Under the pieces are notes generated by a model. The model had not been told where the DNA came from. It worked only from the letters and a program-made list of their open reading frames with translations, and made no database searches. Below, piece after piece: positions 1-64,000 of a stretch of DNA of 64,000 nucleotides. The translations under genes and the position numbers were made by a program. The stretch covers positions 124,001 to 188,000 of the forward strand of contig BLZA01000043.1 of assembly GCA_013423385.1 (NCBI GenBank). Direction: 5' to 3'. This stretch comes from Naganishia liquefaciens. Lineage: Eukaryota > Basidiomycota > Tremellomycetes > Filobasidiales > Filobasidiaceae. Numbering within the stretch: position 1 is the stretch's first letter; each line of letters opens with the position of its first letter.

Positions 1-282
1 CATTGGCTTTTCGCGACCGAAAAGCGCGTATCGTATTGGCTGACCTTCTCTGTTAACAGCATCAACATGGGTCGACCAAGGCAGATGCTGCATACCCAAC
101 GCATTCATCGTTCAGTCCTGCACAAGCTCGCTTATGAGCGTCACAGCAACCAAGCGCTGAACAAAGTCGGCAAGGATGGCTGGGGCGTCTTCACGAGACC
201 GAAAGCGACTCCAGCGGACGGGAAGTCGTGGAAGGATCTACTCAATGTGCCGGCGGATAGGACAGGTACGTGGGAGTTTTAG
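1..282 (+). CDS. 3' end of an unidentified gene (partial)
   Basis: An open frame runs from the window edge to a stop at 282. A branch-point-like CTGAC followed by a pyrimidine-rich stretch and TTAACAG (about 39-59) suggests that the last exon starts at about 60. The roughly 70 residues from Met67 are basic and end in GTWEF. I do not recognise the family. A GTACGT donor-like site at about 266 means the true end could lie further downstream through another intron. The 5' part is outside the window. Confidence 0.4.
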   Translation, partial: HWLFATEKRVSYWLTFSVNSINMGRPRQMLHTQRIHRSVLHKLAYERHSNQALNKVGKDGWGVFTRPKATPADGKSWKDLLNVPADRTGTWEF

Positions 283-1107
283 GTTGGAATTCGCCGATGG
301 ATGAAGTGGGCATTGGCGATTTCCCTCGCGTGGTAAGAGATATGAAGATTTCGCGAGAGCTGTATATCTATTCGAGCAGACTAGAGAGACGATTCCTTAA
401 GGACAGAAACATTGCTGTCGATTTACAGTAAATGCAAGGACTAGGCCTAGATCCATCGTCGTCCAGGTCGATCGCGGGAAAATTGCTCACGTTTGTCGAA
501 GAGACGCTAGACATGACGCCTTGACGTATATATTTCGTGTTTGCTTTCAAGCTCCTGCGAATGCTTCCACCAAGTGTAGTCATCGAAATATCATGGAGGA
601 GGGCCCACAGGGTCCCCGGAAACTGATCCGCCACTTTGCGTTGGCTCCGGTGTGGAATGCGGGGATTTGAAAGCCGTCAGATTGTCGGTGCTATCCGGCT
701 GAGCGAGATTACCGGCTTTGCCGTTTACGCGGAAGCAAAAGATCCATTACGGACGAGATGAAGCGGGGAGGATTCGTCACGTCCGAGATATCTGGGCTGA
801 GCACAAGCTTGGGTTGACCACCTGTTTTCGGGCATGAGCTTGAAGCCTGTGCTAAGCCCGCCCGGTAACGAGCAATGATTCTCGTATTCGGTCGCCGTTG
901 TATATTCGGGCTCACTACCGGTTGACGAGTCATTCAAGTATTCTATCATCTACGACCATCGGTCAACGGTTCAGACTATCGCTGCATAACTGCTTTAAGA
1001 ATCGACAACCTCGAGCAAGGATATACGCAATTGAGGTCTCTTCAGCAGCAAGGCCTCACACTCATCTTACAAGCACCACTGCGATTTGCATAGCCTAGAG
1101 TTCCAAC
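283..1107. other. Intergenic, no gene recognised
   Basis: Only short overlapping open frames on both strands, none with recognisable protein features. The right part should hold the promoter and 5' UTR of the carrier gene starting at 1108. A further exon of the upstream gene cannot be excluded. Confidence 0.4.
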
Positions 1108-2464
1108 ATGTCGAACACCAAAGCAACCGCTGCCACAAGCAGCACCAAAGCGGACAAGCCAAAGGTCCCGCTTATGACCCACCTCGTCGCAGGCGGTTTC
1201 GCAGGTCTCGCTGAAGCATGTGTTTGGTAAGTCAAGGATTCGTATACCCCTTCTGCCCAACGTAACTGATCTCCAATTAGCCATCCTCTCGACACCATCA
1301 AGGTGCGAATGCAGCTCAGCAAGAGCCGGAAAGCACGAGGTGTAAGCATGCAAACTCGAACTGTTCAAGCTCAGACTGACTGTTCTTCATCAGCTCAAGC
1401 CGCTGGGTCCTTTTGCCACTGCTCGACAAATCGTTGCAAGGGAAACCCCAATGGGGTTGTACAAGGGTCTCGGTGCCGTCGTGACCGGTATCGTTCCCAA
1501 GATGGCCATCCGTTTTGCCAGTTTCGAAGGCAAGTTCTTGAGGAGAAGACTCCCGTCAATCGACTGACTGTATTCTATAGCCTACAAGAGCGCCCTGTCG
1601 GATAAGAATGGCAAGCTCGCCCCCAAGGGCGTGTTCCTGGCTGGTCTTCTCGCCGGTGCGACAGAAGCGGTTTTGGTCGTTTCGCCTATGGAGGTCGTCA
1701 AGATTCGGCTGCAAGCACAGCAGCATTCCCTCGCTGATCCTCTTGATATACCGAAGTACCGGTGAGTGAGCAAAAGCGTGCACACGGAATTCTGCTGACG
1801 TCTCAATAGAAACGCTGCTCATGCCGCATTCACCATTGTTCGCGAGGAGGGAATTAGCACGCTTTACCGAGGAGTCGCCCTCACCGCTTTGCGTCAAGCC
1901 ACGAATCAAGGTAAGATGCGGACGCCTGTGACAAGGTAACCTTGCTAATCGCTTGGATCATAGGTGTCAACTTTACCGCGTACCAGGAATTCAAGCGGCT
2001 TGCCAAAGAATACCAGCCGCAATACGCTGCGACCGAGTTGCCTTCATGGCAGACAATGGTTCTTGGTCTCATTTCTGGAGCCATGGGACCATTCTCGAAT
2101 GCACCGATCGATACCATCAAAACGTAGGTTGCTCGTGATCCCCTCATCCTTCTTCTGGCTGAGACGATGCCCCTTTACAGCCGTATCCAGAAGGCGTCCA
2201 AGGAGCCTGGGGAGACTGCTCTTTCCCGATTCACAAAGGTCACCGTCAGCATGTTCAAGGAAGAAGGCCCTGCGGCATTCTACAAGGGAATCCTCCCGCG
2301 AGTCATGCGAGTCGCACCGGGCCAAGCCATCGTCTTTACCGTAAGTTGCAAAAGCGAGAACAGGCAAAGTCACCAGGACTGACGATCTCATACAGGTCTA
2401 CGAGCGAGTCAAGACAATACTGGACAGCTTGAGCACAGCTGAAAGCGCAGAGATTGATGCATAG
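1108..2464 (+). CDS. SFC1: Mitochondrial succinate/fumarate carrier
   Basis: Mitochondrial carrier of the inner membrane that exchanges cytosolic succinate for matrix fumarate, feeding gluconeogenesis from C2 compounds. Eight exons: 1108-1226, 1281-1341, 1394-1529, 1581-1761, 1810-1910, 1964-2123, 2181-2340 and 2396-2464, giving 328 residues. Three carrier repeats are visible: HPLDTIKVRMQ near residue 41, SPMEVVKIRLQ in the second, and APIDTIKTRIQ in the third. The match to yeast Sfc1 is close along its whole length, including the segments KGLGAVVTGIVPKMAIRF, LRQATNQG and RVMRVAPGQA, which separates it from citrate and other carriers. Intron 3 (1530-1580) starts with GCAAGT, so it is a GC-AG intron. 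The family assignment is established by these motifs; transport direction in this fungus is inferred. Confidence 0.95.
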
Positions 2465-2992
2465 TCAAAAACAGTAATGGTTGTACTGGGAGCACGTGTA
2501 TGGTGACAAGCATGAGCATATGTACTTAAAAGTTATCCTGCCAACAGGCTTTCGAGCTTAGGATAGTCTTGGAGAGCTGGATTGTGGTTTCACGGTCCTG
2601 TGAGCGGTTTTCATAGCGATGTTCTTCCACCTCGCGCTTCACAAATCTGGCCATTCGGCAGCACATCTCAATGGAAATTTGAGTCAGTCTGACACTAAGC
2701 GAGGAGCTGAGGAAGCCGGTTCTGCTCGCCCAGAGATGCGTATTGCGGCATATTTTGTATATTTCACTCGGCGTTTGCGCTCGTCTATCCGTTTCACCTT
2801 CGCCATTATTGCAGATACAACGGGACGGTAAACCAAACAGAAGCAAGAAGCAACCGTCGAACAAACTAAACGACCGATCCTACTCTCCGACTTGTCCTAT
2901 CAAGTGCCGCGCCGAACAAGCCGAAAGATCGAAGAGAGGGGGAACAGAAACCGAATCCACAGAAACACGCAAGCAGGGCAAGATGAAGGCGT
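2465..2992. other. Convergent 3' region of SFC1 and eL21
   Basis: Tail-to-tail intergenic space of 528 nt that should contain both 3' UTR ends. I see no coding signal in it. Confidence 0.5.
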
Positions 2993-3584
2993 TTAAATGG
3001 TGGTCTCGTAGGCGACGGGGTACAGAGTCTCGGCAGCGTTGTTCTCGGAAGAGATGTGGTGGGCTTGACGAGGCTGGGCGGGCTGTCGCTTCAGGTTGAT
3101 GTGAACTAGAACAGAAATGAATCAGCTGTGAATCCTGCAGCACAATCTGAAACCTCGAACTTACCACCGTCAGCCTTGGCCTGCTTCTTCTTCTCGGCGT
3201 TGGACTTGACTCGGGCAAGGAACTCCTGTCGGCAACCGGAGTGCTTGACGTGCTCAACTCGCAAGTTGACTCGCTTCTCCATGTATCGACCGTTGACGAC
3301 CTTGTAGCAGATCACACCGACACCTCGGGGGGTGACGTTGTAGACGATACCGGTCTTGCCGTGGTAGTACTTGTGGGGCATACCCTTCTGCTCGGAGGCG
3401 TTGGCCTTGATGTCAACAATGTCTCCGACCTTGTAGGTGGTCAAGTAGGTCTTCATGTGGGGCATACCATGGTCTACTCGAGAGTCAGAACACGGCCTTG
3501 CCCTCGTTCTCGCCTACACTCACCCTTGAAGCCCTTCTTGAACATGTGACGCGTTCGCGCCCTGATACCGAATGAGTGAGGCAT
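2993..3584 (-). CDS. RPL21: 60S ribosomal protein eL21
   Basis: Cytosolic large-subunit ribosomal protein eL21. Three exons on the minus strand: 3524-3584, 3165-3473 and 2993-3105, giving 160 residues, the usual family length. The protein starts [20 protein letters not shown] and contains [37 protein letters not shown] and [15 protein letters not shown], all diagnostic. The C terminus ends in [12 protein letters not shown], as in other fungal eL21. Introns are short (50 and 59 nt) with GTGAGT and GTAAGT donors. It lies head-to-head with the uS4 gene about 1 kb away. Confidence 0.97.
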
Positions 3585-4604
3585 TTTGTCGGAGTTTTAA
3601 AAAACTAGGGGTCGGACTATCAAGAAGAGGCTGGATCAGTATTGCGTCTTTGAGCGGGGAAATTCCGAGATGCTGCTGCTGTCGATCTGATGAAAATTTG
3701 GTGTTTGCTGGATCTTCTCGTCGTCACGGCCCCTTCCAGAAAGAATCTTCCCTTCGTTCGCTTCCTTAAACTGCCTCCCTTCACCCACTTCGACCATCGC
3801 CAAGTCCCGTCTACCAAGTCCGTTCCAAGTCGTCCCGCCTTGGTCCACAGGATCTATCACTTGCGCCCACACGATCGCACCCTTGCTTCTTTCCTGCACA
3901 TTCTATTGTCGATCCCGAGTTCCGCGATGGGGCCGTCCGCAACCATAGTCTTGATACTCACACTTGACGGGTGACGAGGGAACGACGCCTTGATGCCTTC
4001 AGAGAAATCCGACGAACTTTTCACCCGGATCTGCACACGCACGATGACCCCTGAAACGTTTTGTCCGGAAGCGTCTCCTGCCGCTGACACCGACAGCGAC
4101 CGTGTCGGCACCAGGCAGTATGGCAGCAGGCGGGAGACTCTGCAGCAGCGCGAAACCGTGGCTCGCCCGGCGAACGCTAAGCGCGCGAGATTGACAACGC
4201 AGCTTTGCAGCCCAGTTTCGCAGCGTGTACTTCAAATAATGCTAAGACGCGCGCCTTTTTTTGGCGATTTCCCCAGATTCCGCAGGGGATTCCCCTTGCC
4301 TCCTCTGGCTGGGCAATCGCCCTCGCGCGAGACTCGGCGTTGGCGTGCGGGCTGCCGTTCGTTGTTGCTGGCTGCCGAACCGCTGGCGGATCGGGTTGAC
4401 ATCCTCCAATACGTCGACGACGGTTTCTTTTACGTGCGGCGGTACGCAGGAATCCTTCGGTTTTGATCTCCCCACCTTCGTCAAGACAAAGTAAGCATAG
4501 ACTCCCACACGGCTGGCGTCTTTTCAGGTCGACTTACCACTGCGTTGTTCGTGCTCGGTTCTTGTTGGAATTGCTGGATTTGATCGAAACTCGGAAATTT
4601 ACAG
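3585..4604. promoter_or_regulatory. Shared upstream region of eL21 and uS4, with a likely 5' UTR intron
   Basis: Divergent promoter space between two ribosomal-protein genes. A GTAAGC donor at 4491 and a TTTACAG acceptor directly before the uS4 start codon at 4605 suggest a 114-nt intron in the uS4 5' UTR. Open frames within this block are short and overlapping and look non-coding. I did not identify a specific binding motif. Confidence 0.5.
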
Positions 4605-5427
4605 ATGCCGTGGTAAGTCTGCAGAAGAGAAGAGATGTGCTGTCAAGGGAGGCTCATTGCATTCGTTGTCCTGCAGTGCTCCCAGGGCTGTTTCCAAGAC
4701 CTACAAGGTTCCCCGACGACCTTACGAGTCCGCTCGATTGGACGCCGAGCTCAAGGTGAGAATGGAAAAAAGGGATAGACGGGAAGAGGGATGCTGAGAC
4801 GGAAATGCGTATAGCTTGCCGGTGAATATGGTCTCCGAAACAAGCGAGAGATTTACAGGATTCAGTTGACCCTGTCCAAGGTGAGTCAATGTCCTCCTTG
4901 TACTGAACTTTCGAGGCTCATTCGCAAGCTCAGATCCGACGAGCTGCCCGAGAATTGCTCAAGCTCGACGACAAGGACCCCAAGCGACTCTTCGAGGGTA
5001 ACGCCTTGATCCGACGATTGGTGCGAATTGGTGTCTTGGACGACACCCGTATGCGACTCGATTACGTCTTGGCCTTAAAGACCGAAGACTTCATGGAGCG
5101 ACGATTGCAGACCCAGGTCTTCAAGAGCGGATTGGCCAAGTCGGTCCACCACGCTCGAGTCTTGATCCGACAGAGGCACATCCGAGTCGGCAAGCAGATG
5201 GTCAACGTTCCTTCGTTCGTTGTCCGACTCGACTCCCAGAAGGTGCGCTCTCACGATTGATGTGTTTCAGTTTGCCGTGCTGACTGACCTCTGCTTTGCA
5301 GCACCTCGACTACGCCCTCAACTCGCCTTTGGCTGGTGGACGACCGGGTCGAGTGAAGAGGAAGCGAGCTGCCGCCGCCGCCGGTGGTGACAACGAGGAG
5401 GCCGAGGAGGAGGAGGACGACGAATAA
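4605..5427 (+). CDS. RPS9: 40S ribosomal protein uS4 (S9)
   Basis: Small-subunit ribosomal protein uS4, an early 16S/18S rRNA binder. Five coding exons: 4605-4612, 4677-4755, 4815-4880, 4934-5242 and 5302-5427, giving 195 residues. The first coding exon holds only 8 coding nucleotides and is joined to the rest by a 64-nt intron. After splicing the start reads [20 protein letters not shown], matching eukaryotic S9. The core segments [40 protein letters not shown] and [19 protein letters not shown] are the S4 RNA-binding region. The acidic tail ends in EEEEDDE. It is likely co-regulated with the divergent eL21 gene. Confidence 0.96.
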
Positions 5428-7232
5428 ACGATTCACATCGGTATTCTGGGCGTCTTTTTTCCGGCTTCATGATGGGATCGTTGTGGATGTCTGGAAACAT
5501 GGTGACAGCAAGGATGGAGCGGAACGTCTGCCGCAAGTATCGAGGAAAAAAAGCATGGGCATGTTTGTCGGATCGACGAATGGTTGTACCTCTTGCTACG
5601 GTGGATCTTCGATCCCGAACCGCTGCGCTCTGGTTCTAGATGACACGATGACAATCACAAAATTCTGCAACAGTTCTGCCGTAGTCGTCGAGGTAGAGAG
5701 CCGACATGGACTTGGTGACCGAGAACAGCGGTGATCATCAAATGGAGATTTTGAGAGTACGCCAGCGATGTGGGCGAATGTATGACGTTCGCATTACGGG
5801 ACGCCTTGGACGATGACCAAAGATATGACTGATATGTTCTTGCATTCGGCGATTAATCATTATTCATTGACAGCACACAAGTTATTGTCTAGCATCACCA
5901 AATAGGTATTCATTTTGTAAAGCGGACGGAACTTCGGGAACCGAGTTGCCGCTCAGTAAAATGCCATCGTGTACTACTCGCCCCGAACCGTCCATCACAT
6001 TATCGACATCCATTTTGGTGTTCGCTGTAACGTCCTTCTCACTTCAGTATCTGTCAAGGCAATGACTGCACTCTGAATCAAGGAACGACTCCGCTACCAT
6101 GTGTGGAGATAATACAGGCCGGTGTCCCGAAAGGACCGCGACACTGCTGCTGATTCGCCACCGACGCGGCTGCAGTCGCCTGAAGTGCTTTTGTTACGGC
6201 GATCGTTGCCCTCGGGACACGTGTGCTAACCTAGTGGCATCAATAGGATCTGTCGGCAGCGTCGTCCCTTATTCGATAAAAGCCTTGAGCATCGCTCGAT
6301 CCGATCTCGGTCACATCGAACAGCCTAAGCCTTTCCTCACTAGCGGCCAGAGTCAAGCAAAGACGAAACCGTCGGTTGTTCTTGCCAGTAGCAGACTGTT
6401 TGGGATATCTGTTGCCGGAACACTATTACAAAGGACGAGAGCAGCCGACCGATGCATCATGAATCTAGCTAGATGTTTGATCGTCATGTCGCTCCCGTAT
6501 AGCCTCGTGCTGTGTACAGAGCTTCCATAGCCATCCACGTCTGTTAATAGCATGCGCTTCCGAATCCGAACTGCGGCTCAATCAATGGCCTGTCCGAGAG
6601 GCAATTGCAGCAGTTCATCATCAGCGGAATCATTCAGGGCATGCGTTATCGTCAGATCGTTCCAAAATCTACCATGAAGACAAAAATGCGTAGCAGATGC
6701 ATTCAAGACGGCACAGACATGAATACCGTAGCTTTTGCCGAGTAAATGGCCATCCGAATTGTTCGATTGAGGAGCTGGTTGAGGGCGGCGTTTCGAGTAG
6801 CATCCGCAGGCTTACCAAGATGGAAGCTTCCGCTCTTGTCCGAACAGTAAGTCCCTGAAGGCCCTTCCGAATTGCGACGCTCTTGAGCTAGGATCTCCGA
6901 ATCAGTCAATCAGCTGGGACCGCAACAGGTCGAAATCAGAGCCCAGTCGGAATGTTCGAACACCGGACTAAACTACGGTCACTGTGAACCTCATCCTTGT
7001 ATCGGAATCATGACATCCTGACTATACAAGTCCTGTGATCCGCTTGACAACTTGATTTCTCAGCAGATCTCATATCCCAGGTACCAAGCCAAGTCCAAGT
7101 CTATCTTCTCAGGGGAATTATGAGTTGGGAGCGACTCAGCCAAAGGTATATATGCTTTAACTTCCACAAAGTGCAGCTCGAATCCCACAGCTAACTTGGG
7201 CAAAAAATATCACCATTCATCTGGCTGGAATC
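5428..7232. other. Long intergenic stretch, no gene recognised
   Basis: About 1.8 kb between uS4 and the ABC transporter. The longest open frames (for example 6099-6530 plus and 6703-6909 minus) have no recognisable domain and no convincing intron partners. The right end should carry the transporter promoter. A divergent or lineage-specific gene cannot be excluded. Confidence 0.4.
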
Positions 7233-9900
7233 ATGTCATCCAAGTTCGCCATCACCAATACCGTTTCATTCTCCAACCTCTCATACACCGTCAAGAGTAA
7301 AAAAGGCGGTAGCAAGAAGCTGACGGACGATGTATCATTGCACGTTCAGGCTGGCGAGATGGTCGGTACGTAAGATCGCTCCTTCTAGTTTTGCCACTAT
7401 CCCTGCGTGCGAATCAGCTCACGTCTTATACCTGACAGCCATCATGGGACCTTCTGGTTCAGGTACGCCCGCTTTTAAACTTTCCTTGTCTGAAGATTAA
7501 CTCTGAATACCAGGGAAATCTACATTGCTGGATTTGATGAGCGGACGCAAGAAATACGATACTGGGGGAATGATTAGCCTGAATGGGCAGCAATTGACGA
7601 GCACTGATCTCCAAAACTTGTCGTAAGAATTGATTGTCGGCTTTCTTCTCCTATCCGACCCAACCGCTGATTCCTCAATCCGCTCAGATCGTTCGTTGAG
7701 CAAGAGGATGCTCTTCTTGGCACTCTCACCGCGCGTGAGACGCTGTCCTATGCTCTGCGACTCACAGTACCCAAGGCTTCCAAGGAGTTCGTCGAGCAGA
7801 GGGTCCAGCACGTACTGGAGATGCTCGGTTTACAAGGCTGTGCCGATATCCAGATCGGGACCCCCCTCAGACGTGGCCTTAGTGGTGGCCAAAAGCGAAG
7901 AGTCAGTATAGGTTGCAGTCTCGTCACTTATCCGTACGTCCAACGCAGATGAATGCAAATATGTCCATTAACGCGCTTTGCCCATAGACGAATACTATAT
8001 CTGGATGAACCCACATCAGGTGTAAGTCGTGACCGCAAGTGCCTGTGTCATTCCGGTAGCTAACAATGTCGCAATGTTGCAGCTTGACTCGACTGCGGCC
8101 AAGGAAGTCATCGCTGCTGTCGGAGCTTTGGCAAAACAGGAAAAGATCACAGTCCTCGCCTCCATTCATCAACCCTCGTATCAAACCCTCAACGAGTTCA
8201 CAGACCTAGTTCTACTGTCCAAGGGTACACTTTGTTATCGTGGCAAAGTGGAAGATCTCGAATCGTTCCTGCTCGAGATCGGTGTCGGTTCCTCTCCATT
8301 CGTAAGCCTTGGATCACTTCGGTTAAGATGACGTACATGCCCTGACGGTGGTGTCTTTGTATCAGGTTCCTCCTACGGACACCGCTATGCAGATATTGAA
8401 TACAGACTTCGCCACAGACACCCAGGAATGCGTGCTGCCAAGGGACGCAATACAACAGTTCAGGACACATTTCCTCGAGCGAGAGAAGCGGGCAGAGCCG
8501 ACCATGCGGACGAAAGAACACCCCGTAATCACCAAGGACCTCGAATGTCATCAAGAAGGAGAGGTTGCTGGATTATCCAAACTCTGGTGGCACAGCTACA
8601 TTCTAGCCGAAAGGATGCTGCTGAACTACTCAAGGTATGGTTTATGCGACTCATACAGGATGCATAGACCAATCGAATCTCAACTTCTGCTTCTTCAGGA
8701 ATCTGCTGGCTTTCGGTATCCGAGCGGCAATGTATGCTGGTGCGTTCATCTGGCATAGAGCTTCAACAGCATACACTTACCTATCAATGCTTATCAGGTA
8801 TGGGATTAATGCTCGCGACTATCTGGATCCATCTTGGAACCAATGCTGGCAGAATCAACGATAGACTTGCGGTGCATTTCTATTCAGTCGCTTTCCTCGC
8901 ATTCAGTAAGCTGTTCCTTCCTCTTGATCCCTTGCCAAGCAGACCGCTTACGTTGATTGCGTGTCTAGTGTCCGTCGCGGGTATCCCCGGATGTGAGTGA
9001 CTCTCTATGATTTTTTGTTGCATCTGCTGAAGTGGCATACAGTCCTCGAAGAACGCGCCAACTTCCGCAAAGAGTCTGCGAACGGCCTATACACGGCGCT
9101 ACCCTTCGTGCTTGCCAACTCTGTTGTTACTCTACCGTTTCTGGTTATGTGTTCAACTATTTTCGTCCTGATCATGTATTGGGGTATAGTGAGTGCCATA
9201 GAGCTTCGGACCCTACGACGGCACACTGACTGCTCCCTGCTCGCGGAATTAGGGGCTGCATCCGGGCGCAGCAGCCGTCTTCCGATACATTGGATTCCTG
9301 TCACTCTCCATCTATGTCGCGGAAAGCCAGGTACAACTCATCGCGGCTTTCATACCGATCTTCGTCGCCGCTCTAGCGATCTCAGCTTTCTTGAATGGCT
9401 TCTGGATGAGTCTTTCCGGCTTCTTTTTGAAAGCTGTCAACCTGCCAAGGTTCTGGTACTACTCTTTTCACTGGTGAGCAGCCGGCGCGCACCCTCACTG
9501 TCTATGGCTGATTAGGCCACCCTTCAGGATGGATTACCAGACATACGCCTTCGAACTCATTGCCAACTCGGACTTGCGGGGACTGATGTTCAGATGCGAG
9601 GCTTCAGGCTGCCCATATCCATCATCGATTGGGCCAGGAATGGTTTCAGGATACGACGTGCTCGATGATTTGGGCATCGGTGGAATCAATTATGGCGCAT
9701 GGTGTAAGTTAATGCCTCGCAACGATTCCCCCCGACCTATGCTCAACGTCGCTATGATCAATTCAGGCGGCATACTCGTAGGAATTCTTGTCCTTTATCG
9801 TGTTGCGTGAGTGTTTGAGGGAGATAGCACCTGACGTCAATTGCTAATTCACTGTTGATGTGCTATCAGACTATGGATGGCGCTCAAGTTGATCCGATAA
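7233..9900 (+). CDS. ABCG (White-type) half-transporter
   Basis: ATP-driven membrane exporter of the ABCG subfamily in half-transporter form: one N-terminal ATPase domain followed by one membrane domain, so it should act as a dimer. Fifteen exons, from 7233-7365 to 9870-9900, give 606 residues. Walker A reads GPSGSGKST near residue 48, the signature is LRRGLSGGQKRRVS, and Walker B ILYLDEPTSGLDS is followed by an IHQPS switch histidine segment. The membrane half contains several hydrophobic segments and an extracellular loop rich in Cys (FRCEASGCPYP), as is usual for ABCG proteins. It is much shorter than full-size PDR pumps, which have two of each domain. The substrate cannot be told from sequence; sterol, lipid or drug export are all possible. 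All 14 introns are short. Confidence 0.9.
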
Positions 9901-11055
9901 ACCCCATGCTATTGAGGTGCGTTCGAAGATGTAGAATATCAGGTTTCGCGGCGTAATAATTGCAACGCCCGCCGTGTAGATAATAGCATTGTATCTCGAT
10001 GTGTTATACCGCGCTTCTCCTTCCAGTGACCCAACAAGTGATGCCTGATGTGAACGCTTAGATATGATGGAGCTGCGCAGCCACCTCCTTGCCATCGAAA
10101 TCGTTGTCATGATTTCCACCTCTGGCAGTCGATCGGCCTTGATTGTGGCTTCCGTGCGCCGCACGTCGCTTACGTTACGTTGCGAATCGGCAGAAAAGAC
10201 TCGCAAAAACTTGCGGATATGACGTCTCACAGCGATGAGATGCGATGCTTTTGCAGTCTCAAGGCGGCTGTCCTTCCAGTCGTTTACGGTTTCGGGTTGA
10301 GCAGCGGGTTAGTCGCGCGGAGCGGGGTTCAAGACAGCGGCATTCCGGCGGCGGCGTTGGAATGTGGAGGCAAAATTCCAGCGACCGAAACGAGCCGTTT
10401 CTCCCGATTGGGCTGACGGAATTGACAAAATCGGACGAAATGGGGTTGATAAAGAAAATTCCACATCGTCCTCTCCGTCCAAACTGCTCTAGACAGTAGA
10501 CAGTCAGAGTATTCCATACGACACCTGGATCGATCTCAAGTCGCCTTCGACAACTTGACATCCAGCTCCACTCATCGCGGTTAGTTGTCACAAGACCTGT
10601 CTCGCCCACTGGCATGCGCTCCGCGACTCCGTGCTCCCTTGGTTTCGGCCTGAAGCCCTCTTCCTAATCAACTCAAACTGTGAAAATGACGTTCGATGCA
10701 CCGGTCTTTCAAGGACTGCCATCGTCGGCGTCACTAGTCTCAACGAACATGGATTCTTGTTGGATCTAGCATCAACAAGATCCTGCTTCGAAAGAGATGC
10801 AACACGGGTGCCGGGCTTTGCTCGGGTACTGCACATCGTCAGAAGCAACGCTATGCGCTCCCTTCACGGAGTAGCACGGCCCGTTGATGGCGATGTGCGT
10901 GTATCCGGCAATGCTTCGAGCTGAGATCACACCGTTAGAGCGGATCAAGTTAAAACTTGCGGCGCCAGTTGCTTCTCCTTTCGACTGTTCTTGTGTGGGT
11001 GCTTATCTTGTCTTGTGGTTCTCCGTTTGCCATACATTTGGCTATTATAGCAACA
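9901..11055. other. Intergenic, no gene recognised
   Basis: About 1.15 kb between two transporter genes. Open frames are short and overlap on both strands (10259-10615 minus, 10631-10924 plus) without recognisable features. It should include the promoter of the sugar porter at 11056. Confidence 0.4.
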
Positions 11056-13301
11056 ATGGCAGAACAAGATATCGATTGGCGAAAGATGTAAGTTTTTCGT
11101 CAGATCCTTTCTGACTACCGCTAAGTCTGTCATCCATTAGCCCCAACGTGGATGACCATCTCAAATGGTACGAGAACAAGGGCAAACTCAAGCTCAATTT
11201 GTGAGTTTTTGTGCTCTACCAACTCGGGATGATGCTAACATTCATATTGGCGTAGCTTCTTGAGCGTCATCTTCGTCGGTATGATCCTCAACGGATGTGC
11301 GTATATCAAATCGTCAAGATACGCTCAGCACCTGACCAATCTCGATGTCTGCAGATGATGGTTCCATCATCGCCGGTCTTCAAGCTCTGGATGCATGGCA
11401 CGAGGATTTGAACTATCCTTCTGCGACAAAGATTGGACTTCTCAACGCCTGCGGCAGTTTCTCTGGTATCGTCGCTGGTCCTTTGATCGCTTTCATTGAT
11501 GAGCGATTTGGTAGGCGATGGGGCATTCGATGTAAGTGCTTCTGGGATGCTTTTCGTCAAGCAAACTCATGCAAAATTTCAGTCTACGGATACTGTATCC
11601 TCATCGGGTCTGTCATCGGATGCATTGCCGGTATAAGTGGAGTCGATGGATATGCTTGTGAGTGTCGCTCGTACTTCGCAGAGAAATCTGACTGATCCAT
11701 CTTGTAGTGTTCGTTACCGGTCGAGTCATTATTGGATTCGGCCTCGCCGCTTTCCTTATGACTTCGATGATAACCGTTCAAGAAATCACACACCCCCGAA
11801 GCCGAGGTGTCGTTGCGCAGTCTTGGAACTCGTACTACATCCTGGGCCTTGTCCTGGCCGGCTGGGTGACTTTCGGATCGTCCTATCTTCAGGGATCTTG
11901 GTCCTGGAGAATTCCGTACATCCTTCAAGTCCCCTTGGCTCTTTATGTCCTCATCGGCGTTCAATTCATTCCCGAAAGCCCTCGATGGTTGCAATCGAAG
12001 GGAAGGGAAGAAGAGGCTTACAACTTCCTGGTTGTTTACCACGGCAACGGTGACCGAGATGACGAATTGGTGCAATTCGAATACGAGGAGATTAAGGAAA
12101 CCCTTAGAGCCGAGGCGGAAGCCAAGGCTGAGAAGTGGAGCACGATCATCAAGTCTCCTGGAAGCAGGCACAGATTGGGTTTGACCGCCATCATTACCTT
12201 TTTGACCAATGTGAGTATATGCAGGGTCTCAGTCGCTTCTTGCGCTTACGCCTTCCCAGCTCTCCGGCTCTTCGATCATCTACTGGTACTGTATGTCCTG
12301 ATGATTTGCCTCATCCTTGCATTCATTGACCAAGTGCTCCTCTAGATTCTGTCGTCTTCGACCAAGTAGGAATTACGGGAGCCAGCACTCAGACCGGTAT
12401 TGCTGCAGGACTCAACATGTTTACCTGGTTCTGTCAAATCGGTGCTACTCTCGCGGGCACTAGGATCGGGAGACGGACCATCATCTTGTGGACGTGGCCG
12501 TTCCTGCTTCTGGCTCTCGCAGGTCTTTGTGCTACCGGGTACGCCTCGCCTTGCCCCATCAGGTGAGGCAGGACTAATCCTCATCTCCGTCTTACAGTGG
12601 CGTCTACGCGAACAGTAACTCGACTAACAAGGAAGCCGGCATCGCCACTGTTGTTCTTGTTTGGCTGTACCTCGGTGTTTTCAATCTCGCGTGTCCTATC
12701 CTGTATTCATGTAAGTCGGTTGCTGACGTTTCTGTATTCACTCTTCAAACTTCACGCTTACGCGTCTGCTTTGTAGACCCCGCAGAAATTCAGACATTTG
12801 CTATGCGAACCAAGGGTCTCCTGGTCTGGAACACTCTCAGCCAGTGCATGGGCGCGTATGTCACTTGGGTCGACGCTATTGCGTTGGACAAGATTGGTGC
12901 GTCTTCCCTAATCATCGCTTCATAAGACCGCTCATCTCTTATTTTCAGGCTACAAATATTATGGTGTTTATATGCCGTTGGTTGCCATCCAATGGGCTCT
13001 GTCCTGGAAGTGTAAGTGTTATATCGCTTGTTCTCTTGAAACCCAGCTGATCTTGGCGCCGCTCACTTGGCAGTCATGGTTGAAACTAGGGGCTTTACCC
13101 TTGGTAAGCCGTTTCGACGCTGATGTACAGGCTCCGTGACTGATATGTGTGCTTTCCGCGTTTTCAGAGGAGATCTCCATGGCATTCGATGGACCTGAGG
13201 CGTTCTTGCCTCGCCTTTCACGTCTGCCAGACCAGGAGCACAGCGGTGTCTATCAAACCGGCCCCGATATGGAGTACAAGATCTCTGAGGAAGGGAAATG
13301 A
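11056..13301 (+). CDS. MFS sugar-porter family transporter
   Basis: Twelve-helix major facilitator superfamily protein of the sugar porter family, probably in the plasma membrane and importing a mono- or disaccharide by proton symport. Thirteen exons run from 11056-11087 to 13168-13301 and give 523 residues. Diagnostic motifs are DERFGRRWGI after helix 2, GRVIIGFG in helix 4, VQEITHPRSRG (a variant of the usual PxxxRG), PESPRWLQSKGR before the central loop and YPAEIQTFAMRTKG after helix 10, with FxVETRGFTLEE near the C terminus. The pattern resembles the lactose-permease/hexose group of fungal sugar transporters, where similar ETRGxTLEE tails occur. The substrate is not decidable from sequence. 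The first exon is only 32 nt and the last intron acceptor is well defined. Confidence 0.92.
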
Positions 13302-13625
13302 GCCATCTCACGAAAATTCGTGACCGGTGCCCTAAGCCCTCAACGGGTCATGGATCGTTGCTTGATTTCTTTTCGATACAAAGATCAAAACAGTCCCGCT
13401 GTCATCCCACATTCGTTGTTATCCTCCTGATATGCCTTGAAATATGCTGTATTTTCTCTTCTCCATAAGGATTTTGACTCAAGTTCGCCCAATATGAAAG
13501 AGGGCAAGGCAGTACTCTACGATGGAGAGCGCATTGCCCTTACCGGCCCGCTGCAATCTATTGCTGTTCCTGTCGTCTACGATCCGTTGCTGTTCCTGTC
13601 GTCTACGAATTACAATGGTGAACCT
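13302..13625. other. Convergent 3' region with a 26-nt-spaced direct duplication
   Basis: Between the sugar porter stop and the seipin stop. A 22-nt segment (TTGCTGTTCC...TACGA) at 13561-13582 is repeated exactly at 13587-13608. No coding signal seen. Confidence 0.5.
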
Positions 13626-15129
13626 TTAATCGCTTGGACCGGTCACGGTCGACGTTGTGCTTCCGGTGTTGCTACCAGTTTCGCTAGAAATCGCTTGTTT
13701 GTCCCCGGATTCTACCGGCACACCATTGGTCAACGTCGTCCGCTTATTCATCGCCACACCATCCCTGTTTGTGTCCAGATTTCCTGAAGCTTTGCTGGCC
13801 AGCCCCGAAGCATTCCCTGGAAACTTCTCCCTTGATTCCGGCTGATTTGGATGATTGCTGATGAATCTACTTGGCTGCGCTTTCACCGGTCGCGAAAAGA
13901 ACATGGAGATTACGAAGTAGCTGAATGTCGCGCTGGAAAGGGAGATGAAAAAGGCGAATGGTGGAACGACCAGCAGAGGAATGAGGGGATGTGAAACGAA
14001 TATATATCTGTTGAGCGATGGGCGATCATCGGCGCGTCTAAATCAGCATTCGTGTACAGCTTGGCAAGCTGAGACTGACCTTAGTCCGGTCGGTCGAGGT
14101 GTAAACTTGACGACGACCCATCCGGTCGTCTTGACTTCTCCCCGAGTCGTGCCATCCTCCCTGCCGATGCTGACTTGTACTGCCCCTATAAGACCCTTCT
14201 TCCCTCTTCCGTCCGGCCGCATAACTATTCCCTTCCCTTCGAATCCTCGATTGCCCTCCAAAGCCATCAGCGCACTGCTGGATACTGAAGATATAATAGG
14301 CTTCGTCAGAACAAAGGTCTCTCTATTGCCTTTCGTTCTCTTTCTGGTGATTGCAGATGTTGCGCGAAGGAGCTTTAGCGGGTTGTAAAGTAATGATGTT
14401 GGGTTGAGCTTGAAGGGTAGCTGAATTAGGTAAATCGCGGGAGATGTGAACGCCTTGATGATCCGGATCGGAAACGATGGCGGAATATATGGTTGAGCAG
14501 GTAGACACTGTAGGAGACAAACAATGGTATGTACAGGTCAGCATCGATCTACCGGGGAGGTTTTTATGAGCGAAAGGAGACTGCCTTACCGGTTGCTGCA
14601 CGCTTGCCAACACTTCTCCGTTCCCTTGAGAGTAGAAGTCGACTCCAAGCATGAAGTTGCCTATGCCGAGAAACAGAAATCAGGCGAGCATGAAGCGATA
14701 TCCAAGAAACTGCACTGACCCCCCTCTTCCGAGTTCACCTGTCGCGGACGAACCAACTCGAGCTCCACATCAACATCGTAACCCACTCCTGGGGTGAATG
14801 ACTTTTCCGGATTCGGCAATCGTATGTAGGCATGTGGTATGGGTGAGGTCTTGGAGCTGGGAAGAGCGCACAGTGACATGAGCTCAACTCGATATCTTTC
14901 TAAAGACCAAGACCTCTACGCACCCGTATACGAACCATCCTTCTGCTTCAACTACACTGCCACCTCTGCCGCTGTACCAGAATCCAGCTAGAGCGATGGC
15001 TGTGAAGGCTGCGCTAATAGCAAGGAGGATGCCGAAGAGCGCAAGCTTTATTCCGATAGAGATTGTGGATGGACTGGTGAGAATCCGATAAGAGGCGCGA
15101 ACGGGAAGGGTGATACTGAGCAGAGGCAT
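13626..15129 (-). CDS. Seipin (lipid-droplet assembly protein)
   Basis: Seipin of the ER membrane, which organises lipid-droplet formation at ER contact sites. Five minus-strand exons: 14924-15129, 14720-14856, 14590-14660, 14080-14507 and 13626-14007, giving 407 residues. An N-terminal membrane helix lies around residues 28-50. Then comes the conserved lumenal start WFVYG-SKTSPIPHAYIRLP, the strand YDVDVELELVRP and NFMLGVDFYS, and later TGWVVVKFTPRPTGLR leading into the second membrane segment (VSHPLIPLLVVPPFAFFISL). This order matches the seipin family. The exon 1-2 junction was chosen because it restores the VYG-S-K pattern; an acceptor 26 nt upstream gives a frame that does not fit. The Ser/Asn-rich tail is not conserved. 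Confidence 0.85.
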
Positions 15130-15634
15130 GAAACCGAATCAGCAAGTAAAGCTTGGAGGTTCACGAGAAGCTTACGGAAGAGCTAGTATCTTCCCCACTT
15201 GCAAAACATAACTGCCAAATCCTGCGTCCGTATCTCGAGTTCTTCTTGTCGCTGTTCTCGGTGCATTTCGAAGCTGACGGGGATCCTGACTGCGCAGCGG
15301 ACCTCGCTGGCGAAGGCCGATGGCCGATGGCGCACTCATTATCAATTGCTTGTGAGAAGGGTGGTACGAAACGGGATGGATCGCGGCTGCATCCTTTGGG
15401 CAGAGCAGCAGTTGCATGAAACAATTGAGATGCGAATGCTGGTCGAATCCTGAACATAACGCGATCTGACGTCACGCCAAATGGCAACTGCATTACAGTC
15501 CCGATTTCGGATTTGTCGTTCGCCATATACAGCCGTTCCTAGGCCCATGCTACCCTATCAGTCACTTGACCCCTCCACCGCTGCGGACAGTATCTGCCTT
15601 CTCATGCGTTGGTTATTGTCATATATGGCGAAAG
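15130..15634. other. Intergenic, no gene recognised
   Basis: About 500 nt holding the seipin 5' region and the 3' end of the TFIIE beta gene. Short open frames on both strands show no recognisable protein. Confidence 0.4.
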
Positions 15635-17303
15635 CTACGCTACTATACAGCAAGAACGGAGATGACAAGAACTGCACGCGCGCCGGTATACATCCTCTAA
15701 AATCTCGTGGCGATAATTAACTTCCTTAACGAGTACACTGGTCGACAAGTCATATTGGCGAGGAGCATTACTCGGGCACGTAATCCTTCGATAAATCGAT
15801 ACCCTATTATCGGACCGGATTAGCGACCTCTCCTGCAGTCCTGAGTGAGGCAAACGAACTTTTTCGAGCAAATGAACGTTGGTGAGCTTGCTGACATTGC
15901 GTGCACCCGTACGCTTTTTCTTTTTGCTCGGCCCCTTAACAGCCGTCTTTTTGGCGGTCTCTCGCGGGTCAACCTTATGTCCCACTGAGAGCCCAAAGGG
16001 AAGCAAGCGAAAGGGTGAATGAGCAACGAGGACAGCGTGAGCTTTCTCGCATGTGCATGGTGACAGTAGTGCGCGTACGGGCTGCCAGAAGCTTGGGAAG
16101 ATCTGCTTCCACCGGTGTCTTGACGTCGGCCCACATTTCTCGGAACTCTGTTATAGCAAGCGAATCAGCAACGGGCGCGCGATAGGCCGCAGACGGACTG
16201 ACCCTCATCAATCTTCCCCGGCGGCGCATCCCCACGTTCCCTGACCGAATCCCAATGCACCGCCCTCCAATTCTTCCCATTCGGTACCTCCATCATCGGC
16301 GCGGCATTCAACTCGGCACCTTTCATGACGGCGTTGCGACGCAGCTTTGCACCGGGATCCGGCAGGGACATGTTTCCCGGTACGCGCATGATGAGAATGT
16401 GGCCCTCGTTTTCCCATCCTGTGAGGAGGGTGTTGGGATGCTCGGGGCCGCTGTATTCTGTGCGAATTCGGGCGACGGGGATGCCGCCTGGTTGGGAAGA
16501 ATGGGTCTTAATATACGTGAGGAGTTCTTGCGGTGTTGTCCAGTCATATGGTGGCTGTAAAAGACGGCGTTAACGGGCAGGGATATGATTATCGAAAGAG
16601 ACAAACCTTGTACTCTATCGTGTTCAAAGCCGCATTGTGGATAATGCCCTCATGTTGTTTCACGGCCTCGAGTAGTTCCTCGGAGATACGGATCTCGGGG
16701 TCTGCAACACGAAGGTTCCACTCAAGATCGGGAATGTTGATCGGTCCCCGACGTTTCTGCAGTCAAGGTATCAGAGGCTACCGGTGCTGACAATTCATGG
16801 AGCAATTACCCTGAGAGTATCTCGAATTATAATGGCACGCGTGTAGATATTCCTTCCGAACGACGCGAACTCGCCGAAGGCCACTGTAGGGGCACCTGAC
16901 AGGGATGTTCGCGTCAGTGAATGTGAATATGAAGTCGAGAGTGTCCTCTATGACCCATCGCATGGCATGTATGTCCATGAAACGGACTTGACAAGGTGCA
17001 TTACGTGAACCCGTGCCATTTGCCGTTCGTTGAACTGTTCATTTCATCGAATTCCATATATCTCGCAGTGTCTGACACTGGCGGGTACCTGAAACACTCA
17101 CCAGGCTGGAGAGCAGGTGTTTCCATCTTCACCTTCTTCTTGTCCCGCCCGGGCGTTCCATCACTCTTGACATCGCCATCGCCACCACGATTGCCATAAC
17201 CCGGGGTAGATGGTTTCGTCGGCGATGTTTTGGAACTACCGCTAGGCGATGGCGCTGACGCCGGGGATGCGGCCTCCATCCATTGCTTTCGCTTCAGCGA
17301 CAT
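15635..17303 (-). CDS. TFA2: Transcription initiation factor TFIIE, beta subunit
   Basis: Small subunit of general transcription factor TFIIE, which binds promoter DNA in the RNA polymerase II pre-initiation complex. Six minus-strand exons: 17102-17303, 16810-16895, 16607-16756, 16203-16554, 16079-16147 and 15635-15984, about 402 residues. Two winged-helix-like regions are visible (NIPDLEWNLR to HNAALNTIEYK, then WTTPQELLTYIKTH to LLTGWENEGHILIMR), followed by the conserved EFREMWADVKTP (human VDEEFQKLWRSV) and the basic tail SKKKKRTGARNVSKLTNVHL, equivalent to the human KKKRRFKTHNEHL. The first intron is long for this genome (about 206 nt) and could hide a small exon. The last 60 residues after HLLEKVRLPHSG look non-conserved, so the true stop may differ. 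An in-frame ATG at 17390 is a possible alternative start. Confidence 0.75.
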
Positions 17304-17540
17304 GTCACAAAGTAGCTCGCCGGACGTTGGCAAGGAGGATGGATTGCAGCATGAAGCGGAGAAGAGTGGCCGGTCACCTGAACTGTCCACAAATTCGCGG
17401 CTTCAAGTGGTCGGGCTGTGGTGCGCCCGCTCCCTCTCGATCGACAAATTCTGGTCATTCGTCATCACCCTGGGCGTTTCAGATCATCATGGCTTGAATC
17501 GAGTCGAGTCTCCTCAAAGTGTGCGTCGGTCTATCGCAAC
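17304..17540. promoter_or_regulatory. Divergent promoter of TFIIE beta and an orphan gene
   Basis: 237 nt between two head-to-head start codons, so it must contain both core promoters unless the TFIIE beta start lies at 17390. No specific motif was identified. Confidence 0.4.
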
Positions 17541-19402
17541 ATGCTTCGTCACGCCAGACCATTTGCTACTCACACCGCCCGCTCGACAAACCCACGCGTG
17601 ACAGCCATTTCCGCGCGGACCATATTCATCTCGCGATCCCTGCAGAACCAGCAAGTAACCCACGAGAAGCAGAATGTATCGATCTCTCGGCAGGAGGACC
17701 AGGGTCATCCAAAGATCACCGCCGTACCCTTTCATTTCGGAGTAGAGGATGCAAACTCAAGGCTCAAGATTGCAGCGCTTCTCGCAACCGGTAAGTACGA
17801 TTGTCGCAAGACAGTCAATTCACATGCTCAATTCTCCGACGACTTTGAAGCAACGATTCCCAACCTGATTTACGCAACGATCCTACGATTCCTTCCCCCG
17901 CTTCCAGAATCCGTCCAGAACTTCCTCAGGGAATTCGGGATAGGAGGCAACAGCCTGAAACATGTGACGACCCGTGCAGTATTATGGCCGATCTGGCGGT
18001 TCAGCTTCATCGCAGAAGCGGGTGCGAAGCAGCTTGAAGGGAGTGGGAGGCGCGGGAAGGTTTGGTTTGCGGTGAAAGAGGGCAGCGTTCCTGGTAAGTA
18101 TTGCGAGGAGATGAAATTGCAAGGAACACCTGTCAGGAATTTCAGGCTGATCTGATCTCCGGTCAGGCAACTCCTTCTCTCCGCTTTCACTGCTGCCGTT
18201 CTCGACGCAACCAATTCCCGACGTCCTTCCGCCTTATACCCCGTCACTAGACCTCGCACAACTCGGCCCGGACACGCCCATCGCTGCGGTCCCGTTCGGG
18301 GGATACACACCAGCAGATGTCCTTGAGCGGCTCAAAAATGAATCGGGACGTATCGTGGAATGGCATGGGCTGAAGATCGATTTGGAAAAGGATCTGGATG
18401 TGCAGCTTGTGAGTGGGTTACAATCAACCGAGAAATCTGGCTGAATATAGGTATTCAGCTTGCGTCATATCCTATTTACTTTCCCCTATACATCGGTGAA
18501 TTCGAGTTCTCCCCAGATGATTCAAAGAAGACGCGCAGGGTAACGATCGTCATGGACGCACATGATGAGAACGTAAGAGCGCAATGTTTGCTGCCTGAAG
18601 ATACGCTAACAGACAATGCCCGACAGGCGGACGATTGCCGGTTGGCTGTTCCAAGACCGTATGGTGGTCCAACACCGTATGTCAAACGGTCCGCCGACAT
18701 TTGCCGGAGCTGATTTTCTCTATTTTGACAGAGATTCCCCAACCTACTACATCAACTCACCCGCTTTCATATCCGACGCAACCTTCCAGCTATCTCCGCA
18801 AACTCTGTACAATCGTTCTCTTGGAGGAAGCCTAGCGACAGCGCTGTCAGATTCTTTCGGACACTGGCTCAATCCTCCTGCGATTCCTCCGTATGGCGCA
18901 GAATCCGAGACGGGACAAGTAGATCGGACAGCGGCTTATACTCCGCCGCGGAGTCCCCTGATTCGAGTGGAAGAGCAAGCAGCGAGGGTAGAAGAGGTGG
19001 ATTGGTCTGATCCCAGGCTGCAGTCGTGGAGTAGTGAAGAACGGGCCGAAAATCAAAAGTGGCTTGAAGCTGGGCAGGTCAAGTTTGCCATGCAGGCGCA
19101 GCTAGAGGTGCGTTTCCTCTTTCACTCTTCTAGTGATTACCTGTTGATACCTTCCGCTTGCATAGACGATGAAAACCCTCGAAGCACAATCTGGTGCCAA
19201 GCAGATCACCACGCTCAAATTGAATCGACCTGCATCGGCCAAAGGTCGGACATCAATCTTGCCGAGCATCGAAAAGGTCAGCATGACGGATGCGATCGCA
19301 CAGGCGAGTGGCGATGTTCGGAAGAGCATCGAGGAGTGGGAGGCGGCGAGGCCACAGTGGTTGAAGCGATACGAAGCTGGAAAGCCGAAAGCTGAGGAGT
19401 AG
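17541..19402 (+). CDS. Conserved-looking protein of unknown function, probably mitochondrial
   Basis: Six exons (17541-17790, 17851-18093, 18167-18408, 18459-18572, 18613-19107, 19166-19402) give 526 residues. The N terminus is rich in Arg, Ser, Thr and Ala and free of acidic residues (MLRHARPFATHTARSTNPRV), typical of a mitochondrial presequence. The middle contains ATIPNLIYATILRFLPPLP and the striking segment SYPIYFPLYIGEFEFSPDD. The C-terminal third is acidic and Trp/Glu-rich, and ends in KPKAEE. I do not recognise a domain family. Splice choices at exons 4 and 5 were set by frame: other acceptors, such as one ending at 18450, open a competing frame that stops at 18835 and has less protein-like composition. 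Confidence 0.65.
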
Positions 19403-19878
19403 AAGATGGCGAACGAGAGCTGTGTAGCGTGATTCAATGATTGATGATCGATTTGCGAATCAGCCACCCATGTGTCTGGAGAGCTCGGGTTTCCACAGCA
19501 ACGTGATGAGATGCAGAAACATCCCGCCTGACCGACGTCAATTGACATGCATGGCGCTTGGTCGGCATGTCTCTGCTTCGGCTTGATTTTGCCAAGAACA
19601 AGGCGGTACTTGACCATTCCAGGTGCCCGAGAAGTTCAAGCGGTGCTTCCGACGGCGAGACAAGGCATGTATTCAGCAAGGAAGGTGGCGATAAGGACTC
19701 TCCTGTCGGCCGCCGGTCGTTGGAGTCGAGCGCATTCTGGAAATGCGGGGCCTCAAGTCGGAGGGTGTTGACGATGACAAATCGGATGTCAGCCGGTCAT
19801 GCGTGCTCTTCAGGTATCTACGAGAGTAACAGCACAATACGCAATTAGGATTCACAACATTCCTAATAAAACCAGCCA
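19403..19878. other. Intergenic, no gene recognised
   Basis: 476 nt between two plus-strand genes; expected terminator of the upstream gene and promoter of the next. Nothing distinctive seen. Confidence 0.4.
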
Positions 19879-22203
19879 ATGCAACACGCCGAAGATGTGC
19901 CTGGCGCAGATGAACGCGCTCCGGACAATTCACATGCGGCACGAACTCTGGCGGAGTCGGTGACGGGAGTTGGACAAGAGGGACAGATTACGATGGGATC
20001 TGCGGCCGAAAACCAAGCATTGCAGGCGACAGTCGAGGATGGTCCAGTGGAAGAGGAGAAAGGCGTAGGGAACGAAGGAGGAGACGCTCTCGGCTCGTCG
20101 ATATTACAGGAAACCTCCGACGAAGCCGAACCGATTTCAAGTAAGGATTCACAGTCACGCGATACTCAAGGAACGGCGGCGGACGTCAATGTTGAAAGTC
20201 TTGGGCAGAAGCTTCAAGATGCGCCGGAAACAACGGAGAGCCGCATTGACGCGAATACCGAGAATCACACCGAATCCTCCTCAAAATCCGATGGTCGTCT
20301 AGATGGACAAATTGGCACAGATTCGGCTGCGCAACCCGACACGCAGCCTCGACAAACAGGACCACAAGAACAGTCCCAAACAGAGAGGAGGATCGCCGCT
20401 GAACCAGCAAATCTTGCGGCACCCTTGCTTTCGAGCGTCGAATCCGCTCCTGAATCAGTCACACAAACCGACGGTACCTCAACTGCCGAGCCGAGTCACG
20501 CCGAAACCGCACCGCCACCACCCAATTCGTTCATTCAAGATATTCCGTCCGAGACCGCCAGGCCTTCAATACCAATCGAGCATACCCGACAACCGTATTC
20601 GGGCCAACCTGGAAATGCGCGGCATGGACCTGCTGCGACCACCGGACAAAGCTCAACAGGGACCGCTGCCAGAGGAATGCCGATGCGTGAGTGGAAGGCA
20701 CAAATTCAACAGATGACAAGAAGCTGAAGCGTTATACAGTGTCGGGCAGACCACCGTTCACAGAAACCGATAGTATGTTGACCTCCTTTCTCGATTGTCT
20801 TTTCTAAGACACGGTTCTTGACTGGAATTGACACGAGATCTACCTTGTTACTGACAGCCTGTCGCGCCTGTGGGAAATACTTCATACCCCTGATTCGCAA
20901 ACGACACTACTGCTTTCATTGTGGCTATAGCTACTGCGGCGATGATTGTTCCGGCTCCGCCCTGATGCCACGGCAGGGCGCTCGAGCGTCTTCTTCTGGA
21001 TCCAATTCGACTGCTCTCGGGGTCGGGCCAAACGGAGAAGGAGGATACGAGATGGTAGAGGTCTGCGCTTATTGCAGTCCGATGCTACAAGGTATATCTT
21101 TTGTCGATAAATCCCATCTAGTCATTCTGACGACTTTTCCATTTCGAGTGACATCCGGGCATCCGCCTTTTCTTCGTTCGCTTCCTCTGAAAAGGCTGCA
21201 GGCCTACACAAAGGCGTACGGCCTAAATACGACCGGCGCGATTGAAAAGGAGGATTTCGTGCAGACCATCATCAAAGCCAAGAATCCTGTCACAGGATGT
21301 CTGCCACCTGACGCCGAGGTAAGTCTTTCAGGTAAGCGCAGGGATTTCGACTAAGTAAAATCGTAGAGTTACTACCGGCGGCGATCCGTACCAAAGCAAG
21401 GGGTGATGCCCAGCCCTCCGGGCCCATCACCTCGACCACAGCCAAGACCTAGCGGTCAATCGACGCAAAGACCACCGCAAAGTCGGCCGACCACGTACGG
21501 CACGCAGACCTCACCTCGCGCTAGTCCTGCGCCAGGTTACCGTGCGAATCCAATTCCTGCACCTCGGCCGATGCGTCCAACTGCCGGGACCTTTCCTCCG
21601 CGATCTGCACCGCCGACACCGGCTCCAAAACCAGCCACCCAGCCCCGTCCGCCCCCTCCACCAGTGCCGAGTATCCTCAGCCTTGTCGCCCTTCCGCAGT
21701 CCTACATTGCCTCCCTATCGATCGGCACTCTCAAGGCGATTCTGTATGAGAATCACGTCAAGGTTGATTTCTCGCAGGTTCTCGAGAAGACTGAGCTGGT
21801 CAAACGAGTACAGATGCTCGTATCTGAGGAACGAAAGCGGTTGGAACGGCAGCGTGCGGCCGAAGAGGCTGAAGAAGCCGAAGAGCGTGGCATGGCCTCG
21901 AGAGCCTCTCTCGACGCAGAGCAGAGGACCAATACCAATAGCCCTGATTCCACCGCTGGTACCGACGCCATTCCTGTGCCAACTGGACCCAAAGCAAGTG
22001 TCGAGCGCGACGGGCTGTGTGTCGTTTGTCAGGATCAAGAGGCAGTCTTCGCGAATATTGACTGCGGACACTTGTGTATGTGTCCGGACTGCTCGAAATT
22101 GGTTTTGGCGACCACGCGGGAATGCCCAATGTGTCGGACAAGGTACGCGTCTTTCGACGGGGTTGCAGATCATACGCTGATATTGCCTGGATCAGGATTG
22201 TGA
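19879..22203 (+). CDS. FYVE-like / RING finger E3 ubiquitin ligase
   Basis: Probable ubiquitin ligase acting at membranes. Five exons (19879-20686, 20740-20772, 20858-21091, 21149-21318, 21367-22203) give 693 residues. Residues 1-270 are a low-complexity acidic, Gln/Ser/Thr/Pro-rich region. A FYVE-like zinc finger follows, with paired CxxC motifs (CRACGKYF, CFHCGYSYC, CAYC) and the basic patch IRKRHYC in place of RRHHCR. Then comes a segment LKRLQAYTKAYGLNTTGAIE resembling a SAP-like domain, a Pro-rich linker, and a second such segment (LSIGTLKAILYENHVKVDFS). A C3HC4-type RING ends the protein (CVVCQDQEAVFANIDCGHLC...CPMCR). This order resembles animal RFFL/RNF34 (CARP) proteins. Substrates are unknown. 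Domain calls are from visible cysteine spacing. Confidence 0.8.
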
Positions 22204-22846
22204 CGGAGCAGCGGTTGATCAGAATTTTCCGAAGTTGAAGAAATAACTCAAAACGAGTTTTCATGCCAGAGGAGGTCGGTAACGGTACGTGATGAGGGTT
22301 AGGTAGGATATAGAGGATAGGCAAAAACATTCGGGCATTACTTGTCTGTAATAGTGCATATCTCACTTGCATCGAAATTCGCTTCTCTTTTTCACATGTT
22401 CAGGAACACAACCGAAAACATTGGAAGGCGATTGATACTTCTTCCTTACGTCCTGTATCGCTGCACTACGCAGTCTTCCCAAAGCCCCATCGATCGCTAC
22501 CCCAACTCTCTCCACCACATCGATCAGATAGATTGCGCCCTGAGGCTTACAACTGGAGAAAGACTTTATCACTCGAGGAGTTCCTGAAACGTCTTGTTGC
22601 GTATGCTGAATGTCTTTGGAAATCCAAGGAGCCTGCCGCAAACAACGAGAGCCACGGCGCGGAGTGCACGTCAGACTTGGAATAACGCGGAGCTTGCATA
22701 TTTGATCTCCGCGGGTCAATTTCCCCTGAACTGAGCGATCGAATCCGCTGCTCCGAATGGGTGTCCAAGAGGAAGCTTGAGTTCTGGTGTTAGCAACTCC
22801 GAATTTGGTAAAGCACAACTCCTACCAACAGCAGACGAACGTCACA
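22204..22846. other. Intergenic, no gene recognised
   Basis: 643 nt between the RING gene and the complex I subunit gene. Short overlapping open frames only. The right end should hold the promoter of the gene at 22847. Confidence 0.4.
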
Positions 22847-23402
22847 ATGTCGGGCGCATACAGGTACCTCGTATGTCCATAAAAGCATGCTTCCGCGATG
22901 TTGGCTCGATTCGCTGATGTTTCCTCCTCGAATTGCAATACCTCATCCATGTGATGCTTTCGGCGTTTATCCACCTTCGACTCCGCCTACTATCAACTTT
23001 CCCCCGTCTGGATCCCTTTGGACACTTGCACTCTCCCACGCCATCCATACCGACAATGTGAACGACTGGACTGGCCAACTGCTAGCAACGGATGGCTCAC
23101 GAGCAGCCCGTCATCTTCTACTCCCTCGTACTCGGCTCTGTCGGTGAGTCTCTTTCTGATGGCCGTAGGACAGAAGCCTTGGATCTGGCTTACCTTTCAT
23201 CTTTAGGCCCTGTCATGGCTCTCGCCGTGCCGCCTATCCGCAAATCCATGGGATGGAAGCCCGCAGAACGAGTTCCCACTACATACCCCAGTACGAATCC
23301 TCAGCGACCCAGTCATGTCTTTTGGCAAGTATATTGACCCTATTTTCTGCTACAGTTCCCAACCGTCCACGAAGGGCTGTGCAGGGCTTCGAGGACCCGT
23401 AG
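22847..23402 (+). CDS. NADH:ubiquinone oxidoreductase 9.5 kDa subunit
   Basis: Small accessory subunit of mitochondrial complex I, equivalent to Neurospora NUXM (9.5 kDa). Four exons (22847-22870, 23086-23143, 23207-23290, 23356-23402) give 70 residues. The sequence runs MSGAYRYLQRMAHEQP, then FYSLVLGSVGPVMALAVPPI as the single membrane helix, then RVPTTYPIPNRPRRAVQGFE. It aligns along its length with the fungal subunit (RYLRWASREKPAYF... GPVSLVAVPPLR...IPLTYPVP). The first intron, 215 nt, is long for this genome. The first exon has only 24 coding nucleotides, so automated gene finding could miss this gene. Confidence 0.85.
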
Positions 23403-24022
23403 ATTCTGCGCAAGGGGACTCAAGCTTACGAGGGAGGTTGTATCAGTATTTGGGAAAAGATGAAATCGGATCACATACAATCGGGACGCCTTTTTGACGG
23501 ATCATCATATACAGTAGGGATTGGAGACACAAAAGCATGAGACAACCATAGATACGTCAGCTTCCATTTATGAGAGGATCCAAAAGACGTTCAAGACGCT
23601 CTGTGAAGGTGGCGACAGCAATGACATAACCTTTGCGTATGGCTTCCAGCATTCGCTACCTGTCTGATTTCCGCAACGTGCATCACGCTTGTTCCGGTAA
23701 CGCCCTAAGCAGGCCAGGATTGAGGAGTCAGAGAGTCCAAGATACATTAATGCATTGCGCGTTCAGCGCTTAGAACGACGAAACCAAAAAGACGTGAAGG
23801 ACGCGACGAAGCGACTGATATCGGACGATGAATGTTATTACAACACGAGCGGAATACAAATGAGAACCAGACATGAACGGCAAACAACACTCGATAAGCG
23901 GGGTCCTCCTACCCAAGCCCATCCATTAGGCCTAATCTATCATCGACCAAAAAAGGCCAGAACACCGAGACACAAGAGACGACACGACGCAAAACGGGGG
24001 ATACCCTTTACGATTGCCCCTT
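23403..24022. other. Convergent 3' region
   Basis: 620 nt between the tail-to-tail stops of the complex I subunit and NOG1 genes. No coding signal recognised. Confidence 0.4.
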
Positions 24023-26314
24023 TTAACGTCTCGAGTTTGTACCCTGCTTTCTCTTTCCAGACAGCATCCATTTTGGCCGCGTGATCGGGATATGACGATC
24101 GGATTCGGACGCCCGGGCCATCCTGTTGGGTTCTCGAACGGCAAACTTGCGCAGTTGGGCAGCCTTGCTGGCTTGCTGTAAAGGGCGATAACTGTATAAG
24201 AAACTTGTAGGGAGACGGAAGGGGTTCGATACGTACTGCTTCGGTGGCCATACCGGCGAGTTGACGGTTCGACTTGGGACCCCGTGCGGAAACGCCCCGG
24301 GCACCGGCCGCGCTGCTCTCGCCATCCTCCATCTCGACATCGCCCGCATCGACATCCATTCCACCCTCGGCAGCCTCCCTTGCTTCCTGTCGCTTGACAT
24401 ACGCCTCGTACGCGGCCTTTTCTTTTTCGCTCAACACGGCAGCACGACGTTCGAGGTGCTTGGGATCCAGGCCGATTTGCCGCATGCCCGTGGTGAATTC
24501 CTTGAGCGTCACGTTCTTGGCCTTGCGCGGGATGACGGCTCGGTTGATGTGCTTTGCCTGCGACTTGAGCTTGAGCTGAGCCTTTTGCTTCGCGATCTGC
24601 GCCGCAGCATCGGCCAGTTCCTCTTCCTCAGAGTTGAGCTATTGAAGACAGAAATCAGTATTGCAGAATGTAGATGCGGCATGATCGGCAACCCACCTCC
24701 TCCTCGTCGCCCGACTCGTAGAAGCCCTCGCCGTCGAGCCTCTCTTCCTCGGCCTCGAGCTTGGTAAGCTGTTCGGCAATATCGGCAGAGAAGAAGTCTG
24801 CAACGTTCTTGCCGTCCATGAATTCCGGCATAATGTCGTACTTCCAGTCGTCATTGTCGAGAATGTAGTTCTCTGCAAGAGACAAATGTCATTCCATGAG
24901 CAAAAGAGACCGTAACAGGCAGGACAGGAACGCACTCTTCAAATCCTGCGTAAAGATACCCAATCCGCTCATTTCCTGCTCCTCATCCCTCTCCAACCTG
25001 ATCCTCTCGGGATCAGTCTTGTCATACTTCTTCTTCTCGAGCGCCTTGGCCGGAATGAAAGCCGGTCGGGCCTTGGTATCACGCTGCTTAGGCACAGCAA
25101 CGTGCAACTTGTTGGCAACGGCGTCGATTCGGGATCCACGCATCTTTTGGTCGACACGGTGCGCGAGCAGGAGGTCACATGCGGCGTCACGAACGCCCAT
25201 GACGCCTTCCTCGGTAATGGTCGAAGAAGAGACAGCTTGGATGCCCGGCTGGTTGATAATTTCATCGACAAAGGCCTTGTTTTCGAGCGTGAGGTCTTCG
25301 TAACGCGCGACGTCGATCTTGTTGAAAACGACAATGACAGGCTTTTCACGGAAAAGTGGCTGAATGGATTGGAAGAGCTTGCATTGGGCCTCGACCGTGT
25401 AGCCGCATTGTTCGGACAAGTCCATAAAGTAGAGACAGGCGGCACGCAGATGGGCGAGCGCGGTGATGGATTGCATTTCAATGACGTTCATGTCCTTGAT
25501 GTCATGGTCCAAAATACCGGGCGTATCGATAATCTGCCATCGAAGATACTTGTAGTCGGTGTGTCCAACGTGCAGGGCCTTGGTGGTGAAGGGATATGGC
25601 GCCGTCTCGACATCGGCTCGGGTGACCTTGTTCATGAATGAACTCTTGCCGACGTTGGGGAATCCACAAATGATGAGCGTTCGCGTGTTGGGATCGATCG
25701 CGGGCAGACGGTTCAAGTGCTGTCGAACCTGTTCCAAGAATTCCAGTGCGTTCTTCTGTCCCTTCAAAATGGTGGCCATTCGACCGAGCGCGGCACGCTT
25801 CAATTGCTTGGCTCGGTACAAACTGTCGGAGAACTTGAGCAGTCGGAGATAGTCCTTGGCGACTTGATCGACCAAGTGTCGGGCCTTGTTCAGCTGGCCC
25901 AAGGCGATCTTCCAGTGCTCCTTGTCGTAGAGAATGTTGAGGAAATGCATCAAGAAGGGGTGCAGGTTTTCCAGGATAGGGAACTCAGTAAGGATCTTGC
26001 CAATTCGCTCGTCAATGGTGTTGGCACAGAACTTGACCTAAAGTCGGGCAGAATGTGTGAGTACCCAATGGCTCCAGACTTTGAAAGTCCAACTGACCTT
26101 TCGCATGTAAAAGTTTCGGATTCGCGAGATCTTAAAGTTCTTGTGGATAACGGTAGGCAGCTGTTGCAAGACTTGATCATCAGCATTTCGCTCGGCTGGA
26201 ATGAAGCATCCACCAACGGACCTTTCTCTGCGTGCTACTTAGAGCGATATCGATGAAATCCGATGCACTCGGCACAGGCGCAATGGCCTTGAATCCTCCC
26301 AACGCTGTTGCCAT
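24023..26314 (-). CDS. NOG1: Nucleolar GTP-binding protein 1 (ribosome assembly)
   Basis: GTPase needed for maturation of pre-60S ribosomal particles in the nucleolus and nucleus. Six minus-strand exons (26222-26314, 26098-26160, 24936-26037, 24697-24872, 24237-24638, 24023-24175) give 662 residues, close to the 647 of yeast Nog1. The N terminus carries the conserved [25 protein letters not shown] segment. The G domain shows G1 [11 protein letters not shown]3 DTPGILD and G4 NKID, with [13 protein letters not shown] upstream. Further on are [20 protein letters not shown], an acidic EEE stretch and a basic C terminus ending [11 protein letters not shown]. All are hallmarks of Nog1, including the family-specific [13 protein letters not shown] segment. 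Introns are short with standard sites. Confidence 0.96.
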
Positions 26315-26633
26315 CGTGTGAAATCAGTCGTCAAAGCGTTTCCGTCCCGTGAAGGCGTCCTCGAGCGTTGACCGAGGAGAAGAGAGTAAAGAGCGTAGGG
26401 GGTCCGACGAGGTGTCTGGAGACCTTTGAGCCGTGTATCCGTGCGCTGGCTGGACGGACTGCACCGGTCGCTGTTGAGTGCGTTTGCCTCTGGCTGTGGG
26501 AAAATCCATCAATATTTTTTGCATCCGAGGGGCGTTTATTTGACTTGAAGGCAGGAATGGACACGTCATTTCTGCGTCTCAGCGTCGGTCGGGCGATCTC
26601 AACCGGCGACGACTGACTTCATAGCGACGGTGC

Positions 26634-27748
26634 ATGTCGGCGAGACGACCAGTTCCAGCGACAACAAAGACATCTCCAGCCATCATGTCGTCCTCTACTC
26701 TGCCTCTTCAGGACAAGGCGAGTCCATCTTTCCATCCACCCCCCCCCCCGATACAGGCCCTAATGCTTTTCATCTACAGCCGTCAATCTACCCTTCACCG
26801 CACGCAACCGTCACCTTGGTCGAGTCCCCTCCGCCGCTCGCCGCACATGTCCGCGTTGCAAGGGAAGCCGTGACGGATGTCATGGGCGATGCCAAAGTCC
26901 AGATTAACAAGGCCGTCGATCGGTGGGTCAAGTGGGAGCGCGTTGTTGAGCGTGAGTTTTTTCCGGGCACAAGACTATTTGAATCACATTGCTCATGGGG
27001 ATCTTGCTGAATTATGGATCGCTGTCTATAGGTGAAGTCAAGTCCGTCATCGCCAAGGACGAACCCCTGACGCCCGGAATCCTCTACATCGGTGTCGCCG
27101 GTCTCGCCGGTTCCGTCCTCGCCCGAAACAGTACGCACCGATCTCCCCAACATTGCCGGGTGTGCTCCTTACTCATAACTTGCCTATTGCCTACCAGGAA
27201 ACATCCTCGTTCGACTCCTTCTGCCTCCTACGCTCCTCGTCGCCGCATCACCGTACTTCCTGCCCCAGACATCCGCCAACATCCGCGCCTACCTCTCCCG
27301 CGTCGAAGATGCCCACTTCCCCGAATTCGCCGCAACGCACCGCGCCGTCAACGCGCAAGTGCACGACACCTTTTCCTCGGCTCTTTCCCGCGTTGAACAC
27401 GTCAGTGGAGATGTTGGACAGTTGGGTGGGAAAGTCGTTTCTGCCGTTGAGGAACATACCGGGTTACGGCTCGGCGAAGCGTTGGGCCGAGCGAGGGAAG
27501 TGGGCGAGGATGCCGTGAGGGAGTTTTCGAGTAAGCGGGCTGCCAAGGTGGGCGAGCATGCGGCGGAGCGAGAAGAGTTGAGGCGTACGGCGACCAGCCC
27601 GGAGAACGAGGTTGTCGCGACCGTGTATGAAGAGATTCCGGTGGCCGTCGTCGTGGCGCCGCATGCGGCTGCCGAGGAGGTGAAGCACGAGCTCAAGACG
27701 GGAACGGTGCCGATTGTCGGTGCCAAGGAGGAAAAGAGGCTGGTGTAA
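26634..27748 (+). CDS. MICOS complex subunit, Mic26/Mic27 (apolipoprotein O-like)
   Basis: Inner mitochondrial membrane protein of the MICOS complex, which shapes crista junctions. Four exons (26634-26717, 26780-26951, 27032-27130, 27198-27748) give 301 residues; an in-frame ATG at 26685 is an alternative start. The core is SIYPSPHATVTLVE, then VDRWVKWERVVEREVKSVI, DEPLTPGILYIGVAGLAGSV (first membrane segment) and ILVRLLLPPTLLVAASPYFL (second), a pattern typical of fungal Mic26/27. The C-terminal half is amphipathic and rich in Glu, Ala and Val. The first intron starts with GCGAGT and ends at CTACAG after a CTAAT branch point; it fits only as a GC-AG intron, since no GT donor keeps phase. Confidence 0.8.
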
Positions 27749-27878
27749 TCACAACCAAGTATAGAGAAAACAAGGATGGCAAAAAAGCATGACTGTCCAT
27801 AGATGATTGTATGACCCTTAGCGGAAAGGTCGATCCGGTATAACACAAAATATACAAGATCGCGTACAGGAGCCCCGC

Positions 27879-30800
27879 TCATGCATAGTCGGGCATGTAG
27901 TACTCAGCCTCCTCCGTTTCCTTGACCAATCGATACACCGTAGGCTTCGCCTTGGGTATCGGCACATACGACTTGGCAGCCGGCTTGAAGTATCCCATCA
28001 GCGTGTTACTTATCGGGGGAGTGTCTTTGCTCATTGTTGTCGCAGTGCTTGCCAAAGCGATCTCGGTTAATGATGACCGCTCGGTTGTGGTCGGGACAAA
28101 TGCCGGTGGCAGTCGAGCCTTTCTCGTGACCTTGCGAGCCATCGAAGGTCGTGCATTGATGGGGCTGACGTTCCGTCTTACTTCTTGCGGATGTTGTTTT
28201 TGGATCACACTTGTTCCTGTATGGCTCAGGGATTCGACCGCGTCCGCCTCGACCGACCCTGCCACTATGTCCTGGCGGGATTGCCGAACTACCCGTAGCA
28301 TGGCAGTCGGCGTCAACTCGTGCTCCTTGTCAATTCTCAAAGATTGTGGATGTCTCGTTGTGACCACCCTCGCCTCGGAATGCGTCTTCGCTGGCGGAGG
28401 CGTGTCGACTCTCATCGGACTAGAGACTACGTTCCTGGGTTTCGACCTCGTACGGATTTTGGGCGTCGCATCAGGGCTGCTATCGCATGAACGTGGCTTT
28501 GACGAGGCGTGCAACCACTCCGGGTATCCCTCACCAGAAGACTCGTCGCCAGACGTGTCGCTCATGTCAAGGTTACTCGGGTGTGGAGCCACTTCCGACT
28601 TGTCTTTCCCGGCTGGACCAGTTGACATGGGCGATGACGACCCAATTTCTATTATGGAAGTTCCAATGGCGATGACGGCGGACCCGACAGAAGACGCTCT
28701 TGATCGAGGAGGGGGTTCCGGCGAATCCGACAAGTCGATTATTTCGATAGGCGCATTCTTGGACGCCCGTGTTTTGCTCGCCATGCCCATCTTCAGCGGC
28801 TTGACAGGCGTAGACGGCTTGATGATGGTGGACGGCTTGCCTGAATCGAACCAATTGGTAACGGTCGCCTGCTGCGAACTCGTTGCCGCCTTTGCCCGAG
28901 CTGGGTTCTTTGGAGATCTCTGCGTTGCCTGAGTAGCCGCTCTCGGCGCCCTCTTTTTAGGTGTCTTGCTTGCCTCTTCCTTGTCACGAAGTTTCCGCAG
29001 ATATGTTTGTTCCCATTCCGGAAACCCAAGTTGAATGATTTCTACCGGAATCCAGACCTTGTCGTTTGAATCAAGATCGACCTGCTTTTTCTGGCGGGTC
29101 CTTCTCGGCGTGGCAACAGTATCATCTTCTGAAAGAGCCGAGGACGACCCAGCCTCCGAAGTCGTGCTGCCCGTCCCAGGGGCTGCCACCATATCCAGCG
29201 CCTGCCGTTCCTCTGCTGTCAATTCGGTAGATTGCAGCCGAGTGCCGTCCATCGAGTCTTGGATGAGGCGATTCCATTCGGAGGGATCGTATTCGACACG
29301 GTACTCGGCCGTATGGCCCGTTGCAATATGCGCCCGCTTTCCATGAATGTCCTTGAGTCGAGGTGCGGGGAAGGCAGAGTCAAAATGTCCTGCGAGCGGA
29401 GATCGAGTTCGACCTCTCGATGCGGAGCCACGAGATTGTGAGGCAAAGTACGAGCTGAGCGTGCGCGGTCGACCAGTAGCGGCGACAGAACTGCTACCTT
29501 GATCCTTCGTCCTCGGCGCTTCTTCACCAGGCGAGAACCCAGCTTCCCCTATTGGCGCTCCCAGCTTCTCCCGAACCGCTTGAACCACTTCCCCCCTCCA
29601 AACCAGCGTGCGAAATCGCTTCCCCACTTCCTCCTTACTGCCCCACTCGAAGAACCGCTCACACGCTCTCGCCCACGCCCGCGGATCGCCTCTGCCGCCC
29701 CGGAAGCCCGCTCCCGCGCTGCCCAAAGCGCGCCTTCCGAAACCCGGCCATGCCTCGTGTGGTGGCGATACCCTTGGCTTGGCGTAGTATTCGAGAACTT
29801 CTCGGGAGGGGAAATCCGCCGGTATTTTGCTGGCGAGGGCTTTCCGTTTTCCAGGAAGGAAGCCATGGGCGTTTGTAGTGAGTTCTTGGCGCAGGGATTC
29901 GACAAAAGATTGTAGGTATGTCTCGAATGCTTCTGAGGGGAGGGTCCGGTATGCCGTGAGTAGTTCCTTTCCGAGCCCCGCTTGCACTAGACCCATCGCG
30001 ATCTTCGGCCCTGCAGATGAGTACACAGTCAGTCTATCAGTTGTCCCTTGCGAGCTGTCAGTACTTGCCACAAGACGGCATGCCAGCCTGCGAAACCTTT
30101 TGTCAGCTCGACCAACCGACTCTGTTGCTCGCACTTACAGGATGGTAATCTCCGCCCACCAACAATGCAAGCAAGATCATTCCATCGACATCCATCGACA
30201 CAGTATCCTCCTCTCCGTCCTTGTTCTTTCGAAGATTAGCGTTTGCAATCTCTTCTTTCCGATAGACCTGGTAGTCTTCTCTCGATTCCGATAATGGTAG
30301 AGCCGACGACAAGTTGGAGGCGTTTCCACTGAGTCCTCGTGATGGACTGATCCAAAGGAACAGGTCTGTCAAATACACTTCGGGCCTACTTGACAGAGCG
30401 AGCTTACTTGCGGAGAACGCAAGTTGCGCCAAAGACCAATGCATCCACATCATCCGTCAGAACAGCGTCAATCAGTCCCATGGAATTAAACTGGGCAAGT
30501 TCCGCCTCTGCTTCTCCTGGAGCCTGGATAACAGCGCCCGTCAGTACGTGAATGAAAAGAGTGCCGAAACGCATGACGAATGCAACTCACGTCCCAATAC
30601 TCCAATCCCATTTCATCCAAGAGTAGCTTGAACTGCATACTTTCCCTATCCCCTCGTCCGAATCTCCCGCCCACCTTGTTCCCTCTCTTCATCGCCGGCT
30701 TATGGGGCCCATCAAAGACGAACAGCAGCAGGATGGGGTATTGCAAGAGCTTGAGGATTTTGAAGAATAAAGTACGGATGAAGGGATTCAAGCCGCTCTG

Positions 30801-31075
30801 CGGGACGGATTTTGCATGAAAAACCCAGAGACTGGTGGCACAGGGTGTACAATTCAGCACAAGCAGGTTTAGATAGCTTATTAGCTGCAACTCACCTGGC
30901 ATCGATGCCGATTCGTAGTGCTCGGTAGCCATCTTTGTTCGCCTTGAGGGCGTCGAGCGAGAGCCGAGTCAGGGGAACGGCTTTCGCGGTCGGTTGAAGG
31001 ACCTAGAGAGGAAGTTTGAGCGAATCCATAATGTGCAGGAACTGGACTTACCTCCCATAGCCCTTTGACACCCAT
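27879..31075 (-). CDS. YEN1: Holliday-junction resolvase, Yen1/Gen1 type
   Basis: Structure-specific endonuclease of the Rad2/XPG family that cuts Holliday junctions and flaps. Seven minus-strand exons (31052-31075, 30896-31002, 30591-30831, 30408-30523, 30139-30346, 30069-30087, 27879-30010) give 948 residues. The N domain begins MGVKGLWEVLQPTAK, with catalytic acidic residues visible in RIGIDASLWVFHAK, LLLFVFDGPHKPAMKRG, APGEAEAELA, IDAVLTDDVDALVFG and LLVGGDYHPAG, followed by an HhH2-type segment (GMPSCGPKIAMGLVQAG). GDYHPAG and the lack of the long XPG spacer favour Yen1/Gen1 over Fen1, Exo1 or Rad2. The C-terminal 600 residues are disordered and Ser/Thr/Pro-rich, as in Yen1, where they carry regulatory phosphosites. 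Exon 6 is only 19 nt and is followed by a GC-AG intron. Confidence 0.88.
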
Positions 31076-31654
31076 CGCATTCAAACAACGTCGAAAGAGC
31101 TGTCGATACGGGTCCGATTTGGACGTTTGCAGGAAGCAATCTTCTGGTATTAGAGCCGCAAAGCCAAAGAGATCGCCGAGGAAAGCCAAGCTGGCAGCCC
31201 TCTGCTCTCTTCTACCAAGAGCGACGGGAAGGCCAGACGGTTACAAGGAGTGTGCAGGACAGAATGAACGGTTCAAGGTTGCCTGCCTGTCTGAGACATT
31301 ATTGTTGTTGATCAACCATCATGTTGATTCCGGGAATCAAAGCTCAAAGTGTCGTGAAGAAATCAAACCGCTTGCTTCGAGCCAGCTTTCGAGCCCCTCT
31401 TGGATGCCGCAGGACGGCGATTTCTCACATCGCTTTCTCAAGCGTAGCTTACCTTCGACTTTGTACGAGGCCTACCATACAGGCATTGCACCAGAAGTCG
31501 AAAGTCCGTGCCCACATTCCGCACACTACTTGTATATCCCACTGTATCACTCGTACAACATGTACCGGTCAAGCCCGGATCCCCATAGCGGAAGACCTTC
31601 GCCTTGCCGACAGGGATCTCCCCTCGTCCCCCCCCTCCGAGTCATCCTCAACAC
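31076..31654. other. Intergenic, no gene recognised
   Basis: 579 nt between the YEN1 start and the CK2 beta stop, both on the minus strand. Should contain the YEN1 promoter. A plus-strand open frame (31065-31658) overlaps this block but has no recognisable features. Confidence 0.4.
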
Positions 31655-33095
31655 TTAGGCTCCCATCACCGGCGCCCCATTCCCATTCGCCTCTTCCCTC
31701 TCTATCGCCTCCAGACGCTTGATTTGTCTGCCACCCAGGGATGAAATCAGCCATAATTCCTCTGCTTTCGTCGGAACACAACACGAAAGGAGGGGGACTT
31801 ACCGATCCCGCTGTGCCTCTCTCCACCGCTTTAGCTTTGCCATCTCATTCACCCGGAATCCAAACAACTTGGGATCATACATCTCCGCCTTCATCGCCGC
31901 GCCCGCCGTACTCAGCGTTCCACCCCCGATCTGCGCATGCGGAGCCGCATTGGACGATGATGTCGTTGCTGCGGGATTTTGTACGGTCGAATCACCGCCT
32001 GCGCCGCTGCGCGGGAAACCAGGACCGAGCGGGGAAGGCTGTTGGGATTGTACGTTGCTGCCCGTGGAATTGGCGCCAGCTTGGCCGTGCATGCTTCCAC
32101 TACTGGCGCCGCCGACTTGACCCGTGATCTGTGGCGGGGGCGCTTTGCCGGGAATCATCTGCGGGTACACCATGAATAGCATGTGCGGAAAGGTGGTGCC
32201 AAAGTAGGCGCCGTCGATGGATCCGTGACGGTTGGATTTGGGCGAGTAAATGTCTTCACAGCGCGGGCAGTAGAGTTTGACGGCTTTGACGTAGGGTGTG
32301 TCACAAAGGCCGACGGGCAGGAGGGGTTGTTGGTAGCAGTATACGCGAGGGCAACGTCCAAAGTCTGCGCGGCGGTATTTCTCGAGCTGATCCAAGGGGT
32401 GCTTAGGTCAAGAACAGAAATCGCAAGGAAATGAATGGTACTCACCATCTTGGCGAGTCCCCTGCTTGTAACGACAAACCTTGCGTGAATGAGGCCGTAC
32501 AAAAGACGGGCTGATTGATCGAGGCTTTCGCGCTCTTCATCATCCATGCTTTCTTCTCCCTCTGTAAAGCAGTCAGCGATTCGGTTGAATGTTTGCGGGA
32601 TGGAACAAGTTGAAGTCTCTAGCGAGACGCAAAGGAGCCGAAACCCTCCTGGTCATCCAAACATGCCTCACCAAGCGATACCGCTTGACATTTTGACTCG
32701 CGCGTCTGGGCGATCATCCATGAGCGGGAACCTTTGCTTTCCTCGTCGGTGTTCAAAGCCCTCCGACACAGTTGATTGTCGCATTGGCTTGGAAACCGCG
32801 ATAGTTGAAGCGAAACTGCATCGCTAGTCTTCTTTCTTGGCAATTCCTCCAAAAGACAATCCCGTCCATCACACCCCCCAAAAGCCCAAGCAGACTCACC
32901 CAGATTATCCAGAATCATATCCAGCGCTCTGCTATAGTCCTTGACCACCTCGCCATTCAATCCCGTCAAGTTGAACCGGTCCATGAGATAGTCATCGTCA
33001 ATCTCGACAAAGTACTCGTTGCCCTTTGTGGAAAGGAACCAGGTGATCCAGCTGTTGGCGTAGTCTGATTCCGAATTTGTGCTGTAGTCGTCCAT
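31655..33095 (-). CDS. CKB1: Casein kinase 2 regulatory (beta) subunit
   Basis: Regulatory subunit of protein kinase CK2. Four minus-strand exons (32900-33095, 32446-32561, 31803-32386, 31655-31727) give 322 residues. The N part shows [20 protein letters not shown] and [10 protein letters not shown], then [13 protein letters not shown] and the zinc-binding region with CPRVYC and CPRCEDIY, and [18 protein letters not shown], all near-identical to animal and fungal CK2 beta. A Gly/Ser/Gln/Pro-rich insertion of about 75 residues then separates MIPGKAPPP from the conserved [15 protein letters not shown]. The first intron is 338 nt, exceptional here. The gene is head-to-head with the tetraspanin gene, 268 nt apart. 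Confidence 0.95.
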
Positions 33096-33363
33096 GGTGG
33101 GCGATGGGCGTCTGGACGAGGGTGGAACAGGGGATGGCGCCACGGTATGAGGATGGAGATGACTGGAACGGGATAAAGCTTGAATGAGCGGTGGTCGATC
33201 AATCGAGCCCTCTATCTGTGATGACCGGCCGCCGTTTGCTTCCGCGCGTCCGGCCTCGCAGCTGCAGCCATGCAGCATTCAAGCTATTCGCGGCACACAG
33301 CCATAGTTGTTTGCGTCGTCTGGAGGTAAAACATTTATCACTCATACAGCCACAGTCACAGCC
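33096..33363. promoter_or_regulatory. Divergent promoter of CKB1 and tetraspanin
   Basis: 268 nt between the two head-to-head start codons; must hold both promoters. No specific motif identified. Confidence 0.4.
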
Positions 33364-35142
33364 ATGGCCATGGCAGACCAGACACCAGGCACCACACCAG
33401 CCATGTCGCCCCTCCGTCCGCCCACACTCCCCTTTGCATCCCCCTCTGGCAGCCCCCTCAGTTCCCGCCGATCCAGCACGACCCCGCTCACAGCAGGAGA
33501 CCCGCCCGCGATCCCTCGATCTGACAGCGTCAGCCTCAGCACGCACTACCTTCCCGCGAAATACACGGCCCTGCATGAACCGGGAAACTATGCGCACCGA
33601 CGAAACTCGCATTTTAGTTATCGGAATTCCGTCGATGCCAGTAGCGTCAGGTCTGTCCCCGGAATAAGGAGTGAATCCCCGGCGCCCTCGCGAGGCTCTG
33701 GGGCGAGGTTGACAAGGTTTTTCCCGAGTTCGTTGGCGTTGGCGCACAAGACGGTACCGCGCGGTGGTGGACAAGGAGCGTTTGCGAGTGATGCGTCGCG
33801 CATGGGAGGGGAAGCCGAGAAAGGGGATGAGGTCGTTGAGCATGTGGGTGAGGGGATGAGGCAGAGACGGGGGTATGGTGCGCGTGAGAATGAGAGTGAT
33901 GTGGGGGAGGATCAGCGTTTGAGGTTTTCGGAGAGGGAGCAGGGGCCCGGTGTGAGGGCCAAGAAGCCGGGGAAGCTCGTGTGGAACCGGTTCAAGTGGT
34001 GTATCTTTGCGGCGAATGCTTTGGTACGTTTTTCATTTTGCACACAGACAATTCGACGCTGATCTCGGGATCTATCTCCGCAAATCTTCCCGTCATTTCG
34101 ACTTGATTTATTCGCCCTCGCCGACCGCTTCGATCGCGTCACGTAGCTCCTGTTCTACGCCATCGGCATCCTGATCGTCGCCCTTCTCGTCTGGTTCGAC
34201 GTCTTTTACCGATCCGACGTGATACGCGTCGGCAATCGCACAGAACTCATCAGTGCGTGCCGAGTCGAGAAGGAAATGCCGGAGAACATTGTTGTTATTG
34301 ACACTCCGCCATAAAACAGTCTCCACTGCCGCCGGCGCTCTTAGTCTCTTCACGGCCCTCCTAGGCTTTGCCGGCATCATTCTCAACAATCGCGCCTTTC
34401 TCGCGGTCTACAACCTCCTCCTCTGGGTTTGCCTTGCGTTGATCGTGACGCCGGGGTATTTGACGTACAAGCAACACACGTTCAACCTGGAGGGCAAGAT
34501 CAACGCACAGTGGAGTCGTTCGTTGGGATTGAGTGGTCGCTTGCGGATTCAAAACCAGGTCAGTTGAGTGCGTTCGCGCAAAAGAGGATGGTTATGGCTG
34601 ACCTTTGCATTCAAGCTCGACTGCTGCGGCTACTTTTCCCCCTTTATCGAGGCGACAACCTCCAACACATGCTACGCGCGCTCCACCCTGCCCGGATGTA
34701 AATCTCGCTACCTCAAATTCGAGCGCAAAGTGCTGAAAAATTGGTACATTGCCGCGTTCGCAATCGTCCCGGCTCACTTGGCCATCATTGTCACGGCGCT
34801 CCTCTGCGCAAACCACGTCACGTACCGGTTCGGAAAGGGACTGATGCCCAAGCGGTATCGACTCGATGCGGCGAGTATGGCGGTCATTATGGATGAGTAC
34901 GCCGGGTGAGTCTTTCTGGTGTCCTGGTCGGTTGCGTTACCCGATTGCTGACGTTTGTTTATAGACAAATTGCCCAGCGGTACGGCCAAGACGTTGCGCG
35001 TGAGGCGCTTCACCGATCCACGTCGGATCTTCAGCTCAAGGAAAAGGGACGAGCGTACTCGTTTACGTATCCGGCGTCGATCGCTACGTCGGAGACGCAT
35101 GATCCGGGGCTGTTGAATGTCAATACGTTGTCGATGCGGTGA
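33364..35142 (+). CDS. Tetraspanin-like membrane protein with long N-terminal tail
   Basis: Four-helix membrane protein of the tetraspanin type. Five exons (33364-34023, 34147-34252, 34320-34558, 34616-34905, 34965-35142) give 490 residues. The first ~215 residues are a Ser/Pro/Arg-rich, predicted cytoplasmic region. Then follow a helix (LLFYAIGILIVALLVWF), two more (ALSLFTALLGFAGIIL; VYNLLLWVCLALIVTPGYL) and, in the large loop, the tetraspanin signature DCCG with further cysteines in TCYARS and LPGCKSRY. A fourth helix (AAFAIVPAHLAIIVTALLC) precedes a ~90-residue tail. The CCG motif and cysteine pairs support the call; basidiomycetes are known to carry such Tsp2-like proteins. A second ATG lies two codons downstream. 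The ligand or partner is unknown. Confidence 0.85.
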
Positions 35143-35649
35143 GGCGGGGTGACGGGAAGAAGTGATTTGTGACGAGTCTTTTTACGATTTAGATACGATA
35201 CGACGATTAGATAACTTTTACGAGATTTGCAGAGTCGGAAGTGGGCCGACCGGTGAAACCCCTGCAAGGACGTTCGATCGTGTTTGACAGATAGTCACAC
35301 TGGCCAAAGCACGCTGCGCGGGTAGTTCCTCTCGAGCTGCACGGGAGCATCGACTGACCCTCTGTCCATATCAAGTCGTCCTTACTCTGATAGCGTTCCT
35401 CTAATCAACTCATAGCTGGGAAGTGGATCCGAGCAAGAAAAATGCTTTCCATAATCGAGAATGTATGCGTTGGTGCTTCGCGTGTCATTCCATAACGTGA
35501 CTTGGTGATACAACGTTTAATAATCTTTATGTCGATTCAAAACTCGCATTTTCAGCTTGACTACCCGTCCGATCTTCTGAAAGTACTGCAGACCAGATCA
35601 CTATCAGCGAATCCGCACAGGCCTCGAACGTCTCAACCACTCACCCACA
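35143..35649. other. Convergent 3' region
   Basis: 507 nt between tail-to-tail genes. No coding signal recognised. Confidence 0.4.
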
Positions 35650-36114
35650 TCAAGCCTTATGCGGCTTCTCGCCCACCTTCTTCTCCTCCTGCTGACTGGG
35701 CGGCTTTCCCCCCGATTTCTGCTGCCCCATATGCTTGGCCGCCTGAGGATCCGGTCCGTTGCCCTGCGCACCATGCTTGGTCCCCTTGGTCGAGACATCA
35801 CCCTTGGGCGCTTTCGAGACGGCTTCGCCCGAGGATGACGCGTGCGAGGCATTATCCTTGGCTTCGCCCTTTCCCGATGATGATGAAGACGACGACGACG
35901 ACGACGACGAAGAGGACGATCCGGAAGACTTGGCGTCCGAGGGGGGCGACTTTGCGGACGTTTGAGCGTCAGCTTGGGCGTTGGCGGGCGGCGGGGACTT
36001 GGTGCCTTGGTCCGTGACGGGGTCGCCGTATCCGAGGGAGGAACGCGCGAGGGCCGAGGTGCGGAAACCTCGTGTAGCGGTGGGACGGATGGATGTGCGC
36101 AGGAGGGAGAACAT
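35650..36114 (-). CDS. Small Ser-run protein, probably mitochondrial
   Basis: A single uninterrupted exon of 154 residues, unusual in this intron-rich window. It begins MFSLLRTSIRPTATRGFRTS, an Arg/Ser/Thr presequence-like stretch, then SSLGYGDPVTDQG. The middle holds a run of about 15 serines encoded by a TCG/TCA microsatellite, and the rest is Lys/Gly/Ser/Gln-rich and likely disordered, ending EEKKVGEKPHKA. I recognise no domain. Small proteins with this kind of presequence followed by YGDP are seen in other basidiomycetes to my knowledge, but the function is not known to me. The start was taken at the Met that gives the presequence; the frame is open further upstream. Confidence 0.6.
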   Translation of the reverse strand: MFSLLRTSIRPTATRGFRTSALARSSLGYGDPVTDQGTKSPPPANAQADAQTSAKSPPSDAKSSGSSSSSSSSSSSSSSSGKGEAKDNASHASSSGEAVSKAPKGDVSTKGTKHGAQGNGPDPQAAKHMGQQKSGGKPPSQQEEKKVGEKPHKA

Positions 36115-36816
36115 GATGTGGTGTGGTGGTGTGTCGGGGGAGAAGTCGGACGGGGGTATACGTTGGTGGAATGGGTATAAGTACCGATCTGACGAGGGCG
36201 ATCCCCGGTGTCTCACCTTGGGGCATGTCGTCATCAAAGGGTTAGCGTGCAGCGTCATGCGGGGATATTGTGACACGTCATGCTGAGCAGGTCATTCGCC
36301 CTGAATCTGCCATGTGTGGGTGTTGGGTCTCTCCTATCTCCCATTTCCATGGCAACGATCAAGCTATCAATCTCCATCAGGTCGCTGAAGACCTCGGTGA
36401 CAAACGTTCTCCGTCTTGGCATTACTGTACCTTCATAATGAATTCAATCCAAAAGACACGCCACCAAATAGAACAGTAAATTACACAGCAGTCAAAGTCC
36501 CCTGTAGACGCGCTCAGGTAGACGCGCTCAGGTAGACGCGCAAAGGTATTCGCAATCGCGGACTCGCCGGGACTCTCGCTTTATTGTCTATGCCACCGGC
36601 GAGAATACTCTGGAAAGTTGAACTTCTGTAGCAGGCATGCCATTAGAGCCCAGGATGGCGTCATCGAAGAACTCCTTCCAGCAGGATGATGCAAAAGCAC
36701 AGCAGCAGTCTTCTTTTGACAAAAACCCCTAGTACACCTTTGTCAATTTTTTCCAGCTCTGAGTATGGTATAGAGGGGTACAAGGGCCCAAATAGAGATA
36801 TAAACCTGGTTGAATC
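36115..36816. other. Intergenic with a short tandem repeat
   Basis: About 700 nt with no recognisable gene apart from the repeat described at 36504-36540. The left end is the upstream region of the small Ser-run protein gene. Confidence 0.4.
36504..36540. repeat. 14-nt tandem repeat, about 2.6 copies
   Basis: The unit GTAGACGCGCTCAG occurs twice in tandem and is followed by a partial third copy. It is too short for a CRISPR array and has no spacers. Confidence 0.8.
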
Positions 36817-37486
36817 ATGAAGTTTACTTTGTCCGGACCGTTGTCTGTTCTGCATTCTCCACCAAAGTCCTGCCGTCATTGCTTCTTCCTGAGTTTGCTT
36901 GAATGTCTTCCCTCACAGGTTCTGAAAACACTGTGGCCAGCAGTAAACAGTCAAAGAGATGACTCGGTCTCGATTCCTCAGGATCCTAACTCCGTGGTTA
37001 ATGATGATGTTACTATCAATGATGCCAACACTGGACAGGGGGGCGATACCGTCCCGAATGCAAACACCTCGGAAACCTCGATTGTTGAAACCGGAATCTC
37101 AAAGACTCCTCCTGAGCCTAAGCCGAAGAGCGATATTCCGAAGGCAGAGCTGGAAGAATTGGTGGAAGAGGAACTGTGGGAGCAAGTTCCTGGTACGTAT
37201 CCTCATTCCTCTGCAATGTCATACGTCGCTTGCAGTGTCACCGCTGAATGAACTTCTTACAGGTGTCCAATGGATAGAAAGACAATATGTGCGGTTGGGG
37301 GATAACAAGTACACTGCACGCAGAATGAGAAGCGACTACTGCGTCGGTCCGCCGTGGTTCCTACTGGAACCCTGCGTTCAGTTTGGCTACGAAGCGAGGC
37401 TGAGGTCAGTGAGGCTTCGAAGCAAGTATGAAGCCGACAGGCCAATAGAGGAAGTAGACGAATGGCCTAAACATCACAGTCAATGA
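36817..37486 (+). CDS. Possible small lineage-specific protein
   Basis: Two putative exons: one starting at the ATG at 36817 and ending before a GTACGT donor near 37193, and one from about 37263 to the stop at 37486 after CTTACAG, in phase. The product would be about 200 residues with a hydrophobic start, an Asn/Asp/Thr-rich acidic middle (ELEELVEEELWEQVP at the junction) and a basic aromatic end. No family is recognised. The in-phase junction and biased composition are the only support, so this may be non-coding. The start is uncertain: 36817 fits a weak signal-like segment. Confidence 0.3.
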
Positions 37487-39672
37487 TCATGCGATTTTGC
37501 CTCGCTAATGTAGCGCTAGGTTGGGAAAAGAGACTTGGATCGTGTGCTAGTCGAATGCTTCTATTTCTAGTAGAGTCGATTGTAGTCAGCTCACGCTGCT
37601 GTCATGCGCTTGGTATTGTCAATTGCAGTCGGTATCGCTCTTCCCGATTCGATAGCAACCCCTACCCTGCAAGCCTTGCTCTCCCAATGTCGCTTCTGAC
37701 TCGCTCTGGTTCCCGCGTAGAACCTAGAGCTACGAAACTGGTTGCAGTGGAGAGGATCCGCCGCTGATCGGAGTCCGCCGAGTCTTCCGGTATTGTCCCT
37801 TCCACCACTTCTACCGACGACAACGATGGCCAAGCTACGGGTGGATGGGCAACCCAAACCCCCGACAGATCGTAACCGGAAACTGATGGTGAGGAGGCTC
37901 CGGGATAGACAGCAGACGATATGCCTTCGATTGAGGTCTTGAGAAAAATGATGAAAGAGGAGAAATGGTAAAAGGTACCTGGCACGTACGGCTTGAAAGG
38001 TCGGTCACATGGTGCTCGTAGCACTGATAATCGCTTGAGTTGAAGGTTGAATAGAGTTGTAAAAGCAAATTATCCGCTTGGACGGTTGCGACTATCTGGC
38101 GCTGAGACCCGCCGCCGGACACACAGCTATAGGAGAGCCAGGAGAGCCATGGTTTAGGCGGGATCCAGAAAGGCTGCTTAGCTCTCTTAGGCGAGGGAAC
38201 GGAGCGCAATTGAGTTTATTTATTGGAACGCCCAACGACCTTGTCTTGTAGTGCGGTATGATGTAAACCCCCATCATGAACCTGCGAAAATCATGATGAA
38301 ACAAGATCTTACAAATCATCAACCTTTCCCAGCATTTGATCTCAGGACGCCTTAATCCCTCTTGCATTGAATCCAAGGATAGCTCCACCAACGGCCATTC
38401 TGCGATTGCGAACGACAGAAAAGTCCAAGATGGACGAGCATGCCCAGGGCGCTACTGCTAGGTGATGTTTTTGACTTGATGTCATTTGTTGCTCCAGGTG
38501 TACGATAGTTGAGTGGGTTCAGCACACGCTAGCTTCACGAGTCAAGCTCTACGCCGAATCATCTCAGCGGACGTCCGGTCCACCGAAGCCGCACCGCGAA
38601 TCGCCCTCTTTCTCCGGCACGTAGGCCATAAGAGGGTGGGACTATGAATGTGGGTTCATGACGCGCCGGCGATGCCCTCTAGGTGATGAGGTAAGATGTG
38701 AGTCTCTGCAATGAGCGATTGTACTCGATTCTTCCATACATCCAAGTCGTATACCTTCGAGACTCTCACTCTGCTCGCCTTGTCAAACGCTCTTTGACAG
38801 TCTCCCCGATTGCGTACAATCCACACGACATTAGTAATAGGGGGTTTCAAATCTATGTGATCTCGGCTCTGTAATCTTGTTTTATTAACTTTTTGGAGAT
38901 GAAACCATGGTTGGTGTGATCTGCCTGATTTGAAACGCCCCATGTGATATCTGATGTCAACTATTTCTGTCGTCTAGCAATCTGCCGCTCATGTAATCCG
39001 GACTCGCCCATGATTGCAGGACGGCACGCCCTGAGCCATCATGGTGGGCTTCACATCAAGGACGAAAGCGATCGGCCCACTTTTTTGTCATTAGCAAGTG
39101 AGAAATGACATCTGCAAGTCTAGTTCACCTGGCCAAAATGGCCGTGTGATCTGTCTCGCTGTTGGGATCCTTTTTGGATGGGGAAATTAGCGTGATTTCA
39201 TCTCCTCTGTGATCTCGAGATGAAATTGGGAGATCACAGCAAGAGATCACATAGATGTGGAACCCCCTATGTGATCGCACTGAACAAGCGGAGAGGGCAA
39301 ACAAACCATGCAAAGGTCTTGGTCTCAGACGAACGGCTATCTATCCACAACCAACGCCCACTTCCTCTATAGGGGGAAGGCCGGGCACAGGACTGTTGAC
39401 TAAGCAGGAGGCATCCGGCGGCCCAGGACCCTCGAGCCCCCATAGCGCCTATTCGGCAGCTCTATCTCGCGCCATGCGATCCTGACTCGAGATGCCATCT
39501 TCACTGAGCGGCACGTCATACCGAAAATTCCTGTGGGGTCCGGATCGCTCACATCTCAAGCCCATGCGGGATCCTCCCGTTCGAACATACGTATGAGAAT
39601 CATATCAAGCCGCAGGCGATGCCTCCCATACTGCTGACGAGGGAACACCCTCCCCCCGACCGAACACACAAA
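37487..39672. other. Gene-poor stretch containing a MITE
   Basis: About 2.2 kb with no recognisable gene. It contains the TIR element at 38840-39267. Remaining open frames are short and overlap on both strands. Confidence 0.5.
38840..39267. mobile_element. TA-flanked MITE with about 25-nt terminal inverted repeats
   Basis: A 428-nt non-coding element. The left end GGGGGTTTCAAATCTATGTG (continuing ATCTC) matches the reverse complement of the right end, GGGGGTTCCACATCTATGTG (continuing ATCTC), at 23 of 25 positions. Weaker similarity continues inward (CTGTAATCT/CTGTGATCT and GGAGATGAAA). TA dinucleotides flank both sides (38838-38839 and 39268-39269), as expected for a Tc1/mariner-type target duplication. 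The motif TGTGATCT recurs inside in both orientations, and the right arm contains a nested palindrome (ATTTCATCTC...GAGATGAAAT). No transposase frame is present, so it would depend on an enzyme from elsewhere. It is a plain DNA-transposon derivative. Confidence 0.75.
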
Positions 39673-41071
39673 CTACTCGTCATCGTCATCGTCCTCATCC
39701 TCGTCCTCCTCCTCCTCGCTATCCTCCTCATCCGCGCCTCCCCAATCCCTCACAAACGCATACACCTTGCGCCGATTCACATCCCGCACCCCCTCCTCAT
39801 CCGACCTCCCAGCCTCACGCATCAACGCGCCCAACAGATCCCTGCCCAACCGTTCCTCGCTCGTCGATGCATGTGATTTAAGGATTCCCGCCACTTTTTC
39901 CCGTGGGTCCGCGTCCGTGGCGGTAGTTTTACGACGTTTGGCAGAGTGTTGCGCGAGGAGGGGGTTGCTGTCCGGGATGGAGGCGGCGAGGATTGGGGTA
40001 TAGATTGATGAGAGGAGGCGAGGAGGGGATTGGGCGTTGGGTGTGCGTGTGAGGAGTTGGGTGAATGGGTGGAGGAGCGTGGGGACGGGTGCGGGTGTCT
40101 GGCGGATTCGGGCGTGGTCAGTATCGGTGCATGGTATGCTCCGAGCAGGGAGCGTAAGAGGGAGGGGTGATACGCACGGATTCCTGGCGAAGAACCTTGT
40201 CAAGTTCTTCGACCCATATATCCGCGAGATGCCATGCAAGAGACACAGGCGTCCGCGGGTTTGACCACGCGAGCGGCCCATTGACGGGATCGGCCATGAT
40301 GGTATTGTACCGGTTCACGACCTGGTCGTTCCATTCCGAGCGCGCGAGGAGACGGAAGGAAGCGTTGATCCAGCGTCGGAGGAGCATGTAGTATTTGTCC
40401 ATTCTAAGGGGAGAGGTCAGATGAAGTTGAGGATGCGAAAGGGAACGGAGCGTACCGGAATCGATCGATGCCTATCCATTCACGGATGATGGCTTCCCAG
40501 AAGCCCTGGATAAAGTCCAGTGCGGCCATGTCCCTCGCGAGCGGGTCCTCGTCGTGCGTGGATTTCGGGTCGATTTCAAGGACGACCGAGGATAAGTCTG
40601 TTGCGAGGCGTTGTTGCACGAGTGGCTTGTCGGACATCCAGAAGCCTGGGAGAGGAGTCAGCCGAGAGGCCACCAAATGGGAGGGTCCAGTACGTACAGT
40701 AGAACAGACCCTTCCACAGTCTTCGCATTTCCACGGGCGGAAGCTGTCCCCGGCGTACATCCCTTTCCGACGGCTCTTCCCCCTCTGCAGCAATCATCCC
40801 ATGGGCATCCTCGATCGGCGCGGTAAGCTTGGTGATCCCACCGTTGGAGAGAAACTCTGTCACGTTGGCGAACGCTGCATCGCGCACTTTTTTGTCTGTG
40901 CACGTAAAGGGGGGAAGGCGTCAGTCGGGGGAGAGCGAAGGGAAGGGGGATGCGCCTGTGCGTACCGGTATGTGCGAGTTGTTTCCCGAGCGGGAGGACG
41001 GGCCCTGCGGGAAGCTTGTGCTGCGCCTTGGGCTTTGGTCTTGTGCGGCGGATGGCGGTGACGGTGGTCAT
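39673..41071 (-). CDS. RRP1: Ribosomal RNA processing protein 1 (Nop52 family)
   Basis: Nucleolar protein needed for pre-rRNA processing towards the 60S subunit. Five minus-strand exons (40966-41071, 40698-40895, 40456-40645, 40178-40403, 39673-40098) give 381 residues. The match to yeast Rrp1 is clear in the core: LWKGLFYCFWMSDKPLVQQ, FIQGFWEAIIREWIGIDRFR, MDKYYMLLRRWINASFRLL and LAWHLADIWVEELDKVLRQE. The C terminus contains KRRKTT and ends in a long Glu/Asp run. Together with NOG1 it adds to the ribosome-biogenesis genes in this window, though the two are not clustered. It is head-to-head with the IDI1 gene. Confidence 0.93.
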
Positions 41072-41315
41072 GGTGGTGTGGATGAGAGGACTTTAAAGTG
41101 AACGCCCTCTCCTGATTCCTGGTCGAAATCTTTTAATTTCGGCGGGATGCCCTGTGCGGAATCAAATCATCCCACACGCGGACACTAGCGCGCGCCCCAC
41201 TCGGTCGCGTCGAGCAAGGTGGGTCGAGAGATTCTTGGAATGGGAATGCGGCAGAGGTTCATTCATCTTGACCGCGCCACCAACACGGCATTCCCCCTGC
41301 TTCCCGCCAGCCGCC
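41072..41315. promoter_or_regulatory. Divergent promoter of RRP1 and IDI1
   Basis: 244 nt between two head-to-head start codons. No specific motif identified. Confidence 0.4.
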
Positions 41316-42250
41316 ATGACCGCCACCATGACCGCCCTCGCCTCGGAACCCTCGCTGCCCCCGCTCGCCAATGGCACCGCCACCGCCACCGCCACCGTCT
41401 CCCTCGACGCGTACGACGAAGAACAAGTCCGACTGATGGAGGAACGCTGTATCCTCGTCACGCCCGACGACCGTGCCTACGGCGAAGGCAGCAAAAAAAC
41501 GTGTCACCTCATGGCCAACATCCGGGGTCCCGACGCACTGCTCCACCGCGCGTTTAGCGTCTTTCTCTTCCGCCCGACGGACGGTCGACTCTTGTTGCAG
41601 AAACGCGCCGACGAAAAGATTACCTTTCCCTCCATGTGGACCAACACGTGCTGCTCGCATCCGCTCTCGACGAGCAGCGAACGCGAGGAACAAGGCCAGC
41701 TGGGCGTTCGACGTGCCGCCCTGCGCAAGCTCCCGCACGAACTCGGAACCAAGCCCGACGAATTGACAGAACGGAATTTTACGTATCTGACACGGATTCA
41801 TTACCTCGCGCCGTGCGAGGTCGACCCCGTGACGGGCGACGAGGGCGTGTGGGGGGAACACGAGATTGATTACATCTTGTTTGCGACCGAGGACGTCACG
41901 CTCGATTTGAACCCAAACGAGGTCTCGGACGCGCGGTACGTGAATGAGCAAGAGCTGCGCGCCATGTTTGACGATCAGGGCAAGTCGACCACCCGCGGGC
42001 ATTTCGCCGTCCCCCCAAACTCCTTTTTTTCGCTGATTCGGCCTCTGCCTCTTCCTCAGAAAACTCGTTCACGCCCTGGTTCAAGCTCATCTGCCGGGAC
42101 CTCTTGTTCCCCTGGTGGCAGCTCATGCTCGAGCGTTCACGCAAAGCCGGATGGAAGTACGACGCCGACAAGGACGAATGCCTCGCCGGTCGTGTGAGCG
42201 CGAGCGTGCTCGAGAGCGAGGTCAAGGACGTCGTCATGAAGCTGGTATGA
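41316..42250 (+). CDS. IDI1: Isopentenyl-diphosphate delta-isomerase
   Basis: Type I IPP isomerase of the mevalonate pathway, interconverting isopentenyl and dimethylallyl diphosphate for sterol and isoprenoid synthesis. Two exons (41316-41979, 42060-42250) give 284 residues. The Nudix fold is clear: HRAFSVFLFRPTDGRLLLQK, the catalytic Cys in WTNTCCSHP, the metal-binding Nudix-like helix region (VRRAALRKLPHELG), the catalytic Glu in GEHEIDYILFA, and WFKLICRDLLFPWW near the C terminus. The single intron starts GCAAGT and ends CCTCAG, so it is a GC-AG intron; read through, the frame runs on without resemblance to the family. The N-terminal ~30 residues are Ala/Thr-rich and not conserved. Confidence 0.95.
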
Positions 42251-42331
42251 CTTTGATTGTATATGGGGGCACGCTCTACCCGTGGCGTATTACATTCGTT
42301 TGTTTGTTTCCCCTTTTTCCTTCCACACTGT

Positions 42332-44267
42332 CTATGCGGCAAAGATACGGCCGAGGAGCATCTTTTCGAGCGTCGCTTTGCCTGGGGTATGGGTGATGAC
42401 GCGCGGAGCGCCCGTCCGCGACGAGCCTCGCTTGGCGTTTTGGTCTTCATTCTTGCCAGAGGAAATGGCAGACTTTGTGCGTAGCACGGCGTCCTCTTCG
42501 TCGGTCCCTCTGTCACACAAGGCAAGGGAATCAGCAGACCATTCTTCCCTCGGCCCTCGGCCTGCCAAGACCTCTTACTCACCGACGATCCACGACGCAC
42601 ATCCCGCGCGTCAACTCGCCCGTCCGCTCGACCGAGAACACGCGCGGCTTGGTGCGCCAGCCATTGTCCTCGGCGCCGGCAGCGGCGGCGGCGGCGGCCT
42701 GATGCGCGGGGCCATTCTCAATCGCATACCAGACGGCCACGGGATCGTGCATTTCCATTTCATCGGGCAAGCCAAAGCTCTTCATGAGGCCGCGCACACG
42801 TACGAGCATGGCCGACGTAAACTCGCGCAGCGGGGTCAATTCCCGATGTCCGTGCGTGCCCGCTTTCGCCTGTTCGACGTCGTGAATCAACTGATCAAAG
42901 TGGATCGTATGCGGCGTCGTGATATCCAGCGGGGCCATGATCATTTCAAACGCGCCCCGCTTGACGGCCTCGAGCACCTCGTGCGCGGCGTACGGGTCGG
43001 CGAAACAGTTGAACTCCGCTGTCGGGGAAGTGTTGCCCGGGACATCAATGGCGCCGCCCATCCAGACGACTTGACCGACGCGCGCAAACGTCTCGGGATC
43101 GGCGCGCAGCGCGAGCGCAACGTTGCTCACTGTGCGCGTGAGGGGTGCGTCAGCCCAATCTCGGAAATCCTGTGTGTGGTGGGGGGGGGGGGGGGAGAGG
43201 GAACTCACGCGGTCCGAGCGCGATAATCGTCACGCTTCCCGGTTCCTCGGTTTTCAAGCAGTCGAGAATGACCTCGCTCGCGTGCTTGCGCGAGAGGTCC
43301 AGGTGCGCGTGGTCTTCGCCTTCCGCCAGCTCGGGCGGGTCAAAGTGTGGGTGGGTTTCAGAGATGTTGGACAGGCCGTCGGTGCCGTGCTGAGGCAACG
43401 GTCGTAGGGTTAGCGGGGCGTTCTGGGTATTTCGAAACGACGAGATCGCGGGAAAAAAGGCCGTCGGTTCGGTGTACGACGACCGGGGATCGGGTCCGGG
43501 TCTTGTGCGAGACCAACATCGCATCGCAGCAGGCCCCGTCACATTCTTCCCAACGCTCCCCGCAATTGAGAACCATCCCGAAGATAGGCCAAACCGCCGG
43601 CTTTTACGCCCAGGCTCGAACGCCAGAACACCAAAAGGCATATGTGACCAAAACCGCCCCAAAGCGTCGCCGTCGTTTCTCGCCTGCTCGAGAGAGAACT
43701 AGATCCCGGCATCTACATGCCCCGTCCCGATCGCCAGAAGCGTGACCCCTAGGTCAAGTCCCGGAAGAGCCATTGTTCCACGGCAACGAGGCCCGTTGGT
43801 CCCCGCGCGTTTTTCCGGTCCCTCCCCCCCCCCCCCCCCAAGGGNNNNNNNNNNTTCCCACCGACAGTCATCGCGCCACGCACACGACTGTCCCCCTTTC
43901 CGACGACGCCCGGAACCGATCTGAGCGTGCGGAAAGGCCTCGAGTCGCGTGCGAGGGAAGCGTAGATTTGAGCAGGTGTGTACGCGACGGGGGCGTGGGT
44001 GTTGCCGAATGTGATGGTGATTGCCAGGGGTGAGAGTTCTGGCTGTGTGGGGCAGGGAGCAGGGGGGAGCCGCGGGGCAGGGGATGAGCAGAGTGGTGGA
44101 TGGGATGCCTCGACGTACCGATGCGAGTGCGAGGAGGACGGCGAGGACGTCGTCGACTCCGGGGCTGTCCGACCACGGGGGAGGGGCTCAGCGGTGTCGG
44201 CGCGCGCGCGCGCACGGGGACAAACGGGGAACACGTACTCTGTATCGATAATGATCTTTCGTGGCAT
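42332..44267 (-). CDS. Inosine-uridine type nucleoside hydrolase (model incomplete at a gap)
   Basis: Hydrolyses ribonucleosides to base and ribose in nucleoside salvage. The calcium-binding motif DTDPGVDDVLAVLLALAS is formed by exons 44239-44267 and 44119-44164, followed by an exon from 44042 with LAITITFGNTHAP. After the gap the model resumes with HGTDGLSNI (43209-43389), then NVALALRADPETFARVGQVV and MGGAIDVPGNTSPTAEFNCF and MHDPVAVWYA (42583-43129), and a basic tail (42332-42509). These are family hallmarks. The part between about 43400 and 44042 cannot be modelled: it contains ten Ns and a long poly-C run, and more non-matching sequence than one normal intron. This looks like an assembly problem rather than a real lesion. 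Confidence 0.75.
43845..43854. other. Sequence gap (ten Ns) beside a poly-C run
   Basis: Ten Ns follow a run of about 16 C residues (43824-43839). A second long G run lies at about 43181-43195 inside an intron of the same gene. The gap size is probably nominal. Confidence 0.95.
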
Positions 44268-44507
44268 GGTGGTGTGGGGGGAATGGGGGGGATGCGGGGA
44301 TGGGGGAGGATGGGATGGATGGGATATCCCGACTGTATATACCCCTCCTCCCTCCCTCCCTCCGCCCGTCGCGCGTCGATCGCACGCTCCAAGTCCGATC
44401 CACGCGGGTCACATGATATCTCGTCTCGTCTCGTGTTCTACGGAATATACAAACCCCCCCTGCCCTCCCTGCCCTTCCCGCCTTCTTGGCTCGCTCCCTC
44501 GCGCTCG

Positions 44508-45048
44508 CTACAACTGCACACCACGCGGATACCTCTGATGCGTCACCAACTGACCCCCAAATCAGCCCTGATATCCCCACCGCACAGGAGGAGAAAACGC
44601 TCACCTGACATCCACAAAAGACGACAAACCCAAGGTAGACAAAGGCGCTGGCGTAGCATACGCGTGCGACGGCCGATGGGTTGGGAGGGTCGTGCGTGGA
44701 GCCGGTCATGGCTTCGGTGCGGTAGGAAAACGCGAGGCCGAACTGGGGGGCGGGGGCGAGGGGGGCGAGGGGGGGGAGGGGTTAGTGAAAGATGTCGCGC
44801 GGGTCGAGGTGGTTCTTACAGCTGTCATTCCAGACGATCACCGCGTGCCACCCCTCGAGATTAGAGATGCCCCGGTGTTGCGGAAAAGGCCAGGGAGACA
44901 CGCACCTGTGAGAATGACGACGCCAAACAGGGAAAGCACCGTACAACAGCCCGCTGCCACGCAAAAGCCATCCGATCAGTCATCGCGCGCATCTGGTCGT
45001 TACGGGTCGTCACTTACCTAGGGGCGCAGAGACAACAGCGAGAGCCAT
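44508..45048 (-). CDS. V-ATPase V0 subunit f (RNASEK/YPR170W-B type)
   Basis: Small two-helix subunit of the V-ATPase membrane sector. Minus-strand exons 45018-45048, 44906-44953, a proposed 2-nt exon 44820-44821, 44605-44742 and 44508-44534 give 81 residues. The conserved blocks GCCTVLSLFGVVILT, MTGSTHDPPNPSAVAR and FVYLGFVVFCGCQ match yeast YPR170W-B (WCCTVLSAFGVVILS, FVGSINDPEDGPAVAH, LVYLVFFVFCGFQ). Joining exon 2 directly to exon 4 breaks the frame; inserting CT gives Ala and then exactly the yeast spacing of 16 residues between ILT/ILS and the GS of the loop. The C-terminal exon (RYPRGVQL) was chosen by frame and resembles the basic yeast tail. See the findings for the alternative GC-AG reading. 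Confidence 0.82.
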
Positions 45049-45274
45049 GATGTGGGTGTGTTCGGGGGGTATGGGTTGAAGGACAGGGGCCATGACGGCG
45101 AGATGTCAAGTATGTCGGGCGAGATGATGTGGCGGGGGGAACTGTATTACGTAATCGATCGATCTCGCGCGAGGGATCTCGCCCGGGTGGCGAGCGGGCA
45201 AAGGGGACATCGGGTCATCGTCAGCAAGCAAGCAAGCGAGCGAGCAACCAAGCAAGCAACCAAGCAAGCCAGTC
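45049..45274. promoter_or_regulatory. Divergent promoter of V-ATPase f and F-box genes
   Basis: 226 nt between head-to-head start codons. The right part (45222-45271), just upstream of the F-box start, is a degenerate AAGC/CAAG simple repeat. Confidence 0.45.
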
Positions 45275-46340
45275 ATGTCGACGGGGACCACGCTCGAGGA
45301 CTTGCCGTACGAGGTGCTCAGTCTTATTCTCAGGTACGTCGCGTCGTTCATCGCGGCGAGAGCGAACCGACGTTGACGCGCCCCCCCCCGCCCCCCGCCC
45401 CCTGGCCGCCCCAGTCACCTCCCCCTCCGCGACCTCATCGCCGTCACCCTGCTCTCGCGAACACTGCTCTTCATCGCCTCGGACCCATCAACGACGCCCT
45501 TCCACGCGCCCATTCAGGAGATCCTCGATGCCGGCCCACCGTATCCCTCGTGTCTCGCCACGCTCGGAACGTATACCCATATCCCGCGGACCGTGTTTGC
45601 CCACGTGTTGATCCGTGCATCGCCCACGTGGATCCTCGAGCACATGGTGATTCCCGCCGGGATCACACACGACGGATGGCAACGGATCTTTTGTGCGCGG
45701 TTCTTGCCCTCGTGGAAACGCTACCGGGACGACCACGACCACGACCACGACCACGATCGGGACGGGGACGGGGACGGGGACCGGGACCACCCACCGGCAT
45801 CATCATGGCGTGCGGTATTCCTGCGCATCCTCGGCAGGCTCGCGCATCGTTCGCAAGGCTGCACGCACGAAGAAGCATGGACCCGGTTCATCGTCCTGCA
45901 TCGAAACGGAACGGCCAGTCTAAACAGAATGTACAGTCGGACATTTGATCCGTCGGCGATTTATCAAGAAATTAGGAGGCAGAATGATTTGATGGGATAT
46001 GGTCAGGAGGTGAGAGAGGTCGTCAGGTTGCAGGATGTAAGGATACTCGTGTATGGGACAATGGCATCGCCGAGGTGAGTCCCCCCGGGGCGCGCGCCGG
46101 AAACTCTACAACAACTCTGCCGGTTTCCCTAACTCTGCTTGCTTCGGTTCGGGTCCCCCAGATCCCTCTGGGTGAATCCAAACGCCTACGTCATCCTCCA
46201 TCCGCCGGGACTCGTCGAGGACACCATCACAGACGACGAGCCACAGTCGGACGCGCGGATCGGGATTCTGGCCGGGGGGGAAGGGGCGGGACGGTCGGGT
46301 GAGGAAACGGGGGCGGAGGGGAGGGATGTCGAGGTGCCAA

Positions 46341-46373
<33 letters not shown>

Positions 46374-47488
46374 GGAGGGCGACGGGAACGACACCAACGA
46401 CAACGACAACGACAACCCCATCGCGCCACGGGTTCATGCGAACACGATCTCTCTCATTCGGACGCCACGCGGCACATGTCCACCACCACCCTCCAGAAAC
46501 CGAGAGCGCGAGTTCCGCCGCCCACCCGGCCGGCGGCAGCAGCGGCAGCGGCGCCATTGCTTCCCTCGTAAGTCGAATCCGGGGTACATCCCTCGCCGCG
46601 ACGCCGCCGCCGCCGCCGCCGCCGCCAACGACGACACCGCGTCGAACGTCATGGCTCGGTCGGACGCACAGTCGGGATGAGGCCGTTCGACACGGGGCGT
46701 CGGCGTCGGCCGGGGCCGGGTTGTCGAGGTCGACGACGAGGGTGAGCGATGTGTCGGCCCACGGTGGGGATCGGACGCGGACGACGGCGAGCGAGCGAGC
46801 GGTACCGCCTACCGAGACGAGGACGACGGCGAGCGAGCGAGCGGTACCGCCGACCGAGACGCGGACGACGGAACGTACCAAACCTCCAACCCCCCACGGC
46901 AAGCCCTCCGTCGACGACCCCTTGACGTACGGCTCGCCGTATCCACCCTTACGAGAACCCCTTCCTGCTCCATCGCACGCGCTTTATCCGAATTGGACAC
47001 CTCCTGATCCGGACGCCGCTCAAGGCGGACCGAGGGATACCCGTCCCGGACGTCGGGTCGCGCGCGAAAAGCAGAAATATCTCGCGGCGGCGGTGCCCGT
47101 GGGTGCGGAATGGAACGACGATGATGTCGCGGGAGGCTGGCGGACGTGGATTGGACCGGTTTTGTAAGTTGCCCCCTTCCCCCTTCCCCCACGGCCCGCG
47201 CACAAGGCGCTTGGCTGACACGTCGTTTCCTTCGTTCTGGGTAGGATCATCGCCCAGCTGTGTCCCGCGCCATCTCAACTCCCCCGTGACGCGGATTCGC
47301 TACACTTACCCCCCACCGCCGACGGCGCCGTCCCGCCCGTCTCGCTCGGCCCGCCGGGGATGTATGCCTCGTTTGATTGGGAAGACCTGGATGCGCTCTT
47401 TCCCTGGCTCGAGCTGCGGCAGGCGGAGAATGGGAACGATGGCGAGGCCGGAACGACGCATCGTGCGGGCCTTGGGTTTGCTAGGTAG
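45275..47488 (+). CDS. F-box protein with low-complexity insertions
   Basis: Probable substrate receptor of an SCF ubiquitin ligase. Four exons (45275-45333, 45415-46074, 46162-47163, 47245-47488) give 654 residues. The F-box is at the N terminus, starting LEDLPYEVLSLIL and continuing over the first intron to LPLRDLIAVTLLSRTL. The rest has no recognised substrate-binding repeats. Conserved-looking blocks (WILEHMVIPAGITHDGWQRI, LWVNPNAYVILHPPG, YASFDWEDLDALFPWLE) are separated by an HD/GD dipeptide run, Thr and Pro runs, and an exact 42-nt duplication encoding RTTASERAVPPTET twice. The position of the F-box and the phase-correct splices support the model; the target is unknown. Confidence 0.75.
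46774..46866 (+). repeat. 42-nt minisatellite inside the F-box gene
   Basis: Two near-exact copies of a 42-nt unit encoding RTTASERAVPPTET, followed by the start of a third (RTTER). In frame, so copy-number change would keep the protein readable. Confidence 0.75.
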
Positions 47489-47638
47489 GTTTGTCACGGT
47501 GAGTGGCGAGTAGATTACCGGTAGATCTCGTTGTCGGCCCGGTCGAGATGAGAGACCTGGAAGATGATATTTCCTCGGCATGCACATAGTCGATACAAGG
47601 TCTAGGGATACAGTAAAGTTGCGTCATCTATACGTGCC
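47489..47638. other. Convergent 3' region
   Basis: Short space between the tail-to-tail F-box and glycosyltransferase-like genes. No coding signal recognised. Confidence 0.4.
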
Positions 47639-50025
47639 TCATCTATACAATGTTATTGCTCGAGTCCACGTGCACCGGTGCACCATGGCCTGTGAGATGC
47701 GAGTCAGCTCAGTCGTGCGCGGACTTGCAGCCTACTCACGGTCGCCATGCCTCGTCGTCGCCCCAATACGACCGGCATCTCAGGGAAAATCCATTGGGCA
47801 CTTTGTGCGCCGAGTCAATCACCGTCTTCCTGTTTCCGCGCCAACTCACAGTCGTATCCCCTGGCGCCGCTGCGATACTGATCGACCAAGCGTATCATGT
47901 CGGATATCTTGTTTCTGCAGGCCATCGGTTCAGCAACCTCGCCTCGCACTCGACACGTGGTTTTTTCGGGAGACTCACGTATTCGTCAAGTATTTCCGAG
48001 CATAGGCAAAGCCCAGCTTGGCCTTGGTCTCGAGCGCCGCGTCATCCTGCAAGTGTCGTGCGAGCTCGGCATTTATTTGCTGGTGCAAGCTATCAGTCGT
48101 GCGATTCCCGAGTCGGCCGACGGTCGGAGGACTCACGTCAATGTTCCACGTCGGCTTGAGGTCGATGATGAATTCAGACAAGACGTCCTCGCTCTCGGTC
48201 GGAATATCCCCGGCCTGCGCGAGGGTGTTAGCGGATAATCGACCTGGTCCGGGCACGGATACATACGACCACACACCCGGCCAGCAATGCCTGCGCATAC
48301 TTTCGAATCATCTTGCGCTCGAGACTTGAATCAAATACGCAAATCTTGGCCTCGCGCATGTGTTTTGCAAAGTCCTCCCTCAGGGCTTCATGGTGCTGGT
48401 ACGCTGGATGATGTTGTTCGTACGTAACCATCGGGTCTTCGTACGCCGAGGGCATCTCCCAGATAGTATAGCCCGGATGCTGGTATCGTTCGATGAGCGC
48501 CGAGGCGTCAGGCGGAAGGGACTGAAGGTGATCGGTGATCGTAACGCGGAGGGGATAGACTGCCGAGCGGTCAGCGCGGAGCGGAGCCAATCGTTCTCCG
48601 AGCACCTACAGGAACCCGTGAATCCAAACATCTTGACCGGCGTCGTTCTTTCCGCCCAAGGGATCGGCCAAAAGTCCCACGGGTTCGCAGAATCAGGACT
48701 ATGCCCGAACAGCTGGGCCTCGGCGTCGGGAAACGCGTGGGCTAGACGATCCCGGTTGAAGAGTTCGAGCATTTCAAAGCCGTATTTGGTGACGGTGATG
48801 TTGGAAACGTTGGGATACCATTCGCGGAGACAGTTGAGGGAATGACAGTCGCCGAGTTGTCTGCGGCGGGATTGTCAGTCGGGGGGGCAAGGACACGGCT
48901 GGAATGGAATACGGCTTACTGAGCTAGCAGGGCGCCACACGGCAATGCATCGAGAAGAGGGTCCGTCTGCTTGAAAATATCACTGCGAAGCGTCAGTGTC
49001 GCCATGAGCGCCAACGACAAAGTCACTTACGATATAGTCCAAACGAGGTCAAACCCCTGAACAGGACACCCCGCCACGCTCTCCCCCGCAAGCGCCCACC
49101 AACCATCCATCTCCTCCCTGCTCATATATTCCTCTGCAAACAACTGGTTCCCCTCTGCTCCCTGCGTCGAGTTGCCTCCCGCAAAGTGCTGCTCTCGCTC
49201 CGCACGCCGCGCCTCCAGTTCCCGGATCCACCACATCCGCCGTCGGATATTCTCGGACACGGGCACGTCGGCGTCCCAGTATCGCCATTTCGGACCCCAG
49301 ACGTCGAGGCGCGCAATGTGCGGATGTCGGATGGCGGCATCGACGATTTCGTATGTGTGCGTGTTCATGCGTTCGAGGTAGTCGTGGTAGTCTAGTGAGC
49401 CGCCGTGTCAGCCAGAGCGGCATGGCGGAGAGAAGGGAGACATACCCGTGAGGAACAAGACGCGTTTCGTGTCGTCGTGCTTGATGCGTTTCGGCACATG
49501 GTCGAATGGGCTTGGGCCGACGGTATCGACGTCGCCCCAGAATGAAACCTGTCCATCGTCCTGCCATTGACTCCACCCATCCGGTGTCTCGCCCTCATTC
49601 GAACGGCTCTTCAATCGATCCTCGTCCCTCGTCGTCGACGTCGTTCCAGGCACATGCAACCACTCGGGCCATCGACCCATTCGCGCGGGATCACCTTGCA
49701 ACGCTTCCACCAATGCTTCCCTCCGTGTCCTCATGGTCCGTGACGTGAGATGGAGGTAAAAAGTGAGTGGTATCACCACCAACACCAGCACCAGGCGTGC
49801 GACATAGTGAGCGCTGCGACGCCGAAAGAGCGGAATCGAAGATCGACGGCGCGGCGGCGGGGTCACCAACGACGATGGACCGGAAAAGGACGATGCGCGA
49901 GAGGAAGACGTAGATAAGGGTTTCCCCGTCGCCAGTAATGGGCGCCACGAGATCACGGAAGTGGATGCGAGCGTCTCGAGGATGCTACGCGGTAGGAGCT
50001 CGGTCGAGAGTCGGCCGCGGTACAT
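47639..50025 (-). CDS. Membrane-anchored glycosyltransferase-like protein
   Basis: Type II membrane protein, probably in the Golgi or ER. Ten minus-strand exons (49446-50025, 49031-49391, 48920-48982, 48610-48860, 48267-48559, 48137-48214, 47979-48079, 47850-47915, 47740-47800, 47639-47689) give 634 residues. A cytoplasmic Ser/Arg-rich start precedes one helix (YVARLVLVLVVIPLTFYL, near residue 85). The lumenal part has DYHDYLERMN, LDVWGPKWRYWD, and a C-terminal GT-B-like half: MFGFTGSFYPLRVTITDHL, EAKICVFDSSLERKMIRKYA and ALLAGCVVAGDIP. The last block resembles the glycosyl transferase group 1/CgeB-like pattern, hence the call. Sugar and acceptor are unknown. The last two exons are frame-consistent but weakly supported. 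An upstream in-frame ATG at 50187 is an alternative start. Confidence 0.65.
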
Positions 50026-50777
50026 GGTGGTGAAGAGGTGTTGTTTGTCGGGTGCGTGACGGTGTCCATAGATGGGTCGTCGAGGTGGTCCAGGGTTGTC
50101 AAGTGGATCGTAATTGATCCTGACCGAGGTCGGCGACGGGATGCACGCTCGCCCTGTGTGACCGAATAGCGTCGGGATCGGTAACAAAGGTCGATCAAAA
50201 GCTCAATCAATCCCCTCGCTAGTCTGTTTCCATCACGAACAGTGTTCATCGAATCCATGTGGCCCATTAAGCTGGCCCTGTTTTTCTTTTCGCTCTTTTG
50301 TTCGGTCCTCGTGCAAATTCCCCGCGCGGCACGTCACACCCGGCCTTCACCTATCTTGCGCGCCAAGCCCTTTTTTCCCGTGCGTTCAGCTGATTTTTCC
50401 GCCTTATCAGCGCGGTTCCTCGAGTTCACGTAAGCACCGAAAGCCCGAGCGTTCTTTCTTTCTTCGGCATTCGTCAGTGGCACTACGGGTCGTGTGACTC
50501 TTCTGGCCATCGATTTCTCTCTCATTGGGTTCCGCACAGCTGTTCAATAATCCTCGATGCAGACGTCGGAAGATGACAAGCAAGCTCCACGCACAACGCA
50601 TCGCAATTCCTCCGGTTATTTCACGGCGCCGCCTCCTCTCATACATGTGGCAGCATCCACATCACACAATCATCCAAATCCAATAGCCCAAAAGTTGTTT
50701 CACACAGATCGTCCATTATACAGACAAGGCCATATGCATCTATCGTATACCCTTTTGTTCTCAAAATCCCGACATGT
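50026..50777. other. Intergenic, no gene recognised
   Basis: 752 nt between two minus-strand genes; promoter of the glycosyltransferase-like gene and 3' end of the Axl2-like gene. No further coding signal seen. Confidence 0.4.
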
Positions 50778-53700
50778 TCATGCGCGGTCCCACGCTTCGA
50801 GATCAAACGCATCCGGCGACTTGACGCCGTCCGTGACCCTGAAAGGTAAACCGACGATCAGTCCTGCCGTCCACTCACCCATAGCCTGGACCGAAAACTC
50901 ACTGAATAACCACATGCCCGACCTGTCGTTCGTTTGGCAGACTGGGCTCCCATACAGACGAATCATAATGCTTGCGCTTCTCCTTGGGAATCCGCTCGAT
51001 GATCCGCACCTCGATCACCTCGTCGCCGCCATCGGCCGGTGGAATCCCCCACAACGTGTACTCCTTGGTATCCCACCGGAGCCAGGCAGGCAGCGGCGTG
51101 CCATCCATGCGTTCGGCGCGGTACGTCGAGGGCGCTTGCGCCGTCCATGTTGCAGCCGACAGGGAAACCGATGGCGGCGGGTTCAGCGCCGGGTGGAGGT
51201 TGAAGGTTTCATTGATCAAGGCAATGTATCGGCCGTCCGTCGTCTGACGGTTTCGATCGAGGCTTTGCTGCAAGACTTTGCCCATGGGCAGAGGAGGAGA
51301 CATGACGGCCGTGTCTTGCGGGACAGCGCGGATCGAGGAAACACGTTTGCCGGCAGCGGCGGCAACGGGGGGCAAAGACATTCGACCGTTCGGCGGCGAA
51401 CCAAAGACAATCGAGTCGGCCGGATATCCAAGTGCCTGCAAATCACCGAGCTGGCTCGGCGCATAGAGCGTCGACTCGCGTCGTGCCTCTTCGTCGGCAT
51501 CGTCAAACGCGTCTGCGGGCGTTTCCATAATCGCTTCCTCGGACGGCGTGCGTGATGCCTGTGGCATCTCGCTCTGCGTCGGCGATACGGCAAACTTTTC
51601 CCGCGAAGGCATGAGTCGTAGTTCACCATGCGGCTCGCCGTGATCGTAAGGCGCATCATGCAGACTCGACTGCGATCCCTCATCTTCCTCGTCGACGGAT
51701 GAGAACCGGTTGGTATCGATTATCCGACCGAGGCCCGAGGGTTGAGTCGAGAATCCATTGCCGGCGCGGTGTGCACTGTCAGGCGACAAAGAAAGCGATC
51801 CAGTAGAAGATTGCATGCGGGATCCAAACGACGTGCCCGGATTGCTCGGCGTCGTCGGCGACGTCGGCAAGCTTTGGTCAAATTCACTAAATGTGCCCGA
51901 GAAAGTATCGCTCGGTTGCCTCACGAGACGCACCATGGCGCCCGGACCCGCGTGTCGAGGGTACCTCGGCGCAAAATCAGGACGCGGGCGCGGAATCGAA
52001 GGTGCACCCGACAGCGGACGGCCGTTGCCGTCCGGCGTCATTCGGCCCTCACCAGATGACCACTGGAATGATGATCCTCGACTTTCCCAGCTAGCGCGGC
52101 TGTCGGATGAGGTAAAGTCATGGGTAAAGTCGCTTCCGCCGTGGCTCGGCACGTTCAAGCTTTCCTGGCGAATAATTTCTCCTTGAACCGGCGATCCCGT
52201 GTCGAGCGCAAACTGTCGATCCTCGGGCTTGACTTGCGCGCCCAGACCCAGGATTCCACTCATCGCCGCCAATCGCTGAGGCTGACTTGCCTCCTTTTCG
52301 AGATCGATTCGCGTCGGCCGTTGACCGACGTCGCTTGGACGTTGCAGGTAGATGCTCGAGAACGTGGGCACCTCGCCCTGATCCAATCGTGCGCTATGAC
52401 TCCTCGGCAACGTCCCAAATGGATCCTCCTTGGTATGCGGAGACTTGATCATGCCGACAAAGCTATCCCCATCGGTGCTCTTGCGCGGCGGTGTCGCTTT
52501 CTTCTGCTGTTTTCGTCGTCGAAGACAGCAGAAGCCGATAAGCAAGGCGAGAAGAAGCGCTCCGAGACCCAGGCCGACACCGAGGCCGATCTTTGCGCCC
52601 GACGAGAGGCCCGACTTGTGCGTGTTTGCGACAGGCGGAGCCGACGCCGTCGCGGTGGGCAACGTCGTCGAGACGGCCGTGGCAGCGACACCGGCGATCT
52701 CGATATCCAAGGTGGCCGTCGAAATGACATTGTTGGCGTCGAGTGCGGCGAGAATGACGGAAACATGCGTATCGCCAGCTGCCAACGATCGGAAATCCTT
52801 TTTGGTAAGGGACGTCGTGTTGGGCACGTTGCCCGAAAGAGTATATGTCTTGGGGTCCAGCTTGAGCCACGACGTCAGATTCTGATTGGCGCCGAAAAAG
52901 GATGCATTGATGCCGCGAACGGCATCACTGTTCTTCAAGTAGTTGCTGACGGGGAAAGCAAACATATTTCCCGGTTGCGCGGTAGCGTTCGGCAAAGAAA
53001 TGGTGCTGAAAAGCGATGGGACGATATTCAACGGCATGTAGTCGATGAGCGAGGCCGTGGTGCCGTTGACCTCGGCTGTCAAGTTGAGAGGGACATAACT
53101 CGTGCTGGAAGCATTGATGTATTCGGCGGGTGTAGTTCCGCTCAGCGTCAAGGTCGAGCTACAGCGGCGTCAGCCAAGCACTCGCTCATCTCCGCCATCC
53201 AACGTACCTGTCAAAGCTCAACCAAGGGAACTCTGTCAAGTCGGCGTCCACCGCGACATTACCCTTTTCACCATTCAAACTGACGACGTCGAGGTTCAAT
53301 ACAGCATTCACCGCACTGCCCGCCGTCGTCGTCACGTTTGCCAGCTGTTCATCCTCTTTGATATCGATATACGCCGTCCCGATCTGTACGATAAAGCTAT
53401 TCTCAATGGCGGTGTAGCCCCAGACGTCGGATCCGGTAACGACGATCGTGTAACTGCCATCAGCCGGAGCCGTTCCGGAAAAAGTGACAGTCTCATTGTC
53501 AAAGTTCAACCACGGCGGAAGCACAGTGTCGCCGCGCAGATGAGCAGAGTAGTAGATGGACTGCGAGGGTGCGCTGTATGCGGGACGAAAGGTAGATTGC
53601 TGGAAGCCCATGGAAAAGGAGTAGTACGGGTGGATGTACACGCCCTGATTTGATGGCAAGGCCTGAGCCGTGTTGAATTGATGGAGACGCGGGTTCGCAA

Positions 53701-54085
53701 TCTGAGTATCAAATCCTTGGTGAATAGCGGGTGGCGCGGTATCCGTGACGAGGATGGTAAAGGAATCGGTCGTTGCTGTCGTGTCTGTTGCCGTAAGGCT
53801 GACATCCAGAGTGCCCACGTCATTTGGGCCCGGTGTCCCTGTGAAAGAGAGCGTCGTATTGTCAAACACGAGCCAAGAAGGTAGATCACTCGTCGAATAG
53901 GAGATCCCGTCCGTCGATGAGGTCGTGGTCGTAAAAGTATTGTACAAGAGCTGAAAGTCATATGCGGTGTCGACGCGGGCGATGACGGGCAATTGGTCCG
54001 CGATGGGATGTAGCAGCGTCGGCGCGGCGTGGACTTGGAGCAGGAGAGAGGCGCCCAGCGCCATGAAGGAAGGAATTCTCGACAT
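50778..54085 (-). CDS. Axl2-like membrane protein with cadherin-fold (CADG) repeats
   Basis: Single-pass surface protein resembling yeast Axl2/Bud10, a polarity and bud-site protein. Three minus-strand exons (53208-54085, 50903-53158, 50778-50838) give 1064 residues. A signal peptide (MSRIPSFMALGASLLLQVHA) is followed by four CADG-type repeats recognisable by the core LPSWLVFDNTTLSFTGTP, LPPWLNFDNETVTFSGTAP, a third split at the first intron (WLSF...LTLSGTTP) and WLKLDPKTYTLSGNVP. One helix (LGVGLGLGALLLALLIGFCC) lies near residue 490. The cytoplasmic part is Ser/Pro-rich but ends with a fifth WLRWDTKEYTLWGIPP repeat. The last small exon adds VTDGVKSPDAFDLEAWDRA after a GTGAGT donor. N-glycosylation sites are frequent outside. 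The Axl2 link is by architecture. Confidence 0.85.
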
Positions 54086-54924
54086 GTCTGAAATTTGCTT
54101 TCCTTCGGTTCTCTTTTTTTTTTTCGTGGTGAATCCAACAGCGCCAGTCTGAAGGCCACTCGATTTCGTACGAGTGTTGTGTCGTATCCTTCGGTCGCGC
54201 GTGTCCTCGTCGTTGTCGTTATCGTCAAGAAGAAGCAAAGTCTGATCGACAGACTCGCACGCAGCGTGCGTGGTGATGGCAGAAAAGACCGTAGAGCGGA
54301 AGAAGGATCGAAGAGGGAAGAACGACGACGGGCGCTGTGACCTGCACCAGTTCTTCTCGGACCGTTGGTCGTGCGTGACCGTGCGTTAGAGTTCCGAAGC
54401 GTCTGCAGTGCGCCAGCGGACCAAGAAGATCAAGGACACACCGAAGGATGACGCGGGACGAGATCGTAGGCGGGAAGGAAAGGAAAGCCGCACAGTCGGG
54501 CGCTCGATGGACCTGCCCGGCTCGACGCGTCACAAACACAACAGCGCTAGACGCGTGCGGCAAGGCACGCTGGGGGAAACGGGTGGGATAAACCTCGGGC
54601 TATTTGCCGAGATTGCATGACGCTCCTGTGGGGGATATCTATGGCTTTTGCAAGCTGCAAGTTGGTACGAGCATGATCCAGTGATTCACCATACCATGTC
54701 TGCGACAATGCCAGAATACAAAAGAGAGAGAGAGAGAAATACATTTCATTCATTTCGCCCAGAAAGGCGAATGCCCACCCAATGCGGGATTCCCCTGAGC
54801 ATGTCTATTTTCCAAAAGCCTACAAAGGGCGCTGTCTTGCCGGCTTGCTAAGAGTCCGTCTACGGTGGATCGCAATCGAGGTACCGTGTGATGTCTAGTG
54901 TTGGAGATTCTTTAGATCGATAGC
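54086..54924. other. Intergenic, no gene recognised
   Basis: 839 nt between the Axl2-like start and the TPT transporter stop, both minus strand. A T-rich tract (54113-54124) lies just upstream of the Axl2-like start codon. A short GA repeat occurs at about 54725-54738. No coding signal. Confidence 0.4.
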
Positions 54925-56803
54925 TCACGCGCTCCCGTTTGGATTAGTCAATTTCGCCGATGGTCGAGCCTTTGCATTGCGTTCGACGTATTCTAGCCAT
55001 CCGTACCATGCCTGTCAGGGACAACGCAACGTTCAGCATACGGCGCTGGGCGAGCGCGAAGCAACTTACCCCGCCGATCAATGTCAAAATGATTCCGATA
55101 CCATTAGTAAAGTTGATGCTCAGATTGAACATGACGACAGCAATGGCAATTGTCAAGACTTGCTTGCAGTTGGCAGCAACGGTCATTGTCAAAGGCTACA
55201 GTGGAAGACAATGTCAGTAGCCCTCAGCGAGTACGCTAGAACCGACTCACGCCAGCCTTCTTGTTTGCTGTAAAGCTGACGATGTTCAATCCGAATGCAA
55301 TCACGCCATTCAACAGCAAAGCCGTCGCCTTCCCCCTGGTCATCTCCAGAGCTCCGTAGCGCTGCACTCGCTTCAACTCTCCGCTCATCAGGCCGTAAAC
55401 AACGCATTGAACAAACGCAAGAGGGGACATTCTCATCAAGAGGTCGAGAGGATGCTAAAGGCCACATGAGTCAGACGAGCACAGACGCTCCTTTCGAGGT
55501 ACTTACGAGCTTGAGTCGTCCGCCTCCTCCTGTTTGAATAACGTTGGTAATGACGGTCTTCAGGGCGGCGAGAAACGTGCCCAGAAGGGTCAAAATCAAT
55601 CCCCATGCTGTAAAGTAGTAATCTCCGTATGTTCTATGAACAGGTCAGCGCTGCATCTACTGATCATTGACTGCACTCACGCAAAGCCAACGCCAGCGAT
55701 GACTGGTAGCAGACTGACAAGCTTGATCAAAGTAAACTTGCCTTTGAAGAAGATGCTCGAGATGAGAATGGTAAAGAGCGGCGTTGAAGCTCGGACAACT
55801 TGATGGAACTGTAACGATTGTCAGCGCTGTGCTCAGCCGAGAGGTGATACGACCTACAGGTACTGTGACCAGCTGTAAACTCAAGTTGCTAACAGCAATG
55901 TTGATAGTGTAGAGTACGGAGAAGGCTGCCATGATCAAATTCTCCCTGGATGTTAGCCTTGCCGGAGTCTGGTGACGAATCAGCGGAAAATACCATGTCG
56001 TAGTGTCGTCCGCGCTTACAAATGCCCCTCTCTCCAGTGCAATGTAACATCCAACACATCCGCTCAGTGCATGAAACCCTGTCAGAGTCTACAATAGACC
56101 TCAGCATCTTGTCGTTCCTATGCTCGACAACACTCACATATGGAAATGGAAAGTTGACCAGCACCACCTTGTTGTACAGCGTCAAGCCGAGGTTGAACGC
56201 GAAATACAGAGCCAGCCAGTATCCCGTCGATTCCGTCAGCGGCACCTTTTCCAGATTCGAGTCCCGACGATTGACTTGCGCCGTCGCCATAGCTTGTACA
56301 CGCGCAAGATCAAAGTTGTACCGCGATCCTGGCGTATCTGGCGCTGAGAGTGGTTTGTAGCCAAGCTTTGCGAGTGGATCCTCGGACACGTCTTCCTGCT
56401 GTGCTGCCAACCCCATCATCTGCCGCTTCTCCTGCAAGGTCCGCGTCAGCGGTGTGAATGCCGTCTGTGGGCTCATTTCCCCGCTCTCATAGTCCCCGCT
56501 GGAGCCGCCGTTCGCCGGAAAATAGTCTACGGGGGTGCCCACCGCATACGGCTCCTCGGAATCCTTTCGTGTAGGCTCGGCGGAGGTATACGGTATTGCA
56601 AACCCATTCTGTGTCGGACTGGGCAGCGGTGATGAGCTTCCTTCGCCTTGCTTTGTGGGAGAACGATGTGAGAGGGGCGAGGGTGAGCGTCTTCCGGAGA
56701 AGTCGAGCGTCGAGACCGACTCTTCGACGGGCGGCATCGCAGCGGGGCTCTTGTTGGCGAGGAGATCTGTTACGTTGAGCGATGTTTTGGCTTTGTGTGG
56801 CAT
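54925..56803 (-). CDS. Triose-phosphate/nucleotide-sugar transporter (TPT family)
   Basis: Multi-helix transporter of the drug/metabolite superfamily, TPT branch, expected in the Golgi or ER. Eight minus-strand exons (56138-56803, 55994-56088, 55858-55945, 55681-55808, 55507-55633, 55251-55454, 55070-55195, 54925-55011) give 506 residues. The first ~195 residues are Ser/Pro-rich and cytoplasmic. The membrane part shows YFAFNLGLTLYNKVVLVNFP, ENLIMAAFSVLYTINIAVSN, FHQVVRASTPLFTILISSIF, LKTVITNVIQTG and LTMTVAANCKQVLTIAIAVV, the typical TPT order, with a basic C terminus. Fungal members often carry such N-terminal extensions. Substrate cannot be told. Exon 2 was extended past an apparent GTAAGC donor because only that keeps VSADDTTTWENL in frame. 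Confidence 0.88.
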
Positions 56804-58339
56804 GGTATGGCAACGAGCGGACTGGACTCTAGAGACCGCAGCGCATGCCGGTACCGGACGTTTGTGAGTGATCAAGAGGGATGATGGGAGATGGGAGATA
56901 GCTGCAGACCAAGCCAAGGAAGCAATGACAATAATAATCGACTTTGGCGACGTGTCAGAAGCAATCGGCTAGCAGTGGGCGGAGAATATGCACGCGTCGA
57001 ACGCGAGCCAATACTCGAGAATTACTGTAGCTGTAGTCACTGTAGCTGCACCGCAGCTGCTGTAAATCCCACGGATCCGCCCAGGGTCCACGGTCAGCTT
57101 CAGGGTCAGGGGCTCAGGGCGTCAAAGGCTAAGTAAGGGGCAGCTCTATCGTGGGCGTGGAGTCCAGAACTATCAACATCCAGGTCTCGAGGTCTGAGCG
57201 GTTGGCTAGACAGATAGCTAGACCGGCTAGAGAGTGGCTAGACAGATAGCTAGACCGGCTAGATAGTGGCTAGAGCATTGGGTGCTAGCACCGTTGCAAG
57301 GATAGTACAGCTGATAGTACCTTGTCACATTCACAGCCACGGTCATGGTGACCAATAGATAAACACATGCAAAAGGGTGAATAAGGAGCTAAGCTGGATA
57401 AACCAGTCTCACCGAAAAGCTCACTCAGCGGAGAAATCGCCGAGTCAGACAGGTGAGAGAGCTGTCGATGTGAGGCGTTATAGTATGAGGAGGATTGAAT
57501 ACTCGACAGAGTTCGAGGCCAAACTTGTTGCAGGAAACCAGCTGAGAAACCAGCTGGGAAACCTCACTTTGCCTGCTCAGGTCCCCACCGATTCCAGGAA
57601 GTCGAGCGTCGATTGACAACAATACAAGAATTGTTCCAGCTCTATGCGTCTTTACCGAAATCGCATGACATTTACCATCCATTCTCCATCTTAGGCAGCG
57701 CGCTAAGAGCTAGGCGATAGGCAAACTATCCTTGTTGAATTGTTTGGGATCAATAGCTGAATAGATATTGTAGCTGTGAATAATTGGCTGTTGGAAGATT
57801 TCCCCCAGCAGCCTGGAATAAGTCCTTTGTCGAGCCATTTGCCGTACCTGATTGAGCGATTTGAGCCGGAGAAGCAGAGATGACCTACAAGCAATTCTAT
57901 AAGCTGCATTACCTGTGGAATGGGGCTGAAAGGTTTACACTATATTGCTGATTGCTGAACAAGTTGGGGCTTGTATCGCGCGCTCGTGGATGAGCAGCTC
58001 ACGAGCATACTGAGACCGGTATGCACTGCCAACCAGAAAACATTGATCATCCGTAACCGACTCATTTGCAATGCCATCAACGCCACCCCGACACATCAAA
58101 GCGATTAACCCTGAAATACCTCTTGCCCGAAGCTTGCAGTGACAGTCGGGTGACACCGCTCAGTTGATCATGACTACCAGCAGCGGTGCTGCACGTATCG
58201 AATCGTCGACACATTGTTGTGCATTTCGTTACATTCCGATTCGAGACTGTTACAGAAGGCTTCTTACTTTGACCACAGGGCATCCCGCGTACCTGCATTC
58301 TAATCTGGGCAGAATTGTCCATTGCTTTCGGCCGCTTGC
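56804..58339. other. Intergenic with a 32-nt tandem repeat
   Basis: About 1.5 kb between two minus-strand genes. It holds the promoter of the TPT transporter, a CTGTAG/CAGCTG-rich patch near 57020-57060 and the tandem repeat at 57204-57274. Open frames are short (57377-57616 begins with GTG) and not convincing. Confidence 0.45.
57204..57274. repeat. 32-nt tandem repeat, about 2.2 copies
   Basis: The unit GGCTAGACAGATAGCTAGAC (then CGGCTAGAGAGT) occurs at 57204-57235 and again with one change at 57236-57267, followed by GGCTAGA. The unit itself is rich in CTAG palindromes. Confidence 0.8.
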
Positions 58340-61300
58340 CTAGTCACTGGCACCGATGACAGCCGCATGAGGCTCGGGCTGAGCACCCTTGCCGACCTTG
58401 TTGCTAATGTTCTTGGTGTCAGAGCCCGCCTTGCCGTCGTACGAGCCAAAGGTCCACTTGAACTCTCGCAAGTCTGCAGGGTCGATACCGTGCTTGAAGG
58501 CGTAGTTTTGCGCAGAAATCTGCTCATTAACGAGCTTCTCGCGGACCATGCTGGCCTTGTTCTTCAGGTTGGGCATTCGGTCGATGGCTTCCATGGCGAG
58601 ACTGAATCGGTCCGTTCCGTTACGAATGGCGAGCTCGAGAGGGGTATCAATGTTTCCCTTTTCGTTGTAGCCACGGACGTGGATGTTGCTGGCTCCCGCT
58701 CGCTTATAGGTCAAGCGGTGGACGAGGAAGGGGTACGAGTGGAAGTTGAAGATGATGGGCTTGTCCGAGGTGAAGATCGAGTCGAACTGGTGATCAGTCA
58801 AGCCGTGGGGGTGGATCTCGTGACTGGTCAACTTGAACAAATCGACAACGTTGACGAATCGGATCTTAAGATCGGGCAGATACTTTCGCAAGAGGGCGGT
58901 AGCGGCCAGCGCTTCCTTGGTTACGACGTCACCGCACGAGGCCATGACCACATCGGGTTCTTCGTCGGGGAAGGTACTGGCCCATTCCCAGATGCCGACA
59001 CCCTTGGTACAGTGGGCGATGGCAGATTCCATGTCGAGATACTGCAAGTGGGGTTGCTTGTCCGCAACGATTACGTTGACATAGTTGGTACTCTTCAAAC
59101 AGTGGCTCATAACCTTTACGGAGAGTTAGCGCCGTTCTGCTATTAGGGCTGACTACTCACTGAGGCAAGACAGTTCGAGTCGGGCGGCAAATAGATTCGC
59201 GTGACATCCTTGGACTTGTTGGCGACGACGTCAAGGAAACCGGGGTCCTGGTGCGTGAAACCATTGTGGTCTTGTCGCCAAACGGTGGCCGTGAGGAGGA
59301 TGTTCAACGAGGCGATGGGCGCTCGCCAGCCGAGCCGAGAAGCGACTTCGAGCCATCTGCGATGGATCAGCTCGCGCTCGAGTTGCGAATGAACAGACCT
59401 ACTTGGCGTGTTGGCCGACCATCGAATCAATGATGTGGATGAATGGTTCTGTGATGGTTGTCAGCTGTGCGCTGGCAGTGACAGCAGGGTGACATACCGT
59501 ATGAGTTGAGCAAACCGTGTCGACCTGTAGAGGATCAGCTTGAGAACGCAATAAGCAACAGCCAGGGGACTAACCAGAGAGGATGTAGCCTTCCAACCAT
59601 CCCTCGACGGTGTGCTCTATAATATTCTTTGAGTACAGGTATCGTGCGAGGCTTGTTCGACCTACCGGACAGCATTTCCATGACTCGACCTTCCATCGCC
59701 AAGTTACCAGCGTCCGCGTCTTCGGGCAGCATGTCCGCCATCCAAACCTTTTTGCCTGCTTCGTAAACGGCACCAAGCTGGACCCAACATCAGCGTCGTC
59801 CGATGGCCAGCAAAGAGGACTCACCTTGTTGCTGTAGAGATAGTCGTCGAAGAACAGTTAGTCTTATGGCGGAATAGCTTGACTATAATCGCACCTCTCA
59901 GTCTCATCTATGGAATGATCAGCTCAATTTCCGACATGATGGTCCAACCAACTCACCCGGTCCAAACAGCCTAAAGTTGGTCTGATTATACTTGATGACG
60001 TCCCGCAAAAACTTTGCAATATTCGCCAACGAGCTCGTCTCGGTCACTCCTGGCTCGACATCCACCGCATAGTCCTCGAACGCCGGCATCTTCAGCGGCT
60101 TGCGCACCGTTCCTCCATTGGTCACCTTGTTGGCGGACATTCGTCGGTCGCCATCGGGCGCGAGCGCTCGTAGCTCGGGAACAAGTTTGCCCGATTCGTC
60201 AAACAGCGTTTCGGGTTTGTAACCCTTCATCCACGATTCGAGCAACTTCAAGTGCTCCTTGTTTTGCGCAACATCGGCGAGCGGGACCTGATGTGCTCGC
60301 CAGTAACCCTCGAGGTGATGGCCGTCAACATCGCGGGGCGCGGTCCAGCCCTTGGGCGATCGGAGGACGATCATGGGCCATCGAGGGCGGAAGGCCTTGC
60401 CGGAATCTCGGGCTTGCTTCTGGTAGGAGCGGATTTCAGAGACACACTTTTCAAGGGTGGCGGCCATGGCTTGATGCATGCTGTCGAGGTCGGAACCTTC
60501 GACAAAGTACGGGGTCCATCCGTAGCCGATGAAGAGCGCGTGGAGTTCCTCGTTGGAGACTCGAGCGAGCACTGTCGGGTTGTTGATCTTGTAACTGCGG
60601 GGAGTGTTAGGGATGTCGCTTGGCGATCAAGCGAGAGGAGGTACATACCCGTTCAAGTGGAGGACGGGCAAGACGGCACCGTCAGTCTTGGGGTTCAAGA
60701 ACTTGTTGCTGTGCCAGCTGGTAGCGAGCGGGCCAGTTTCCTGACGAGATGTGAGCGAGATACCAGAAACCTGCGAGATGACTCACAGATTCACCGTCAC
60801 CGACCATCGTCAATGCGATCAAGTTGGGATGATCATAGACGGTGCCGAACGCATGACTCAACGAGTACCCGAGTTCTCCTCCTTCGTGCAGCGATCCGGG
60901 CGTCTCGGGGGTGGCGTGAGAGCCGATTCCTCCGGGGAAGGAGAATTGCTTGAAGAATCGCTGCATGCCCTCGGCGTCTTCGGAGATGTTGGGGTATACC
61001 TCTGAGTAGGTGCCCTCGAGGTAGCAATGAGACAGAACGGCAGGAGCGCCATGGCCTACAAGGATTAGCAGAAGTCTCTGGTACAGACGCCCAACCTACC
61101 TGGACCTGAGATGAAAAAGGCATCCAAATCATACTTTTTGATAAGTCGGTTAAAGTGCATGTATGTAAACACCTGTCCGGCATCACTACCCCAGTGCCCG
61201 AGCAATCGACTCTTCAAATGCTCAAGCTTGAGCGGCTCCTTCAAGAGGGGATTCTCCTTGAGGTAGATCATACCGAGGCAGAGGTAGAGACACGCCGACA

Positions 61301-61409
61301 TGTATCGGTTGTAGAGCTTGAGCTCGTCGTCCGAGAGGACACGAGCATCCTTGATGGTCGCCCGGGCAGTGCCAAAGGGAGAGAGCGAGGTGTCTGGCTT
61401 GTCGGACAT
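58340..61409 (-). CDS. Xylulose-5-phosphate/fructose-6-phosphate phosphoketolase
   Basis: Thiamine-diphosphate enzyme that splits xylulose 5-phosphate or fructose 6-phosphate with phosphate to acetyl phosphate plus a sugar phosphate. Twelve minus-strand exons (60787-61055 is the second; the last is 58340-59113) give 841 residues, near the family norm of about 800. Visible hallmarks: [46 protein letters not shown], the ThDP motif [20 protein letters not shown] to [60 protein letters not shown] and [19 protein letters not shown]. Exons 5 (59895-59907, 13 nt) and 6 (59825-59831, 7 nt) are microexons that together encode most of DETESNK. Fungal phosphoketolases are widely thought to derive from bacteria by transfer. 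The start gives [13 protein letters not shown]. Confidence 0.95.
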
Positions 61410-62728
61410 TGCGATGTGAGTCAAGTCGGGGTTGAGGACGCCAGGACGAGGGGGCTGACCGAGGCAAGGTGAGTTATATACTGCAGCGGGTATGACGAAT
61501 CCCTGGGTTCTGTCAGCAATCTGGCCGTCAGCAGAGAACAATAGCCATACTAGCGTGGGATGATGACGTGTGCATGCGACCGGCGGGAGTTGTCGCGGTC
61601 CGCTCCGTGCCAATTCAGCGGTAAAGCTGGGTTTTTCCAGGTATATGGGACAGGGCGTCATCGAGACGCTCAACGGACGACTGGGCGGGACAAGGCTTGT
61701 ATAATAATTGTTGTTATTCGATGACATGGTGAGGAATCATACATACTGACACCCGTGCCGCTGGAGCGGATTCAGACTGGGCACACGCGTGAACCAGATG
61801 ACCGAAGGCCTCGAACAGCTCCTACTGCGCAGCGATTTATCAGTCAAGAATTCTTCATTTACGGCCATTGGTAGCTGGACTGTGCTTCTCTTTTATGGTG
61901 GCCTTGGTGCCATAATGACCAAGGGTTTGAATCACATGGCTCGGCCAGAACCTCGTGTCTCAGACATGTTCGACGCCGCTCGGAAAAGCCGGCTCGGCGC
62001 GTTCGGAATGATGCGCAGGCCGGAAGGGCGCCCGTGGGCGTGTCACCCTCTCTCTTCAAAGAGCTCTTCAGAGAGAACGCACAGCACCCACGAAAGCGCA
62101 GCAAGATGGCTCGGAACGGAGATCAGTAATGTAGCGGGCAATAAGATCTCCGCTCATGCGTTTTGATGCATCGGCTGGACGGCGAGCGTTACAGGTCGGG
62201 TCGCTCAGGTAAAGACCGCTTCAATTCGTGAAGAACAACCTACAGCATTTCTGGCACTAGATCAATAACAGCCCAATTGTAGACCTATTGTCGAAAGGGA
62301 AACGAAAGCTTGAAATAGCACAAAAAGGCACAGAGGCGATGAATATAAGACGCAACGGAATCGCGTCTCATCGTCTGCCAAACCGTCGAAGATTGTGCCG
62401 GCGCGCAATCCTGTGGCTTCCGGACCGCAGGTGGGAGCGTCTCCTGTGTCAACGTTGGTGGAGAGTGTCTCTGGCGAATCAGGATGCAGGCCTAGTGCCT
62501 TCTCATGGAGAGGAAATCATTGTATAACAACTGGATTGAGGCTGCAAAATAGGGTACGAAAATGAACGTGATGGATACTATTTAAGGAATAAAGTCACCG
62601 AACTAGATGAGCTAGGTACCGTAACGAGCTGATCTAAGAGCCATGACAGACCTGGACAAAGCATAGCGCTTGTGATCCAAAATCAAAAGTCATGTATAAT
62701 AAGAATTTTTCTGCAACAGATATCACGA
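61410..62728. other. Intergenic, no protein gene recognised
   Basis: About 1.3 kb upstream of phosphoketolase up to the tRNA gene. A TATAATA sequence lies near 61695 on the promoter side of phosphoketolase. Open frames such as 61789-62166 show no recognisable features. Confidence 0.4.
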
Positions 62729-62833
62729 TCTCCCTTAGCTCAGTGGTAGAGCGCGTCACTAGTATCTCCTAAGCCGACATCGGCTGAGAATTCTGCAATG
62801 ACGAGGTCAGTCGTTCAAGTCGGCTAGGGAGAA
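62729..62833 (+). tRNA. tRNA-Thr (anticodon AGU) with a 33-nt intron
   Basis: Acceptor stem TCTCCCT (62729-62735) pairs with AGGGAGA (62826-62832), discriminator A. The D arm contains GCTCAGTGGTAGAGC, the anticodon stem CGTCA pairs with TGACG (62799-62803), and the T arm reads AGTCG-TTCAAGT-CGGCT with one G-T pair. The loop CTAGTA-A places anticodon AGT at 62761-62763. The intron (62765-62797) sits between positions 37 and 38, the canonical place. Internal A and B box sequences are normal. A T5 run directly downstream (from 62836) is a Pol III terminator. Confidence 0.92.
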
Positions 62834-64000
62834 CACTTTTTGCGGTCTCTGGCAACATCCCGGGTCAATTCCGCATCGACTGCTTTCAATCTGGAGTGTC
62901 TACGTTGATTTTTGATGTTTTGGTCGCCATTGGAAGAGTCCAAGTGATTCTGAGACCTCAAAGGATGCCAAGCATAAGAACAATGCATCTCTTCGACTGG
63001 CTGAGACATCCGTTGATCGTGCTCACCTCCGCGGTCAACGTGATCTCGGCGAGAGAAGACCAAGATCTGAGCTAGGCAGGAATTGTTGTTGGCAGCCGAT
63101 CTCTCAGCGTCAACTCTGCCGATGCCCATGGAGCACTGCAACAGCCTCTACCTGACTTCCATGAAGCTCTTGGGTGGTCCACAGGGTCTCGCCGTCATTG
63201 CATCTATCGAAATGTAAGTCCTCAGGAGCTGAGAAGGGGGGGCTTGACCATTGCGACTAAGTCGATCTCCTGTGATAAGTCTTCTTATTTGGGTCATGAC
63301 CGCATGACGGATGCTCTTGAAGCGCAGTATGGGTTGTGATCAGAGCTCCGCCATTCTTCCTCCCCCGCCATTGTGATTCCAGTCGACGTGACGTTAGAAA
63401 TCGAGGGCCCAGGGTGGCCAGACCGTCGCCAGGTCTTGCCGAGAAAATTGACTCTGGGCAGGTCTTGACGCCTGAAGCTTAGCGATTTCATAGGCAGCCT
63501 TGGTTGTCCATGGTTGAGATACGCACACAGGTGCCCTCTGCTATGTGGGAAACGTGCAAAGATCCTTTCCTCATGCAGGTCTATCCCTTGCCGCATCTTT
63601 CGTAGGGGACAGGTCCACTAACTCACTGAAACCAACCCGACCTGCGACCCCTCGTAAAAAAGGATACATCACCTTGCATATGTATTGACAGTCGTCATCA
63701 CTCCAATCCGCCCGACTTCTCTGCTGAGGATCTCGTGGCCAGAAAAGCCGTCGATCTGCCATCTCTGTATTAGCCTTCATGCTCAGGTCCCGAGGCGACG
63801 GCTTGCACTCGGGGCAGTGGGCAGTAAAGTCCAAGGTTTTGTCTTTGCCGCTCCGAGCCAAGCGATATGGCAGATTTGTCAAGGCATTCAGGAGATCCGC
63901 TCGAGCTCAGACACTTTCTTTTTCCCGGAAGGAGGCTCTTCTCCCGGCTGGGAATATCCAGAGTCCGATCGCGACGAACGGGATCCGTTCATTGCCTGTA
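62834..64000. other. Right edge, no gene recognised with confidence
   Basis: After the Pol III terminator there are two adjoining minus-strand open frames (63571-63882 and 63294-63596) that could be exons of one gene joined through a GTGAGT donor near 63623, but the protein has no feature I recognise. The rest shows nothing distinctive. Confidence 0.3.

Follow-up and report, generated by a model that had tools for sequence, protein, structure and literature searches.

The subunit f gene and the break in its reading frame

The window, i.e. the whole stretch of 64,000 nucleotides analyzed here, carries a V-ATPase subunit f gene on its minus strand. Positions 45600–44300 of that strand were read directly, and the gene was found to run from an ATG at 45048 to its end at 44508. 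An extra in-frame ATG at 45093 (minus strand) lies 15 codons before this likely start. A GC-rich island (42500–47000, ~64% GC vs 55% for the window) holds the subunit f gene and a nucleoside hydrolase gene, and the introns checked in this island tend to be longer than those elsewhere. In or near the hydrolase gene, 10 consecutive Ns adjoining a long stretch of G (43845–43854) mark a local assembly gap. The parts of the subunit f gene, some of them proposed, are the following (evidence in brackets):

45018–45048, minus strand: coding part of exon 1, MALAVVSAPL and the first base of the following codon (sequence, phmmer, Pfam)
44954–45017, minus strand: intron 1, 64 nt, TAG/GTAAGT...CTGAT (23 nt from the 3' end)...GGCAG (sequence, donor model)
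44906–44953, minus strand: exon 2, ..AGCCTVLSLFGVVILT and G, ending ILT (sequence, phmmer, Pfam)
44822–44905, minus strand: proposed intron 2, 84 nt, CAG/GTGCGT...CTAAT (44864–44860)...GACAG (donor 10.1, acceptor 10.4 bits)
44820–44821, minus strand: proposed microexon CT, 2 nt, completing the Ala codon G/CT (enumeration, Pfam)
44743–44819, minus strand: proposed intron 3, 77 nt, GCT/GTAAGA...CTAAC (44785–44781), C-rich tract, CCCCAG (acceptor 12.0, donor 3.0 bits)
44605–44742, minus strand: exon after the microexon, FGLAFSYRTEAMTGSTHDPP...VVFCGCQ, starting FGLAFSY (Pfam)
44550–44604, minus strand: last intron, 55 nt, CAG/GTGAGC...CTGAT...GTCAG (sequence, donor model)
44508–44549, minus strand: last exon, LVTHQRYPRGVQL and stop (sequence)

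Exon 2 ends in ACA G and the next conserved exon opens with TTC GGC, so the frame is two nucleotides short if everything between them is removed as one GT–AG intron of 163 nt. On the minus strand the interval is worded CTCACAG/GTGCGTGT...CTAAT...TGACAG, then CT, then GTAAGA...CACTAAC...CCCCAG, and then TTCGGCCTC. The original prediction had described a frame break of two nucleotides between the ILT and FGLAFSY exons, and CT flanked by introns of 84 and 77 nt; the direct reading found the break, the lengths and the motifs as described.

When CT is retained, the spliced product has 86 residues with an Ala at the junction. It matched the Pfam family PF23489 (V-ATPase_su_f) with 103.4 bits, against a curated threshold of 27 bits, over profile positions 3–78 of 78, nearly the whole profile. 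In a phmmer search, yeast YPR170W-B aligned with this product without gaps (E 4e-17, query 5–81 to chain 4–80). ILT-A-FGLAFSY passes through that alignment unbroken, in agreement with the Ala codon and the gapless spacing that had been predicted. No subunit f relatives were found in viral and prokaryote contigs, either with the product alone or with a profile that included yeast. The PF23489 score depended on what stood at the junction: it was 96.3 bits with no residue, 97.3 with two residues and 102.6 with one unknown residue. Since the score drops with zero or two residues, exactly one codon is missing from the junction. Among specific residues, Val scored 105.0, Ile 104.4, Ala 103.4, and Gly and Asp 101.3 each; Ala, which CT would encode, fits the family better than Gly, which either GT or GG would encode. 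When the stretch FGLAFSYRTEA was masked, the score fell to 86.6 bits, and when it was deleted, to 75.6 bits. Because 16.8 Pfam bits rest on FGLAFSYRTEA, this stretch is coding.

Splice signals in the interval

The signals of the proposed introns were compared with those of 22 introns of the window, whose junctions were checked by hand, mostly against homologues with solved structures. This training set comprised 11 introns of the phosphoketolase gene, five of NOG1 (nearest solved structure from fission yeast), one of CK2 beta, three of the nucleoside hydrolase gene and the two undisputed introns of subunit f. The last NOG1 intron sits in a less conserved stretch, and the nucleoside hydrolase junctions were based on family motif and frame, with no printed alignment. 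A gene finder was used only locally to propose introns, which were then hand-checked against homologues; its run over the whole window over-joined genes and was dropped. U1 duplex energies were computed and set aside on account of register shifts. Also left out of the donor model was a probable intron of 338 nt in the CK2 beta gene (32899–32562, minus strand), where conserved exons lie ~338 nt apart, several times the usual intron length, with good outer sites. This interval may hide further small exons.

All 22 checked introns were GT–AG introns of 44–79 nt, with donor scores of 5.5–11.1 bits. In the retrained donor model, the first donor of the interval, CAG/GTGCGT, was strong at 10.1 bits, and GTGCGT also serves as a donor in NOG1, elsewhere in the window. 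At 3.0 bits, the second donor, GCT/GTAAGA, was weaker than any of the checked donors. In both proposed introns the best branch motif is 40 nt away from the acceptor, while the CTRAY-like motifs of the checked introns mostly lie at 10–27 nt. Proposed intron 2 is slightly longer than the checked maximum of 79 nt. Since the neighboring nucleoside hydrolase gene, which is also GC-rich, has introns of 74–79 nt (one of them with a long C run), lengths of 77 and 84 nt are less odd at this locus, and the pair fits the checked range far better than a single intron of 161 nt. The donor, branch point and acceptor that had been claimed for each intron are thus all present, with a weak second donor and long branch distances. 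The GC donor T/GCGTGT, which had been called poor, scored −0.6 bits against the range of the checked donors.

The proposed CT microexon and competing readings

Splicing solutions for the interval were then enumerated. Every single GT/GC–AG or AT–AC intron that kept the frame and introduced no stop was listed, yielding 13 solutions; a gapless protein came only from a GC–AG intron at 44903. AT–AC introns were rejected on this enumeration. Retaining the initial 86 nt of the interval as far as GTAAGA was discarded too, for the in-frame TGA that it brings in. The seven nested in-frame solutions of the kind expected of a donor-disrupted stwintron all used GC donors at −0.1 or less, and were rejected as well. 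When pairs of introns enclosing a small exon were enumerated, CT came out on top (35.5), followed by a GG microexon (27.1). CT is the top-scoring enumerated in-frame splicing that leaves both conserved exons intact: the frame requires it, and no better canonical splicing was found among those enumerated.

The readings were also ranked by a likelihood model with terms for donor, branch distance, acceptor, length and intron-density prior, the weights of which are rough, as they come from smoothed distributions over 22 introns. CT scored −4.4, the use of a downstream acceptor −7.1 (before its protein loss of 28 bits), GG −13.1, the GC–AG intron −16.9, and the 163-nt GT–AG intron −3.9 (before any charge for the 2 nt that the assembly would wrongly lack at the junction). 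The model carries no penalty for a 2-nt exon; about 8 bits of such a penalty could be absorbed with CT still ahead of the GC–AG intron. To gauge chance, the outer donor and the outer branch and acceptor were held fixed and inner AG-NN-GT pairs that scored as well were counted. With the two sites exactly 2 nt apart, such pairs turned up in 7 of 5000 dinucleotide shuffles, in 73 of 19,956 random segments of the window (0.1–0.4%) and in 1 of 18,454 from the GC-rich neighborhood. Any frame-restoring exon of up to 20 nt arose in 73 of 5000 shuffles and 644 of 19,953 window segments (1.5–3.2%).

Taken from the sequence and its homologues, these data argue, with a probability of roughly 0.8, that the subunit f gene has a constitutive 2-nt coding exon, CT, between U2-type GT–AG introns of 84 and 77 nt. 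Against it stands a very low prior for two-nucleotide exons. Among the competing readings, a single GC–AG intron of 161 nt (44903–44743, minus strand) with the donor GGT/GCGTGT is improbable, yet the least so: GT would stay in the mRNA, whose junction would read ACAGGTTTCGGC, and the inner AG-CT-GTAAGA would be accidental. The resulting Gly keeps both the frame and the Pfam match, the probable CK2 beta intron is a sign that the window may hold long introns, and 1.0% of the introns annotated in fungi are of the GC–AG type (PMC7072748), which is presumably much more frequent than a 2-nt exon. The proposed donor is nevertheless off consensus at −3 to −1, +2 and +4, and a strong GT donor lies only 2 nt upstream of it. 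GC donors are otherwise near the consensus AG/GCAAGT, which this site, with its negative score, is not. Its intron would be twice as long as the longest checked one, and the reading falls 12.5 bits below the CT model, with a further 2.1 bits lost for Gly vs Ala.

Slightly less probable again is that one 163-nt GT–AG intron is removed and that the genomic CCCCAGTTCGGC is faulty, through a 2-nt assembly deletion, or truly frameshifted, right at the exon junction. Before the cost of an error is charged, its splicing score equals that of CT; moreover, the assembly is imperfect nearby, at the 10 Ns, and C-rich tracts run up to the acceptor. The error would have to comprise exactly two bases and, because the alignment is gapless on either side, to fall no more than a few bases from the junction; it would also make the inner AG-CT-GT a coincidence. 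Two further readings are very improbable. Joining CAG/GTGCGT to an AAG ending at 44712 would remove a canonical 194-nt GT–AG intron in frame, giving the mRNA junction ACAGCCATGACC with TTCGGCCTCGCG absent from the mRNA. This acceptor is weak (3.8), and 11 conserved residues, most of FGLAFSYRTEA, would be lost, at the Pfam cost given above for the deletion. Equally doubtful is a 2-nt exon GG (44853–44852) between introns of 52 and 109 nt, with the junction ACAGGGTTCGGC. It is in frame and has a CTAAT branch motif 8 nt before CGAG; its donor scores −0.5 bits, its acceptor is CGAG, it encodes Gly, and it falls ~9 bits below CT. Weak as it is, this second AG-NN-GT in the same interval counts against CT too, in that the pattern can recur here. 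The original prediction had chosen CT, which stands as the best-scoring splicing that keeps both conserved exons, with Ala fitting better than Gly; it had overlooked the GG candidate and how weak the second donor is.

Proposed sequential splicing and other small exons

In fungi with short introns, splicing is generally held to proceed by intron definition. Under the CT reading, each short intron would be recognized as a unit across itself, and introns 2 and 3 would be removed one after another, in either order. Since a U1 site at GCT/GTAAGA extends over the final base of intron 2's AG, both introns are unlikely to be engaged at once. In case intron 2 is removed first, the second donor would be preceded by ...ACAGCT; in case intron 3 is removed first, the first acceptor would be followed by CTTTCGGC. 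The exon would have long neighbors at each step, and therefore would never be defined as an isolated exon. The join G/CT, with the mRNA junction ACAGCTTTCGGC, would create the Ala codon, so that the first transmembrane region and the remainder of subunit f share one reading frame. We infer that the RNA is spliced via CT in this sequential manner. The claim that 2 nt is far below the limit for exon definition proved a weak argument, as intron definition is likely in short-intron fungi and an exon of 1 nt has been proven (PMC4674806).

Other small exons lie in the phosphoketolase (XFP) gene of the window. Between 59956 and 59778 (minus strand), an exon of 13 nt (59907–59895) and one of 7 nt (59831–59825) are both needed for a gapless match to the homologue; the codons for FGP-DETES-NK-LGAVYE align without a gap to FGPDETASNRLDAVYE of a phosphoketolase with a solved structure. 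The same gene also has a 27-nt exon (59524–59498, minus strand). Because the 13-nt and 7-nt exons are verified by homology, the organism tolerates microexons. A yeast-type subunit f, a NOG1 closest to that of fission yeast among solved structures, and short introns with CTRAY branch points suggest that this intron-rich organism is a fungus, probably a basidiomycete.

The 1-nt exon of Arabidopsis APC11 was additionally verified by reporter constructs and, when changed to 2 nt (TT), was still spliced correctly in Arabidopsis (PMC4674806); the 1-nt exons of APC11 and VPS55 are conserved across land plants (PMC8831610). The proposed CT exon resembles these plant cases as an ultra-short exon between complete introns that the frame requires and annotation misses. 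It differs in being 2 nt long, fungal and deduced from genomic DNA, whereas theirs are cDNA-verified. Small exons between fungal introns are also found in Trichoderma Xlr2 (PMC11121469) and in Phanerochaete P450 genes, where annotated exons go down to 6 bp (PMC1184071). CT, by contrast, is only 2 nt long, and the frame would require it to be constitutive, unlike the regulated cassette of Xlr2. As at zero-nucleotide recursive splice sites (PMC13149111), AG and GT stand nearly back to back, with a donor straight after an acceptor; unlike there, CT would be retained in the mRNA as coding sequence, and the introns flanking it are short. Stwintrons (fungal spliceosomal twin introns) likewise combine adjoining short introns with consecutive reactions, but the subunit f introns are consecutive rather than nested, and no nested arrangement with an external GT donor fits.

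Searches of open-licence papers for phrases that name a 2-nt exon found none. It is fairly probable, though less so than the exon itself, that CT is a constitutive 2-nt nuclear coding exon, the smallest fungal one that we found mentioned, with obligatory sequential splicing, in a genome where exons of 2, 7 and 13 nt are normal and missed by annotation. If true, near-minimal exons extend from plants to fungi, and the gene offers a small, testable case of two introns with overlapping recognition sites, useful for studying splicing order in short-intron organisms. Conserved short proteins can drop out of fungal annotation; subunit f could be lost in this way, because gene-finding software that sets a lower limit on exon length would cut the gene short or shift its frame.

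Two other features of the window were observed. A tRNA at 62729–62833 (plus strand; Rfam 49.8 bits, 105-nt span) probably bears an intron; ARAGORN, run in bacterial mode, did not detect it. A protein encoded at 53189–54385 (minus strand), next to an open reading frame of 756 aa, has repeated He_PIG (putative Ig) domains and possibly comes from an Axl2-like polarity gene.
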